Shown piece by piece: positions 1 to 64,000 of a stretch of 64,000 nucleotides of DNA. The notes under the pieces were generated by a model, which saw only the letters and a list, made by a program, of their open reading frames with translations, had not been told where the DNA came from and did no database searches. Location of the stretch: positions 434,001 through 498,000 of the forward strand of contig NW_008805067.1 of the NCBI RefSeq assembly GCF_000004825.1. Direction: 5' to 3'. The position numbers and the translations under genes were made by a program. Source of the stretch: Heterostelium album PN500 (Eukaryota; Evosea; Eumycetozoa; Acytosteliales; Acytosteliaceae). Each line of letters begins with the position of its first letter. The stretch's first letter is position 1.

Positions 1-3000
1 CAATATGATTTGTAACCATTCACATTCCTCATCCTTTAACGGATTGACTTGACCACCATCCAATTCAACTCTATCGGTCAATGCTGTTTTTATCAACATC
101 AAAGCTAGATTCGATAGTTCCTTCTCTCTTTCACGTTCCTCGGTTGACTTTATGATTAGTTCACTCTTCTTTAGCAAAGATACAACAATGAATTTCGAAA
201 GTGAACGGGTTACTTCCAACTCTTCCACTTGATGTTCGACCAGATCATTCCAGGCATCCAAGATATCCAATACCTCTTGATTCTGCTCACCACTACCACC
301 AGAGAATAAACGTTCATTGTATTCACGGTCATATTTCTGAATACCGGAATCACGAGATCTCGACTGAATGAATGAACCTACATCCTTAAAAGCAGGGTGT
401 CTTGCGCACAACTCCAAGATGGCTGTTTGTAGTTGAGTTCGTTTGGCCAAGTCAGGCAATACCATATTCTTCTTGGCGAGATGCTCTATCGATCCACGGA
501 AATGCTTCTGAACGGCATTGACAAAGCTTGTCTCTTTATTTGGGAATACATAGTTGGAGGTAGTCATTGAAAGTGTTTGAATAGAGAGTATCTTGTAGAG
601 TGAAGATAATGTTTGTTTACTATGTTTCGACTGTTTGATCAATTCATCCCAGAATCCTTGACATTCATGTAGTTCATGCAAGAATCTACCATAGTAAATT
701 GAGTTACAATGAATATTTGAAAGTAAACCAAATAAATCATTGATAACACTATTCGATTGTTGTTGTTGTTGCTGTTGATTCTTTAGTAAAGTAATAATAA
801 ACTTACTAGATGAATCCTCTGGTAGTAATCGATTGGTCAATTGGAATTGTGATACCGATAGATCCTTTAGTAATCCAACCAAGTCTATCAAATGAGATGT
901 AAGAATAGGGTTGTTTATTCTCTGTTGGAGAATGTCAACGATATTACTAACTTGTAAATCGGTTACATAAGAGGAGATGTAGAATTCTCGATTGTTTGAT
1001 CGAATCATCAGAACGAATGAACGTATCACATTGATGACAAAGTATGCTAGTTTGTTGGGTGATGTCACCTTGTCAAACAATACAGATAGTAGGCAGAGTG
1101 TTTGTTGTTCCTGTCCTCCCCAACCACCTTCTCCTCCACTTCTAACCTGACCGCCGGTATAGAGTATAGAGTTGACCAATGAATCTACTTGTTCCGGTAC
1201 CAAAGGATGTTGTAGCAACACTTCCAACAAACATAGAGCTTCTCTTGACAATAGATCGGCTTGGCTATTCATCTGATCGGACACCAAGAATTGATGTTGT
1301 TGTTCGATGGCAGCAAACAAAGTTGCTTGTACTGCACCTTGTTGTGTAAAAGCACGTACAATCTTATCAGACAGCGCAACAATCTGTTCATTCGGTGAAG
1401 CACAATGTGTCTTTACCACGATAACCTTGAAGCAATCGAATATCGATCTACAAATACCTCTTGCATTCGAAAGATCATCCACTTGTAACAACCAATAATC
1501 TGATAATACTTGTAACATAAACATTACCATTGAATCTATTGATGTTAAATCTGCTGAATTACTATTATTATTATTATTATTATTACTATTATTATTATTA
1601 ATAATAAAATAATTAATATAATTATAAATAATTCAATGATTCTCTGTGTAAGTTCAAATGATGATTTGAAGTTCTTTTCATGTTCGTAGAGTTGCAAGAA
1701 ACTACCACGACGATACTGAGTACGTATCATGTCGACGGAACCACCTCTCGTCCAACAACCCTTCTCGCAGAGGAAGTTTAGTGTTTCGCGTGGTCTGTCT
1801 TTCATAAAGATCGAGAATAGCTGTAGAACGGCACTCGAGATATCACGGAGATGAGAGCGGTCTTCGGCAATCGAGAATAGCAAATCGATGAGGGCATCCG
1901 ATATTCTGTTGCCGTTGAATACATTCCAGTAGTAGAGACGTGCCAAATGTGTGTACTGACAGAGAGAACCAAGTAGACGAAGTGCCTGGAGGAATGCATT
2001 GTACAATGGCATTGATGACGGGTGATCCTTGGTGAACGCTACAATGGTATCCAAGATACGGTCACCAATCGAGTAGACTGCACACGACTGCACACCGTTA
2101 TCCAACAACAAGAAATACTTGTATGCACCCTTATAGATTGCCTGTTGATTCAACTGTAGATATTGTTTGGCAATCGCTGTAATCACCTGACCTTCTTTCT
2201 CGATTGCTTCAAACGATTGATTTAATAATTGATCTAAATCCCTATTACTTATTAACTTTTGTAATTCTCTTATATTTGTTTGAATTATAACTTTAAACCT
2301 TTAAATTTGATCAAGTTAGTTATATAGTTATTTAGGTTATTGTAAGTTTTAGTTAATAATTACATTGAAATAGATGAAGATTCATCATAGATTGCATCTG
2401 TTAATAACTTTAATGTCTTTTCGAATTGATTGATAATGATTGTTGGTGACAATACATATTTAAAGATGTCATGCTTGACCAACTCTTGTTCGGTCAAAGG
2501 ATTATAACGTAATGAACTTGTAAATACATCGAAAACAATATTGACTGCATTCGGTTCAGTAGATATTAAATCATATACCATTGTAAATCTATTGATAAAC
2601 AATTGAATAATATCAATATATCCTGTTGATGATGCCTTTAAAGAATAAAAAGGATATTAATATTATTATTATTATTGTTAATGTGAATTCGCATTTAATA
2701 ACAATAGTCATTTTAAATTACTTACACTACCAGTTATATAATTTGAAGACATCATTAACTTTAGATATTGGAATGGATTATATTCAAGACACTTTGAGAT
2801 GACATCGGATTCAACAAATGCAGGTGATAGAATCATTGAATTTAATAATACCGAATAGATAATGATTGATAATGATGGTGTCATTGAACATCTTTCAAAT
2901 ACTTTAATAAGATTTAATATATCTGTCTTTTGATTCCTAATAATATAATAATATTAAAATATTAGTTATAATGATACGATAATTAAGATATAAGTTTAAA

Positions 3001-4418
3001 TTAATAGTTACTCTGATAATTGTTTAGGTTTATCTGGTGATTCTAATAATGGTACTTCACCAATGGATAACATTCCAACCAACACCAATATATATTCGAT
3101 ATTCTGAAGTGTAGATCTAATAACATCGTTGTTACATTGTAATAGATAATCTGAATATCTACCTATTCTTATTTCCTATAGGTTAAAGAACACAATATTG
3201 TTAGTATATACTTATTAGAAGTAATATATAAAGAAGATTACATACTTGATATCTATTAAATAGATCTTTAAAATCTTTTGGGAATGAAATCTTTGGTTTA
3301 TAATAATAGAGAAGGAAGAGTGTTTCTACTACCAAGAGTTGCTCGTTGATTACGTACTCTGTGTATATGGTATAGAGTTGTGGTTGATCCTTTAGGTGAT
3401 CAGGAATAGAGAAACTAGATAGTACCAACAGTGATTTCAAAAGTTTCTGTTGCCATGCCTCTTGATTCTCCTTGACATACTTCATCGGTACATCTCTTAA
3501 TATCGATTCAACACCATATGCTTTCTTTATCAATGATGATACCAATGATAACAATAAGAATCTTTCTCTATAATAATATTCTAATAACTAAATAATAATA
3601 ATAATAATCATAACAAATTATATATGTTGATGTTAATATTATATGTTTCCTATTTATATAAACAACAAATAAGATATTGATTAAACTTACATTTGAGAAT
3701 TCTAATGAATCATATTTAAGTTCTTTAACATTTGTAGAATATGATTGTATAATAATAAATGTTGTTATTTGATCTAAATTCTAATTAAATTTATTAATAT
3801 TTAATAAGTAATCAAAGTTATCAATAGTTATTATATAAAAACATACCAATATATTACTTAAATCAATAATAAATTGTTGTAACTGTAATGATAATTGATA
3901 GGTAACACCTTTAATCTTAATCTTTCCAGTTTGAATCTGTTCTTTTGATGCACTCGATGGTGGAACATAATAATCAAACAATTGTGTTATCTTGTTATCT
4001 ATATTTGATAATTCTTCTTCCTAAAATAATAGATAGATATTAAAGTAAACAAACTATTCTATTGAAAATTATTACTGATTGATATATGTATACTTACAAT
4101 CCATTTTGGATCATCAATTAAATCATTATCAATATAATAGTTTAATACAGTAAGATTATCTGAAACTAATTGTTTCTCTTTACTGGTGGTGATATTATCT
4201 AAAGACGATGATGATGATGCTGTTGTTGAACTACCTAAATCTTTAATTGATAAACTATCTGTATTGTTTGTAGATGATGATGCTGGTGATGATGATGATG
4301 ATTGTTCTGTTGTAGCAGTAGATTGATTTGTAGTTGTTGTCGTGGTAGTGGTGGTGGGTGAAGTCGAAGTTGTTGTACCCAATAAACTCGTTGACAATAG
4401 TGTATTATTATCACTCAT
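1..4418 (-). CDS. nup188: Nup188-family nucleoporin (3' end beyond window)
   Basis: Large scaffold nucleoporin of the nuclear pore inner ring. Exons read on the minus strand: 4418-4098, 4020-3847, 3780-3691, 3587-3246, 3175-3012, 2936-2726, 2635-2364, 2298 to about 1630, then an open frame from about 1570 to the left edge; phases agree through the first eight. The N-terminus is low complexity (Ser/Thr). After it come YYVPPSSASKEQ and then YYYRERFLLLLS and EQLLVVETLFLLYYYKP. These match in order the human Nup188 N-terminal stretches that I remember as SYYKPPSPSS, YYEERTCILR and EQSMLLEIIFLYY. The rest is leucine-rich alpha-solenoid. The ATG at 4418 is the first in frame and begins a typical Ser/Thr leader. 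Between about 1551 and 1630 the reading frame changes inside an AAT/TTA-rich tract with no usable GT donor. Nup205 is the main alternative; the N-terminal motifs favour Nup188. Confidence 0.75.
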
Positions 4419-4871
4419 TTTAACTATTTATAAATTTTGATTTCGTATTAAATCTTATTAAAAAGTCATAGAATGATTAATAATAACTATAAATGTTCAA
4501 AGTAATCATCAATCATAACAACCACACGAATCGATCAAAACTGTCATTCCCGCTCAGATTCACCAATTTTTAAATTTTGAAAAAATTTATTTTATCTCTA
4601 ATGATTAGATAAACAACTTAAAGTTCTATTTACATTAAATTTATGTTTTAAATTATAAAAAAGATAAAGATATTCTCATTTTTTAACATATTATCTATTA
4701 TATATTAGAGTGAAAAAAGTTTTTCGTGCACAATGACCTACAACTTCAAGATAGAGTAACACTCTTTGATAAAATTACTATTAAACAGTTGATATGAAAC
4801 TTTATTTGAAAGACAGAGAAATTATAAAAAAAAATTATTTATTATTATATAATATTATAATAATATACTTT
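4419..4871. other. Intergenic spacer
   Basis: AT-rich spacer between the start of the nucleoporin gene and the 3' end of the next minus-strand gene. It should hold the nucleoporin promoter. I see no coding sequence, RNA gene or repeat. Confidence 0.6.
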
Positions 4872-5981
4872 TTAAAACTCAACTGTTTTCATTATTCTCC
4901 AAGGATATTTCAATGGGTCACTAATTAATAGCATTGCAAAGATGACAAGTTCATGACCGAATGGAAATCGAGTGTCTTTGTAGGCAGCCATTATAGCTTG
5001 CTCTGTTGGATCGACACGTCTTGCGTCGTATCCAATGATCTGTAGATTGGTGCCACTCTCTCGCAGAGTCTTTAGTTGTTTAAAGTCGTCGGTCACACTA
5101 GCGAGTCGTTCATAGAAGTTGCAGTAGAACTGTCGGCATTCCAACGGACCAAGTCGTTTCTCTTCACCGGATTTCGTATACCAAACAAAGAACTCTGGTC
5201 GATCGCCACGCTGGTATTTGTGTCGATGTGGTTCCGGGTCGTTGTACATCTTGTCGCGACTGGCGCGGTACTTCTTACCGACCGATCCGTCCGACTCCAA
5301 TTCGACCTTGAAGCACTTGCTACCCTGATGGAAGTTCTCAAGATTCAACGATACCGGTGCATTCGGCTGGTTGTGTACGATTGGACCGAGTCGCATTGGC
5401 GAGAGCGACGGCATGCCCAGACCATCTTTACGACCGCCATGCTTGTTGTTTGGAAACACCTTGCGGTAGCCATCCAACTGCTCAGGTGCTTTCATCATCT
5501 TTAGCTGCGAGAGAACAACATTGCCTGCTACGGATTTGGCATGGTTTGCAAGCCGTGCCGTTTCAACCTTTTCATTCTCGAGTGTCATCAGTTCCTCTTG
5601 GTGTTTCTCCATCGACTCTTTGGTTCGTTTTGGCAGCGAGCTTGCCAGTGACTTGTATGCCTTTGAATGAACACCACATAAATATAAATTAGCGGCATCC
5701 CTTAACTTTACTTCAAAATACGCTTTATTATCACATTGTTTCTTTTGACTCATACATTTTAACTCTCCATAATAGACAGTTGATTTATTATCATCTTTTT
5801 TTACTTTTGGTTTTGTTGTAATTGTTTTATCATCTTTTACTTTTTCTTTTACTTTTGTTATAGTTGTGGTTGTGGTTGTTGTAGTTGTACAAGTTTCATC
5901 GTTATCATCATCACTATCATCATCAATCATCTTTGTTTTTTTATTTATTTTTTTATTATTTAAAATTCCTTTAGCTTTCAT
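4872..5981 (-). CDS. Conserved intronless protein of unknown function
   Basis: 369-residue protein from one exon. Residues 1-75 are a Lys/Asp/Thr-rich, low-complexity leader. Then comes a possible small metal-binding unit: C in GELKCMSQ, C in KQCDNKAY, and the C and H of YLCGVHSKAY. A helical charged stretch follows (about residues 110-150). The core has the blocks SLSPMRLGPIVH, LNLENFHQGSKCF, RPEFFVWYTKSGEEKRLGPL and a C-terminal PFGHELVIFAMLLIS. The core looks like a real conserved domain but I cannot name it. The block order gives me a weak, unverified impression of uncharacterised proteins in large DNA viruses of protists. The core is richer in G+C than the leader and than the flanks. No signal peptide or membrane segment is evident. 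Confidence 0.75.
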   Translation of the reverse strand: MKAKGILNNKKINKKTKMIDDDSDDDNDETCTTTTTTTTTITKVKEKVKDDKTITTKPKVKKDDNKSTVYYGELKCMSQKKQCDNKAYFEVKLRDAANLYLCGVHSKAYKSLASSLPKRTKESMEKHQEELMTLENEKVETARLANHAKSVAGNVVLSQLKMMKAPEQLDGYRKVFPNNKHGGRKDGLGMPSLSPMRLGPIVHNQPNAPVSLNLENFHQGSKCFKVELESDGSVGKKYRASRDKMYNDPEPHRHKYQRGDRPEFFVWYTKSGEEKRLGPLECRQFYCNFYERLASVTDDFKQLKTLRESGTNLQIIGYDARRVDPTEQAIMAAYKDTRFPFGHELVIFAMLLISDPLKYPWRIMKTVEF

Positions 5982-6224
5982 TTATTTATCGTAATTAGTT
6001 TTGAATAAATAAGATAGATTTAAGTTTTAGCGAACATATCTTATTTAATTAGTTGTGCTAAAAAAGTCAAATTTCCAAGAAATTGAAGCTTTAATAGAGT
6101 TGGGAAAGAAACTTTAATTTTTATTTATTTTTATATTATTTTTTTTTTTTTTGGACTTTTTTTATCTTTTTTTTTATCTCTCTTTTTTATTCCGAATCAC
6201 CACAACACTTTTATTTGTTTGTAT

Positions 6225-8812
6225 TTAAATAAAAGAATCATTATCAGTTAAAGTTGTTAACTGTTTTAATAATTGATCAACTGAAGGTTTGTAATATTCA
6301 AGAAGTTTTAATCTATTATATTTACCAGTTCCAGAGATCAAATTATTTCCCATTGTCCAAATAGTACGATCCAATTTAATAAGTTTTGGTATCTCCCAAA
6401 ATGCAATCTATTATTTTTATATATATATATTAGTAGTTAATACTTATTAATTTTAGAATAATATAATATCTATTTCATACATTTTTTTGGTTTGCAATTA
6501 ATTTAATTTCCTTTTCAATTTCCTTAACAAGTTCAAAATTCTCATCAATATTGTCTTGTTTACCAATTTTAAATTTGTTCAATATATAATCTGTTGGAAC
6601 GACAATTGCAACTAAAAAAAGGATGGAATCTATCACCATGAACAAAAATATTTCTAATCATTGGCGAGTTGTAGTAGTAACTATCAATATTATCAAGACT
6701 ATATATATATTAATCAAAAGTGTTACATGTTAGAGTTTTAAAAGTTAATCTTTTTGTTGTTTTTACAATAATTACATACCAAACTAATTTTCCATAGCTA
6801 ATCTTAAAAGAATTCTTTTCTCTATCAATAATTCTTATCTTTCCTTGCCCATACTCTTCAACAATATCACCAGTTGAATACCAACCATCCTTATCAAATG
6901 CTTTCGCATTTGCCTCTGGATTTTTATAATATCCTTTGAAGAGTCTTGTTGATCTAACTTTTAAAAGTCCAACTGGATGTCCATTATGACTGTCATAACC
7001 ATCTATTGGAGACAATTTATATTCAACATCAGGGGTAATTTGACCGTTTATTGCAACTTTGTTAATTTCTGCACTACCATAGATATCCAATACTTTTTCA
7101 CCCCAACATTTTTTCATTAAAGCAAATGCCTCTGGTGAAATAATTGATCCTGTTGTAAGAATAATCTTTATTCTATCACCCAACAAATTTCTAGTTTCTG
7201 CAATTGCCTGCAACTCACATTGTTCATCGGATTTAGAATGATCCGATTCTTTAATCATTTTAACATTTTTTAGATATTTAGTATGTAATTGATTCCAAAA
7301 ACTATTATTTTAATTATTATTTAAGTATATTAGCAAAATAAAAAAGTTTTAAAATAGTTTTTTTAATATTATACCTTGTTGGACCCCATATAAATGCTAC
7401 ATTATAAATAAATTAATAAAATTATAAAATAAAAAGTTTAATATTAATTAACTTACTTGGTCTAATTAAAGAATTATCTTTTAAATAAGAGTTTTGTTTG
7501 GTATCTCTATAAATTCCAAATCTTCCACCATTCCAAAGTGTTGTAAAATCTGTTAACCTTTGTGTATGTGCTTTAAATATTTTTTTATAAATATGTTAAA
7601 AGTAATATTTTTTATAAATTTTTGATTATACAATACCCAATGATAGATAACTTAGTTGGATTGGTACAAAATCTAAAGGATATCCCAAGATATAGGTCTC
7701 AGTATTAGAACCGATAATTCCTTTTGGTATACCTGTTGAACCAGAAGAATAAGCTATAGTTTTAAAAGTAAATTAACAGTTTTTTATAATAATTATAGAT
7801 AAATATTTACTTATGGAATGAATTCCGTCTCTTTGAGGTGTATGTGGTGATATTTTTATATCTGTATTCATAATTTCAGAAAATAATTTAATATCGATTG
7901 ATGATGGAATTTGATTCTTAATTTCAGGTGATAAATCATTTCCTAAATAAATTATTAATGAAAGTTTGTTATATTGATTGATAACTTTAACTAAATTCAT
8001 AATTGTTTTATCTGAAACAACTATTAATGACGGTTCACCATTTTTAAGTAGGGATAATAATTGTTCATCATCTTTTTTTTTTACAAAGAATTAATAAAAA
8101 AAAAACAAAAAAAAACCAAAGAAAAAGAATAACATACTCAAATGTTGATTAATACCAATTACAGAGTATCCATAAAAAAGGCATCCAAAATCTACTGTAT
8201 ACCATTCCGGTACATTGGTTAAAAAAATTCCAACTTTTGATCTCTTTGTTTGTAACAATTTTTTTGTTATTACAAAATAATTTAAATTAAATGATAATTT
8301 TACTTACATAAGGAATTAATTTTTGAATTACATTTCCAAATCTCTGAGCTCTATCAAATAATTCTTGATAGGTTACCCATTTATAGGTAGCTGATCCATC
8401 TTCCAATTCAATACATTCACCAATACATCTTCTTTTTGCAAAATTTTTGAAAGCATTCATAAAGCCTTCATAAATTGATTCAGCTTTATTTGATTCGATA
8501 TATTCTGCTTGTGATTCTTAATAAAATATTAAAAAATTAGTTTTGTTTTTTTTTTATTTTTTCTCTACATACTTGTTTCAAGAGAACATTGATGAGGTAA
8601 TGGTGATTTATCAGTGTGAACAGTATGTGATTTAGGAGAATCATAACATTTTAAACATAATGATATGTTATGACACTCTGAGCATAGATATCTTTGAGTT
8701 TCAACTACCAAAGTTGTCAAGCATAGAGCACATCTACAATCTATTAAAAAAAAGGAAATATTAATATTTTTATCCTTTTTTTTTAAACAAAACTAAAGTT
8801 ACCTGAAACCAT
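6225..8812 (-). CDS. ZZ zinc finger + long-chain acyl-CoA synthetase (AMP-binding)
   Basis: Multi-exon gene; ATG at 8812 in a 10-nt first exon (8812-8803), then 8740-8573, 8516 onwards, ending at the TAA at 6225-6227. The first about 60 residues form a ZZ-type zinc finger: CALC, then RYLCSEC, SLCLKC and two histidines in SHTVHTD. The rest is an ANL-superfamily adenylating enzyme. It has the P-loop SSGSTGIPKG, LTTGSIISPEAF, the YGSAE adenine motif (A5-like), YSTGDI with its Asp, and a hinge-region arginine in IRIIDREKNSFKIS. The LFKGYYKNPEA block and the C-terminal region agree with long-chain-fatty-acid CoA ligases. Expected reaction: fatty acid + ATP + CoA to acyl-CoA + AMP + PPi. The lid tail is short and has no obvious membrane anchor. 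The fused ZZ finger suggests protein-directed recruitment or regulation (inference). Substrate is unknown. Confidence 0.85.
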
Positions 8813-9152
8813 TTTTTTAAATTTGTTTTGAATTATTCTATTTCTTCAAAACATATAAATAGTAAATTTACAATCTTAAATCAAATAATATAATTAAAAA
8901 ATTCGAATATTTTATTCGATTTTATATTACCAGTCCAATAACTTTAACAATTTTTAGATATATTTGAAAAAACCACTTCACACTATTCTCAATAGATATT
9001 AATTAAACAAGTTATCATTCGACTGATTTTAATAATTATTATTTATTACAAGATTAGTTAAATTTTACTAACTAACGTTAATTTATCATAAGTCAAAAAA
9101 ATGAATGTTTATTTATAACATATATGGTTATTTGAATTGAGAAAGAACGTTA
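8813..9152. other. Intergenic spacer
   Basis: AT-rich spacer with the likely promoter of the acyl-CoA synthetase gene and the 3' flank of the ankyrin-like gene. No other feature seen. Confidence 0.5.
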
Positions 9153-10649
9153 TTATTTTTTCAGTATTTGTTCTTCACCATCATCACCGTCAACTTTTTC
9201 TTTTTCTTCTCCTTCTTTTTTGGTTATTTGGTTGTTTTTTGTAGTATTATTTATAACACTTTGTAAATATTCATAAATATGACCATTTGGTTCAATTACA
9301 AACTCTAATGCTTGTTGTGCAGTACATTCACTTCTATTTTCTATTATCCATTTAACTACTTCCAAACGGTTCTTTTCGATTGCTCTTTCTACTATTTTAA
9401 ATATACGAGCCTCACCAGGTCTATTCACCAATAGAAACTCAACGATACCCAAGAATCCATTACCAGCTGCAATTATAGTAGCATCCTTTGTACAACCTTC
9501 ACTACGATTGAAATGGAGGAACTTTACCACGTCCGTGAAACCGTAACCAGCAGCTTGATCAAGTGCGTCGGTAGTACAACCTTCACTACGATTATGATGT
9601 AAGAACTTAACTATTGAAAGATGATTATTAGCTGCACTGTTATTCATTGTCTTCGTATCGAATCCCTTCATGTTGTTATGATGCAAATATTGAATGACAT
9701 CTAAGAAACCGGCTTTTGCTGCTATGTTAGCAGCATCTTTACAGCCTTCTGTGCGATTGGCGTGAAGCCACTGTATGATCCTTAGATGACCTTTTGCAGC
9801 ACTCCAATCCATTGCACGACTAGAACACTCGCCAATACCATTTCTATGAAGCCACTGGAGAGCTTCGAAACTGTTGTGTTTCGCTGCGATATCCATTATT
9901 TTTTCATTCGTATAATTGTATGAATCTTTATTCTCACGCTTCAAGTACTCCAGAACCGGTATGTGGTTGCCGATGACGGCAAACATGTACATTTGATTTG
10001 GAACTCTCTGTTCAGAACGGTTCACTGCCAGCCATTCAATCATATCGACACGACCAATATAAGCAGCGTTATCAAAAACATTGAGAAAAGGTGAATGTTT
10101 ATAGTTGGTGTATTCTTTTTGGTCTATTTTCGAGGAGACATACTGCAGAATGTTCATGTCATTCGAGAGCGGTGCAACGCACATCGCATCGATAAAGTTC
10201 CACTTTATGCGCGGTAGTGTTTCGAGATACTGTATTATCTCCAATCTACCATGCTCTGCACAGTCCAACATTAGATTGTAGTCTTTTTGACTGAACCGAT
10301 TAAAATCGTTACCAAGTGCATTTACAAAGTATTTGATAATCGCAAGAGTATTTACACCGTTTTTGATTGCATTTAGCATGATATCATGAATATCAAAGGT
10401 CTGTAGTCTAGCAAAGGCAGATACATCAACTTTGCTGAAATATTCTATTAGGAGGTCAACATAGCCATGACCAGCCAAAACCTCTGGTTTAACAATGAGA
10501 TCATTCCACCTATACTTTTTTCTATCACTATCTAAACTATATACATGATTGAATATCAATCTATTGAATACACTATTATTAAAAACAAAAGAGAATAACT
10601 GTTTGTTCATTTTCAAATTATTTTTGTTTGCAACGTTGGAATAAACCAA
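9153..10649 (-). CDS. Ankyrin-like repeat protein, dictyostelid tandem family (copy 1)
   Basis: Single-exon protein of 498 residues. After an N-terminal segment that contains RLIFNHVYS and KYRWNDLIVKPEVLAGHGYVD, the chain consists of degenerate ankyrin-type units of about 30 residues. Their cores read AAGNGFLGIVEFLLVNR, AAKGHLRIIQWLHANR, AAGYGFTDVVKFLHFNR and similar. This layout is common in a large dictyostelid family of unknown function; ankyrin units usually mediate protein binding. The internal Met of MNKQLFSFVFNN (position 10610) aligns with MNKNIYLKVFNN of the neighbour, so the true start may be there, 13 codons downstream of the first ATG. The C-terminus is Lys/Glu-rich and disordered. 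Lies about 43 bp downstream of the stop-to-start gap with its paralogue, same strand, so it arose by tandem duplication. Confidence 0.85.
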   Translation of the reverse strand: MVYSNVANKNNLKMNKQLFSFVFNNSVFNRLIFNHVYSLDSDRKKYRWNDLIVKPEVLAGHGYVDLLIEYFSKVDVSAFARLQTFDIHDIMLNAIKNGVNTLAIIKYFVNALGNDFNRFSQKDYNLMLDCAEHGRLEIIQYLETLPRIKWNFIDAMCVAPLSNDMNILQYVSSKIDQKEYTNYKHSPFLNVFDNAAYIGRVDMIEWLAVNRSEQRVPNQMYMFAVIGNHIPVLEYLKRENKDSYNYTNEKIMDIAAKHNSFEALQWLHRNGIGECSSRAMDWSAAKGHLRIIQWLHANRTEGCKDAANIAAKAGFLDVIQYLHHNNMKGFDTKTMNNSAANNHLSIVKFLHHNRSEGCTTDALDQAAGYGFTDVVKFLHFNRSEGCTKDATIIAAGNGFLGIVEFLLVNRPGEARIFKIVERAIEKNRLEVVKWIIENRSECTAQQALEFVIEPNGHIYEYLQSVINNTTKNNQITKKEGEEKEKVDGDDGEEQILKK

Positions 10650-10692
10650 AAAAATTCCAGTTGTTTTGAATTATTTATTTATTTATTTTTAT

Positions 10693-12435
10693 TTATTTAT
10701 TATTTTTTTTATTTTTAGAAAGATAATTTTTAATGATTGTTAACATTTCATCACGATTACCTGGGTTAAATGTTTTGTTAAGGAATGTTTCAAATTCCTT
10801 GATGAAACTATAGGTCATTGTTGTTAGGTTGTCAAATAACCACTGAATGAAATGATAATCGTTTTTGTGAATTGCACTCTCTATGCTTTTGATTTGAAAT
10901 ACTTCAAGTTGACCAATAGCTCTTCTATCGTTTATCCATTTTATCATATCACGATTTCCAGTTTCGATTGCTTTGTTAAGAGACATATGATCGAATTTCG
11001 CAGATACACGATCATCATAGAGCCATTCTACCAAATGAAAATGATTGCTATCAATTGCCTCATTGATTAGAATTGTTGAATCATATGATTCGTCATTACT
11101 GTAGTTCTCTATCAACCATTTAACAATCTCCAAATTACCTATTTCAACTCCTTTTGAAATAGCATCGATTGTGTATCTTTCGGTGGTACTCTTACTGTTG
11201 TGCAGCCATATTAGGAATTCTAAATCATTCAACTCGACAGCGTATTTATATGCATCAGCTGTACATCCTTCTGTTCTATTGAGGTTCAGCCATTTGGCGA
11301 TACCCTTATGACCATTGACAACTGCTTGATCGAATCCATCGGTTGTCATTCCTTGGGTTGTATTTCGATGGAGCCATTTCAAGACATCGAAGCGATTATA
11401 CGCTGCAGCGTCATCCATTGCATCAGTAGTTAAACCTGCGCCACCATTATTTTTGAACAACCACTCCAAGATATCAAAACTTCCGCTCATGGCTGCATAA
11501 TCCATCGCTCTTTCTGTTATATTTCGATAGCCATGTTCGTGAAACCATATTATCTTTTCCAAACTCCCTTTATAGATAATGGAATCCACTGAAAAATAGT
11601 CAGCCTCTCTTATATTATTGTTATAAAGAAACTGTACCATTTCAAATTGATTGGCCGTAGCAGCGATATCAAACAATGAACCTGCAGATCTACCTCTATC
11701 GCCTTGACTTATTTCAATATTTTCGTGATTCAAAAGATATTGAACTACATTTATATGACCATTTCTGACTGCATATTCACACATTCTCGAATTACTCAAG
11801 TCATCAATACAATTGATTTCCAACCATTTGATCATCTGCAAGTCACCTTTAGATGCAGCACCATTGAATGGATTGTAAGTTGAACTATAGGTAAAACTAT
11901 TTTTATTTTCATTGAATAGTTTACAAGCGTATTCCAATACTTTGATATCTCCAGAGAGTGATGCTGCATGTCTAGCGTATTGATATGCCCATTTGATTGG
12001 TTGACAATGTTCGACAAGATAATACATGATATCTAATTTCGCTCGAGAAGCAGCAATATACAATAAATCTGGTGAATTTGAGAATGATTTCATTGGTTTA
12101 AAGGTAAACGATTCCACCAAGTATCTTAAAATGTCTAATCTTCCCATTTTTATAGCATTGGTCATACAAAAGTTGGCAGTATTAATTTGTTTTCTTAGAT
12201 ACACATCTGAATACAAATTAAAGTACTGTTTCAATTGATCAATGTATCCATAACTAACCAGTATGTCTGGTCTCAATATTAGATCATTCCACCTGAATCT
12301 CCTTTCACCATCTCTTTTATTATTTGAATATACATGATTGAATATTACTTGATTTAAATAAATATTATTAAATACTTTTAAATATATATTTTTATTCATC
12401 TTTATAATTATCTGTGTATTTTTTATTTTAGACAC
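10693..12435 (-). CDS. Ankyrin-like repeat protein, dictyostelid tandem family (copy 2)
   Basis: Single-exon 580-residue paralogue of the gene downstream. It shares the N-terminal block (VIFNHVYSNN, RFRWNDLILRPDILVSYGYID) and continues in about 30-residue repeats such as AAMSGSFDILEWLFKN, AAAYNRFDVLKWLHRN and AVVNGHKGIAKWLNLNR. It has more repeat units than copy 1. As in copy 1, an in-frame Met at 12399 (MNKNIYLKVFNN) is the conserved candidate start, 12 codons after the first ATG. No membrane segment, signal peptide or catalytic motif is visible. Function is unknown; a protein-interaction scaffold is the usual inference for ankyrin-like arrays. The upstream spacer holds a decayed third copy of this gene's 5' end. 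Confidence 0.85.
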   Translation of the reverse strand: MSKIKNTQIIIKMNKNIYLKVFNNIYLNQVIFNHVYSNNKRDGERRFRWNDLILRPDILVSYGYIDQLKQYFNLYSDVYLRKQINTANFCMTNAIKMGRLDILRYLVESFTFKPMKSFSNSPDLLYIAASRAKLDIMYYLVEHCQPIKWAYQYARHAASLSGDIKVLEYACKLFNENKNSFTYSSTYNPFNGAASKGDLQMIKWLEINCIDDLSNSRMCEYAVRNGHINVVQYLLNHENIEISQGDRGRSAGSLFDIAATANQFEMVQFLYNNNIREADYFSVDSIIYKGSLEKIIWFHEHGYRNITERAMDYAAMSGSFDILEWLFKNNGGAGLTTDAMDDAAAYNRFDVLKWLHRNTTQGMTTDGFDQAVVNGHKGIAKWLNLNRTEGCTADAYKYAVELNDLEFLIWLHNSKSTTERYTIDAISKGVEIGNLEIVKWLIENYSNDESYDSTILINEAIDSNHFHLVEWLYDDRVSAKFDHMSLNKAIETGNRDMIKWINDRRAIGQLEVFQIKSIESAIHKNDYHFIQWLFDNLTTMTYSFIKEFETFLNKTFNPGNRDEMLTIIKNYLSKNKKNNK

Positions 12436-12641
12436 ACATTATTTTTATTATTTAGACGATCATGATATCATTTTAAAAAGTTGTAAAAATGGAAATAATT
12501 TAGATTTGTGCTTATAAAAAAAAATTGAGATATTTAAATGAGGTTGTTTCACTTTTTTATTTTAAAAAATTAGTATGTAAAATTTGCAAAAAAAGTGAAA
12601 AAGACAAAAATTATATGTAAAAATTTAAATGAAGTGTAAAA

Positions 12642-12768
12642 CAAATTAAAGTATTGTATCTCTGGCCTTAATATTAGTTCATTTCTTTTATTATTTAAAT
12701 ATACAAGATTGAATATTATTTGATTTTAAATAAATATATTTATTCATCTTAATATTATTATCTGTTTA
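12642..12768 (-). pseudogene. Decayed 5' fragment of the ankyrin-like family
   Basis: This non-coding stretch aligns with the first about 200 bases of the neighbouring ankyrin-like gene (about 12214-12416). It shares words such as CAAATTAAAGTA, CTCTTTTATTATTT, AATATACA-GATTGAATATTA, TTATTCATCTT and TTATCTG in the same order. Several internal deletions and many substitutions shorten it to about 127 bp. No open frame remains. It is the stump of a third tandem copy. Confidence 0.75.
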
Positions 12769-12886
12769 CTTTTTAATACATGCAACACAATTTTTTTTTT
12801 GTTTATTAAAAAACCAAAATTTTTTTACTTTATTGATTTTTTTTTTTGTTTAATAATAAGAGACTGCGATTGGTTGATTAACAGAG

Positions 12887-13818
12887 TTAACTACGACATG
12901 AACGTTTAGCGAAAAAGTTGATTGAATTACTACCCTTTAGTTGTAATTCGTAATCCATGAGTTGTTGAAGGAATCCTTGGTTGATGTTGATGTTTGGAAT
13001 GTTCTTTGCTACCTCTTCGTATGCCTCACGTAAATTCAAATTCAACTTACTGAGACCATAGGCAATGGCGATGGTAGTAGACCTACTACGACCTTCTTTA
13101 CAATGAATGAGCACTCCATATCTACCGTCATCATTCTGATCACTGTTGTTACTGCTACTGTTATTATTATTATTATTGATATTATTACTATTTTGACTAC
13201 TATTCTCATTGTTATTGGTATTGAGGTTTCTATCGATAAAGTCTATCGCCAGATTGAAATGGAGGATGATACGCTGATCCATGGAATCGGCGACGTTGAT
13301 ACGCATAAAGTTAGAGTCGACCAGATGCTTGGGATGTGCAACTTCCTTGGTTACATTGAGAATGGAAGTGATCCTCTCTTTCTCTAGCCACTCTTTGTTG
13401 TCGAGACAAGCTTTACCGCCTACATACAACTTGATTGTGTTATTGACACCGGCATATGCTTTAGTTCCACATCTGCCATGACCAAATGTAAACGGTATTG
13501 GTTGTTGTTGTTGTTGTTCTTGCTCTTGTTGCTGCTGTTGCTGTAATAATAATCGTTTTTGTAATATCTCACTGTTACTTAACAACGGTAGTGGTATTGA
13601 CTTTATAGGGGTATAAACAACCACTTGGAATGCACTACTCTTTCTACTCTTACATGGTGATAATGTAAATTTAATTTGTAATTTCTCACTATTTGGTATA
13701 CCACTATTACTAGTTCTACTACTTCCATTACTTGAAATTTTACTGTTTGTTGTTAATATATTATTATTTTTCTTATTTCTATTACTACTTCTATTATTGA
13801 TACTCTTATTTTTATTAC

Positions 13819-13852
<34 letters not shown>

Positions 13853-15274
13853 TTTAGTTAATGAAGATGTTGTAGTTGTAGATGTCAATTTCAACTTTGG
13901 TCGACCTCTACTTCTTTTTGGTGAAATGATAAGCTTTTTAGGTGTATTATTAACAAACTTTGGTTTCTTTGTTGCTTGAACTTTAAGTGGTGTTTCTGTT
14001 GTTGTGGTTGTGGTTGTTGTAGTTGTTGTTGTGGTAGTAATTGTAGAGGTGGTCGTTGTCGTAATGGATGCATTGTTATCAGTAACTGAGTTGTTGTTGC
14101 TATCGATTACAGCTGGTTTGAAAGATGTCTCTAGATCATGATTGAAATTCCTCTTTACTCTGGTAGGAGAAGACAACTGCCAATAGGAACCATCTAATGC
14201 CGATGCCAATTGACTTCTCTTCTTTTTAATCTCTTTCTTATTATTATTATTATTATCATTATTAACTTGATAACTATTATTATTATTAATATTATTATCT
14301 ATTGTTACATTATCATTTATGTTTGTCATATTTGTATCCATATCCATTGATAAAATATCAATATTATCATTTATAGCATTATCAATGTCATTATTATTCG
14401 ATGATGATGATAATGATGATGATAATAATGATAATAATGTTGTTGTAGTTGTTGTCGTATCTAATAGAACATTTGGGTCTTGTTTAGATTTCAATGGAGT
14501 ATTGTGTGGTGATGCTAGTGATATCGAGTTGAATTTGTCTAATAGTGAATCTTGTCTGGATAGCAGTGAGTCATCTAGATTACTGTTGTTGAGATCGCTT
14601 TCTTCAACATCTGTCTCTATCTCTGCTTGATATCGATATGTTGGAGTGTTACTATTATTGTCATTGCTATTGTTATTGCTATTATTGCTATTGTTATTGC
14701 TGTTATTGTTACTATTGTTATTAATATAATTGATTATAGGAGATTCATTGTTGGTATTATTGAATTCGGTATTCAACGCGAGAGTTCTCTTTATCTCTGT
14801 TCTTGTCGGTGTATTAAGCTGTAACCTAATACTAAAAGGTGATACGAATGGTCTAAGATCATCGGGTATTCCATTTTCATTACCATTACTACTATTATTA
14901 TTATTGGTAATTGTATCTATTGGATTTAAAAGTGATTCTATTGCAAATTTATTATTATTATTATTATTTAGTTTATTATTATCAACCAACTCTTCTGAAG
15001 AAGTAGAGTTTATATTTAATAAATTAGTTGGTAATGACGATGGAGAAGATGAAGAAGATGATGTTGTTGCTGTTGTTGTTGTTGTTGTGCTTGTTGGTAT
15101 AGAATGAACAACATTGCTATTAGGTTGTTGTTGTTGTTGCTCTTTTTGTAATTTCTTTTTTTGTTTTTTAGTTTGTTCGATTTGTGCATAGTTTACAACA
15201 CCATAGAAAGTGGTTGCCTTTCTAACTCTCCTGTCAGTATTCAATTTCCAATATTCGCCATCGAAATTATCCAT
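12887..15274 (-). CDS. Dual-specificity protein phosphatase with long Asn/Thr-rich N-terminus
   Basis: 795-residue single-exon protein. The C-terminal about 190 residues (about 605-795) are a DUSP domain: KLYVGGKACLDNKEWL, ITSILNVTKEV, the general-acid region VADSMDQRI, and the catalytic loop HCKEGRSRSTT, which fits HCx5R(S/T). The conserved Asp in ADSMD and the AYGLSKLNLNLREAYEEV helix are present. An Asn-rich insert of about 30 residues splits the domain just before the catalytic loop. The long N-terminus is low-complexity Asn/Thr/Ser. It carries two copies of a short motif, one at the start (FDGEYWKLNTDRRVRK) and one near residue 365 (LDGSYWQLSSPTRVKR), plus an AT-hook-like KRSRGRPKLKL around residue 455. 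The last feature suggests nuclear localisation or DNA binding (inference). Substrate unknown. Confidence 0.9.
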
Positions 15275-15988
15275 CTCTCTTTCACAAAGAGTGTAAATAA
15301 AATATTTAATTACTAATCAATTCCTAACTATTTTATCTACTCTTCTTCTACCTATATCGGTTGGCAATATTGACTGAAGGATTTCTTCAGCTATTATTAT
15401 CTATCTATTTTATTTTTAATTTTCTTGTCTGTTAATAATCAAATTTTGATTGATAAATTTAATAGTTTTCCTTATTTTTTTTTTTTTTTTTGAAAAAACA
15501 ATTCAACCATCTCCTCAAAAAATCCTAAAAATTGGAAGTATCTAAGAGTTAAAAAAACAATTCAATTGAATATTATATGTTAAATTCTATCTATCTTATT
15601 CAATAATGATTGTGCAATGCTCAAACATATGAACTTAACTTTTTAAGATTATTGAACAACCCAAAGTTGTTTAAAAGATGCGAATAATTTGATCATAATA
15701 CAAGTACTATATGATATTTTCAAATGAAGAAAAATAATATGACAGGTTAAAGGAAGAAAAAGAACAATTTAGATTGAATTGTTTCTTATTCATGCAAAAG
15801 AGAAAAGAGTAAGTTAGTCACAGTGGTGGATAGATGGATTTAGATTAACAATAAGATTTAAATTAACACGACATGGTAGATCAATCGATGATGACCCTTG
15901 ATAATAGAGTTAGCGATAGTGAAAATAACATACAGGTGCATCTAGAAAAGCTTTAAAAGGATTGATTATACTGGAGTGATTTGGCAGT
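15275..15988. other. Intergenic spacer
   Basis: AT-rich region between the phosphatase start and the stop of the next minus-strand gene. It should contain the phosphatase promoter. It includes a long T run at about 15478-15491. I see no gene in it. Confidence 0.5.
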
Positions 15989-16926
15989 TTAATTGGAGTC
16001 ATCATCTTTGACCGAAGTTGGCACCTTAGTATCCTCAGAGATGGTAAAGACATGGAAAGAATTTTGAGAAGTAGAAGGGTATCTAACTAAAAGATAACAG
16101 ACTTAATAGATTTTTTTTTTTTTTTTCAAAAAAAGATTTGTTGACTCATGATCAGTCAACAAATTGCAGGTATTGGTATTAACCTGCTAGTTCGTGTTTT
16201 ATATTATATATCCATTCTCACACAGGCCGGGAGAAATAGCCTACTAGAGTTGACATCAACTATACAGTTGTAACGATAATATCAAAAATCAAATTATTTT
16301 TTCATTTTTAAAAACTCAACGACTATTCAAAAAACGAACGATAGATTTACTATTCAAAGTTCTTACACTAACTTAGAATAGGTACGATTAATTTATATTA
16401 ATAAACAATAAAAAGTTCTTACACTAACTTAGAATAGTCGTTAATTTATTTGAGTTGAATATATTATCGATCACTGAAGGTTAAGGTATATCTTGTAGTT
16501 TTGATGGATCTCTTATTGATGTCACTAATGGATAGTCTAAGCAGCTTCAATTCGACTTCGTTGTACTTCAGCGAGGTGCTAGTTGAGTTAATTGTCGTTT
16601 GTAGTTCTGACAATCTCATGGTAGTTGATTCTGTGGGTGGAGACTGACGATTGTTGTTGTTTTCATCGTCATTGTGATTTGATAAACTATCACTCGTAAG
16701 GGAATTTATACGAGGTGTTGGGTGTTGATGAATTGTTGACTGACGTTTTAGATTGACCCTTCAAGTTGTCGATGAAACTTGATTGAGTTTCAACAGTTGT
16801 ATTGAGTGCTCTGATGATACCTTCTGATGATTCATATTTCATATTCAAGATTTGATATTCATTCTTAAGGCGTTCATATTCGATGACTAGGTTTTCCATC
16901 TCGATCACTTGATTGTACAGTCTCTA
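15989..16926 (-). CDS. Unrecognised small coiled-coil gene (model uncertain, one frame break)
   Basis: Proposed minus-strand exons: about 16923-16475, 16259-16224 and 16086-15989 (TAA at 15989). The first encodes a coiled coil (LVIEYERLKNEYQILNMKY, then ALNTTVETQSSFIDNL). A second good frame follows, with LSELQTTINSTSTSLKYNEV and ELKLLRLSISDINKRS. The short exons add DVNSSRLFLPA and RYPSTSQNSFHVFTISED, and splice phases agree (phase 1 at both joins). Between about 16690 and 16760 the frame shifts with no plausible intron, so there is an indel (real or sequencing). A possible first exon lies near 17030-17075 (starts MIELTSTG), but its donor GTGTAG is poor. I do not recognise the protein. Its introns and flank hold the fold-back repeats listed separately. 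Confidence 0.45.
16136..16187. repeat. Two adjacent short hairpins
   Basis: Hairpin 1: perfect 11-bp stem ATTTGTTGACT / AGTCAACAAAT (16136-16146 with 16154-16164) around a 7-nt loop. Hairpin 2: 6-bp stem GCAGGT / ACCTGC (16166-16171 with 16182-16187). Read on the minus strand, the pair is followed at once by a run of seven T, the form of a pol III stop. It lies in a putative intron of the coiled-coil gene. Confidence 0.6.
16313..16456. repeat. Direct repeat pair inside an inverted repeat
   Basis: A 26-bp word beginning AAAGTTCTTACACTAACTT occurs twice without mismatch, at 16356-16381 and 16412-16437. The pair is bracketed by inverted 11-mers, AACGACTATTC at 16318-16328 and its complement at 16432-16442. 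An outer pair, AACTCAA at 16313 and TTGAGTT at 16450, adds to this. It sits in a putative intron of the coiled-coil gene. Confidence 0.75.
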
Positions 16927-16948
16927 ATAAAAAAAAGATTTAAAAAAA

Positions 16949-17026
16949 GTTTAATAAATATGCAGTTGATCAGACTGTGTATTTATTAATTATTACAGTG
17001 TCTGATCAACTTCATATTTATTAAAC
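16949..17026. repeat. 33-bp near-perfect inverted repeat (fold-back)
   Basis: Arms 16949-16981 and 16994-17026 are reverse complements at 30 of 33 positions, with a 12-nt spacer. Each arm contains TTTAATAAATATG followed by AGTTGATCAGAC. A transcript from either strand would form a long hairpin of the size and mismatch pattern of a microRNA or siRNA precursor. It lies just upstream of the coiled-coil exon. A tiny fold-back transposon (MITE) relic is the other reading; I see no target-site duplication. Confidence 0.8.
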
Positions 17027-17243
17027 AGTACTACACAGTTTTATAACATGTTGAACCTGTTGAAGTTAACTCTATCATATCTCCCTTATTGATAACCTAC
17101 AACAAATTAACTCTCTCTTTCAAAAGAAAGATAACACAGAACATTAAAACCCACAAAGAATGCACAACAGCCCCGGGTTTGAGCCAGTATTTTTAAATCA
17201 AATTCTTACCGCATGCGGGTTCTTGAATTATTAAATATTTTGG

Positions 17244-17313
17244 GGCTCCACCGGGAATCGAACCCAGACCACTACCACCCAAAGGTAGTATTGTACCATT
17301 CAACTATGGAGCC
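17244..17313 (-). tRNA. tRNA-Pro (anticodon TGG)
   Basis: 70-nt cloverleaf on the minus strand. Acceptor GGCTCCA pairs with TGGAGCC. D arm is GTTG/CAAT. The anticodon stem is CTACC/GGTAG with loop TTTGGGT, giving anticodon TGG. The T arm is CTGGG/CCCGG with loop TTCGATT. No intron, and CCA is not encoded. The B box GGTTCGATTCC is intact. It sits about 220 bp upstream of the divergent Mago gene. Confidence 0.95.
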
Positions 17314-17531
17314 TTTAATGAAGTTCATTACATAAATGTTAGTTTTTGAATTTTATTTTTTCCTAAAGAAAAGTCATAATTATTGAATGAAACAATATAT
17401 TGCTTTGAGCAATTGGCAATATTTGTAGACAATAATATTTTTTGACAATAAAACTTTAAAGTTAAATTTGATATTTTTAAATATATACCTGGTGGATTTT
17501 AAATATAATATATTTCATTTTTTCATTAATC

Positions 17532-18441
17532 ATGAATACAGATACAGATACAACAGTCGCTCAATCAACAACAACCGATGTTGAAATCACAGACGCTTCA
17601 AAGAAGAAAGATGAATTCTATTTAAGATATTAGTATGTTAATTAATACAAGTAACCATTGATTGATTTTCACTAACCGAAACGACGAATGATCTACTTAG
17701 TATCGGACACAAAGGAAAGTTTGGACACGAGTTTATAGAGTTTGAATTTAGAGGAGGAAATAAACTAAGATATGCAAATAACTCTAAATATAAGAGTGAA
17801 ACAATCATTAGAAAAGAAGGTAAAGCATTATATAACAATAGTATTGTTTATTATTGCGCAATTTTACTAATGTTCATTTAATTGTGATATTCTTTAATAG
17901 TTAGTGTAAGCGAAACAGTAATTGATGTATTAAAGAAAATGATTACAGATTCGGGTGTAATGATGTATGTTATATGATATACATTTACAAAGATAAGATA
18001 GCAATAACTAATGTTTAAAACAAATTGATTCAATTTCTATTACTGTGTCGGATAACAGGGAAGACGACAAAGATTGGCCTGAACCAGATATTGTAGGAAA
18101 ACAAGAAATAGAAATAGTATACAACAACGAACATATCTCATTTACAGTAAATATTGTTAAACCAACAAGAGCAATGATTAAACTTATATAAATATTAATA
18201 TACCTTTTTTTAATTAATTAGACAACCAAAATAGGATCATTGTTAGAAGTAGAGAAAAGTAAAGATCCAGAGGGTTTGAAAGTATTTTTTTATTTAGTAC
18301 AAGATCTAAAGTGTCTTGTATTTTCATTGATTGGTCTACACTTTAAGGTATGTTAAGATTATCTCGATAATTATCGTTATAATTTTAAATAGTACTAATT
18401 TAATTATATTAATAAATAAATAGATTAAACCAATTCAATAA
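17532..18441 (+). CDS. magoh: Mago nashi, exon junction complex core
   Basis: Six exons: 17532-17632, 17701-17819, 17901-17964, 18059-18146, 18222-18347, 18424-18441, giving 171 residues. The chain has a 30-residue acidic Thr-rich leader. The full Mago fold follows: [94 protein letters not shown] and the terminal HFKIKPIQ. These blocks are almost invariant in eukaryotes. Mago binds Y14/RBM8 and locks eIF4AIII on spliced mRNA next to exon junctions in the nucleus. Later it travels with mRNA and acts in localisation, translation and nonsense-mediated decay. All introns are GT-AG and all phases agree. This is one of the few plus-strand genes in the left two thirds of the window. Confidence 0.97.
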
Positions 18442-18782
18442 GAGAATAAAGAAAAAAGAAACAAAGCGAAAAAGAAAGAAAAGAAACGAAAGGAAACGAA
18501 AGGAAAAGAAGAAATAGCAAAGATACATAATCGAAAATAATACCTTTTAATGTACAAGAGAAAAGAAAAGATAAATAAATATAATTGAAAGAGAAAAGAA
18601 GAAAAGATCATATTTTAATTATAAAACAATATATGTAAATTGATTTTATTTATATTATTATACGCGATATACATTTATATTATTATTATTATTATTATTT
18701 AAAGGTTTATGATTTTAATTATACAAGAATTGAATACAAATATTTATATATAAGAAGGTGTTTATAAAAGAAGTAAGATAAT
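18442..18782. other. Convergent 3' spacer
   Basis: Purine-rich (GAAAAGAAA-type) then AT-rich spacer between the convergent ends of Mago and the CPI-motif gene. No gene seen. Confidence 0.5.
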
Positions 18783-21052
18783 CTATTGAGGAGCTGGTTT
18801 CTTTTTCAATACCTGACGGAAATCAATTTGTTGTGCTTCCTTCTCTTGTGGTTCTTTGTTGCTATTGTTGTTGTTGTCTTTGGCAGGAGAACTTGCTGAT
18901 TTCTTGAGTTTAACAGCACCTAAATCAAATCCGGCCGGCATCATTGCAATTCCACCGTATTTATTTACAGAAGGATTACCACCCATAGGATTTACTTTGA
19001 TTGGTGACACGGTGTGTTCTTTTTGTTCAGTGTCATTGGATTCAGATGATGATGGTTGTTCTTCGGCATGTGAATAGGAAATGACTTCCTTGATGGCAGG
19101 ATGTTGAGAGATTCTCTTGACTGGCTTCTTTCTACCTTTCTTGGTTGGTCTTTCAAGTGTTAACTAAAAAATATAACAATATAAATATTATATTTATCAA
19201 AAAAAGTAATCAATTGATATAACTTACATGAACAAGTTTCTTTGAGTCTGGAGAATGTCTTTCATAGCTAGCTTCTTCGTCTCTTTCTCTTTTGTCTGGT
19301 TGCTTTTTCTTTTCTTCGTCTGCAGCCGATTTCTTCTTCTCTTCTTCCTCTTTGGCGATACGTTTCTTCTCGGCCTCTTCGTCTGCCAAGCGCTTCTCCT
19401 CAGCCAATCTCTTTTGCTCTGCCTCTTCAGCAAGTCTCTTTTGCTCGGCCAAACGTTGTTCCTCGGCAATACGCTTTTCTTCGGCTTGTCTCTTTTGCTC
19501 TGCCTCTTCAGCAAGTCTCTTCTCCTCGGCTAATCTTTGCTCCTCAGCCAATCTCTTTTGCTCAGCTTCTTCAGCAAGTCTCTTCTCTTCAGCAACACGT
19601 TTCTCCTCGGCCAAACGGTGCTCTTCGGCAATACGTTTCTCTTCAGCCAATCTCTTCTGCTCTGCCTCTTCAGCGCGTCTCTTCTCTTCTGCCATTCTTT
19701 GTACTTCAGCAACACGCTTCTCCTCAGCCAATCTCTTTTGTTCGGCTTCTTCAGCAAGTCTCTTTTGCTCGGCCAAACGTTGTTCCTCGGCAATACGCTT
19801 TTCTTCGGCTTGTCTCTTTTGCTCTGCTTCTTCGGCAAGTCTCTTCTCCTCGGCTAATCTTTTCTCCTCAGCCAATCTCTTTTGTTCAGCTTCTTCAGCA
19901 AGTCTCTTCTCTTCGGCTAAACGTTTCTCTTCTGCTAATCTCTTTTGCTCTGTTTCTTGTGCAAGTCTTTTCTCCTCTGCAACACGTTTCTCCTCTGCTA
20001 TTCTCTTCTCTTCTGCTACTCTCTTCTCCTCTGCGACTCTCTTTTCTTCAGCAACACGTTTCTCCTCTGCTATTCTCTTCTCCTCTGCTACTCTCTTTTC
20101 TTCAGCAACACGTTTCTCTTCAGCAACACGTTTCTCCTCTGCTACTCTCTTTTCTTCAGCAACACGCTTCTCCTCTGCAACACGTTTCTCCTCTGCTACT
20201 CTCTTCTCTTCAGCAACACGTTTCTCTTCTACCAATCTCTTTTGCTCTACTTCTTGTGAGATTCTCTTCTCTTCAGCAACACGTTTCTCTTCAGCAAGTC
20301 TCTTCTCTTCAGCAACACGTTTCTCCTCAGCCAATCTCTTTTGTTCAGCTTCTTCAGATAATCTCTTTTGTTCGGATTGCTCAGCCAATTGCTTTCTTTC
20401 AGCTTCTTGATCTTTTTGACTATTTACATTATCACTCTCTTGGTGTGAAGCTGATTGCTTTGGTTGAACCTTAAACAATTTATCTTTAATATTTTACATT
20501 AAAGAGAATAATAATGTTAATAAAATTGCTAACATCCAAAATTAATTAAAAAAAAAACCATTGGTAAACCCAAAATAATATCCAATTCAAATAAAAAAAT
20601 AGATATTTTCAAAGTTTACCATTTGAATATTTAACAGTATTTTGATCGATTCTAATTATATTTTCACCGGCTTGAGAGATGAATAGTTTTCCTATGGGTA
20701 GGTCATCCAGTGAGTATACAACCATTCCAGTCATCTTTGGTTCTTGGTCCTCGGAGCTAGTTCCGGCGTCTTCTGAGGTGTAGTGAACGAGTAGTGGATT
20801 CTCCATTAGTTCATCCATGTTACTGAGTAATGATATTTCTAATTGAATTGCAGTTTCATCGCCTTTGGTAACATTCTCTTTGAAATAATAACTCTTTCTG
20901 TTGTCTTCTGTTATACTGTCATTCCTAGCTCTACCACTATTGTAATTTTCATTTTTATTGGTGGTGGTTGCTTTACGACTGGCAGTAGCAGCTTCTGCAC
21001 CACCTCCAAAGAAATATTGAATAATTAAATTATATAAATATGCAAACACCAT
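18783..21052 (-). CDS. Long single-helix protein with capping-protein-interaction (CPI) motif
   Basis: Three exons (21052-20620, 20483-19228, 19163-18783) give 689 residues with all phases in agreement. Residues 1-145 start with a hydrophobic FAYLYNLIIQYFF and hold a small conserved-looking part (MTGMVVYSLDDLPIGKLFI). Residues about 170-540 are a highly repetitive charged helix (AEEKRVAEEKRLAEEAEQKR type), probably a stable single alpha-helix or coiled coil. Across the exon 2/3 junction at residues 561-577 the chain reads LVHLTLERPTKKGRKKP. This fits the CPI consensus LxHxTxxRPKx6P at every fixed position but the Lys, which is Thr. CPI motifs are known from CARMIL, CD2AP, CapZIP and FAM21, where they bind actin capping protein. 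The tail has KYGGIAMMPAGFDLGAVKLKK and IDFRQVLKK. An actin-capping regulator is my inference; I do not know the family name. Confidence 0.75.
19362..20400 (-). repeat. Coding tandem repeat of the AEEKR/AEQKRL helix
   Basis: About 1 kb of coding DNA made of 18-bp-type (AEEKRV/L) units mixed with longer AEEAEQKRL units. Near-identical blocks recur (for example around 19460-19560 and 19770-19870), which shows recent slippage or unequal exchange. The copy number is likely to vary between strains and to be hard to assemble. Confidence 0.85.
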
Positions 21053-21623
21053 CTTTTAATTTATTATTTTCTATTAAATTATTTATTTTAAAATATATAT
21101 ATTATAAACTATAGCTATTTGTAAATATTTATTTATTACAAAAGATTTTGTATTTTTTTTTTTTTTTGTTTTTAGTTTTAATTTTTTTAAATCTACAAAT
21201 ATATTTTGTGACAACAAACAATAATAAACACACAATTGTAAAATAATTGAAATGAAAAGTAACAATAGACAGTAATTACTGTAAACTATTTTTAACTATT
21301 CTGCTAGGTGTCTGTGTGTTATAAAAACGAGTGTGTGTGTTGGATGGATGATAGATATATTCGAATAAATACAACGAATTAATATTGGTTTGGTTGATTG
21401 CTTGATAATTAAGTAAAAATGATAACGAGTTTATTTGTATCAATGAGTGTCACTTTGTTTCAAAAAAAAAAAAAAAACTAAAGTTTTGAATTTAAATGAA
21501 GATTAATTTATTTGAATTGAATTACCTTGTTATCTAGATTAGTCAAAAACCCATTTCAAAAAGTTTTTTTTTTAAATTTTCATTTAAAATTTGTGAATTA
21601 ATTTCTGTTGGTTGTGATTTCAA
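21053..21623. other. Intergenic spacer
   Basis: AT-rich spacer with the promoter side of the CPI-motif gene. It includes an A run (about 21463-21477) and a GT-rich patch near 21310-21340. No gene seen. Confidence 0.5.
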
Positions 21624-22789
21624 TTAATTTGTTTTGATCTTTTTAATTATCTGGTTATTAATTAAAATCGAATCATCGTTTTTAAGATGATTATCTGAAT
21701 CGAATTGATGTAAATTAGATGTAGAGTTATTGGCAAAAGAATTATAGGTATGGATATTGTTAATAAGGTTGGTATTGTTGTCGTTGTAGTTGGTTGAGGC
21801 AGCATGTGCGTGCACTGCTGAGGATGATGATGAACATGATTGATATGATTTTTCTTGAGGTGGTTGTTGTAATGTTGTTTCTGATGATATTGTTGTTGTT
21901 GTTGTTGTTGGTGGTTTCTTCATAGCTCTATAGAGACCTCTAAATATAAGGTATGCCCAATACATATTTAGACTATTAATGGCCACACAACCCAAGTAGG
22001 TTCCCCACCAAATATATCCAGGAAGGTTCAAGGACAATGGATACTTGGTAATCAATGCATAACCAATGGTTGTTGGGGCATAAAGGACACGGGCCAACAG
22101 GAATCCAAGAGCCATCAACAAGCCATTGATAATATAAATGAAATCTTTGCTCTTGTTTGTTCTATATAGGAACCATCTGAAATTTACAAATGGTGTTGAA
22201 ACCTCTGTTAACATATATGATACCAATACAAAATGGCAATATTTCCTTGACTAAAAAAAAATATTAATTAATAAATTGAAATTTCTTTGATATTTAATAT
22301 TGTTTTAACTCACAATTCCTAAATAATATAATAATAAACCCATTAAATGATGCATGAGTGTTGCGCTATCAATCTGACTATGATTGATCAATAGAATAAT
22401 AGTGTCGTAAAAAAAGTAACCGAGAATAAATCTCATATAGAAAGAACTCGATGGTGAGATATCATAATATGGATTTTCAGTCCATGCTAAATTCTCGAAA
22501 AATAAACATTTTAATGCACCATATGTGCAAACTATAGCATTAATATTTGATCCAATTCTATAAAATATATTATTTATTTTTAAATGAAATTAATATTGTT
22601 ATTTATGAGTGAGAAAACATTAATCAAATAAAATAATTACCTAGAATTCCATTCTATTTTATCTTTTTTCTCTAATTTATGAAAATCTTTGTAAAATAAA
22701 GGTGTAATTACATTGGAAACATATAGAGTCAATGTAAACATCAAAGCTGTAAGAATTTCTACATTCCAAGTATTTATTAACTCTTCCAT
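21624..22789 (-). CDS. TLC-domain multipass membrane protein (TMEM56/TLCD4-like)
   Basis: Three exons (22789-22641, 22557-22314, 22250-21624) give 339 residues. The chain has about six hydrophobic segments. They begin with EILTALMFTLTLYVSNVIT and include ILGYFFYDTIILLI, MHHLMGLLLYYLGIV and FIYIINGLLMALGFLLARVL. The MHHLMG pair of histidines and the later LTEVSTPFVNFRWFL block are the hallmark of the TLC (TRAM-LAG1-CLN8) domain in the TMEM56/TLCD subgroup. Ceramide synthases share the fold but have a longer Lag motif that is not seen here. The TLCD group is linked to membrane lipid composition in the ER or plasma membrane. The tail of about 90 residues is low-complexity (Thr, Ser, Asn, His) and probably cytosolic. 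Dictyostelids usually carry several such homologues. Confidence 0.85.
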
Positions 22790-23670
22790 TTTGTTTATAT
22801 TTATTTATTTATTTATTAATTATCTTATTTATTACAATTATTATTATTATTTGACTTTATAATGAATAAAATATATAATCATGTGGAAATATAAAAGCAT
22901 AAATATTAAAATATTTAGTTGTCGATATACTTTTTTGTTTACAAAAATAGTATGAAACTAAATGCAATAGAATTTAATAAAATAATAAATAGTCCAACAC
23001 TTTAAATAAATGTTGGAAATTTCAGATACAATGAGATAGAAATCTGATGTGAATAAAAGGTAGAGTAAAAATAAAAAAACTTTTGAAATTGTGTGTTAAT
23101 TTACTAATATTGATATATAAATATATAAAAGTTGAAGTTGTCAAAAATTAAAGTTTTTTGTTACTACTACTTTGTTGTGCGAATCTTTCTTTAAAGTAAA
23201 CAAAAAAACACATTTAAACAAAAAAAATTGTTTATTTTATAATTCAATTCAATTAGTTAACCATCAAAAATTCTTTATTATTTAAAAATCACTTGTGAAT
23301 TTTAGAAAATGCTGAGCAAATCTACCCTCTAAGAAAGGATAGATAGGGGATGATTCATCAAACCGAGAAAAATAAAAAAACCTGGTACATCATTAATTGG
23401 TTGTATTTTTGCACAAAAACATCGAGTACCGCAAAAAATAATAAAATTTTAAATTTTTTATGTTTTTGTTGCAAACATTTTAAAATTTTATCTAAAATAT
23501 CTACGGATAAGATCATGATTATAAAAGATATTATTTTTTAAAGTTTTTGAACAAATGTTACAAATTTTATTTGATTTTTTTTTAGATTGGATAAATTTCA
23601 TTTTAAAATTATTTATTTTTAAAATTTAATAAATTATATATATATAATATAATGTTAATGATGTTCAATG
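22790..23670. other. Intergenic spacer
   Basis: AT-rich spacer between the TLC gene start and the RhoGEF stop. A short open frame at 23350-23541 (plus strand) is Lys/Asn/Ile/Phe-rich and looks like chance. Nothing else seen. Confidence 0.5.
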
Positions 23671-26600
23671 TCAACTTTGTTGTTGTTGTTGCTGTTGTTG
23701 ATCTTCTTCATCAGCACTTTCATAATCAATAAAATCGTTGAATTTGGAGTTGGAATTGCTCTTTGTCATGTGTTGTAGATCTTCTTTACTCTTTTGTCTT
23801 GTAATGAGGTCGGCACCGTCGAGGTTCAGTTCCGATGGGTTCTTTTTCAGTTCTTTGCCGTTGTTGTTATTTGACTCTTTACTGATAAAGTTTAAAAGAT
23901 AACTGCTGTTCTTGATGGTCTCCTTCTGGAAGAGATCCTGGAGGAATACTTCGAGCATGACACGTCTCGATTCAACGGTGTTGGTACCGAGTGAGTTGAT
24001 CAAGTGTTTCTTTGGGAGGTCTCTGATGTCGGCATCGGGATACTTTCGCTTCAGCTTCTTGTGAAGCGAGTCGAAATCACTGTATCTCTTTGAAATTGAA
24101 AATAGATCGCCAGTAGATTCGTTGACGATATCGATAATGTAAACGGTGAAAGGTTTCTTTCCTTGAATCTTCTTGCTCTCTGTCTTTTTAATTTGAACAT
24201 TATAATTGTATAGAACAGTTTTTTGTTGTAAATCCTACGATTGGTTTAATAATAATATAAAATTGTTTGTTTGTTTGTTAGTTAGTTAGCATGCTATCTT
24301 CATTTAAATAAAATAACAGTACTGTTGTTGTTGTAGTAGTAGTAACTATAAATACTTACAGAGAATGAAGAAAAAGATGATTGTGATATATCTGATTGTG
24401 ATCTATGACCTTGTTTTCCTTTTTCAATGTATTCTATCATGTTCTTCTTTAGCTGAGGTGTATGGAATGAAACCATTGCTGTTGTTTCACCTGATATTAA
24501 ATGAATTGCATTTTGTAATACTAGTGGTGTATAATAAATAATAATAATAATATTTGTTATTAGTTAACTATAATATATATAGTTTTAATTGCTATGTTAA
24601 TAAAATAGTATAGTTACCTTGACTATCATCTACATCTTTAACTCTTGTTTTTGAAAGTTCAAAGAAATATTTAAATTGATACTTTGTTGAATCTTTCTTT
24701 TCGGCGATTAGGATGGAGTCGTTGAATGCGAAATAGAACATCTCTAGGAGGTTCTTGGCGAATCTGGTATCGAGATGACACTGGTAGATGATACCTTGTT
24801 TGATGAAATGACGGGAGGGATTGACGAGATCGTATGCTTCATCCCAGCCGATGAGGGATCGTTGTATTGCCAGTACCTTTGATTGTGACTCGGCCATCTT
24901 GATGGCAATGTTTACATCGCTGGCAACGGTTTGCACGTGTTTGAGTGCCGTCTTTAGAGAATCGTAATCGACGTGATCCTTCCAGGTGTGTGAAGACATG
25001 TCTTGTATCAGTAGGATATACCGAGGAATTCTCTGAACAACGGTAATCAACAGACTCTCTAGACTTTGTTTCATTGGGTTCTCGGGATGATCGAGACATG
25101 CCTTTATAAACAAATGAAACTTGTCGTTCTTCTTTGCTTTCTGTAGACACTCGATAGCGTTGTCGTAGTTGAGACAGTAGGTCTTGTACAACTTTAGATA
25201 GGGTGCCATCACAACAAAGATATCACCGATCTTTTGGTGTGAAGACCAGTCTTTGGCACGCTCTCTCAAACGCGCCAGCAACTCTGTATTGAACGAGTAG
25301 ATCTCATTGACCGTAGAGAAGATCGTATTGATAGCATCCTGTGTCAAATATGGTGTTGGTGATACCTTGGTATTGAACACGATCTGTTGATAGAATACTT
25401 TTACGATCATCTCTATTGCAGTTACATAATTCTCTTCTGAAGATAATATCTCTTTAAAACATCTATTTCTATGTATATTATCTTTAACTATATATATATG
25501 TATGTTTAATAGTAAAGAGTTAATAACAAATAAACATATATATATAATGATTATAACTAGCTTACTTCTTTTCTTTAATATTTTCATTGATTGATATCTT
25601 CTAATAAAAGATTGACACTTGATGATAGTTGGGAGTAACTCTGGGTTGTTGAAACGTTCGAGATCCGCTGGGTTGAGCTTGTTGATGATGAGTAGTGGTT
25701 TCTTTCGTGGTTTGTCGGCTTCGTTTATTTCGATCTTTGCCATTGACCATGATGCGTTGATACCGGAGGAGTTCGAAGCTTGTGAATCGACACTCGAGTT
25801 TGAATCTTGTCTCGATATGACTTTGGTCGGTGTTGTCGGTGCAGAGCTGGCACCGCTCACTGCTTGTTGCGATTGAGATGACAACATGTTCTGAGCGGAA
25901 GTGGTGGTCGTTGGATCGATAAAGCTATTTCTGGCACGACCGATATTGAATCCACTGCCAGACACTGGACGACCATTGAGAAGACGACGTTTCCAACGTG
26001 CCTCTGGATCGAGTGGTAGTTCACCATTTGACTTTGAAAGATCTGAATCTTTTGAAGGTAACTCTGGTTTCTTGAATGATGATGATGATTGTTGTTGTTC
26101 GTTTTGTATTTCTATATTTACATTGTTATCGTGATCGCTACTACTACTATCAGCATTACCTTCCTCTACCGAGCTATTAAGTAGACCACCTTCCTCCACA
26201 GTGGTTTCGACTAGTTGCTCACCAGTTGTTACCTCTTCAATATATTCCTCTGCTTGCTCTTGTATATACTCTTGAACTTCCTCTTCAGCTGCATAGTGTT
26301 CAGTGTGTTGATATTGAATCGGTTGCTCTAGAGATTGATCTATTTGTTCTACTTCAGTTTGGTTTTGTTCTACATTTACATTATTATCTGGATATTCTTG
26401 TTGCTCAACATATTGATATTCTTCCTCAACTTGTTGTTGCTCTTGTTGGTATTGTACTACTTCTTCCTCTTGTTGTTGTTGTTGTTGTTTTGATTGAGCA
26501 ATTAAAGATTCTAATGATTCTAGAGCTTGTTGAGTAGCTTCAATAAAATCATTGTTAATATGTGATTGTTGTTGTTGAGATGTGACGTCAAGATTGGATT

Positions 26601-27540
26601 TCGATGTTGCATACAAGTTGTTGGTAGATGCATTGTTTGAAAGTGATTCCATCAAAACTTTAAGACTGGGTGGTGCTGTGGTTGGTCTTGATGGTTTTGG
26701 TGGATTTTGTAACTGTGGTTGTGGTTGTGGTGGTGGCAGTGGTTGTGGTTGTGTTGTTTGTACTTCGGCATTTAATGACGAATTTGAGGTGGATGTTGAA
26801 GTTGATATTTTAGTTGAAGATGAAACTAAAGGTTGTGAAGATGAAGATGAAGATGAAGATGTTGATTGATTAAAAGATAAAATTAAGGAAGATGAATTTG
26901 GTGATGTTGGTACATTGCTATATGCGTTCGATAGTTGATTCGATGTCAAAGTCTGTGGTGAAGTGGGTGTGGAGTTGGAATTGGAATTGTAGATCGAATG
27001 TGTCGATGCATGTACACTCTTTCCATTCGAAATCAAATACAATCTATAAATAGTACTTTGAATAACTTTATCGTTTCCATCAACAAAATCTATAATTTAA
27101 ATTTATAAAAAATAATAATATTAGCTTTTGGTTTTTAATGTTAATTTTGTGTGGTCACGTGAAAGATTACCTTGAGGTGAAAACTTTGTTATGATACTGT
27201 GTAGTGCCATGAATGTCATTGCAATATTGACATTCTCAATCATTTGAATTCTGCTCTTTGGTGTTGGATAGTATTTAACGATGGTTTTGTTGGTGATGAT
27301 TTCCAGTGTGGTGATCAACAAAACACCGTTCCGCCAAGCTTCTAAATCATGAAATACTATATTCCTCCTTTCTTTGAGCAATGACATTGCCCATTTTATT
27401 TCCTTAAAAAAAAATTAATTCAAAAGGCATTTTTTGTTAATCAATTTGTTTTTTCTCATAGACAAACTATTTATTTTGTTTGTTTTTTCTTTACTTACTC
27501 TTGTTTCCATTACTGGTTTTGGTTTACTTCTAATTGACAT
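23671..27540 (-). CDS. Multidomain RhoGEF: CH - IQ - DH - PH - PX
   Basis: Six exons (27540-27499, 27402-27171, 27089-25566, 25487-24618, 24520-24360, 24234-23671) give 1130 residues in phase. Residues about 15-115 are a calponin-homology domain (EIKWAMSLLKERR, FHDLEAWRNGVLLI, MIENVNIAMTFM). A Ser/Gln/Glu low-complexity linker follows. Then comes an IQ-like IIKCQSFIRRYQSMKILKK at about 575. The DH domain (about 605-790) reads CFKEILSSEENYVTAIEM, LESLLITVVQRIPRYILLIQ and LKTALKHVQTVASDVN. The PH domain (about 800-925) contains IYQCHLDTRFAKNLLEMFYF. A PX domain (about 950-1065) has the ISKRYSDFDSLHKKLKRKYP core with the lipid-binding RY. It ends in a poly-Gln tail. Expected role: Rho/Rac guanine-nucleotide exchange at phosphoinositide membranes, coupled to actin by the CH domain. 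The poly-Gln tail and linker are typical dictyostelid additions. Confidence 0.92.
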
Positions 27541-28991
27541 TTAATATTAATATTTAATAATTAGATTAGTTTTATAATTATTTCTTTATTTCTTTCTTAT
27601 ATATATAAACAAAAATGTGATGTTATTATTTTTAAGTGATGATGGAAAATCGATGTTTAGGCTCGACACAAATTTATAAATTTAAAAGTCATAAATATCA
27701 TTACAAACAAAACAAACACACATATACAAATTTAAAGTTGATTGTTTGATAGTTGTTTGATTTGTGTGTGTGGGTTGTAAGGGTATTGGCAATAACAATT
27801 CAAATTATTGTTTGCTGATTTTTTTTTACAAATCCGATTTGATATTTTGATTTTTTTTTTTAATATAAATTCTTTGATCCACACACAACCAAAAAAGCAC
27901 CACAACAAACTTTGATTAATAAAAGGACGCAATAAGCTTTGTTCTTGTTGTTGTTGTTGTTGATGATATGTATGTGTATGATTTGTTATATATCTTGTGT
28001 GAATATAGTTAGAGTATATTTATTGATTGAAATTGCTGACTTTGATTGATAATTAAACAGTGTGTTATTTCGATAACCCCACAAACTCTTTTTATATTCC
28101 AATATAAATGCTAGCTATAAATAAATATATTTTCATTAAAAAAACAAACACACGGCGGAATTACCAATCAAAACCGATATTTGATATGAGGAATTGTTTG
28201 TAGAAATATCATGAAAAAATGAAAAATAAAAAAATTAAAAAAATTAATCTAGATTTTTGGGTCAGTTCCTATAGATACCTTTATTTTGTGTCATTGGAGG
28301 TAAAGTATGATGGTGCTGCTGTTGTTTGATTGATGATGGATGATTCCGATTGAACTATACTGATACTAAAATAGAACCAATATGATACTAAAATAAAAAT
28401 AAAAGTTAAAAAATAATAAAAAAAGAGAGAAATGTAATGTTTGTATTAAAAAAAAAAAAGTAAAGTAAAATAAAAAAAATGATTGTTTTAAAAAAAAGAT
28501 TAAAAAAAATAAAACAAAAAAAAAAAAAACAGATTTTTTTCAAATAAAAATGATCACAGGGTATCTTATGGTGGAGGCCTCATTTTTCATAGCAAAAAAT
28601 CTAGTTTTGATCGCATTAATTAATTACGATCGACTATTTTATTTTTTTTTTTAATATGTATTTTTTTCTTTTTAAGGTTATTTTTTTTTTTTTGTTTATC
28701 AGTTATCCCAATTTCAGATATTTTTGCAAAGATTATTAATCCTCATTTCTTTCTTCTTTAATAAAAAGATATTTTTTGTTTTGTTTATTCATGAATAAAT
28801 TGATTGGATAGTTTACAAGTTGTGAGGCAAAGAAAGAGAGAGTTAGACTGTTAATGAATTGATGATAAAAAAAAAAAAGAGATTTACCAAAAATATTTAT
28901 TTAAAATTAAATGGAATGGAAATGAATATATATCAATATATAGATATTATATAGAGTTCAACGAGAATGTAAAATAAAATAATGTTTTTTT
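27541..28991. other. Long AT-rich spacer
   Basis: 1.45 kb between the RhoGEF start and the ATG2 stop. It contains many A/T homopolymers and a TTG repeat near 27945-27962. An ACCCCACAA word at about 28075 resembles the dictyostelid snRNA upstream element, but I recognise no RNA downstream. No gene is supported. Confidence 0.5.
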
Positions 28992-31900
28992 TTAATGGAA
29001 AACAACTTTCTTATATTTGTTATCCATTTCAGCTTTCTTTTGTGGATCGATTTGATTTCTAACGCCAAGTAGTGTTTTCGATACACCTTCTGTCAGACCG
29101 ATCATCGGACGAATGATTGCTATGGGAACTGCTTTTACCATCGACTTCATATAGCCTTTGGTTCCTTTTTGGTGGTATTCCTTCATCGGTATCGCTATGA
29201 TCGTGTGCGCAGCCGATTTGATCTCTCTAGACACTGATTCATAGGCGTGTTGTATACCCTCTTTAGTATCAATAGGTTGATCAGAGAATTTACTCTGCAG
29301 ATTGAACAGTGACGACGATGACGAAGACGATGAGTTGTTGTAGTTTTGTTGTTGCTGAGAGTTGTTATAGTTCTGATAGTTACCAGAACCGCTGCCCCCA
29401 CCACTATAGTTGCCAGCAACATTACCACTACCACCGCTGTTTCCACCACTTTGATATTTCGCAGAGAGTGCTTGATCGGCTGTTTCAAGCAATCCTTGCG
29501 TTCCAACCGCCATTTTGGCACCGACAGACAGTGTTTCCAGTGTGAGATTTTTCAAGAATGTAGAAGTACCCTTTTTGATTCCTTTGAATACTTTTCCATC
29601 TTTCTTATATTGCTCCAGTGGAAGCACAACTAGATTGGCCAGACTCTCACCGACGTGCACCAGAGAGTTGATTCCACGAACTCCCGATATGTATCCCAGT
29701 AGCTGAGTGTTAATGATGTGAGGAACCCACTGCTTTCCGATCTGGTTAAACAGTGCACCCCAACCACCTACACCCGTTAGCTTCAATCGATTCAAATTGA
29801 AAATGGCACCCTCCAGTGGCAAAAGATTGAGCAACTCTGCATAGTTTCCACTTGTAAGACTATGGTAATCGAGTTTCTTTGGTTTGTAATCGACTTTTAA
29901 GCGAATCGGATGAATTTCGCAACTCTGGAAATAGGTGATCTCCTGTGATTCCTTGTCGGTTGTTTTCGCCTTGTCTTCGGGAATGGTTCGGCTAACGGCG
30001 TGTGGCGACTTTTTCTTCTTCTTGGTCGGTGATTGGTCGTTTGACGATGGCTCCTTCTGTTTGCTTGGCGTCGGTTTATATGAGAAGTAGCTAATCATAA
30101 ACATCACAGTGTCTTGATCGATATTGAAGCACAACGGGAGTATCAACACTTTCAACTTGTTCTCCTGTAACAACGGTCTATTGAGATCGGGTCGCACCGT
30201 TTCCAAGTGGATCTTGAACATTGGTGACTGTTGATATCTAGTGACATTCGTATCGGAACAAAGGAACTTATTCCAAAGTGAACTAGGTATATGATCAATA
30301 ATCTAAATTGATAAAATAAATTATCACATTAGTTCAATATATTTAAAAAGTCTATACTTAATAATAAACCTATTTCACTTACAGTAAAATCACAAAGGTT
30401 GAATGTTAATAATTTTGCAACCTTTTCATTTTCATCGAATTTATCAATACGAAGATTGAATCCAGAGAAAATGAATTCGACATAAGAGTTGGGATCTCTA
30501 GTTGATTTGTTACCGTTGGACTTGTCCCAGTCGGAACCTTTATAGATCTTTAGTGATATGTTCATCTTGCTGAACAAGAATCGTTCCTGTGATTTGGGAT
30601 AATTTGATGGTAGGTTTGTATCCTCTGGATCTTCTCCGGGCGTAGATATATAGTTTTCAATGATATCGATATTCGTATATCTTGGATCCAACCAATGAAT
30701 GGTCGGTCCATCACGTGATGTTGATGTTGTTGTTGTTGTCATCGATATCGATGATGAAGATGGCTGTCTACTATGACTACCGTGAGTATTCATTCCACCA
30801 CCACCACCAATATAATTACTAGTTTTCTGAACATCATTGCTATCCAAAGGATCTGAGAATTGTTCTAAATCCATATAATATAGTTGATCGTCCATTGAAA
30901 CATATTCATTGACCAGAGTATGCTGGTTATTCGATTGGAAACTCTCCAGCTTCTCGTGGTCATAATCTTCGATCATTACACTTCCAAGAATCGGTGCGAT
31001 TCCACCACTTCCGCTGTTGCCACCACCACCAATTCCGGCACCACCCAACGATGTCTGTGAAGAAGTGTCGGCAAGACTTGTCAACTCTGCAGTCTGATCC
31101 TCAAGTGAAGTGGTACTATCACTCAATTTGTTGGAGGTGTTGGATGTTACGTCGGCAGGCGGCGAATGGTATTCGTAGAAAGTACCTTCGTCGTCAGAGA
31201 GATCGGCAAAACTAGCGGGATCATCTTCGAAATCCTCGAAATCCAAACTGGGTGTATTTGAGAATGAAGCACCACCGCTATTCAATACTACTTGTGGCGA
31301 TGCACTGACAATCGGTGACGATGAAATAGTTGCATTGTTGAACGAAGACGTATCTAAATTCGAAAGACTTCCATAGGAACCAACGATTCCACCCAAGCCA
31401 TTGACTTGGTTCGATTTAAAAGTATCTTCATTTATCAATATATCGATATTCTCTTTCAAATCCGGTGCAATTCCCTGAGTGATAATCAAATCTGCAACCT
31501 CTGCATATGGAATATCCAAACCAAGTAGATTACTAATGATTTCATTCACCACAAAGAATGAATCTGCACATGCACTAATCTGTAAATTATTATGATTGAA
31601 CTTTAACTATTATAATAGTTGGTTAATAAAGAATATAATTGGATAATAATAATAATATATTTTCGGTATATTGTATTCTACATACTGAAAACTTTGGATA
31701 ATTATGTTGATCTCTTAATATTTCAAATTCAAAATAATCCAAGTATACCGATGGTTCGAATCCAAGATACTTCCAGTAGTTGTAAACAGATGAGTGTGAC
31801 GATGTCGTTGGAGATGACTCTCTTAGATTGAGAACATCGTCAATCACAAAAATATTGCTATTCTGACCGTTACAACTAATCTTTTTCGAGTCGGTCAACT

Positions 31901-34900
31901 TGATCTTGGTATCAGCAAAGAAAAAGATGGCAGCAGACGAAAGGTTCGAAGATGGAATGAAATAAACAGAACTATCGATAAAGTTTAAGAATGTCTTTAC
32001 ATGATTCTCTGAAGTTGCTGCTGTTGCTGATTTCGTTTGTTGTTTGATCTTTGGTGAATTTGATGATACTGTCGGTGGATGTTGTTGTTGTTGATGTTGA
32101 TGTTGGTCTGTTGGGAATGTAAAGAAATCAGGCAGTCTTGTAAACCAAGAATTGTTAATCTTATGCTCGATTGTTATTCCTTTGAATTGAAGTGATATCA
32201 CCTTGCCATCGATTGCACCGTCCAAAAAGTCAGAGTCATCGTTGTTGATCGATATCACTGCACTCAGTGATTGACTTGGAATCAACTTGTTCGACGATGA
32301 CAATGTCTTTGAGATGATGGATCTCGGTTGGTTCGATGGCGACGGCAGTGAAAGATCCGCTTCCTTCAACTCCAACTGCGAGAATGAACAATTGATAAAG
32401 GTGATATCACGACCAAAGTACTGACTAACATTGAACATCTCAAATCGTTCAAATTCAATCCAATATTTGAAATAGGTATTCTGTATGGTGGTAGCGGCGG
32501 TGGTGGTTGCAGATGATGACGATAAAGATGAAGAGCCAACGGAACTACTATTGCTATTGTTGGTATTGCTACTACTGTTACTGTTGATCGAGGATGATGA
32601 AGATGATAAAGGTGTCCCACTACATTCGTTTTCCGTCAATATACAATGTCCTTTGTTGACTATGAGCAAAACTGATAAAAGACTGACATTCTTTAGTGAT
32701 TTAGTATTTGAATGTGATAAAGGTGGTGGTAGTTGTTCTGCAAATTGTGGTTGGTTATTGACATCTAATTGTTGTTGTTGTTGTTGATTCTTCTTTGTAT
32801 TATGATTATCAACAAACTCTGTCAAAGATGTAAACAAATTAACCAATAAATTGAGTTCATCTTTTTTAATTTCAAATTTCAATATTGGTAAAACTACATT
32901 GAATACATATTTCTAGAAAGATAAAGTAACAGTGTTAGTTTTATAGTAGCGTTGATCTGTAATATTAATGTTACTTACAGATGATTCAATTGATGAATGT
33001 CTAAATGAACTCATTTCATCTTGTTCAGCTTCACCAAGCCAATCATCATCGAAAATACCTTCGGAGGTAGAAACGAAACTAGAGAATGGTCCTTTGTGCC
33101 GTTCTTTAACGTTGTTGAATGGATTGAAAGGTCTGTCTGTGGAGAACGTTGATGATGGAGATGATGACTGTGAACTGGCGCGTGATGATGGTGACGATGA
33201 TGACGATGACGGTGATGATGATGATGATAATGATTGTTGTGATCTATGTGATGGTGAAGACGATGGTGTAGATATCATTGGTTCCGATGCTAATGACTGA
33301 TAGTTCAAGTTCAAGTTCAACCTGTTGCTGCTACTATTGATATTACTTGATCCAACGGTAAGAGGCGATCTGATAGGTGGTGAATTTAAATCGACATCAT
33401 AGTTCGAATAGGCAGAGACACTACCACGAATGGTAATCTCCAATGGAATGACACCATGATGCGTATTCTGATCCTTCGTAGATATCTCTAGGAATCTAAT
33501 CGTATCGTTCATCTCATTTATCAGATTAGCATGAATATCATCGAAATCGATAAACCATTTAACATCCTTTATATCCTTGATCAGATTGGCAACAATCTTT
33601 ACATTGTTCGCTGAAATCGATACAATTTCTGATCTAAGTTTTTGACTATATAAACAGCAATAAAGTTATTAACTTTAAATATTCTGTTTATCAAATTTGT
33701 GTTATTATTCACTACTTACATTTCAAATGAATTGTTCTTATCTAATTCTAAAGATGATGGGAATTTAATGATAACTTTGATGAGTGAAGAGTTGATATGT
33801 AGTTGAGTGGATGTAGATTCTAAAGAGTCTGATTCATCATCTTCATTATAGTTGTTATTGTTGTTGCTGTTGTTGCTGTTGGAGTAGTTGTATTGTGATG
33901 ATCGTTCATTTCCATCGATTGTAAATCGAGTGTTCTTCAACTCTGTAAGAATATTCTCGTAGCTCTGAGATGATCTGATGATCGGACTGGAATTATCTGA
34001 TTTCTTCTTCTCTTTCAACTCCAGATCACCTAAAGCACCTGGACCATTCACTCGCTTGAATTGCTCGTTCATCTCATCCATCAACGACTGTCCACTCACC
34101 AGCAGATATGGATAAAAGTAAACACTTAGATCCTTCATCTGCAAACTGATATCTCTATCGAATGATTGCTTGCCAGCCTGATATATAAATTGAATTCTAA
34201 CTGAAATATCGTAAGGACTCGATTTCTCTTGAGCTATACTACTATTATCATTAAATTGAATGATTGAATATAAACTTGATTGATTTTAAATAAAATATAT
34301 ATATATAAGTTGTTCGTTAGTTAATAAAGATTATTATAATTATTTGAGTGTGATTTTAACAACATACTTTGGATTTATCATATTGATATCGTTTGTTTCA
34401 AATTTAGATTCCTGTGGTGATTGTATGACATGTTGGAAGAGGTTGAATTTCGTGATGTTAAGATTGATTTGCTTTGACAATGCAGATTGGCTGTATTGAA
34501 GTATAAAGTCTTGTACATGAAGTAGGAAGAAGTTGATTTTATATGGTTGGTGTTGAAAGTGTTGTTGAAGAAATGCATTTATATTACAGTGTTCATTGTG
34601 GAAGAGGAATAGCCGTAGTCTCGACCACTTGAATTGAATTGAAAATCGATTGCTATTGTTATTGTTGTTGTTGTTGTTTTGATTAATTGTTGTTGATTGT
34701 TGATCTAATGGTGAGTTACCACTACCACTATTATTATTATTTCTATTATTATTATTATTATTGATTGGTGTTGGTGGTGATTTCATTGGTGAACCAGACC
34801 TCAGTGATGTTGTAGCTGTTGTTGTAGTATTAGTTGTTATTATTGGTATATTTGAAGTTGCTAAGCTTGAATCTATATTACTTTTATCTATACTACTACT

Positions 34901-36115
34901 ACTACTACTACTACTATTATTATTATTACTGATACTACTACTATTGTTGTTGTTGCTATTGAATATCTTTAAAAAGTTCTTTAATAATAACAGTTGTATT
35001 GGTGATAATAATATGGTCCAATCACGAAAGTTACACTCCACTGAAAAAAGAGGTAGATTTATATTCTTTTCGGTTCTTTTTATCTTTAGATTGATGATGT
35101 CGTTGGTTGAATCTAGATCTTTACTATCTTTTCTATTGGTGAAAATGGTTTGAAATAAAGAGGATTGAATGCAGTTCAATATGGAACTGGTGTAAAATTG
35201 ATCGGAAAGCAATAGATTTCCATCGGTCTCGGCAACTTTAATCGAGAAATTCGCTAATTTAATCATCTTGTAAAAGTATGAGTTTTTATCTTCTTGCTGT
35301 TGCTGTTGTGTTTGACGTGGTGAAGTTGGTTGTTGCTGCTGCTGTTGTTGTTGTTGTTCGGTAGCAGCAGTAGCAGCTTGTTTATCATCTGTATACTCCA
35401 GTGACTCTATCAGCAACATCATAGTAATCGATTTGTTTCGCTTACGATCGAAATGTGTTATGGAGATCGAACAATTGTTGATCCTGGCCGACACTTTATC
35501 CACCAACTTCTTTATCATCTCTGCCAACAACTCCAAACCACCCATACTCTCATTTCTAGTCTGTATCATCCTATCGACTTCTTCATCCTCATCGGAATAG
35601 TATTGATGCTCGACATTCTCAGAGTGTTGCTGTTGTTGATAATCACCACCAGTATTACTAGCTGCTGCTTGTTGATATTCTAAATCATTCAATTTATCAA
35701 TAACTATATTCTCATAATCTTTGTAGTGTTAAGTTAAGTTTAGTTAAGTATAGTATTAATATTGGTATGAATATCTCATAGTCTGTAATGATTGTTTTCG
35801 TTGCTATTATTATTATTACTTACTATCATATGATACTAATGATAATTCCAAGTCAGATACGATGAACTCGCTTGGTTTATCCCAGAGTGATGTGTATGGT
35901 ACTTTGGTGTGGATGTTTCCAAGGAATCCAGATGCGAGTGCCAGTGGCGAGTTGGTGAGATCAGCATTGATACGACGCACGTTCAGCTCTAGATTGGAAA
36001 GGTTGATAGTTCCATTCTTGAAGCCGATATCGAATTGGTCTTTTTCAAGTTCATATTGAAAATATTGTCCAAATATCTTTTTGAATATGAACTTGGCGCC
36101 ACGATACGACCACAT
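28992..36115 (-). CDS. atg2: Autophagy lipid-transfer protein ATG2
   Basis: Seven exons (36115-35824, 35718-34368, 34241-33720, 33645-32979, 32912-31686, 31579-30383, 30302-28992) give 2188 residues with all phases consistent. The N-terminus is a chorein domain as in VPS13/ATG2: FKKIFGQYFQYELEKDQFDI, GTINLSNLELNVRRIN and EFIVSDLELSLVSY. The C-terminal region has the ATG2 block WVPHIINTQLLGYISGVRGI, VVLPLEQYKKDGKVFKGIKK and GTSTFLKNLTLETLSVG. In human ATG2A the matching text is WLPIEQYRKDGRLMRGLQRG. ATG2 bridges the ER and the growing phagophore, moves phospholipids and works with ATG9 and WIPI/Atg18. The Ser/Asn/Gln-rich inserts between beta-groove segments, some over 100 residues, are dictyostelid padding. 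VPS13 is excluded because its VAB and DH-like domains are missing and the C-terminal block is ATG2-specific. Confidence 0.93.
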
Positions 36116-37609
36116 TTTACCAAATTACAAAATATAAACTATAGTCTTCTCTCTCTCTCTCTCTCTCTTTTTTTGATCTCTATTTTTCTATTTTCTAATT
36201 CTATTTCTGATAATCTTGATTACTTATGTTTGATTTTGATATTATAATGATAACTCTGATATAAAATATGATTGATTGATTGATTGATATATATATTTAT
36301 ACAATGTAAAACAAAAATATCAAAGATAACTAACTCGTTTAAATGAAAAAAACTAAAAAAAAACTAAAATCTTTATAAACTACAAAAATTATATGAAAAT
36401 ATACACTAAATAATTATTTGTTTTTTTTTTTTTAAATATTACAATATAAATTTATTTTGTTCTTCATTCAAAATAATATTTTTTTATTATAATTGAATAT
36501 TCTAAAGTAATTATTTAAAATATAATAATAAGAAACTAACAATATGTCAAAAAATAAATATAAATATTAAATAAAAAACACACTAACTAACTATCTATCT
36601 CGAGCAAACAAAAACAAAAACAAAACAAAACACACTTCTTGTTTATTTATCTATTTCTCTATTATTTGTGCTTTGTGCTTTATCTCACAATGTAAAAATA
36701 TTATTTGACAATTTGAAATAATATATAGTTGATTGATTAATTTATTGTTATTTTTATTAATACTAATAGTATTATAATTGTTGCTGTTGTTTGTTGTCAG
36801 ATGATTGATTTTTAATTAATTCAATATTTTATTATTTTAATGAATAGACCGCCTTTTTAATTTTGTTTATTTTTTTTTTTTTTTTTTGATTGAAATCAAA
36901 TACTCTGTTTGTGCTCTTTTGTATGATGTAAAACGAAAGGAAAATAATTGATATGATTCTTTTGTTTGGATAATAAATAAAAAATTGTGTGTGAGAATTG
37001 ATTTATTGATTGTATTGGTTGGTGGTTTGTCTGATTTCGTTGATAGAAACAACATTTCATATTATTTTTATTTTTTACCACATCGTTTTTTCCAAAATTT
37101 TGAGAACAAAAAAAAAAAAAAAAAAAAAAAAAAGTGTGGGAAATTGTTTTTATTTTCCTTTAATTTTATTTTAATATCAATCGTTTTAAAAGTCTTAAGT
37201 TAATTCAACTTTGCTGGTCAAATTCACTTTTATCTTTGTTATCAGTAGATCAGCAAACAGTCTTACCCGGAATGGTGGTTAGTTAGATCAAGACAATATC
37301 AACAGTAATTAAGTTAAACTTTTATAAGATTCTTTTTTGTTTTTGAAATAGTTTATTATTATCTTTATTTTCATTTGCGAAGTAGACTATTCTATTCATG
37401 TGATTAATTTCACTCTTTATTTATTATTTTTAAATTAATATGGTGGGGCGAGCAAGTTTGAGTGAAGACAATTATGCCTAATTAAAATTTTGACAATTCT
37501 TATTTATCTTATTATATGATTATATCAATCAATACTTATTATTATTATTATTAAATATTATGTTTAGTTTGATTGTTTGATTGATTTCATAGGTTGAATT
37601 ATTGTATAG

Positions 37610-37666
<57 letters not shown>

Positions 37667-37713
37667 TATTGTATACTTGATTTGCTTGTAAATGTGGTAT
37701 GCTAAGCTTATGA
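36116..37713. other. Long AT-rich spacer
   Basis: 1.6 kb between the ATG2 start and the MED28 stop. It has a CT repeat at about 36150-36168, long A and T runs (for example about 37110-37133) and the TA microsatellite listed separately. No coding or RNA gene is supported. Confidence 0.5.
37616..37661. repeat. TA microsatellite
   Basis: Uninterrupted (TA)23 just downstream of the MED28 stop codon. It is self-complementary and could extrude as a cruciform; length is likely to vary between strains. Confidence 0.95.
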
Positions 37714-38616
37714 TTATAGGAAAGAGGAACCTGGTAAATTGAAAGCGGGTGGTGTTCTTTGTGAGAGTGATGATAGAATCGATGGTGTGTTTGGTATTGG
37801 TGTTTGCATCGGTGAGAATGGAATATCACTGGATGAACTGAATACCTGACCCGATGAATTCAGTGTTTCATATTGTTCTCTGTAGATAGGTTCGAAATGT
37901 GACTTCCATTCCTTCACTTTGTTCTTATATTTCTCTATTAGCATGTCTTTTGATTCAATCTCTTTCTTTACTCTAAATATCTCCTAATAATCATTATCAT
38001 TTTTAATTAAAAAAAAAAAAAAAAAGTCAGTTTTTCATAAACATTACACTTAATATTAATAATAGTAATAATAATAATAATAGTAGTAATTTACCTGTTT
38101 AACATCTAAATCTTTCTTTTGATTATATTTCGATTGTATTGATTTAAGATAGCCATCTAAATCACCTATAGATCCAAGTAGATTTTCGATATTGACCTCA
38201 ATAACTATAAATCAATCAATATAATTAATAAATATCATTTTAGTTTAATTATAAATGATTTTTTATTATTTACCTTCAGAGTATGTTTTTTCTTTTGCTT
38301 CATTACTCGATATTAGAGATTGTATAAACACTTCAAGATTACCATTTAATTTCATTAATAATTCAAATGGATTTAAGTTATTATTATTATTATTATTACT
38401 ATTTACATTGCTATTATTATTGTTATTATTGCTATTATTATTATTATTTACATGATTGTTTGTTGATATATTATTGCTATTATTAGTATTTGTATTACTA
38501 CTACTACTATGATGTGTACCATTCATTCCATTTTGATAAACATTTGTATTAGTAGTAGTAGTAGAAGTGTTAGAAGAAGAAGAAGTAGTTGTTGTTGTTG
38601 CTGTATCTTCAGACAT
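37714..38616 (-). CDS. med28: Mediator subunit 28
   Basis: Three exons (38616-38274, 38204-38095, 37983-37714) give 240 residues in phase. The first about 85 residues are Thr/Ser/Asn low complexity. Then come LMKLNGNLEVFIQSLISSNE, a helical region, and VKKEIESKDMLIEKYKNKVKEW followed by KSHFEPI. Human MED28 has FEACFASLVSQ at the matching first site and VSELRNELQRKDALVQKHL with TKLRHWQQVLEDI at the second, so both helices of the family are present. MED28 belongs to the head module of Mediator, which links activators to RNA polymerase II in the nucleus. The Pro/Ser-rich tail is extra. It shares a 320-bp intergenic region with the divergent UNC50 gene. The call rests on remembered motifs, but they match in order and spacing. 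Confidence 0.8.
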
Positions 38617-38936
38617 TGCTTTTCTATATTAAATACTATAGAACACTCTAAGTAAAGTTTGACTTACAAAGTTCTTTAAAGAAAAAAACAGTTGATGTGG
38701 CACCTCAAATTTTTTTTTTGTTTTTTTTTTTTTTTGCGTGAATTGCAAACCCTATCATTATTATCTTTTTAATTTAAATTATCATTCTTCTTCAATTTTT
38801 AGAATATTTATAAATAAAAAAACGAACTATTTACAGAGATATTATAGATATAGATAAATAAAGTTGAAAGTAAACAATATAGTAAATAAAAAAACAACAA
38901 TATTAGTTTGATTTGGTTTTATAGAGTAATAGAAAT
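38617..38936. promoter_or_regulatory. Shared divergent promoter region (MED28 / UNC50)
   Basis: The starts of MED28 (-) and UNC50 (+) are 320 bp apart. The spacer is AT-rich with a T run at about 38709-38737. I cannot point to defined promoter elements, but both genes must start here. Confidence 0.5.
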
Positions 38937-40046
38937 ATGTTGGGAGGAGTAACACGTACCTCTACATCGCTGCATGGCGATTCCGTACGATATAAACGTA
39001 TAGTACCAGAGTATTTTAGGAGGATATTTCACTATCCTCAAATGGATATAGAATATACATTTTGGATTATGTTTTATCTATGTTTCAATCCCGCTCGTGT
39101 ATATAGAAATACTTCTTGGCATAAACGTAGGTAGACACCATACTATTATTATAATAATCAACATTGTATAAATATTCATTTTTATAACAATCTATATATA
39201 TATATATATATATAAACAGAGACAAAGAATCAATGGGCACGTGATGATCCTGCATTCGTTGTTATATTAGTATTCTTTATGTCTATAGCGTCGATGTCCT
39301 ATGCAATTGCATTTCACTATCTATCTATATTACATATTATAAAGTAAGTTGTTGTTGTTGTTGTTTAACAAAGATTAATAGTTGATAACATTGAAATCTA
39401 ATACAAAATTTAAATCTACTCTTGTGTAGAACTATGTTTTGGGCAGTATTTTTTGACTTTATTACAGTTGGTTTGGTAGTTGCCACTGCAGGTTGGTGGA
39501 TATCCAATCATTTCCTCCGAGAGTCTGCACATCATCATAGTGTCGATCAAAAAGTTGAATGGCTATATGCTTTCGATATTCATTGTAATTCATTCTTTCC
39601 TTTATTCATCATTTTATATGTTATTCATGTAAGTAGTAATAATCTATGATCATCATTATATTCTTAAATTAACATATTAAAAATGTTCAATGTTGCTACA
39701 GTTCTTCTTGTTACCAGTATTTATGTCTACAAAGTTAGTAGCAACCATTTTCTCCAATTCAATGTTTTTTTTGGCATTTGTATACTATTATTATATAACT
39801 TTTCTTGGATACAATGGTATGTTTATATTAGATATGATAGATATAAATAATGTGTAAATGATAAAAGATTAATATTAACGAATCACATTGATTTATATAT
39901 ATATATAAATAGCATTACCATTTTTAAAAAATACAAAAGTATTCCTATACCCTATTCTGGCATTGTTCACATTATTTGTACCGGCGGTAATCCTAAATAT
40001 TAATTTCACAGTTCAGGTAATGTCTTTTTATTTTGGTAGTACATAA
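38937..40046 (+). CDS. unc50: UNC50 family Golgi membrane protein
   Basis: Five exons (38937-39126, 39220-39343, 39430-39628, 39702-39816, 39913-40046) give 253 residues. Diagnostic blocks are EYFRRIFHYPQMDIEYTFW, NPARVYRNTSWHKQTKNQWA, RDDPAF, WWISNHFLR, VEWLYAFDIHCNSFFPLFI, YYITFLGYNALPFLKNTKVF and a final INFTVQVMSFYFGST. Human UNC50 carries QWARDDPAF, VEWGYAFDVHLNAFYPL and TFLGYSALPFLKNT at the same places. Five to six transmembrane segments alternate with these loops. UNC50/Gmh1 is a Golgi protein that helps recruit the Arf-GEF GBF1/Gea and aids transport of some receptors. The last exon reads through a GTAATG at about 40017, because the family C-terminus aligns with the read-through. It ends 178 bp from a convergent neighbour. 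Confidence 0.95.
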
Positions 40047-40223
40047 TAGGAACAACCAATTCAATAATAATAATAATAATAGTAATAATAATAATAATAA
40101 TAGTTAATAATTAATTATAATAATAAAATTGATAATAATAAATATTTAGATATAATAGTAAAGAAATGAATTTATTTAAAAAGGTATTATTGATGATAAC
40201 AAGAATGTATGACGTTATGTATT

Positions 40224-41657
40224 TTATTGACTATTATTATTTAATAAATCATTAATATCTTCGTTTGATGTTTCTAATCCTTCAAGATTGTTGTTGTTGC
40301 TATTATTATTTTGGCTATTATTGTTGTTGTTGTTATCATTGTTGTATTGATGATCACTGTTGGGAGAGTTGAATGAGTGTTCATTAGGGTGATCACTTTG
40401 AGAGTTGTTGTTGTTGTTGGTGTGGTTGTTGATGTTGTTGTTGTTGGTACTGGTGTTACTACTATTTCCATTACTCATATTGTTCAGGTATGGAGGCATA
40501 TGAAAATGTAAATCACCATTGGACACCGACTGGGAACCTTGAAGAAATTGATGATGATGATTTGCTATAATATTGGTATTATTGACAGTAGTTGTTTGTT
40601 GATGTTGATAGAATGGATGAGTGGCAAGTATATTTTGTTGTTGTTGTTGAAGTTGCTGCTGTTGTTGTTGCTGTTGATGGTGAAAGAATGGATAATATTG
40701 ATTCACAAACTGCGGAGGTATTAAATATTGTTGTTGATGTTGTTGAAATGATAATGTAGATTGTGGTTGATAATTCTCCATTGTTGTTGTTGAGGCATGG
40801 AGATCTGGGAATCCATTATTTTCCATTCCGTGACACTTGTTTTTTCCTTCAGAAATCCTCTTTTTATAATATATCTTGAAAAAAAAACAAAACAATAAAA
40901 TAAAATGTTAGATAAATCTGTTTAAATTTTAGAAAAAGAATGCATTTGAACTTACATAAGCAACTTCATTCGCTTTAAGAAAGTATTTGTGGTTTTTGAT
41001 ATTTACCTCATTGTCGCTACTGTAGTTCATAGGCATATTGGTTGGGATTTCACAGAGACTACTGCTAAGTGTAGAGTTGGGGTGATGGTGATTTACAAAA
41101 TTCTGATATGGATGATATGTATTATTTACATTGGGTCTTGTCGATTTGATTGGACTGGTTGGTGGATGTTGTTGAGTTTTTGATTTGTTGGTTTTTGTTA
41201 TTGGAATAGTGGTGTCACTCGATGATAAAGGAACAGAATGGTTGTTTTTCGATTCTCCTTTGGCATTTTGATGGAAGGGACATCTCCCTCTTCGTTGACA
41301 TGGTCTATGGAATTTATTCAATTCTTCACATGATGTTTTACTCTTTAAAGCCGATTGGTTTTGTAATGTTCTATTCAAATGATTATTATTATTTATAGTG
41401 GTTGTTGAATTATCAATTATATTATTATTTGTCAAAATATTGTGCTGGTGTTGGTTCAGACTCTGACTATCATCTAATGAGGGTGAAGAAGAAGAACTGG
41501 ATGTAGACGATGATGACAAATGGAGTTGTCCATTATTCATATTATTATTATTATTGTTCAAATGACTAACAACATTTAAATTTTGGTCAAAAACAGCCAT
41601 AAAAGGAATTGAATTGGAATTTGTTGTTGTATGAGTACTATGTGGTGATAGACTCAT
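40224..41657 (-). CDS. Asn/Gln/His-rich protein of unknown function
   Basis: Two exons (41657-40956, 40874-40224) give 450 residues in phase. Most of the chain is low complexity: Asn runs, Ser runs, a Gln-rich part (QQQQQQQLQQQQQ type) and His-rich stretches. Non-repetitive islands are FHRPCQRRGRCPFHQNAKGE (three Cys and a His, possibly a small metal site), NIKNHKYFLKANEVAY and, directly after the intron, YYKKRISEGKNKCHGMENN. These basic/Cys-His islands hint at a nucleic-acid-binding or regulatory protein, but I recognise no family. No signal peptide or membrane segment. Convergent with UNC50. Confidence 0.7.
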
Positions 41658-42846
41658 TCTTTAATGAAAATTTGATATACTATTAATTAATTAAACAATT
41701 AAAATTAAAAAGGATAATTTAATATTTATATAATAGATTGTTAATACCAATGACATGACAAAAACACTAATTGTTTTGAAACAATGAATAAAATATAAGA
41801 ATAGCAATTATTACTTACTATTTGTTGTAGTAGTTGTTGATTTTTGTTGTTGTTTTTCAAAAGATAATCTAATAGCTAATATAGTATCGAATTGATGAAA
41901 ATGGATTCACTGGTCTAATAATAAGAATACAATCGACAGACAACCAAAAAAAAAAAAAAAAACAAAAAAGATAAAGAATTAAAAAAATTAAATTAGAAGA
42001 AATAAAATTTAATTAAATTAAAAAAAAGATAATAAGTATAAGTATATTTTTTTCTACTTTGCAGGTGGAGTGAGTAGAAGGAAAGCTATTATAAATGTTT
42101 GTGTTGATGTGTCAATATTGTTTGTTTGATTTATAATAATCTAAACTCAGCAACCTACTTGTTGAACTGATTCTGCAGAATGAACACCACTCCTGTTGGC
42201 ATTTTACCTGTTAGAATCAGGTTGGCTAGTTTTTTACCTTTGCAAACCAAACCAACTCAATAAATTTTTTTTTTTTTTTTTTTGTTTTTCTATTATTTAT
42301 TTGTTTGATAGAAATAACATATTCAATAGAAAGTTAGAGGTGGGTGTTTTTGAAGTTGGTTTTGTTGGTACTTTCAGTGAAACTAAAAATGAATTTATTT
42401 AGTATTGAATAGCTAAAGAAATCAGATAGGAATAAATAGTCGGGTTTATGGAGGATTGAAAAAAAAAAAAAAAGAAAAATTTAAACAAACCTACATATAA
42501 ATAATTTAATTACTTTTTAAGATTTGAAAAAATCTATACCTATATAATGTTGGTGCACCATAGATTCTATTCTTTTTGATTACAACCTACTTGAAAGTTC
42601 TTATTTCTAATTACAAACTACCAAAAAAAAATTAATAGTTCCATAAAAAGGTTACCACTTTCAAAAATTTAGTATTCCAATGAATTTAAATTTGCATCAA
42701 CACAAAATCATCGCCTGTCACACACACACACACAAATAATCATTGGTAACCTAAATTAATCTTTGAATGCAAATATAAATAATTCTATAGAATTATTAGC
42801 TTTAATAATTAAAAATTATTTATTTTCCAAAAAAATTATGATAATT
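41658..42846. other. Intergenic spacer
   Basis: 1.2 kb of AT-rich DNA with A/T runs at about 41946-41961, 42262-42281 and 42460-42474, and a CA run at 42720-42734. No gene is supported. Confidence 0.5.
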
Positions 42847-45800
42847 TTATAATTTATTGGATTTATATGGATTTAAAATTATATCTTTTGAATTACATAT
42901 ACTATTTTTAATTCCAAATAATAATTCTGTATGTGATGTGAAAAGTTGAGAATTCTTGAATAATAATAATTAATGTTAGTTATACACTTTTGTTGTTTCA
43001 CAAAATAACTATTTAGTTTATGACTTACTAAAAATTGGTCTATAAATTGATAATGAGTTGGTGAAATTATCTTTAATAGCTTTTCTTTCATTTCTTTGTT
43101 ACCAAAATCAAAGTTTGGATTCCAATCGATATAAAAAGCGATACTATCAATAATAAATCGGTGATAAAGCTGTAGATGAATCGAAATTAGTATTTTAGAA
43201 TAAGATTTGATGAAATTGATGATGATGATGTTGATAGTTACAGTTAATTCATTCGAAAACTTGTGAATATATTTGAAATCGTTTTGAATTATTTTGAATG
43301 GATAGTCTAGAGAGTATTTTCTACCAGTGTCTTTCCAAAGTTGATTGTGGAACTGTCTAAGTGAGAATTCCAATCGCTCTTCAAGTGGTAAGCGTGGTAG
43401 GTTTTGACATTTCTTTCCTATTATTAATCGATTCTCATCAACATCCAATATATAACAGTTATCGATGATCTCTGGCATATCTGTAGGTACTTTAGTTATT
43501 CCAATTACATATGGTACTAGAATATTCAATCAAAAATCATAACGTTAATAAAACTTATCTAATTATTAATTATACTCCAATATTTTTATACATACTTGGA
43601 CAGTGAAGAACATCTAATGTAGATTGTGGTAAAATTGGTATAAATGCGCCTTGATAAACATATGGTTTCAAAAGTGGTATAAATGAAAATCTAAATAAAC
43701 AATATTGGTTATTAATCTATTGCCAAGTTGTTGTATAATAATAATAATATTAACATACATCGTATTTGAAATTAAACCTATATTTCTTGAAGTGACAATA
43801 ATGAATTTCTCTAAAAGTATACAGGTGAGTGTCATCATGATTGTCTTTAAGGAGAGTGTTCTCATTAGTCCACCTAGACACCAATTTTCAATTTGATAGT
43901 TGTCATCGCCAGCTTCGTATGTGAGTGTGTTTTGCTCGCCTGGTGGATGTACCTCGAGTTTCTTATCTTCGCGAGGTACTCTCAAGCCACAGTAGTACTT
44001 GATGATTTCAATCTCCTCCAAAGCCAATGGTTTTGTGTTGCTGTTGATGTTGGTGATTGTGGGTGTGAGGATTGGCGAAATTGGCTCGGATATCATTGTG
44101 GGTGAGATTGGTGTGACACTGACTGGCTGTTGTGTCGGTACTTTTGGAAGTGGTTTGATCTTTGGCGATACATTATTAGATGTGTTGTCACCGTCTTCGC
44201 CGCCAGCGGCTGTTGTTGATTGCTGCAATTTGTCTTGTCGGTCAGTTGGTGAATGATTGGATATTGCAGTGGGTGGCACCGGGCTAACAGAGATTGGTGA
44301 GTCTGCCGAGATGGTAAAGTCAGTGGTGGCAGTGTTCAGTGTGGTTCTTACTCTGTTGCCAAACTGTATGTTACCGCCATCGAGTGTGCTATCGATAAAG
44401 TTTACTTTCTGTTTAATTGCGTCTACTTTGGTGATGATAGGAGTGTTTGTGCTGTTGAGCTCGCCATTTGCCAGCTTCTGAACGTTGAGGGTGGTTGCTG
44501 TTGGTGTTGAGCTTGAATTGGTCAAGTCGTCAAACTGCAGGTTGGCAGTGGTCGGTGATGAATCCGCTGAAAAGTCTACGCTATTAGACGAGGATGTAAA
44601 GTCGGTCATCTGATCGAGATCATCGTAGTCATCATTCGATATGCTGAGTGATTCCTGAATGGCAGAGAGCGCTTCATCTGTGATGGTTCCAGGCGACTGC
44701 GATGACGAGGGTTGATAGAAGCCATTGGCCGATGTCGGTAGTTGATGTTGATGCTGTTGCTGCAGTTGCTGTTGACGAATCTTTTGAATGTTTGCTAAAT
44801 TTGAAATGGGTGTGGAATGAGATCTGCTATGTCCTACGGACTTTGACAACTTACTATTGTCGCCGTTGATATGTAAGTTGTTGCTGTTGTTGTTATAGCT
44901 GCTGCTGGCCGACAAATTATTACTACTGGAATGCTTCGATATAAGAGAAGTCGTCTCCGATCCAAAGAGTGGAGAATCGCTTGGCGACACCATGTACGGT
45001 GAGTTACCAGAGAGGTTGAGTGTGTTTGTTTGTGAGACATGTGCTGGCAGTGGAGGCAGCGGCTTGCGCATCAAACTCTTGGTGAGCGGACCACCACCAC
45101 CGCCACCACCACCACCGTTCATAGCCAGGCCATTACCATTGGCATTGCTATGCGATGCTGCCAGTCGATTTAGGTCGTTGGCCGACGACATTGTCAGCGA
45201 CTTGTTGTGGTTGATGGCAACCGGTGGCTTCTCGAGAATCGAATTGATACGATTGAGTCGCTCCTTTCCGAGAATCGAATAGATAAAGTCAAAGTGTGCT
45301 TTAAAGAAAGGGAATCGAGAGATGACACAGTAGCAACGTGGTGCGAATATACAGATGTTGTTGGATTGTGCGTATTGTTTTCTTGGGTCGAGTGGTGGCG
45401 ATGAAGATTTGCTAGATACCGGTGGAATGCCGTCGTGATTAAAGAAACAAGGCAGCTGGTCGATTGGCTCCGTATTGAGAACACAAGCGACATATAAAAG
45501 ATGCTCACCACCCGTAATCAAAAACATAAAACTCGTATCGGATCCCTCCAACTGTGATAACGACTTGAACAACACTGCATGAATCTCTGTCAATGAACTT
45601 CTCCTAGATACCTGCAACAGTTTAATACCATCTGGAAAACAAAATCCAATTACCTGTTCATCACAACTATAAATCGAAAACAACAACGATTGTTAAAACA
45701 AAATAACTAAAACAAACATCTAATAACATACACTCTTTCAGGTGGATATGAATATAATATTTTGGCATCGTGTGAAACCTTATCGTTTGGACCAATAGGT

Positions 45801-46293
45801 GAATCAGCAGATAAACCAACCACTATGAAATGTTCAATTAGATTACCATCTCTATATGCTTTGCTATTACCACCTAGAGTAAATGATTTAGTTGTACTAA
45901 AATAGATTATAATTGTTGATGGTAAAATGATAGAAAGCAATGTAAGTATATTTAATGAATGAGTGATAAGTTTGTTGATTGTGATTATTACTCTATATTC
46001 TTTGCTGAAGTATTTAGATCATCATTGTTTGAATCTATAATTTCATTATTATTACTCTGTTCACTAATAGCATTATCATTTTTGTGATTTTCAATATTTT
46101 GTAACTTTTCTTGTTGAGTCTCCAAATTTGCGATGTTCAAAGATTCATTTGGATGTAATTTTACATTGTTGTGATTCGGTGTTTCTACTATTAGCTTTGG
46201 TACTTCTTGTTGTTGTTGTTCTTGTTCAACAACTATTTTAATATTATTATTACTATGACCATTTATTTTATTATCTTCAACTGATTCAATCAT
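42847..46293 (-). CDS. DENN-domain protein, probable Rab GEF
   Basis: Seven exons (46293-45992, 45896-45732, 45666-43759, 43690-43596, 43516-43242, 43169-43029, 42954-42847) give 997 residues in phase. Residues 1-100 are Asn/Gln-rich. The upstream DENN part has EHFIVVGLSADSPIG, ILYSYPPERV and CYCVISRFPFFKAHFDFIYS. A long Ser/Asn/Pro-rich insert (about residues 290-660) follows, which is unusual in size. The central DENN part then reads CILLEKFIIVTSRNIGLIS, FIPLLKPYVYQGAFIPILPQ and LDVLHCPIPYVIGI, the typical LLE...V.S and PFIP.LP...APVPY signature. The chain ends with a dDENN-like FIDQFLNSQLFTSHTELLFG. DENN proteins exchange GDP for GTP on Rab proteins at membranes. The subgroup (DENND1 to DENND6 type) cannot be fixed from motifs alone. 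Confidence 0.85.
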
Positions 46294-47699
46294 TATTTTA
46301 AAAAGTATAAAATAACAATAACTTTTATGATTCTAGAAATCCAAACAACACTAACCAAAATATCTGTAATATCTATAAAAACAAGATTCCAAAATATGAA
46401 AATCTCTCTATAAATATATATAAATATAAATAAACTATAAAAATAATATAAATTAATATTATTATTTCAATTAAATAGTGTCTTTGAGTAGTTGTATATC
46501 AAATAAGAGTGGAATTGGAAGTGCTTTGTTCAAAACAAACTATTATAATAATAATAATAATAATAAATAATTATATATATGATGTGTACAATATATTAAA
46601 AATAATTATATTTGGTTTATTTACATAAATTAGTCAGATAAATTAAAATCAATTATTGTTATTTTGCAAAGTTATTATTATTATTGCTTGGTTGCACTAG
46701 TTCTTCCTACACTGCACTTCTCGCCTATTTTCTATTTGTTTACTGGTTTGTTTGTTTGTTGTTGCAATACATAATTTAAATTGATGAATTAATACTTTCA
46801 TCTGTTACATACATTTTGAGGTTGTTGTTATTATGTTTGGTGTTTTTAGTGTGTGTGTGTGTGTGTTTAGTTTATTTGTATGAGCACATTGTGTTCTAAA
46901 TTGTGTGTATGTACTATGTGTTAAACTTTGCTTTGTGTTTTGCTTTGCATACAAGTAAAACACTCACTCATATACATTACTCAACCAATAAGATACATAG
47001 ATAAATAGATAGACAGATGGATATCAACAAAACAAAATAAAAAGATGGAAATCATCAAAAAAAACAAAAAAAAAATAGTAAAAAAAAAAAACTAAAAAAA
47101 TAGTTTACAAAGATAAAGATAGAAATGATCTTGAACATCTTTGAGTCAAGTCTGAGAAGATTGATGTCAACCAACAACATCATCATCTTTCACAACAATG
47201 AAATTCGATTTATATTTTTGTTACTTACCTAAATTTAAATATTTCTAACCAAATAAACTATACACTAAAATATTAATAAAGAATAAAATGAAAAAGAAAT
47301 AACTAACAAATAAACAAATAAATGAAATAATCAAATAAAACTTTTTAGTAAAACAAAACGAAAAAATTATGAAATTTGCAAATTTAATATAACAAAAAAA
47401 AAAAAAAAATCATATGACTCTTGGTGGTTGGTTGTGGTTAATCCCAATGAGAAGAAAGACTTGTTTGAAAATTTCATTTTCACCGAATGACATTTAAAGA
47501 ATAAAATTAAAAAAAGAATAAATTTGTTCTTTGAATAGATTAATATAACAAGTAAATTTATTATATTATATATGAAGTAATTATTTAAAATAAAAGTTTA
47601 TTGAAATAACTTTTTAAAAGTAAAATGATAAATAATTATACTATTTTAATTGAAATATCTTGAATAGAATTTAAATTGGATATTCTAAAGTTGATTATG
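46294..47699. other. Gene-poor AT-rich spacer
   Basis: 1.4 kb of AT-rich DNA upstream of the DENN gene, with a GT microsatellite at about 46851-46866 and several A runs. I see no coding sequence. Confidence 0.5.
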
Positions 47700-48058
47700 C
47701 TATGATAGAGGTATTGTTTCAGACTGTACTGGGTTGTATTCGACTAATTTGTAATAATCAAGGTTCGAATTTTGATTGCTTTGACCCTACACATATAAAT
47801 CTCGATTGTTTTCCCAGAAAATAGGTATCTTCACCATAAACTACTAATCTAGTAATATAATACCTGTTAGAATTATCTGAATGTACTGCAAAGAATACAA
47901 AATAAAAAGGATCTAGGAATTAGCTTGCTTCGGAATGGCATTGAATCTTTGTTGTAGGCATTGAGTTATCCACTCATAGAATGATTCCTAAATCCTTAAA
48001 GATTAAAACTTTACTTCCAATCATTTCAAATCTACTTATCTACCTGTTCAGAACTCAT
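47700..48058 (-). pseudogene. Decayed or unannotated small gene
   Basis: Minus-strand coding islands with much higher G+C than their surroundings. A first exon 48058-48044 (ATG, five codons, then GTAGAT) is followed by 47987-47913, which encodes ESFYEWITQCLQQRFNAIPK and then reaches a stop. A third island at 47885-47700 follows a good TTTGCAG acceptor and encodes RYYITRLVVYGEDTYFLGKQ with SRFICVGSKQSKFEP. It then needs a one-base frame change to continue as YYKLVEYNPVQSETIPL before a stop. The second and third islands are not joined by a normal donor. I do not recognise the protein. It reads as a recently broken host gene, or a live gene with sequence errors. Confidence 0.5.
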
Positions 48059-48066
48059 GTTGTTGA

Positions 48067-48300
48067 ACAAGTTTACCTAAAATTAATGTAACAATAATTG
48101 GATCGCGTTCTGTTGACAATATTCTGATCGAAAAATTCCACCCGATCTTTCTTGAGCTATTCAAAATCGACCAACATCGAGAGATATCACTGCGGTAAGT
48201 CCTCACAGGATTAACATTCCGAAACAAGCATCTGGAGTTAGAATATTTAGAGATGTTTCAAACTGTATGGAAATGCTACATCATCACAACAATGAAATAA
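48067..48300 (+). pseudogene. G+C-rich coding relic, strand uncertain
   Basis: About 75 codons in one plus-strand frame with a single internal stop. Words include SLPKINVTIIGSRSVDNILI, EKFHPIFLELFKIDQHREI and LTFRNKHLELEYLEMFQTVW. Base composition is about 40% G+C against about 20% in the flanks. The minus strand also has a long open stretch (SRCWSILNSSRKIGWNFSI), so the strand is uncertain. No family recognised. Probably a gene fragment. Confidence 0.4.
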
Positions 48301-48750
48301 ATATATATATTAATGTTAAGAATCTAAAATTAATGTCAAGAATTGGAATGAAGGTGACCTCAAAGTTTGTCGAAATTCTATTTTTAAAAAATAAATTAAA
48401 ATAAATTAAAAAACAACATGAACCAAAAACCAAAGGAATGGCGAATCAATATATTCCTAAAAAGGAAGTTACAACAGAGATGTGGGTGGTTTATTTAATA
48501 TAAACTTAATTGATGTGTAATTACCCAAACGATCAAAAAGAGTGGTTATATGTGTGTGCTTTTAAGTTGTGGGCTAGTAATTTTTATTTTTCAAATTTCT
48601 TTTTTTTTTTTGATAGATTTTTAAAATTTTTTAATTTTTCGTTAACCAGAGAATAATTATTGCGATGGTGAACTATTGGGGTAGTGGGTGAGTTTTTGAC
48701 TTATTTTATGATCAAATATTTTTTTTTTGTTTTTTTTTTTGTCTTGTTCA

Positions 48751-49078
48751 TCAGTTTCCTTCGTGATGATGGACTGTTGCCTGAGAATGCTGTTGTAGAA
48801 GATCATTCATCAATGAATTCATTGTTCTTTTTGCTTGATGAATCGCATTTTTCATCATTGTTTGTTGGATGTCAATTCGCAGTGTGGGGGCATTAATCTA
48901 TGATTCAAGTTAATCAGCGAGGGTAATCAATGTCAGAGAGGACACTGATTTCTTCGAAAATAGAACACTGATGTTGGCAAGTTCATATGGTTTGATAGAA
49001 CCCACAACAATATTGATTAATGAGATGTTTTGAAAATCGAGAGTACCGCTGCGAGCTTTCACCGTTTTAAACAACCAC
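48751..49078 (-). pseudogene. Decayed gene fragment (3' part of an unrecognised family)
   Basis: One minus-strand frame of about 105 codons reads KARSGTLDFQNISLINIVVG, KPYELANISVLFSKKSVSSL and TLITLAD. After two stops five codons apart it continues in the same frame with APTLRIDIQQTMMKNAIHQA and AKRTMNSLMNDLLQQHSQAT. The regular spacing of leucines and isoleucines is LRR-like. Codon-like composition on both sides of the stops marks a dead copy. The upstream part of the gene is not visible. Confidence 0.55.
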
Positions 49079-50359
49079 AAAACACCAGACCATATAGATA
49101 TAAATAATATAAATAGTCAACAATTGAGTTTTTACCAACCAATTAAACAATTATTTATTTATACATTTATATTTTTCTACCTTCTTTAAAAATAGAGATT
49201 ATAAATTATAAATAATAAGTTAATTTAGAATAGTTTACAATAAAAAAAGATAATTATAAAAAGATAGATAGAAATTTATTTATGGAGATCATTAAATTCC
49301 TTTAATATCTGACCTGTAACCATTTACCAATAAAAATAACAAATATTATTAATAAAAAAAGTATGAACATCAAATTACTCAATTCACATACATATGATTT
49401 TACCACTTTTCATCAAAAACCAATTTATATTCTTTTGATTCCACCCCAAACAAATAACATCATAAATCTTTTAAATTTCAAATTTTTATTATAATTCTAT
49501 TTATTTTTATTTATAATTATCATTTTAATATAAATTACAATTGTTTTTATTTTTTTAAAATTACTGTCTACAACAAAATAATAAAAACAATAGTAAATAT
49601 ATTTTTTATATTTCGTTAAACAATAAATTATTGAATGTTTTAAAAATTGTTCATCTTTATATTTTATTTTTAGTTTGAGATTTCAACCTCAAAGTAAAAC
49701 AATAAATACAAACAATCAGTAAATCATATTCATAGAATCATAAAAACATCAACAATTGTTGGAAAGACTCAGTAAATCATTATTTCTAAATAGAATATTA
49801 ATAGTCAAATTGTCGTGATTGTTTTATTTTAGTTTTAGAACCAACATACATTAATAATGTTGTAACCCCCAATCCGCACCAACAAAAAGGAAAAACCAAA
49901 CCACTAAAAAAAAAAAATCGACCAAAAAAACCAAAAAACAACAACATATTGAATTTTCAAGATATTTTTTTGCGCAGTAATTTTGACACTTTCATTAGTT
50001 TTAAATTTAGAATTCAAATTATAGGGGAGGGCAAAATCAAGTTAACTCAAGAATAGCTTCTTTATCAAGTAAGGCAACTCCATAACACATCTACTTCAAA
50101 CCGGTTTGGATCTGAATAATAATAATCCATCTTTTCTTTTTTATTCTTTTTCTTTTTATTTTTTTCCCTCAAAAAATTAATTCTTTTTCTTTTTTTTATT
50201 CTACACATAAATATCTAAAATCTAACCTTTCATTTTTAAAGAAACAAAAAAATCATTTATAACTATCTATTTATATATCTTATAAATTATATTTATATAT
50301 TTCACTTGTTTAATTTTAAAATTTAAACTAAATTAATTTCCAAATATTTCCTGATAGTT
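49079..50359. other. AT-rich spacer upstream of the GATA factor
   Basis: 1.3 kb of AT-rich DNA, likely 5' regulatory region and leader of the GATA gene. No coding sequence seen. Confidence 0.5.
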
Positions 50360-52163
50360 ATGGAAATTGTACATTCACATTTTCAGCTTCATATTCATAA
50401 TCAAATGTTACCGTTTTCAAATCAGTCAACATATCCTGTTGAACAATATATTAAAGAAAATACCAATTTAAATATTAGCAACAATCAAAAGAATATTCAA
50501 TTAAATCAACAATTTATACAACAGCAACAACAACAATTTCCACCATTATCACCACCAGAATATTTAGATAATCAACCACTACATCATAGTAATAATAATA
50601 GTCATCCAAATATTCAATCACATAATACTAATAATAATCAATTTCCAAATCTATCAACAACACCACCTCTTGATCAAAATTATCAATATCATCAACAACA
50701 ACATCATCACCATCAACAACAACAGTTTCCTCCACAACCATTTTATCATCCAATTAATTTTCCGAGTTCATCATCTAATAGTAATAACTATCAAACATTT
50801 ACATCATCTACATCTCCAACAACTTCACCAACTTGTAACTACAATGTAAATACAAATTCACCACCCCAGCAACACCTACTATATAGTAGTAACAATAGTG
50901 TTATACTAGATGGTAGCAATGATGCTCTCTCACTCAACAATTCTTCATCATCATACTCACTTTCACCACAATTGTATTCAACACCATCATCACCACCTTT
51001 AAACTTGGGTACTTTAATTTTAAATCAATTTTCTCATAATCATAATCCAAACATCGTCAATCACAATAATAACTTGAATAATAACTTGAATAATAATAAC
51101 AATATACACAATATTAATACACATACATACAGTAATTTATCAACACCTAATTTAATATCATTATCATCAACAAATGATATATTACCAACACCATCATCAA
51201 CATTTTCAAATGTAACATCAACCACCACAACAACAACAACCACAAATTCAAATCATGATGAAACAATGGCACAATCTTTAATTAGTATAGCATCTGACGA
51301 TGCCAATCTTGAACTGATTAGAAAGAAGCTGAGCAAAGGTTTCCATGGTATGATCACCAATCTTTTGCCACTCTGTGAGGAAATAGACAAACTTCGCGGT
51401 GCCACCAAAGAGAAGAACGATAAAATGACTGAGCTTCACGAGAGAGTCAATTTAGTTATCAAAAAGATCTACAAAGAAAAGAAGAACAAATTACCATTTC
51501 CAGTGAAAACCAACGAGAAAAAAGAGTAAGTAAATAAATAAATAAATACAGAATCAAAACTATTTATTAATAAAATTATTAACATTTTTTTCTTTATTTT
51601 TATAGATATATTGATCTGAGGCCTAGAAGAAAGAGAAAGATGAATGTAAAATATAAAGAGAATGAAGAGGATATGCAGTGTCAAAGGTATGAACAATTGT
51701 TAATAATATTAAAATAATTGTTGTTGTACCATGTTTTTTAATTTTAATCTTATTTATTTATTTATTTTTTTTCAGATGCGGTGTAACCGAGTCACCAGAG
51801 TGGAGAAAAGGCCCAGATGGTTGTAAGTCTTTGTGTAATGCCTGTGGACTCTACTATGCCAAAGCCAAAAGAAAGGAGAAAGAGAGTGCACTCAACCAAA
51901 TTCAAATGCAATCGGCATCCACCAACAACACTACCGGAACACCATTCACCGGTCACACTTCCAACTCCATCAATATTCACAATTTGATCAACAAAAGTGG
52001 TGGTAATGTACCTGCTGTAACAACATCAACAACAACAACAACAAAAACTACAACTGGTCGTACCGATTTAACAAATGCCACACCCAAAAGCAAACAAAAC
52101 GATAATAGTAATAACAATAACAATCAGAGTAGTAGCGGTAGTGAATCAAGTGAATCCGAGTGA
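50360..52163 (+). CDS. GATA zinc-finger transcription factor
   Basis: Three exons (50360-51525, 51606-51686, 51776-52163) give 544 residues in phase. Residues 1-310 are Gln/Asn/His/Ser-rich. A helical stretch (about 315-385) with [16 protein letters not shown] and [19 protein letters not shown] may be a coiled coil. The basic [14 protein letters not shown] follows. The single GATA finger has [18 protein letters not shown] then [17 protein letters not shown]. This is C-x2-C-x17-C-x2-C with the conserved TPxWR replaced by SPEWR, and a basic tail after the last Cys. The finger is split by an intron right after the first two Cys positions begin. GATA factors bind (A/T)GATA(A/G) in the nucleus. 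Dictyostelids have many (gta genes) that steer development; I cannot assign which. Confidence 0.95.
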
Positions 52164-52954
52164 AAACAATCAACAAAACAAAACTTATTCTTTTGAATAA
52201 AAATGAATAAGATTTTAAAAATCAAAAAAAAATATTATTATAAAATTAAATTTATTATTATATTTATAAAAAAAAAAAAAGATAGGTATATATTTGGGTT
52301 ATAATAATTCTTTTAAAACTGACCTAAAAATTAAATGAATGAACTGAATTAATTTGACTTCGTGTCTAATAAAATTTGTCTGTTTTTTTTTTTTTGGTAA
52401 AATTAATAAACCAGTTAAACAGTTCAGTTATTATTTATTAATAAATTCAAGTTATTTTATTTTTTTTAATTTATTTTTATTATCTTTTTTTATTTTCCTT
52501 TCGATTATTCAACATCATATCATATTCGATAAACACATCATAAATTAATAATAATATTTAATTTTTCCACAACACACACTATCAATCTTCATAAAATCAC
52601 ATATTTATTTTACTTACGATTCAATTCTATTCTTTCTATTTTTACTCTTTTTTCATTTATTTATATTTTTCTATTTGAAATCATCAATAAATGTCATACT
52701 ACAAATCAAAGTTTTGTATAGATAATAAATAATATAGATAATATACAGATTAGTTAGTAATAGATAGATTTGATTTCATATTAAATTTGTGAACTTCTTC
52801 ACCTATCACTTCATATTTCATTTGTAAATACAACATACATCTCTTTTTTATTTTATTTTATTTTAGTTTTTAAAGATATATATATATATAAGGTCTAGTT
52901 TACTTTATATATATATATATATATATTAATATAGTATATAGATAGGTATAAAGA
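52164..52954. other. Intergenic spacer
   Basis: AT-rich spacer between the GATA factor stop and the glycosyltransferase start. It has TA runs at about 52876-52890 and 52906-52925. No gene supported. Confidence 0.5.
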
Positions 52955-54242
52955 ATGCAATTTAAACCTTTGGTGATAGGTAATACTCTTTTACTTTATA
53001 ATATATGATCATCATCGAATTGATCATTATTAGTTCAACAATGAATATCAATATTGATATTAATACTATTTGAATATTATAGCTTGTTTAATAGTTTTGA
53101 TTGTTGGTGCGATTGGACATGTTTCATATTTTTATACAGATTTATTCACAAACAATGTGACGATAAGTGAAATGACATCGGATCAGCGAGAGGAGCTCAT
53201 CCAGTCGACATCAAAGAAACATAATATTCGACCAACTATTTTCGTATCGATGGCGGCATACAGAGACAAGTTCTGCTCGGACACACTCAACTATCTATTC
53301 GAGAATGCACAGCATCCAGAGAATGTATTTGTTGGTCTGGTCGATCAAGGTTCGGAACTACTCGATCAAGAAACCACACCAAAATATCCAGACTGGCCAA
53401 ACTCTCATTGCTATCGCGGCTTGAATCTGCCGCCAGAACTCGTCAAGACAAACATCCGGCGTGTAGCAATGGAAATCAAAGATTCGGCAGGTCCCACCAA
53501 AGCGCGTTACGAAGCGTCGCTACTCTATAGGAACGAGACCTACTACATGCAGATCGACAGTCATTTGCGATTCATTAAACACTGGGATACCTATATCCTC
53601 TCGAATCACTGGTCGCTAAGAGACTTGGCGCCAGCCGGAAAGAATGGAATTCCGCGCGCCATCCTCTCACACTATCCACCACCCTACGAAGCCGATACGC
53701 CAGGACTTCCACACGACGATCAATCGCAAGTTCCCAAGCTGTGTAAGGCGGTGTTTAACGGTCGTGGACTGATAACATTCAACGCCTACACACTGCGGGC
53801 AACCAAGATTCCCGCAGAGTCGCCATTCGTCGCCGCCGGATTCTTTTTCGGAACCGGTGAATTCCTCGAGACCGTTCCATACGACCCACATCTCCCAAAT
53901 ATGTTTGAGGGTGAAGAGATTCTACATACCGTTCGTATGTATGTCAATGGCTATCGATTCTTTGCACCGACAATCAATATTTGCTATCACTACTACACAA
54001 GACAAGGACAACCAAAGTTCTGGGAGGACAACAATAAGTACTGGGTCGATATGCAAAACAGCGTCGATCGTGCCAAATATATTTTAGGACTCAACAACAC
54101 AGAACTCGATCTTTCACAAGCGAAATATCAAGATATCGATCGATACAACATTGAAAACAAGACTTTGGTTTCAGAATATTGGAAACATTATGAAATCGAT
54201 TTTGAAAAGAATGAAATGAATTATCAAAAATGGTGCGATTAA
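52955..54242 (+). CDS. Type II membrane glycosyltransferase, GlcNAc-transferase family (Skp1 Gnt1-like)
   Basis: Two exons (52955-52979, 53083-54242) give 394 residues. A short cytosolic start (MQFKPLVIA) runs into a signal anchor CLIVLIVGAIGHVSYFY, placing the enzyme in the Golgi or secretory path. The catalytic region starts TIFVSMAAYRDKFCSDTLNY. It includes VFVGLVDQGSELLDQ, GPTKARYEASLLYRNETYYM and the metal-binding DSH motif in QIDSHLRFIKHWD. It goes on to AAGFFFGTGEFLETVPYDP and EGEEILHTVRMYVNGYRFF. This order matches the GlcNAc glycosyltransferase family typified by the Dictyostelium Skp1 hydroxyproline GlcNAc-transferase. Skp1 Gnt1 is cytosolic and lacks an anchor, so this member is a secretory-pathway relative, and its acceptor is unknown. 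The body is more G+C-rich than its neighbours. Confidence 0.9.
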
Positions 54243-54558
54243 TAATTGTTATTTTTTTTAATTTGAAACATTTAATGCATTTTTCCAACAATTTGTCAAA
54301 ATCGATTGTCATATTATTAATAAAAGAAATATATTAAAAAAAATTATCAAATCTGGTTTTTAAAAATTAGACTAAAAATATGATCATGAACCGACAAACA
54401 CCATTTATTAAAATTTTCTTGGTTTTGACACCATTTTTAAAAATCTTTTTTTTTCTCAGATTTTACAACTATTTTTTAATTTAAATAAAAAAACTGTTCA
54501 TTTACATAATTGTATTATTTAGAAAATTAATTAAACATATAAATATATATAAACAAAA

Positions 54559-55959
54559 ATGATTAGTAATAATGATAGTATTGTAGAGAAGATTGGTTCG
54601 ATTTCAATTGAAAATAATGATAAACCAACAACAACAACAACAACAAAAGAAATAAATGATATACCAACAGAATCTAATGTCAATGTTGATGATGTAGAAG
54701 AAGAAGATGCTCAAGATGCATCGGACCGTGTTTTGGCTTATGTAGAAAAGATTGTATCATTAGAGCCAATTGCCGGTGCTGATGTCATAGAAATCGCAAC
54801 TGTCCTCGGATGGAAAGTCATCGTCAAGAAAGGTCTTTATGCCGTAGGTGATTTAGTAGTTTATGTAGAGATTGACTCAATCTTACCACCATGGCCATAT
54901 TTCATCAATGATAAATTAGATAAATGTAACTTTAGAATTAAAACTATCAAATTACGTGGTCAAATTTCACAAGGTAAGTACTTCATAGAGCAATCAAATC
55001 AAGTGAAATCAAATCAAATGAATGAAATGAAATCAAATTCTAATAATCTTTAAATCTAGGATATTGTATTCCAATTAAAGAATTATTAAATCATCCAAAT
55101 AAAAAGTTGACACCAGTTTATTGTGTCGATGGTCAGGTGGAATCTGGATTAAAGTCAATCAGGAGATTGTCGGATCCGGTATTGCAAAATGGTGATTTCG
55201 ATTATTCTTTGGAAATTAAATCCAATATGACAGAGTTGATTGGTATCAAAAAAATATGTGGAGCGTGTTGTTGGTGGAGGTGGCGGAAGCATCTTCTCGG
55301 CCACTAATCGTAGTTTGAAGACATTCCCATCATTCATTAAAAAGTCAGACCAGCCAAGAATACAGAACCTTCCACTCTATCCAACAACCTATGCTCATGT
55401 CGAGTTTGAGGTTACCGAGAAGTTAGAGGGTTCTTCAGTAACAGTATATCACTACAAGGGTGTCAACGGTACATGTTCTCGTAACTTTGAGCTGAACTTT
55501 GAGAACTGCCAGAAGCAGTCGGAAATCAAAGATGTTCTTGTCGACAAGATGAAGTTGTACGATCGTTTGGATAAGTTGAATTTGAACATTGCACTCCAGG
55601 GCGAGTTCATCGGACCAAAAGTACAAGGAAATATTTATGGTATTTTAGAGTTGTGTTGGCGATGCTTTGATATTTGGATGATCGATCAAAATCGTTATGC
55701 AACTCACGCCGAAAGAGTTGATATCATGGAGAAATTGGGATTACCATGGTCTGACTATGGTGTTCCATATCTCGGAACATACAAATTGGAGGGCAAGACT
55801 CTAAAGGATATCTTGGAGATGGCCAATGGATTCTCTCAACTCAAAGGATCGAAACCAAAGGTATTGAGAGAGGGTATCGTTTTCAAATCAACTACCGTCG
55901 AAAACAATAGTATCATTACATTTAAAGCTATTTCAAACCAATATTTATTAAAGAAATAG
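54559..55959 (+). CDS. RNA ligase, DraRnl (Rnl5) type; one frame break in an A run
   Basis: Two exons (54559-54973, 55060-55959). After a 55-residue acidic Thr-rich leader comes an N-terminal OB-like module: VLAYVEKIVSLEPIAGADVI, EIATVLGWKVIVKKG, GDLVVYVEIDSILP. This arrangement is known from the Deinococcus DRB0094 ligase. The nucleotidyltransferase core has motif I TEKLEGSSVTVY with the adenylated Lys, motif III LQGEFIGPKVQGN, motif IV REGIVFKS and motif V TFKAISNQYLL. The reaction is ATP-dependent sealing of 3'-OH/5'-phosphate RNA ends, probably in RNA repair. The exon lengths sum to 3n+1. The frame is lost at a run of seven A (55248-55254) and regained if one A is absent. That points to a homopolymer sequencing error or a recent null allele, because both sides are otherwise intact. 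Family presence in eukaryotes is patchy. Confidence 0.9.
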
Positions 55960-56208
55960 AGTTAAAATAAACAATATATTATAATAAAAAGTGCAACTAT
56001 TCATTCAAATCTTTAATATTTATTTATAAACATTATCAAGCTTTTATCTAGATTTTTATTGAATATTGCTTATAGGTTGTAGGTTATTTAACAAATATGA
56101 GATTATTGTAACCATTTTAAACAAGTAGTTAAATTCTCAAAAGTTATAGTAGTTTTGATAATTAGATCCTAAAAAATTAATAGAACTCAGCAAAAAAAAA
56201 ACACTTTT

Positions 56209-58065
56209 TTATTCTTTTTTGAAAAGAATCAATGGGTTCATTGGAACTAAAGTCTGTGGATAGTCATATCCAAATTGAATATGATTGATATTACGATGAG
56301 TTTCATCTACACCTATATGATCAAGTGTTTTCTTTGAAGATTCTGGTATGACTGGGCTGAGAAGTAGTGCAATCGTTCTAATACATTCCAATAGTATATA
56401 CATTATATCGTTGAGTCGCATTAGGTCACCTGCTTGTTTGCCTGGTTTTGGTACGAGTGTCCATGGTTTTGTTTGCTCCACAAAGTTGTTGGTTGCATAG
56501 GTAAAGTTAATGACCTCATAGATACCAGACTTGATATCACCGCATTTGTAATGTTGATTCACAAGACTTACGAGCTGCTGCATTTGTTCGATGATTCTCA
56601 AAGAGTTTGGTTCCTGTGCTGTGGCAGCGAATGTCTGTGACAAGCAAGTTGGCCATGCTCTGCTCGGATGTAGTGCTTTGGCTGTACAACGTGTCACCAA
56701 GTTACCGAAAGTATCCGCGAGGTCTGCAGTGATACGCGATCTCACTTCGAGATCCGACCAATCACCGTCGTTCTCCAGTCCACCACCTTTCAGCAGGAAA
56801 TAACGAACACCTTCGATACCGTATTTCTCGGCGATGTCGAACGGGCTGATCACATTACCTCTACTCTTTGACATCTTGACTCGCTCCACTGTCCAATGTG
56901 CATGTGTAACTATGCTGTGTGGCAGCTTCAGACCTGTACCGAGAAGGAATGCTGGCCAGTAGATCGAATGAAACTTTAAGATATCTTTACCGATGACGTG
57001 TGTAACATCGGTGTGATTCCAAGCAATGTCGGTACCGTCAGCAGAACGAGCTTTGAAACCACCTGCAACCGTCAGATAGTTAGTGAGAGCGTCTAGCCAT
57101 ACATAGATCGACTGTGATTCGTCGTTGGGTACTCTTATTCCCCAAGGTAATCTTGAAGATGGACGTGAAACCGAAAGATCTTTCAAGTGTGGAAGGTAAG
57201 AGCGTGCCTGTAGATTCCAACTCTCTGGATATAAAGGATTTTTCGATAGCCAATTGTCTATCGGTTTCAAAAAGTCTGTCAATTTGAACATATAGTTACT
57301 TTCACTGACCCATTCACAAGGATTACCCGATTCTATACTGAGTTTGCATGGCTTTGATACAGGGTTCTGTGGTGTAACCGGTGACATTCCATCTTGTACT
57401 TGATCATTGGTCAAAAACGCTTCATCCGATACACAATACCAACCTTCATAGCTACCTTTATATATCAGACCATTTCCATCTAATTTATTCCACATATCAT
57501 GAACTACATTCTTGTGTCGTTGTTCTGTCGTTCTAATATAATCGTCATATGATATACCGAATTGATCAAATGATTTCCTAAACTTTGTTTATTTGATTGA
57601 TTAATAATGATAATTCAAATGATATCATTATATTAAATGATTACCTACAACACCAGATATTTCATCACAATAAACAATATTATCTTTTTGAGCTTTCTTT
57701 GCAGCATCTTGTACTTTTTGACCGTGTTCATCGGTACCGGTCATGTAGAGTACTTTATCATTGCAGAATCTGTTCCATCTAGCTATGGCATCACCCAATA
57801 CCGATGTATAGAGATGACCTATGTGTGGTGTACCATTAACATAGAATATAGGTGTTGTTATTAATTTATTATTCAATTGATGACTGCTGTTGTTATGACT
57901 GCTACTATAGTTATCATTTATTTTGTTGTGATTACTGTTGTTGTTGTGGTTGTTATTGATAGTATCTGAATGATTGATTGATGTTGAAGTATAAAATGAT
58001 TGACATCTAACAGTTTGATAATAGCTAGTTAAATATCTGTTTGTAATTCTATGGATATTTAACAT
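56209..58065 (-). CDS. Mitochondrial methionyl-tRNA synthetase
   Basis: Two exons (58065-57649, 57582-56209) give 596 residues in phase. The N-terminus (MLNIHRITNRYLTSYYQTVR) is basic and free of acidic residues, as in a mitochondrial targeting peptide, and an Asn/His-rich linker follows. The class I catalytic domain shows TTPIFYVNGTPHIGHLYTS (HIGH motif), GTDEHGQKVQ, IRTTEQRHKNVV and YEGWYCVSDEAFL. It continues with SWNLQARSYLPHLKDLSVSR, IYVWLDALTNYLT and VKMSKSRGNVI with the KMSKS loop. It ends in an anticodon-binding helical domain. The Cys pair of the zinc knuckle is absent, which fits the bacterial/mitochondrial MetRS1 type. Reaction: Met + ATP + tRNA-Met to Met-tRNA-Met. It is convergent with the RNA ligase, 250 bp between stops. 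Donor choice at exon 1 (GTAGGT) is set by the reading frame. Confidence 0.95.
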
Positions 58066-58686
58066 GTTTAATCAAAAATCTTAGATTAAAAACAAATAGT
58101 GAATTACAATTTTATGAATGAAAAATTGGGAATGAAGTTCATTTTTCTCAAATTTTAAATATTTGACGGATGTATCTATGAAATAAATCACTTAAAATAA
58201 GAATCAATTTATTTATTAAGAAAGACTTTTTTTTTTTTTATAATTTAATTTTATTTCTCTTTGTTTATCTATTATTATAATTAGTTTCTCTAGAGTTTCT
58301 ATACAGATTTATTTTCGAGAGAAGAAGATAAACAAAGACTTGCAAGATATTGTTTATAAGTATGTAAAATATCTAATAGGTAATAAAAGGTATAATTTTA
58401 ATATTTTTTTTATGAATAAGGTTTCAGACTATATACGATTGAATTGTTGAAAATTGTATGACAAAGGATTACTATTCAGATCAGCACCAACTAGAACATT
58501 AACAAAGACTATTTTTTTCCTCTACTCTGAAGTATCAATAAAAGACATATATAATCGAAACAACAATTAGGCTAAAGGTCGATGCTATTATTCTATAGAT
58601 CGTAGGATTTCAATTTGGTGCCTTTAGCGTAAACTTTTAAAATAAATCTCAAAATTTATAAATACACAATTTAATCATATTATTTC
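58066..58686. other. Intergenic spacer with a terminal-stem hairpin
   Basis: 620 bp between the MetRS start and the stop of the ComC-like gene. GCTAAAGG at 58571-58578 pairs with CCTTTAGC at 58621-58628, closing a 58-nt segment that is richer in G+C than its flanks. Dictyostelid class I non-coding RNAs are of similar size and have paired ends, but their conserved internal CCTTACAGCAA is not present here. No coding sequence is supported. Confidence 0.4.
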
Positions 58687-61600
58687 TTAATTTTTATTTA
58701 CGAAACTCTTCATTTTAATTGCGATGTTTGAATATTTTACTTTTGGAATGATGACAATGAGTGCAACAACTATGATACAAAACGCAACACAACCAACAAC
58801 AATTCCAATGATTATTGCTTTGCTTAATCCACCATTGTCAGTGTGTTCGTTACATTGTGATGATTGAAGTGGATCTGAATCAATGAGCATCGAAAAGTCT
58901 GGATCTAAGCGTAGCAATATTATCGAAATTGGGAATGTTGATTCCAATATAAGTTTGGAGTTGTGATGATGTGTCTTTCGTCTCGAATTCGGAATCCAAT
59001 AATGTGTTTGAAATGATAGTTGTGAATCCATCGATCTCTGCAACATCAAGGAACTTTCCATAAAGTGATTGTTGATCGATATTCAACTTTATCCATTGAA
59101 TGTTTTTGGTATCATTGTTGAATGATTTCAATGAACATGATGATGAACTTGTTCCAATGGTTGCTGACATAACCAATTGTAATGTATTGAGTTTACTTGT
59201 AAAGTTGAATGTTGAAAGATTGATTGTATATTTAATGGTTGATGGAAGCATGATCAATTCTTTGTTTGCAAATGTGATTTCTGTTTCTTTTGTAAAGTAT
59301 TCAATGTTAACCGATACATTGGTAACCAATGGAATCTCATTTGTATATCGATAAGATAATCTGGTGTCATCTGATGAATTGAGTTCGTGTCCAATTCTGA
59401 AGTAAATATGTCTTGATGACTTGACCGGTTTCTGACAATTCTCTCAATGAATGAATTGAAATATTACTGAAAATATCTTTGGTATCAATGACATTGGTGG
59501 CTGATGGTTGATCGGGGTTGTGTGATTGGTGGTGGACCCATTGTGATTCTGGAATTACAATCTGGACCACTCCAAAGTGAATTACATTTGCACTCTCCTG
59601 TTGAAGTCTGACAGACTCCATTATTTGAACACTGTGGTGTACCTGGACAGTTAAGTGCTGGCAGAGTTGGTCTTTTTGGATTGGGTGCAACATATTTATA
59701 TATTATCAATTCATTGGATGATGTTGTATTGACAACGATTTTAACTTTAATATAGGAAGAGAGAATTTCGGTTGTCTTAATTTGGAGTATAGATGAAGAT
59801 CTGAAAATAATAAAGATAGATTGGTATCCTTTTCCATCATTATAATCGATTTGACATGTTACACTATCATTATCCAAACCCATTCTTTTTCCATAGATAT
59901 AAAGATTTCCACCATTTGTATATAGCCTATCACTTGATTCCAAAACTGGCGTATCCAAACTGAATTCTGTTTTAAGTAAATATGGTTGAGATCGTCGCTC
60001 CAACTCTGAAGTAGAAATTCCACCAAAATTGAAATGGTTGTCGACAATACCATATATAGAGAGTAATATTGTACCTTTAATTCCAAATCCAAAAGGAAGC
60101 TGTCCATCCACGGTGTAGGTTGCCAATAATCCATCTGGTGTGATAGAATCAAAATTTGATTTCATACTAAAAACCTTTCCGAAATAATCCATGAAATATA
60201 GATTTGGGTTATTCTTGAAAAGTGTAGAAATACCAGAGTAATCATCGGTGACTGTGAAATTGGCTGAGAATCTTCTATCATTAGATCCAACATCGATGAT
60301 CAGAGGAGAGTTAATATTAAACTCTATTAATTTTGGTGGGTAAATATCTTGTGTCATCGAACAAATAACTTGGATACTGAGTAATGATTCTGTTGTTGGA
60401 TTTCCATATAGTTTATAGAATGGGTTTATTGCTTGAGGAGTTGATACATCATTAATATCGTTGGCAACTGAAGTGGCAAGATTCCCAAGATAATCAAAAA
60501 GAACAAAATGGATTCGATAGGTTGATGTTCGACAATTTCCATTGATTGGGACCGTGATAGAATATTCTCCATTGAATTCATTTCCCTTAATGGCATTGAA
60601 AACACTGAAACTGATATTATATGGAATTGGATCCAAGTCTGAATAAATTAGCGCATATCCATTGTAAAATCCACTTGGCTCATCGGTGATTGTGAAATTC
60701 CATCCAATATTCATTGTTTCTGAATCACCAATATTTATCAAACCTTTTGGATATTGAATGATATTATTAATTACAGGTCCCATTTCATCAGCATCTAATG
60801 TTTTTAAAATTTTAAAATGTTAATAAAACTAAACAAATGTATAAATATAAAATAAATAATACTAACATTTTGAGGTGACATTTAAAAGAGCATCATTTCC
60901 AAACTTCATATTGATCATTGACGATGGAATTGGATTTGGTGCTGATGTCAAATTATAAGATAGTGATCTTGTGAAAAGTTTCTCTCTTAGGACGATTGGG
61001 ATGTTGAATAGCTTGGTAGTTTCGTTGAAATATCCTGTAAAAATATTATCTTGATTGATAGTATCTTGATAATATGAATAATATGATATATAGATAGATG
61101 GTGTATCCGATGGATTGGCATTGGTATAGTTAAATACTAATACGGTTTTACCTGGTCCGTTCGAAACATCAATATTGTTTGGTTCAAAACTCCATCTTTC
61201 CAAATCATCTATTGTTATTCGAGCTAAATAATATACATATTCGATATTAATAATATGAATAAATATGGTAAATAGAAACTTTACTTACTTAAGAATGAAG
61301 GAGTAGAAGGAATATTTTTCATATTTAAATTAATTAAATTATAATTTACAGGTAGAGATATGATATCAGATCCAAATGAATACAACGAAGGATTTTTGGA
61401 TGAATATTTGTAGTCAATGATAGTTTCGACAGTGCCATTATAAAAGTCTCCGTATATCATATTTGAAATATCAATCATCTGGTTGTAGATATAAATTTTC
61501 CTTATTGGTACAATCTTTGATTGATATGATAATCGTAAAACAAACTTATTATTAACCAAAGGAATCATTGTGATGTCTGAAATATGTGTATAAAAAGTTA

Positions 61601-63161
61601 TCAAACCTAAAATAAAAAAAAAATGTGAGTTAAAATATTTTCTTTTTTTTTAAACAATTACTTACCAGTATTATTAGTATTATTGTCCCAACGTTCGAAA
61701 TCAAATTTATTGAAAGATCTAAATGTGTTATAGGTAGTATATAAATTCAGAGATGTAATATTACTACTCAATGCTCTGGTATAATATTTATCGACCATTG
61801 ATTCCAAAGTGAATGAATACTGGTTATTTAAAGATCTATATCCAAACGGAAATGAATATGAATTGAATTGTAGAGGATTTGTTACATAAAAATAGTCTAT
61901 CTGAAAAGGACTCATGGAAATGTTACTGAGGATGAGTGAGAAAGTAAAACGGTAGATATCATTTGCAATATCTTTGGAGGTCAAAGATGTCATATTGCTT
62001 CCTGATGTTGAAAGTGTTTTCCAAGAGAATAAAAATTTCGAACTAAAACTTGAATCTTGGATGTTTAGATAATAGTCTCCATATTGTACACTTTCGGGTT
62101 TAGTGAAGATATTATAAAGACCATTGGCAGGGCTTCCTTTCACAGGGGTCAAAATTACTTGTACAGATCCTCTGTTGCATACAATCGAATTCAAATTGGC
62201 TATCTGAGCAATCAAACTAAAGATTTGTGTCTTTGATTCTGTTATTCCGATTGAAACATATTGAATATCGGTAGTTCTGATATCTAGAGTTAAAAAGTGT
62301 TAATGTTACGAAAAATAAACAATAAAAATATAATACAAACTAGATGTAAATGGTAATTGTAATTGAATTCTAGGTTGACTGATCACTTCACCGTTGCTTG
62401 AAGTTATGTTAATTGAATAATTTCCTAGAAGCGTATATTGATTTTCAAATCGATAGGTTATACTTAACCAACCAGTAGGCATCCAGTCAAATACTTGAAT
62501 TACACATGATGTCAATTCAGAGTAGACAACAGAACATCGATAACTTGAATCAAGAACTACAGTGTCGTTTTGAACATTTAATTTGATAAATTGTTGAAAT
62601 TGAAGTGTTGCTGTTGTTGGATAAATCTGTGATTGCGAAATTATTTCACGTTGAACGTATGCTATTGATGATATGTATAAATGTTTTAGTTATTTAAAGT
62701 AGTTCAATCAAGATTTATTTACTTACGCAAACATTGTAGGGGTCCAATATTAATATCTTGAATAAAATTGCCGGCTATTTTCTGTGTTAAAGTTATGTAT
62801 GTTTGGCTAACTTCAACATTTATATATAGATAAAAGATAGTTGATGTTTCGTTAAAAATATAGGTTGGTCTAGATTGTGACAAAAGGGAACTAGAATTGA
62901 AAAAGGAATCTTTTGGAACGACTATAGCTACACTTGTAGAGCAATTATCAACATTTCTTAAGGAATTATATTTTGGAATAAGAGTATTGTTTATATTATT
63001 ATAGAATGAAGTATCTTGAATTGTCGAACCTTTATAAAGGTTCAACTGAATAACTATGATGAAACAAAAAAAAATAAATATTTAACTTTATACTATATAT
63101 TTTTTTTTAATTTTTAAAACTTACAACAAAATGTTAGAAATAAAATAAATAAATTATGCAT
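58687..63161 (-). pseudogene. ComC-like EGF/TIG cell-surface protein, frame-broken tandem copy
   Basis: Exons 63161-63125, 63053-62727, 62661-62341, 62283-61666, 61606-61289, 61223-60867 and 60794-58687, all separated by phase-1 introns. A signal peptide (MHNLFILFLTF) starts a large beta-rich ectodomain. An IPT/TIG-like part (NGGNLYIYGKRMGLDNDSV) follows, then an EGF module: CPGTPQCSNNGVCQTSTGEC and CNSLWSGPDC. A conserved post-EGF domain ends in a transmembrane helix AIIIGIVVGCVAFCIIVVAL with a short Lys-rich tail. This is the dictyostelid ComC/EGF-like surface family; ComC itself is a cell-cell signalling protein. The last exon changes frame three times (about 59540 in a CA run, about 59375, and about 58907-58929). 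Upstream exons look intact. A second copy follows at 63518 and beyond. Confidence 0.8.
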
Positions 63162-63517
63162 AGATGAATATTCTAAAATATTTTAAAAATGTGGTGTTCC
63201 TATCTTTTAAAAGAATGATCAAAACAGTTTTCGAAAAATTTGATCTAGATATTTCGATTCCAAAAATCTAAAAAAAAATAAAAAAAATGAAAAATAAAAA
63301 TAAAAAAAAATCTATTTTTTTTGTGGCTTTCTCCGATGCAGATCTGAACTCACCATCGAAATTTTTTTTTTTTTTTAATGAATAAACCATACTTATATTC
63401 TTAATCAACTATAAAAATTCTATCTATTTATCTGATTTTTATAAAAATCAAACAAGGTTTGATATTTTAATTTCTTTTTATTATATTAATCTCTATTGCC
63501 CCACAGTCTCTATCATT
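63162..63517. other. Spacer between tandem ComC-like copies
   Basis: 356 bp of AT-rich DNA with T/A runs near 63360-63374. It should hold the promoter of the copy at 58687-63161. No gene seen. Confidence 0.5.
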
Positions 63518-64000
63518 TTATTTATTGGCAAAACTCTTCATTTTAATTGCGATGTTTGAATATTTTACTTTTGGAATGATGACAATGAGTGCAACAACTA
63601 TGATACAAAACGCAACACAACCAACAACAATTCCAATGATTATTGCTTTGTTTAATCCACCATTGTCAGAGTGTTCGTTACATTGTGATGATTGAAGTGG
63701 ATCTGAATCAATGAGCATCGAAAAGTCTGGATCTATAATGGTTGTGTACTCGTAGTTGGGAATATTGATTCCAATATAAGTTTGGAGTTGTGATGATGTG
63801 TCTTTCGTTTCGAATTCGGAATCCAATAATGTGTTTGAAATGACAGTTGTGAATCCATCGATCTCTGCAACATCAAGGAACTTTCCATAAAGTGATTGTT
63901 GATCGATATTCAACTTTATCCATTGAATGTTTTTGGTGTCATTGTTGAATGATTTCAATGAACATGATGATGAACTTGTTCCAATGGTTGCTGACATAAC
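63518..64000 (-). CDS. ComC-like surface protein, C-terminal part of the second copy (5' beyond window)
   Basis: An uninterrupted minus-strand frame covers the last about 160 residues and runs off the right edge. It has MSATIGTSSSSCSLKSF, WIKLNIDQQSLYGKFLDVAE, the juxtamembrane DPDFSMLIDSDPLQSS and the transmembrane AIIIGIVVGCVAFCIIVVAL, then VKYSNIAIKMKSFANK. It is about 98% identical at DNA level to the end of the copy at 58687, apart from one short block of about 25 bp that differs completely. Here the frame is intact, so this copy is probably functional. The tandem arrangement and the near identity point to a recent duplication or ongoing gene conversion. Confidence 0.85.
   Translation of the reverse strand, partial: VMSATIGTSSSSCSLKSFNNDTKNIQWIKLNIDQQSLYGKFLDVAEIDGFTTVISNTLLDSEFETKDTSSQLQTYIGINIPNYEYTTIIDPDFSMLIDSDPLQSSQCNEHSDNGGLNKAIIIGIVVGCVAFCIIVVALIVIIPKVKYSNIAIKMKSFANK

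Follow-up and report, generated by a model that had tools for sequence, protein, structure and literature searches.

The 64,000-nucleotide stretch of Heterostelium album PN500 DNA analyzed here (the window; contig NW_008805067.1, positions 434,001 to 498,000) carries a gene whose predicted product is best interpreted as a rod-like CPI-motif protein from a small dictyostelid family of putative tethered capping-protein regulators, an interpretation to which we assign a probability of about 0.6. It is built on features that can be read in the genome sequence itself, namely splice signals, a long charged helix, the motif, relatives of the gene, and a capping protein beta whose examined contact residues are conserved. 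Judged on these features, binding of the product to capping protein is given somewhat better than even odds, and the product probably works like a CPI protein.

The gene (hereafter, the query) is located on the minus strand (21052-18783), and a splice model predicts three exons and a protein of 689 aa (Table 1). On one side it is neighbored by a Mago nashi gene encoding an exon-junction-complex protein, an exon of which is found at 17666-17878 on the plus strand (Pfam E 7.7e-16), and its upstream neighbor is a TLC-domain (TRAM/LAG1/CLN8) membrane protein (21627-22589, minus strand; two exons, with Pfam E 4.5e-15 and 2.2e-9).

Table 1. Features of the query gene; positions are those of the window, and aa numbers are those of the predicted 689-aa protein.
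Feature	Positions	Strand	Description	Basis
Exon 1	20620..21052	-	Begins with the start codon and a short hydrophobic segment (MVFAYLYNLIIQYFF) at the N-terminus; the roughly 130 aa that follow have no recognised domain	Splice model
Intron 1	20484..20619	-	136 nt, GT...AG, phase 1; 17.6% G+C; one extra internal AG at position 90	
Exon 2	19228..20483	-	Encodes a charged AEEKR(V/L/I) helix and ends with ...SPDSKKLVH, where the motif starts	Splice model
P/G-free charged stretch, aa 153-539	19300..20460	-	387 residues, mostly 6- and 9-residue units, single-alpha-helix-like	
LVH, CPI positions 1-3 (aa 561-563)	19228..19236	-	Final codons of exon 2	Splice model
Intron 2	19164..19227	-	64 nt, GT...AG, phase 0; between motif positions 3 and 4	Splice model
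Exon 3	18783..19163	-	Remaining motif, C-terminal tail, stop	Splice model
LTLERPTKKGRKKP, CPI positions 4-17 (aa 564-577)	19122..19163	-	Central R8 = R568, T10 = T570, P17 = P577	
YGGIAMMPAGFDLGAVKLKKS block (LKK), aa 632-652	18897..18959	-	Loose echo in the CH and villin-headpiece relatives	Alignments
DFRQVL, aa 677-682	18807..18824	-	Shared with DFRSVL of the villin-headpiece relative on contig C27	Alignment

Six of the seven fixed positions of the CPI consensus as printed, LxHxTxxRPK(6x)P (PMC4598739; PMC2897767), are matched by LVHLTLERPTKKGRKKP (aa 561-577), the sole change being T in place of K at position 10, as the sequence-only reading had claimed. The central arginine of the motif is present (R568, position 8). 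The same score of 6/7 is reached by CKIP-1, by a CARMIL-like control gene of this genome (contig C14), and by a CH-domain gene on contig C2, and a villin-headpiece gene on contig C27 reaches 5/7. The alignment of seven validated CPI proteins in PMC9282853 is described as showing a central R/K-x-R/K in each; at this place the query has R-P-T, while the triplet is R-P-Q for the CARMIL-like gene and R-T-K for C2. Because R/K-x-R/K was looked for and R-P-T was found, the query is filed here as CPI-like and not as a proven CPI member.

The capping protein beta of this genome, encoded on contig C11, keeps all eight of the contact residues examined (R15, D30, S41, D44, D63, Y64, D67, and Y79) when compared with the human sequence, the numbering of which is used here. 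The contacts are those described in PMC4598739 and PMC2897767. Mutation of the central arginine of the motif reportedly abolished the binding of CARMIL, CD2AP, and CKIP-1 peptides (PMC2897767), and the importance of this residue is also indicated in PMC9270954. Samd14 is described as binding capping protein with three of the seven consensus positions, and a CKIP-1 motif substituted for that of Samd14 reportedly did not bind (PMC9282853), indicating that context counts. CKIP-1, which departs from the consensus at P9, has itself been co-crystallised with capping protein (PMC2897767). The CPI motif alone is described as binding capping protein weakly, with flanking sequence setting the affinity (PMC2897767), and the affinity of the query is thus not readable from its sequence.

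The CARMIL-like control gene (C14:221500-230500, 3855-5801, minus strand) encodes the CPI motif LTHITKSRPQVAHKRKP, which is without K10, and has a Pfam CARMIL_C match at E 0.013, below the cut-off, beside LRR_6 at E 1.7e-8. A second control, a FAM21-like gene (C9:681500-689500, 1930-5181, plus strand), encodes the CPI motif LTHVTKSRPKSAGRRPP; its match to Pfam CAP-ZIP_m has an E-value of just 7.41, so that its label rests on the CPI motif together with LF-acidic repeats of the FAM21 type. Against a PDB set of 177,635 distinct sequences, a phmmer search with a 34-aa peptide of the query, selected for containing the motif, returned only two matches at E <= 10. These were 7ds8_C (E 0.91), labelled CD2-associated protein, Twinfilin-1, and 3lk4_C (E 1.1), labelled CD2AP, both of them CPI chains from capping-protein complexes. 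E-values near 1 are not significant alone, and it is the identity of the sole matches that is informative. Similarly, the C2 peptide matched two CD2AP CPI chains only (3aa6_C, E 0.46; 3lk4_C, E 1.3), the FAM21-like control peptide matched CD2AP chains (E 0.066 and 0.1), and the CARMIL-like control peptide matched a CKIP-1 chain (E 0.025) and one unrelated chain (E 0.83). One reversed query peptide had no match in the PDB set, nor did the C27 peptide. Over 20 positions, identity to CD2AP is 9/20 for the query and 6/20 for C27. Further, the query, C2, the CARMIL-like gene, and CKIP-1 all have R at position 20; the R of CKIP-1 is R169, which is described as contacting Asp30 of capping protein beta (PMC2897767).

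Relatives of the query in the same genome point to a family. A genome search with a 109-aa helix query yielded at least 22 matches at E <= 1e-6 in at least three loci (the query, C2, and a gene on contig C25), and among the matches listed a CPI-like segment directly follows the helix in two of these three loci (the query and C2); in C25, no CPI-like segment was found after the helix. When the C-terminal 129 residues of the query (the motif and the rest of exon 3) were searched against the genome, one weak match besides the query itself was returned, in C2 (E 4.04), and it starts about 60 bases past the end of the helix match at C2:575545-575814. Given that just two further helices of this kind were listed, it appears very unlikely that a random weak match would land next to one of them. 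The C2 gene (1494 aa in the predicted model) encodes the same AEEKR helix, then KLVHLTIGRTKVQGRKKPTRR in one exon, and at its end a CH domain (Pfam E 4e-24) whose best solved relatives are smoothelin, alpha-actinin, and MICAL-3. The similarity of the query and C2 after the helix scores 98 versus 38.7 +/- 6.7 for shuffled sequences, a score reached by none of 5000 shuffles, which, here and in the comparisons that follow, preserve composition only and are uncorrected for the selection of segments after a match or pattern. Outside the CPI block the score was reached by 92 of 5000 shuffles, and homology there is therefore weak. An N-terminal homology of the query and C2 that was suspected by eye was ruled out (3027 of 5000 shuffles), and the N-termini of the query, C2, and C27 differ (that of C27 as judged by eye).

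The C27 gene (976 aa in the predicted model) encodes a K/E/A-rich helix, KLSHPTLSRPTKKGK, GGINIFGDAKINPVNVVLKKT, DFRSVLK (DFRQVLK in the query), and a villin headpiece (Pfam E 9.6e-17). Since this gene was picked via L.H.T..RP, those five residues are not counted as evidence of kinship; the features common to the query and C27 that do count are the K before L, L6, T10, K11, K12, G13, and the later DFRxVLK. The query versus C27 score is 98 versus 38.9 +/- 6.7 (0 of 5000 shuffles), and outside the CPI block it was reached by 10 of 5000. The helix of C27 is of another make and is absent from the helix-search loci among the matches listed, the motif of C27 is degenerate, being without K10 and P17, and the query locus was not recovered by genome searches started from pieces of C2 and C27. 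The sequence-only reading had considered the query architecture to match none that was known; it is not unique, as the layout of helix and motif is partly shared by C2 and C27.

Two side observations concern these relatives. The C25 gene (C25:752500-760500, 1647-5195, plus strand), the third with a long AEEKR/AEEAEQLRL helix, encodes similar acidic stretches (SKIVQGEDDEE and SKIVSGEDDDE) that flank the helix before and after. Additionally, C27 and a locus at C7:651380 are a related pair: a trypsin-like protease ORF (C7:648000-655500, 3308-4285, minus strand; Pfam Trypsin_2 E 1.3e-6) ends in SILDQITEEPHQKLSHPTLLRPTKKKSLLK, which is 74% identical to the CPI-like end of C27 as far as a splice donor in the corresponding position. 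The end of this ORF looks like a partial exon duplication.

It could be argued that the ancestor of the family bound capping protein but that the query (R-P-T) and C27 copies of the motif have lost useful affinity, with the helix and the actin-binding tail now doing the work. The replacement of K10 by T in both copies, the loss of P17 in C27, the broken R/K-x-R/K core that is described for validated motifs (PMC9282853), and the C27 peptide without a PDB match are all consistent with such a loss. It is nevertheless considered unlikely, because the CARMIL-like gene of the same genome is also without K10 (Q10), its binding being predicted likewise, because CKIP-1 was co-crystallised with capping protein while itself matching 6/7, and because the query, which is nearer to CD2AP than C27 is, retains L, H, T, R, P9, and P17 together with the basic run. 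The identification of the query segment as a CPI motif, as put forward in the sequence-only reading, is kept with reservations: the layout of the C2 paralog, the distant relative C27, and PDB matches only to CPI peptides speak for it, and the missing K10 and the degenerate C27 copy speak against it.

A short motif can also arise by chance. From the amino-acid composition of ORFs totalling 36,897 aa, the expected number of one-mismatch CPI matches is about 1.3e-3 per 15,000 aa (roughly one window) and 0.52 per proteome, the size of which is assumed to be 6e6 aa. It should be noted that readers may recognise many motifs, and the match to CPI is thus not decisive by itself. A six-frame search of the 32.9-Mb genome with the pattern LxHxTxxRP gave 22 matches (10 + 12) versus 40 (25 + 15) for the reversed pattern, so that the pattern shows no enrichment across the genome. 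Of these 22 matches, eight (C9, C14, C27, C7:651380, C3, C7:1775796, C12, and C24) give L.H.T..RP in translation with no stop, and the last four were rejected as CPI genes, with upstream stops close by and P17 absent. The query segment might be taken for a basic NLS or a patch that binds nucleic acid or phosphoinositides (KKGRKKPVKR) and that resembles a CPI motif by chance, to which the density of K and R in the segment and the roughly 0.5 matches expected per proteome by composition lend some weight. This account is judged quite improbable, since an NLS leaves the L-x-H-x-T and R8 common to C2 unexplained, since the PDB matches are limited to CPI peptides with none for the reversed peptide, and since C27 has KLxHxTLxRPTKKG but is without the dense basic run.

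The interpretation of the query as a CPI-motif protein further depends on the splice that assembles the motif. As had been proposed, splicing exon 2 to exon 3 creates it: the predicted phase 0 join of ...KKLVH and LTLERPTKKGRKKP gives LVHLTLERPTKKGRKKP, and in the splice model neither exon holds the motif alone, LVH being in exon 2 and the remainder in exon 3. The accompanying prediction that simple ORF scans would miss such a motif was correct, as the query copy is not among the 22 six-frame matches. At intron 2, exon 2 ends with ...AAACTTGTTCAT/GTAAGT and exon 3 starts at TTTTTTAG/TTAACACTTGAAAGACC. The G+C content of the intron is 12.5% versus 44.9% in exon 2 and 40.2% in exon 3, and AG occurs in it just twice, at position 4 within the donor and at its 3' end, leaving no internal acceptor choice; an alternative acceptor, looked for in this intron, was not found. 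Moreover, the sequence after the helix of the C2 gene, SDHSKLVHLTIGRTKVQGRKKPTRR, is in one open exon with KLVHLT unbroken, which supports the join in the query. A wrong gene model, whether another splice or two genes, in which the motif would never form, is very hard to reconcile with an AT-rich intron offering one GT...AG choice and with the joined KLVHLT within a single exon of C2.

The charged helix that had been noted before the motif is present, and its length, put earlier at about 370 residues, is 387 P/G-free residues (aa 153-539). This stretch has 113 opposite-charge i,i+4 pairs versus 68 +/- 6 in 500 shuffles, and three like-charge pairs. No heptad register is enriched in aa 153-539, the strongest of the periods tried being 3.0, and tandem repeats with periods of 18, 27, and multiples are present. 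At the sequence level the query thus has both marks by which a single alpha helix (SAH) is recognised, a long i,i+4 opposite-charge run and no heptad hydrophobic stripe, and a single alpha helix fits aa 153-539 better than a coiled coil. If extended as one helix at 0.15 nm per residue, the rod would measure about 58 nm in the query and 100 nm in C2, where the P/G-free stretch has 668 residues.

On either side of the helix, a Pfam search of aa 1-168 and 541-689 gave no family above the cut-off (best for exon 1, E 0.053), and PDB sequence searches with the N-terminal piece and the C-terminal tail returned nothing of use. A single-sequence AlphaFold2 prediction of exon 1 has a helix at residues 2-15 (block means 61 and 52) and a mean pLDDT of 41, because of which the predicted fold was set aside. 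In the tail, DFRQVL resembles DFRxxL, a motif through which myosin light chain kinase binds actin.

A common layout may be proposed for the family, consisting of a variable N-terminus, a long charged helix, a CPI-type segment, the LKK block, and a putative actin-binding end, which would be DFRxVL in the query, a CH domain in C2, and DFRxVL with a villin headpiece in C27. CPI binding is described as exchanging capping protein out of V-1 and as lowering its affinity for barbed ends (PMC9270954). In the proposed mechanism, the CPI segment of the query would occupy the capping protein beta groove, R568 serving as the central arginine, and would make capping protein hold barbed ends less tightly and release it from V-1. 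The C-terminal end, through F-actin binding by DFRxVL, would keep the complex on filaments, so that a weak, exchangeable capping protein would be held there, and the helix would space the complex from a putative N-terminal anchor by the length of the rod. We suggest tentatively, and as a possibility that falls short of even odds, that these genes represent an undescribed dictyostelid family. Its members would be single-alpha-helix rods of 58-100 nm with a CPI segment at the end and, after that segment, one of several interchangeable F-actin-binding ends (DFRxVL, CH, or villin headpiece), and they could deliver capping protein to barbed ends, or release it from them, at a set distance from the N-terminal anchor.

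Among the matches listed in the literature on dictyostelid CPI, EHBP1, CH-domain, villin-headpiece, and capping proteins, no description of the query protein was found, and the papers listed on single alpha helices included none recognised as describing it. At least one other Dictyostelium CPI protein is mentioned in PMC9270954, and earlier notice of a query ortholog is thus possible. CPI proteins are described as helping to decide where capping protein works (PMC4598739) and as otherwise mutually unrelated (PMC6249002). If dictyostelids have an additional CPI-type family, this would be relevant to the redundancy of CPI proteins, and rods whose actin-binding ends can be exchanged would put to the test whether uncapping is tuned by distance and by attachment to filaments. 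Short motifs that are split by introns, like the query copy, escape six-frame scans.

Among known CPI systems, CD2AP (3lk4_C, 3aa6_C) resembles the query in the motif itself (LLHLTANRPKMPGRRLP versus LVHLTLERPTKKGRKKP), with L1, H3, L4, T5, R8, P9, G13, R14, and P17 in common. CD2AP has K10 and SH3 domains; in the query these are replaced by T10, with R20 and a charged helix in addition, and its two pieces searched against Pfam contain no domain above the cut-off. FAM21/WASHCAP, represented here by the FAM21-like gene on C9, is like the query in that its CPI motif is in a long, low-complexity protein, and differs in that FAM21 has repeated acidic LF motifs where the query has the charged helix. 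FAM21 is described as a member of the WASH complex (PMC8047104), and position 20 of CD2AP is given as F505 (PMC2897767). CARMIL shares with the query a CPI motif near the C-terminus, and the CARMIL-like copy on C14 also departs from the consensus at K10 (Q10); of the domains described for Dictyostelium CARMIL and CARMIL-GAP (PH-like, LRR, HD, Pro, and CPI; PMC9270954), the PH-like, LRR, and HD domains were not found by Pfam in query aa 1-168 and 541-689. Twinfilin, the tail CPI of which is described as having an overlapping site on capping protein (PMC6249002), is like the query in carrying its motif in the C-terminal tail, and the CD2AP/twinfilin chain 7ds8_C is the best PDB match of the query; ADF-homology domains were not found by Pfam in the same two pieces, aa 1-168 and 541-689. 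The C2 and C27 genes are like the query in having a charged helix, a CPI-like segment, and the LKK block, and C27 additionally shares DFRxVL with it.
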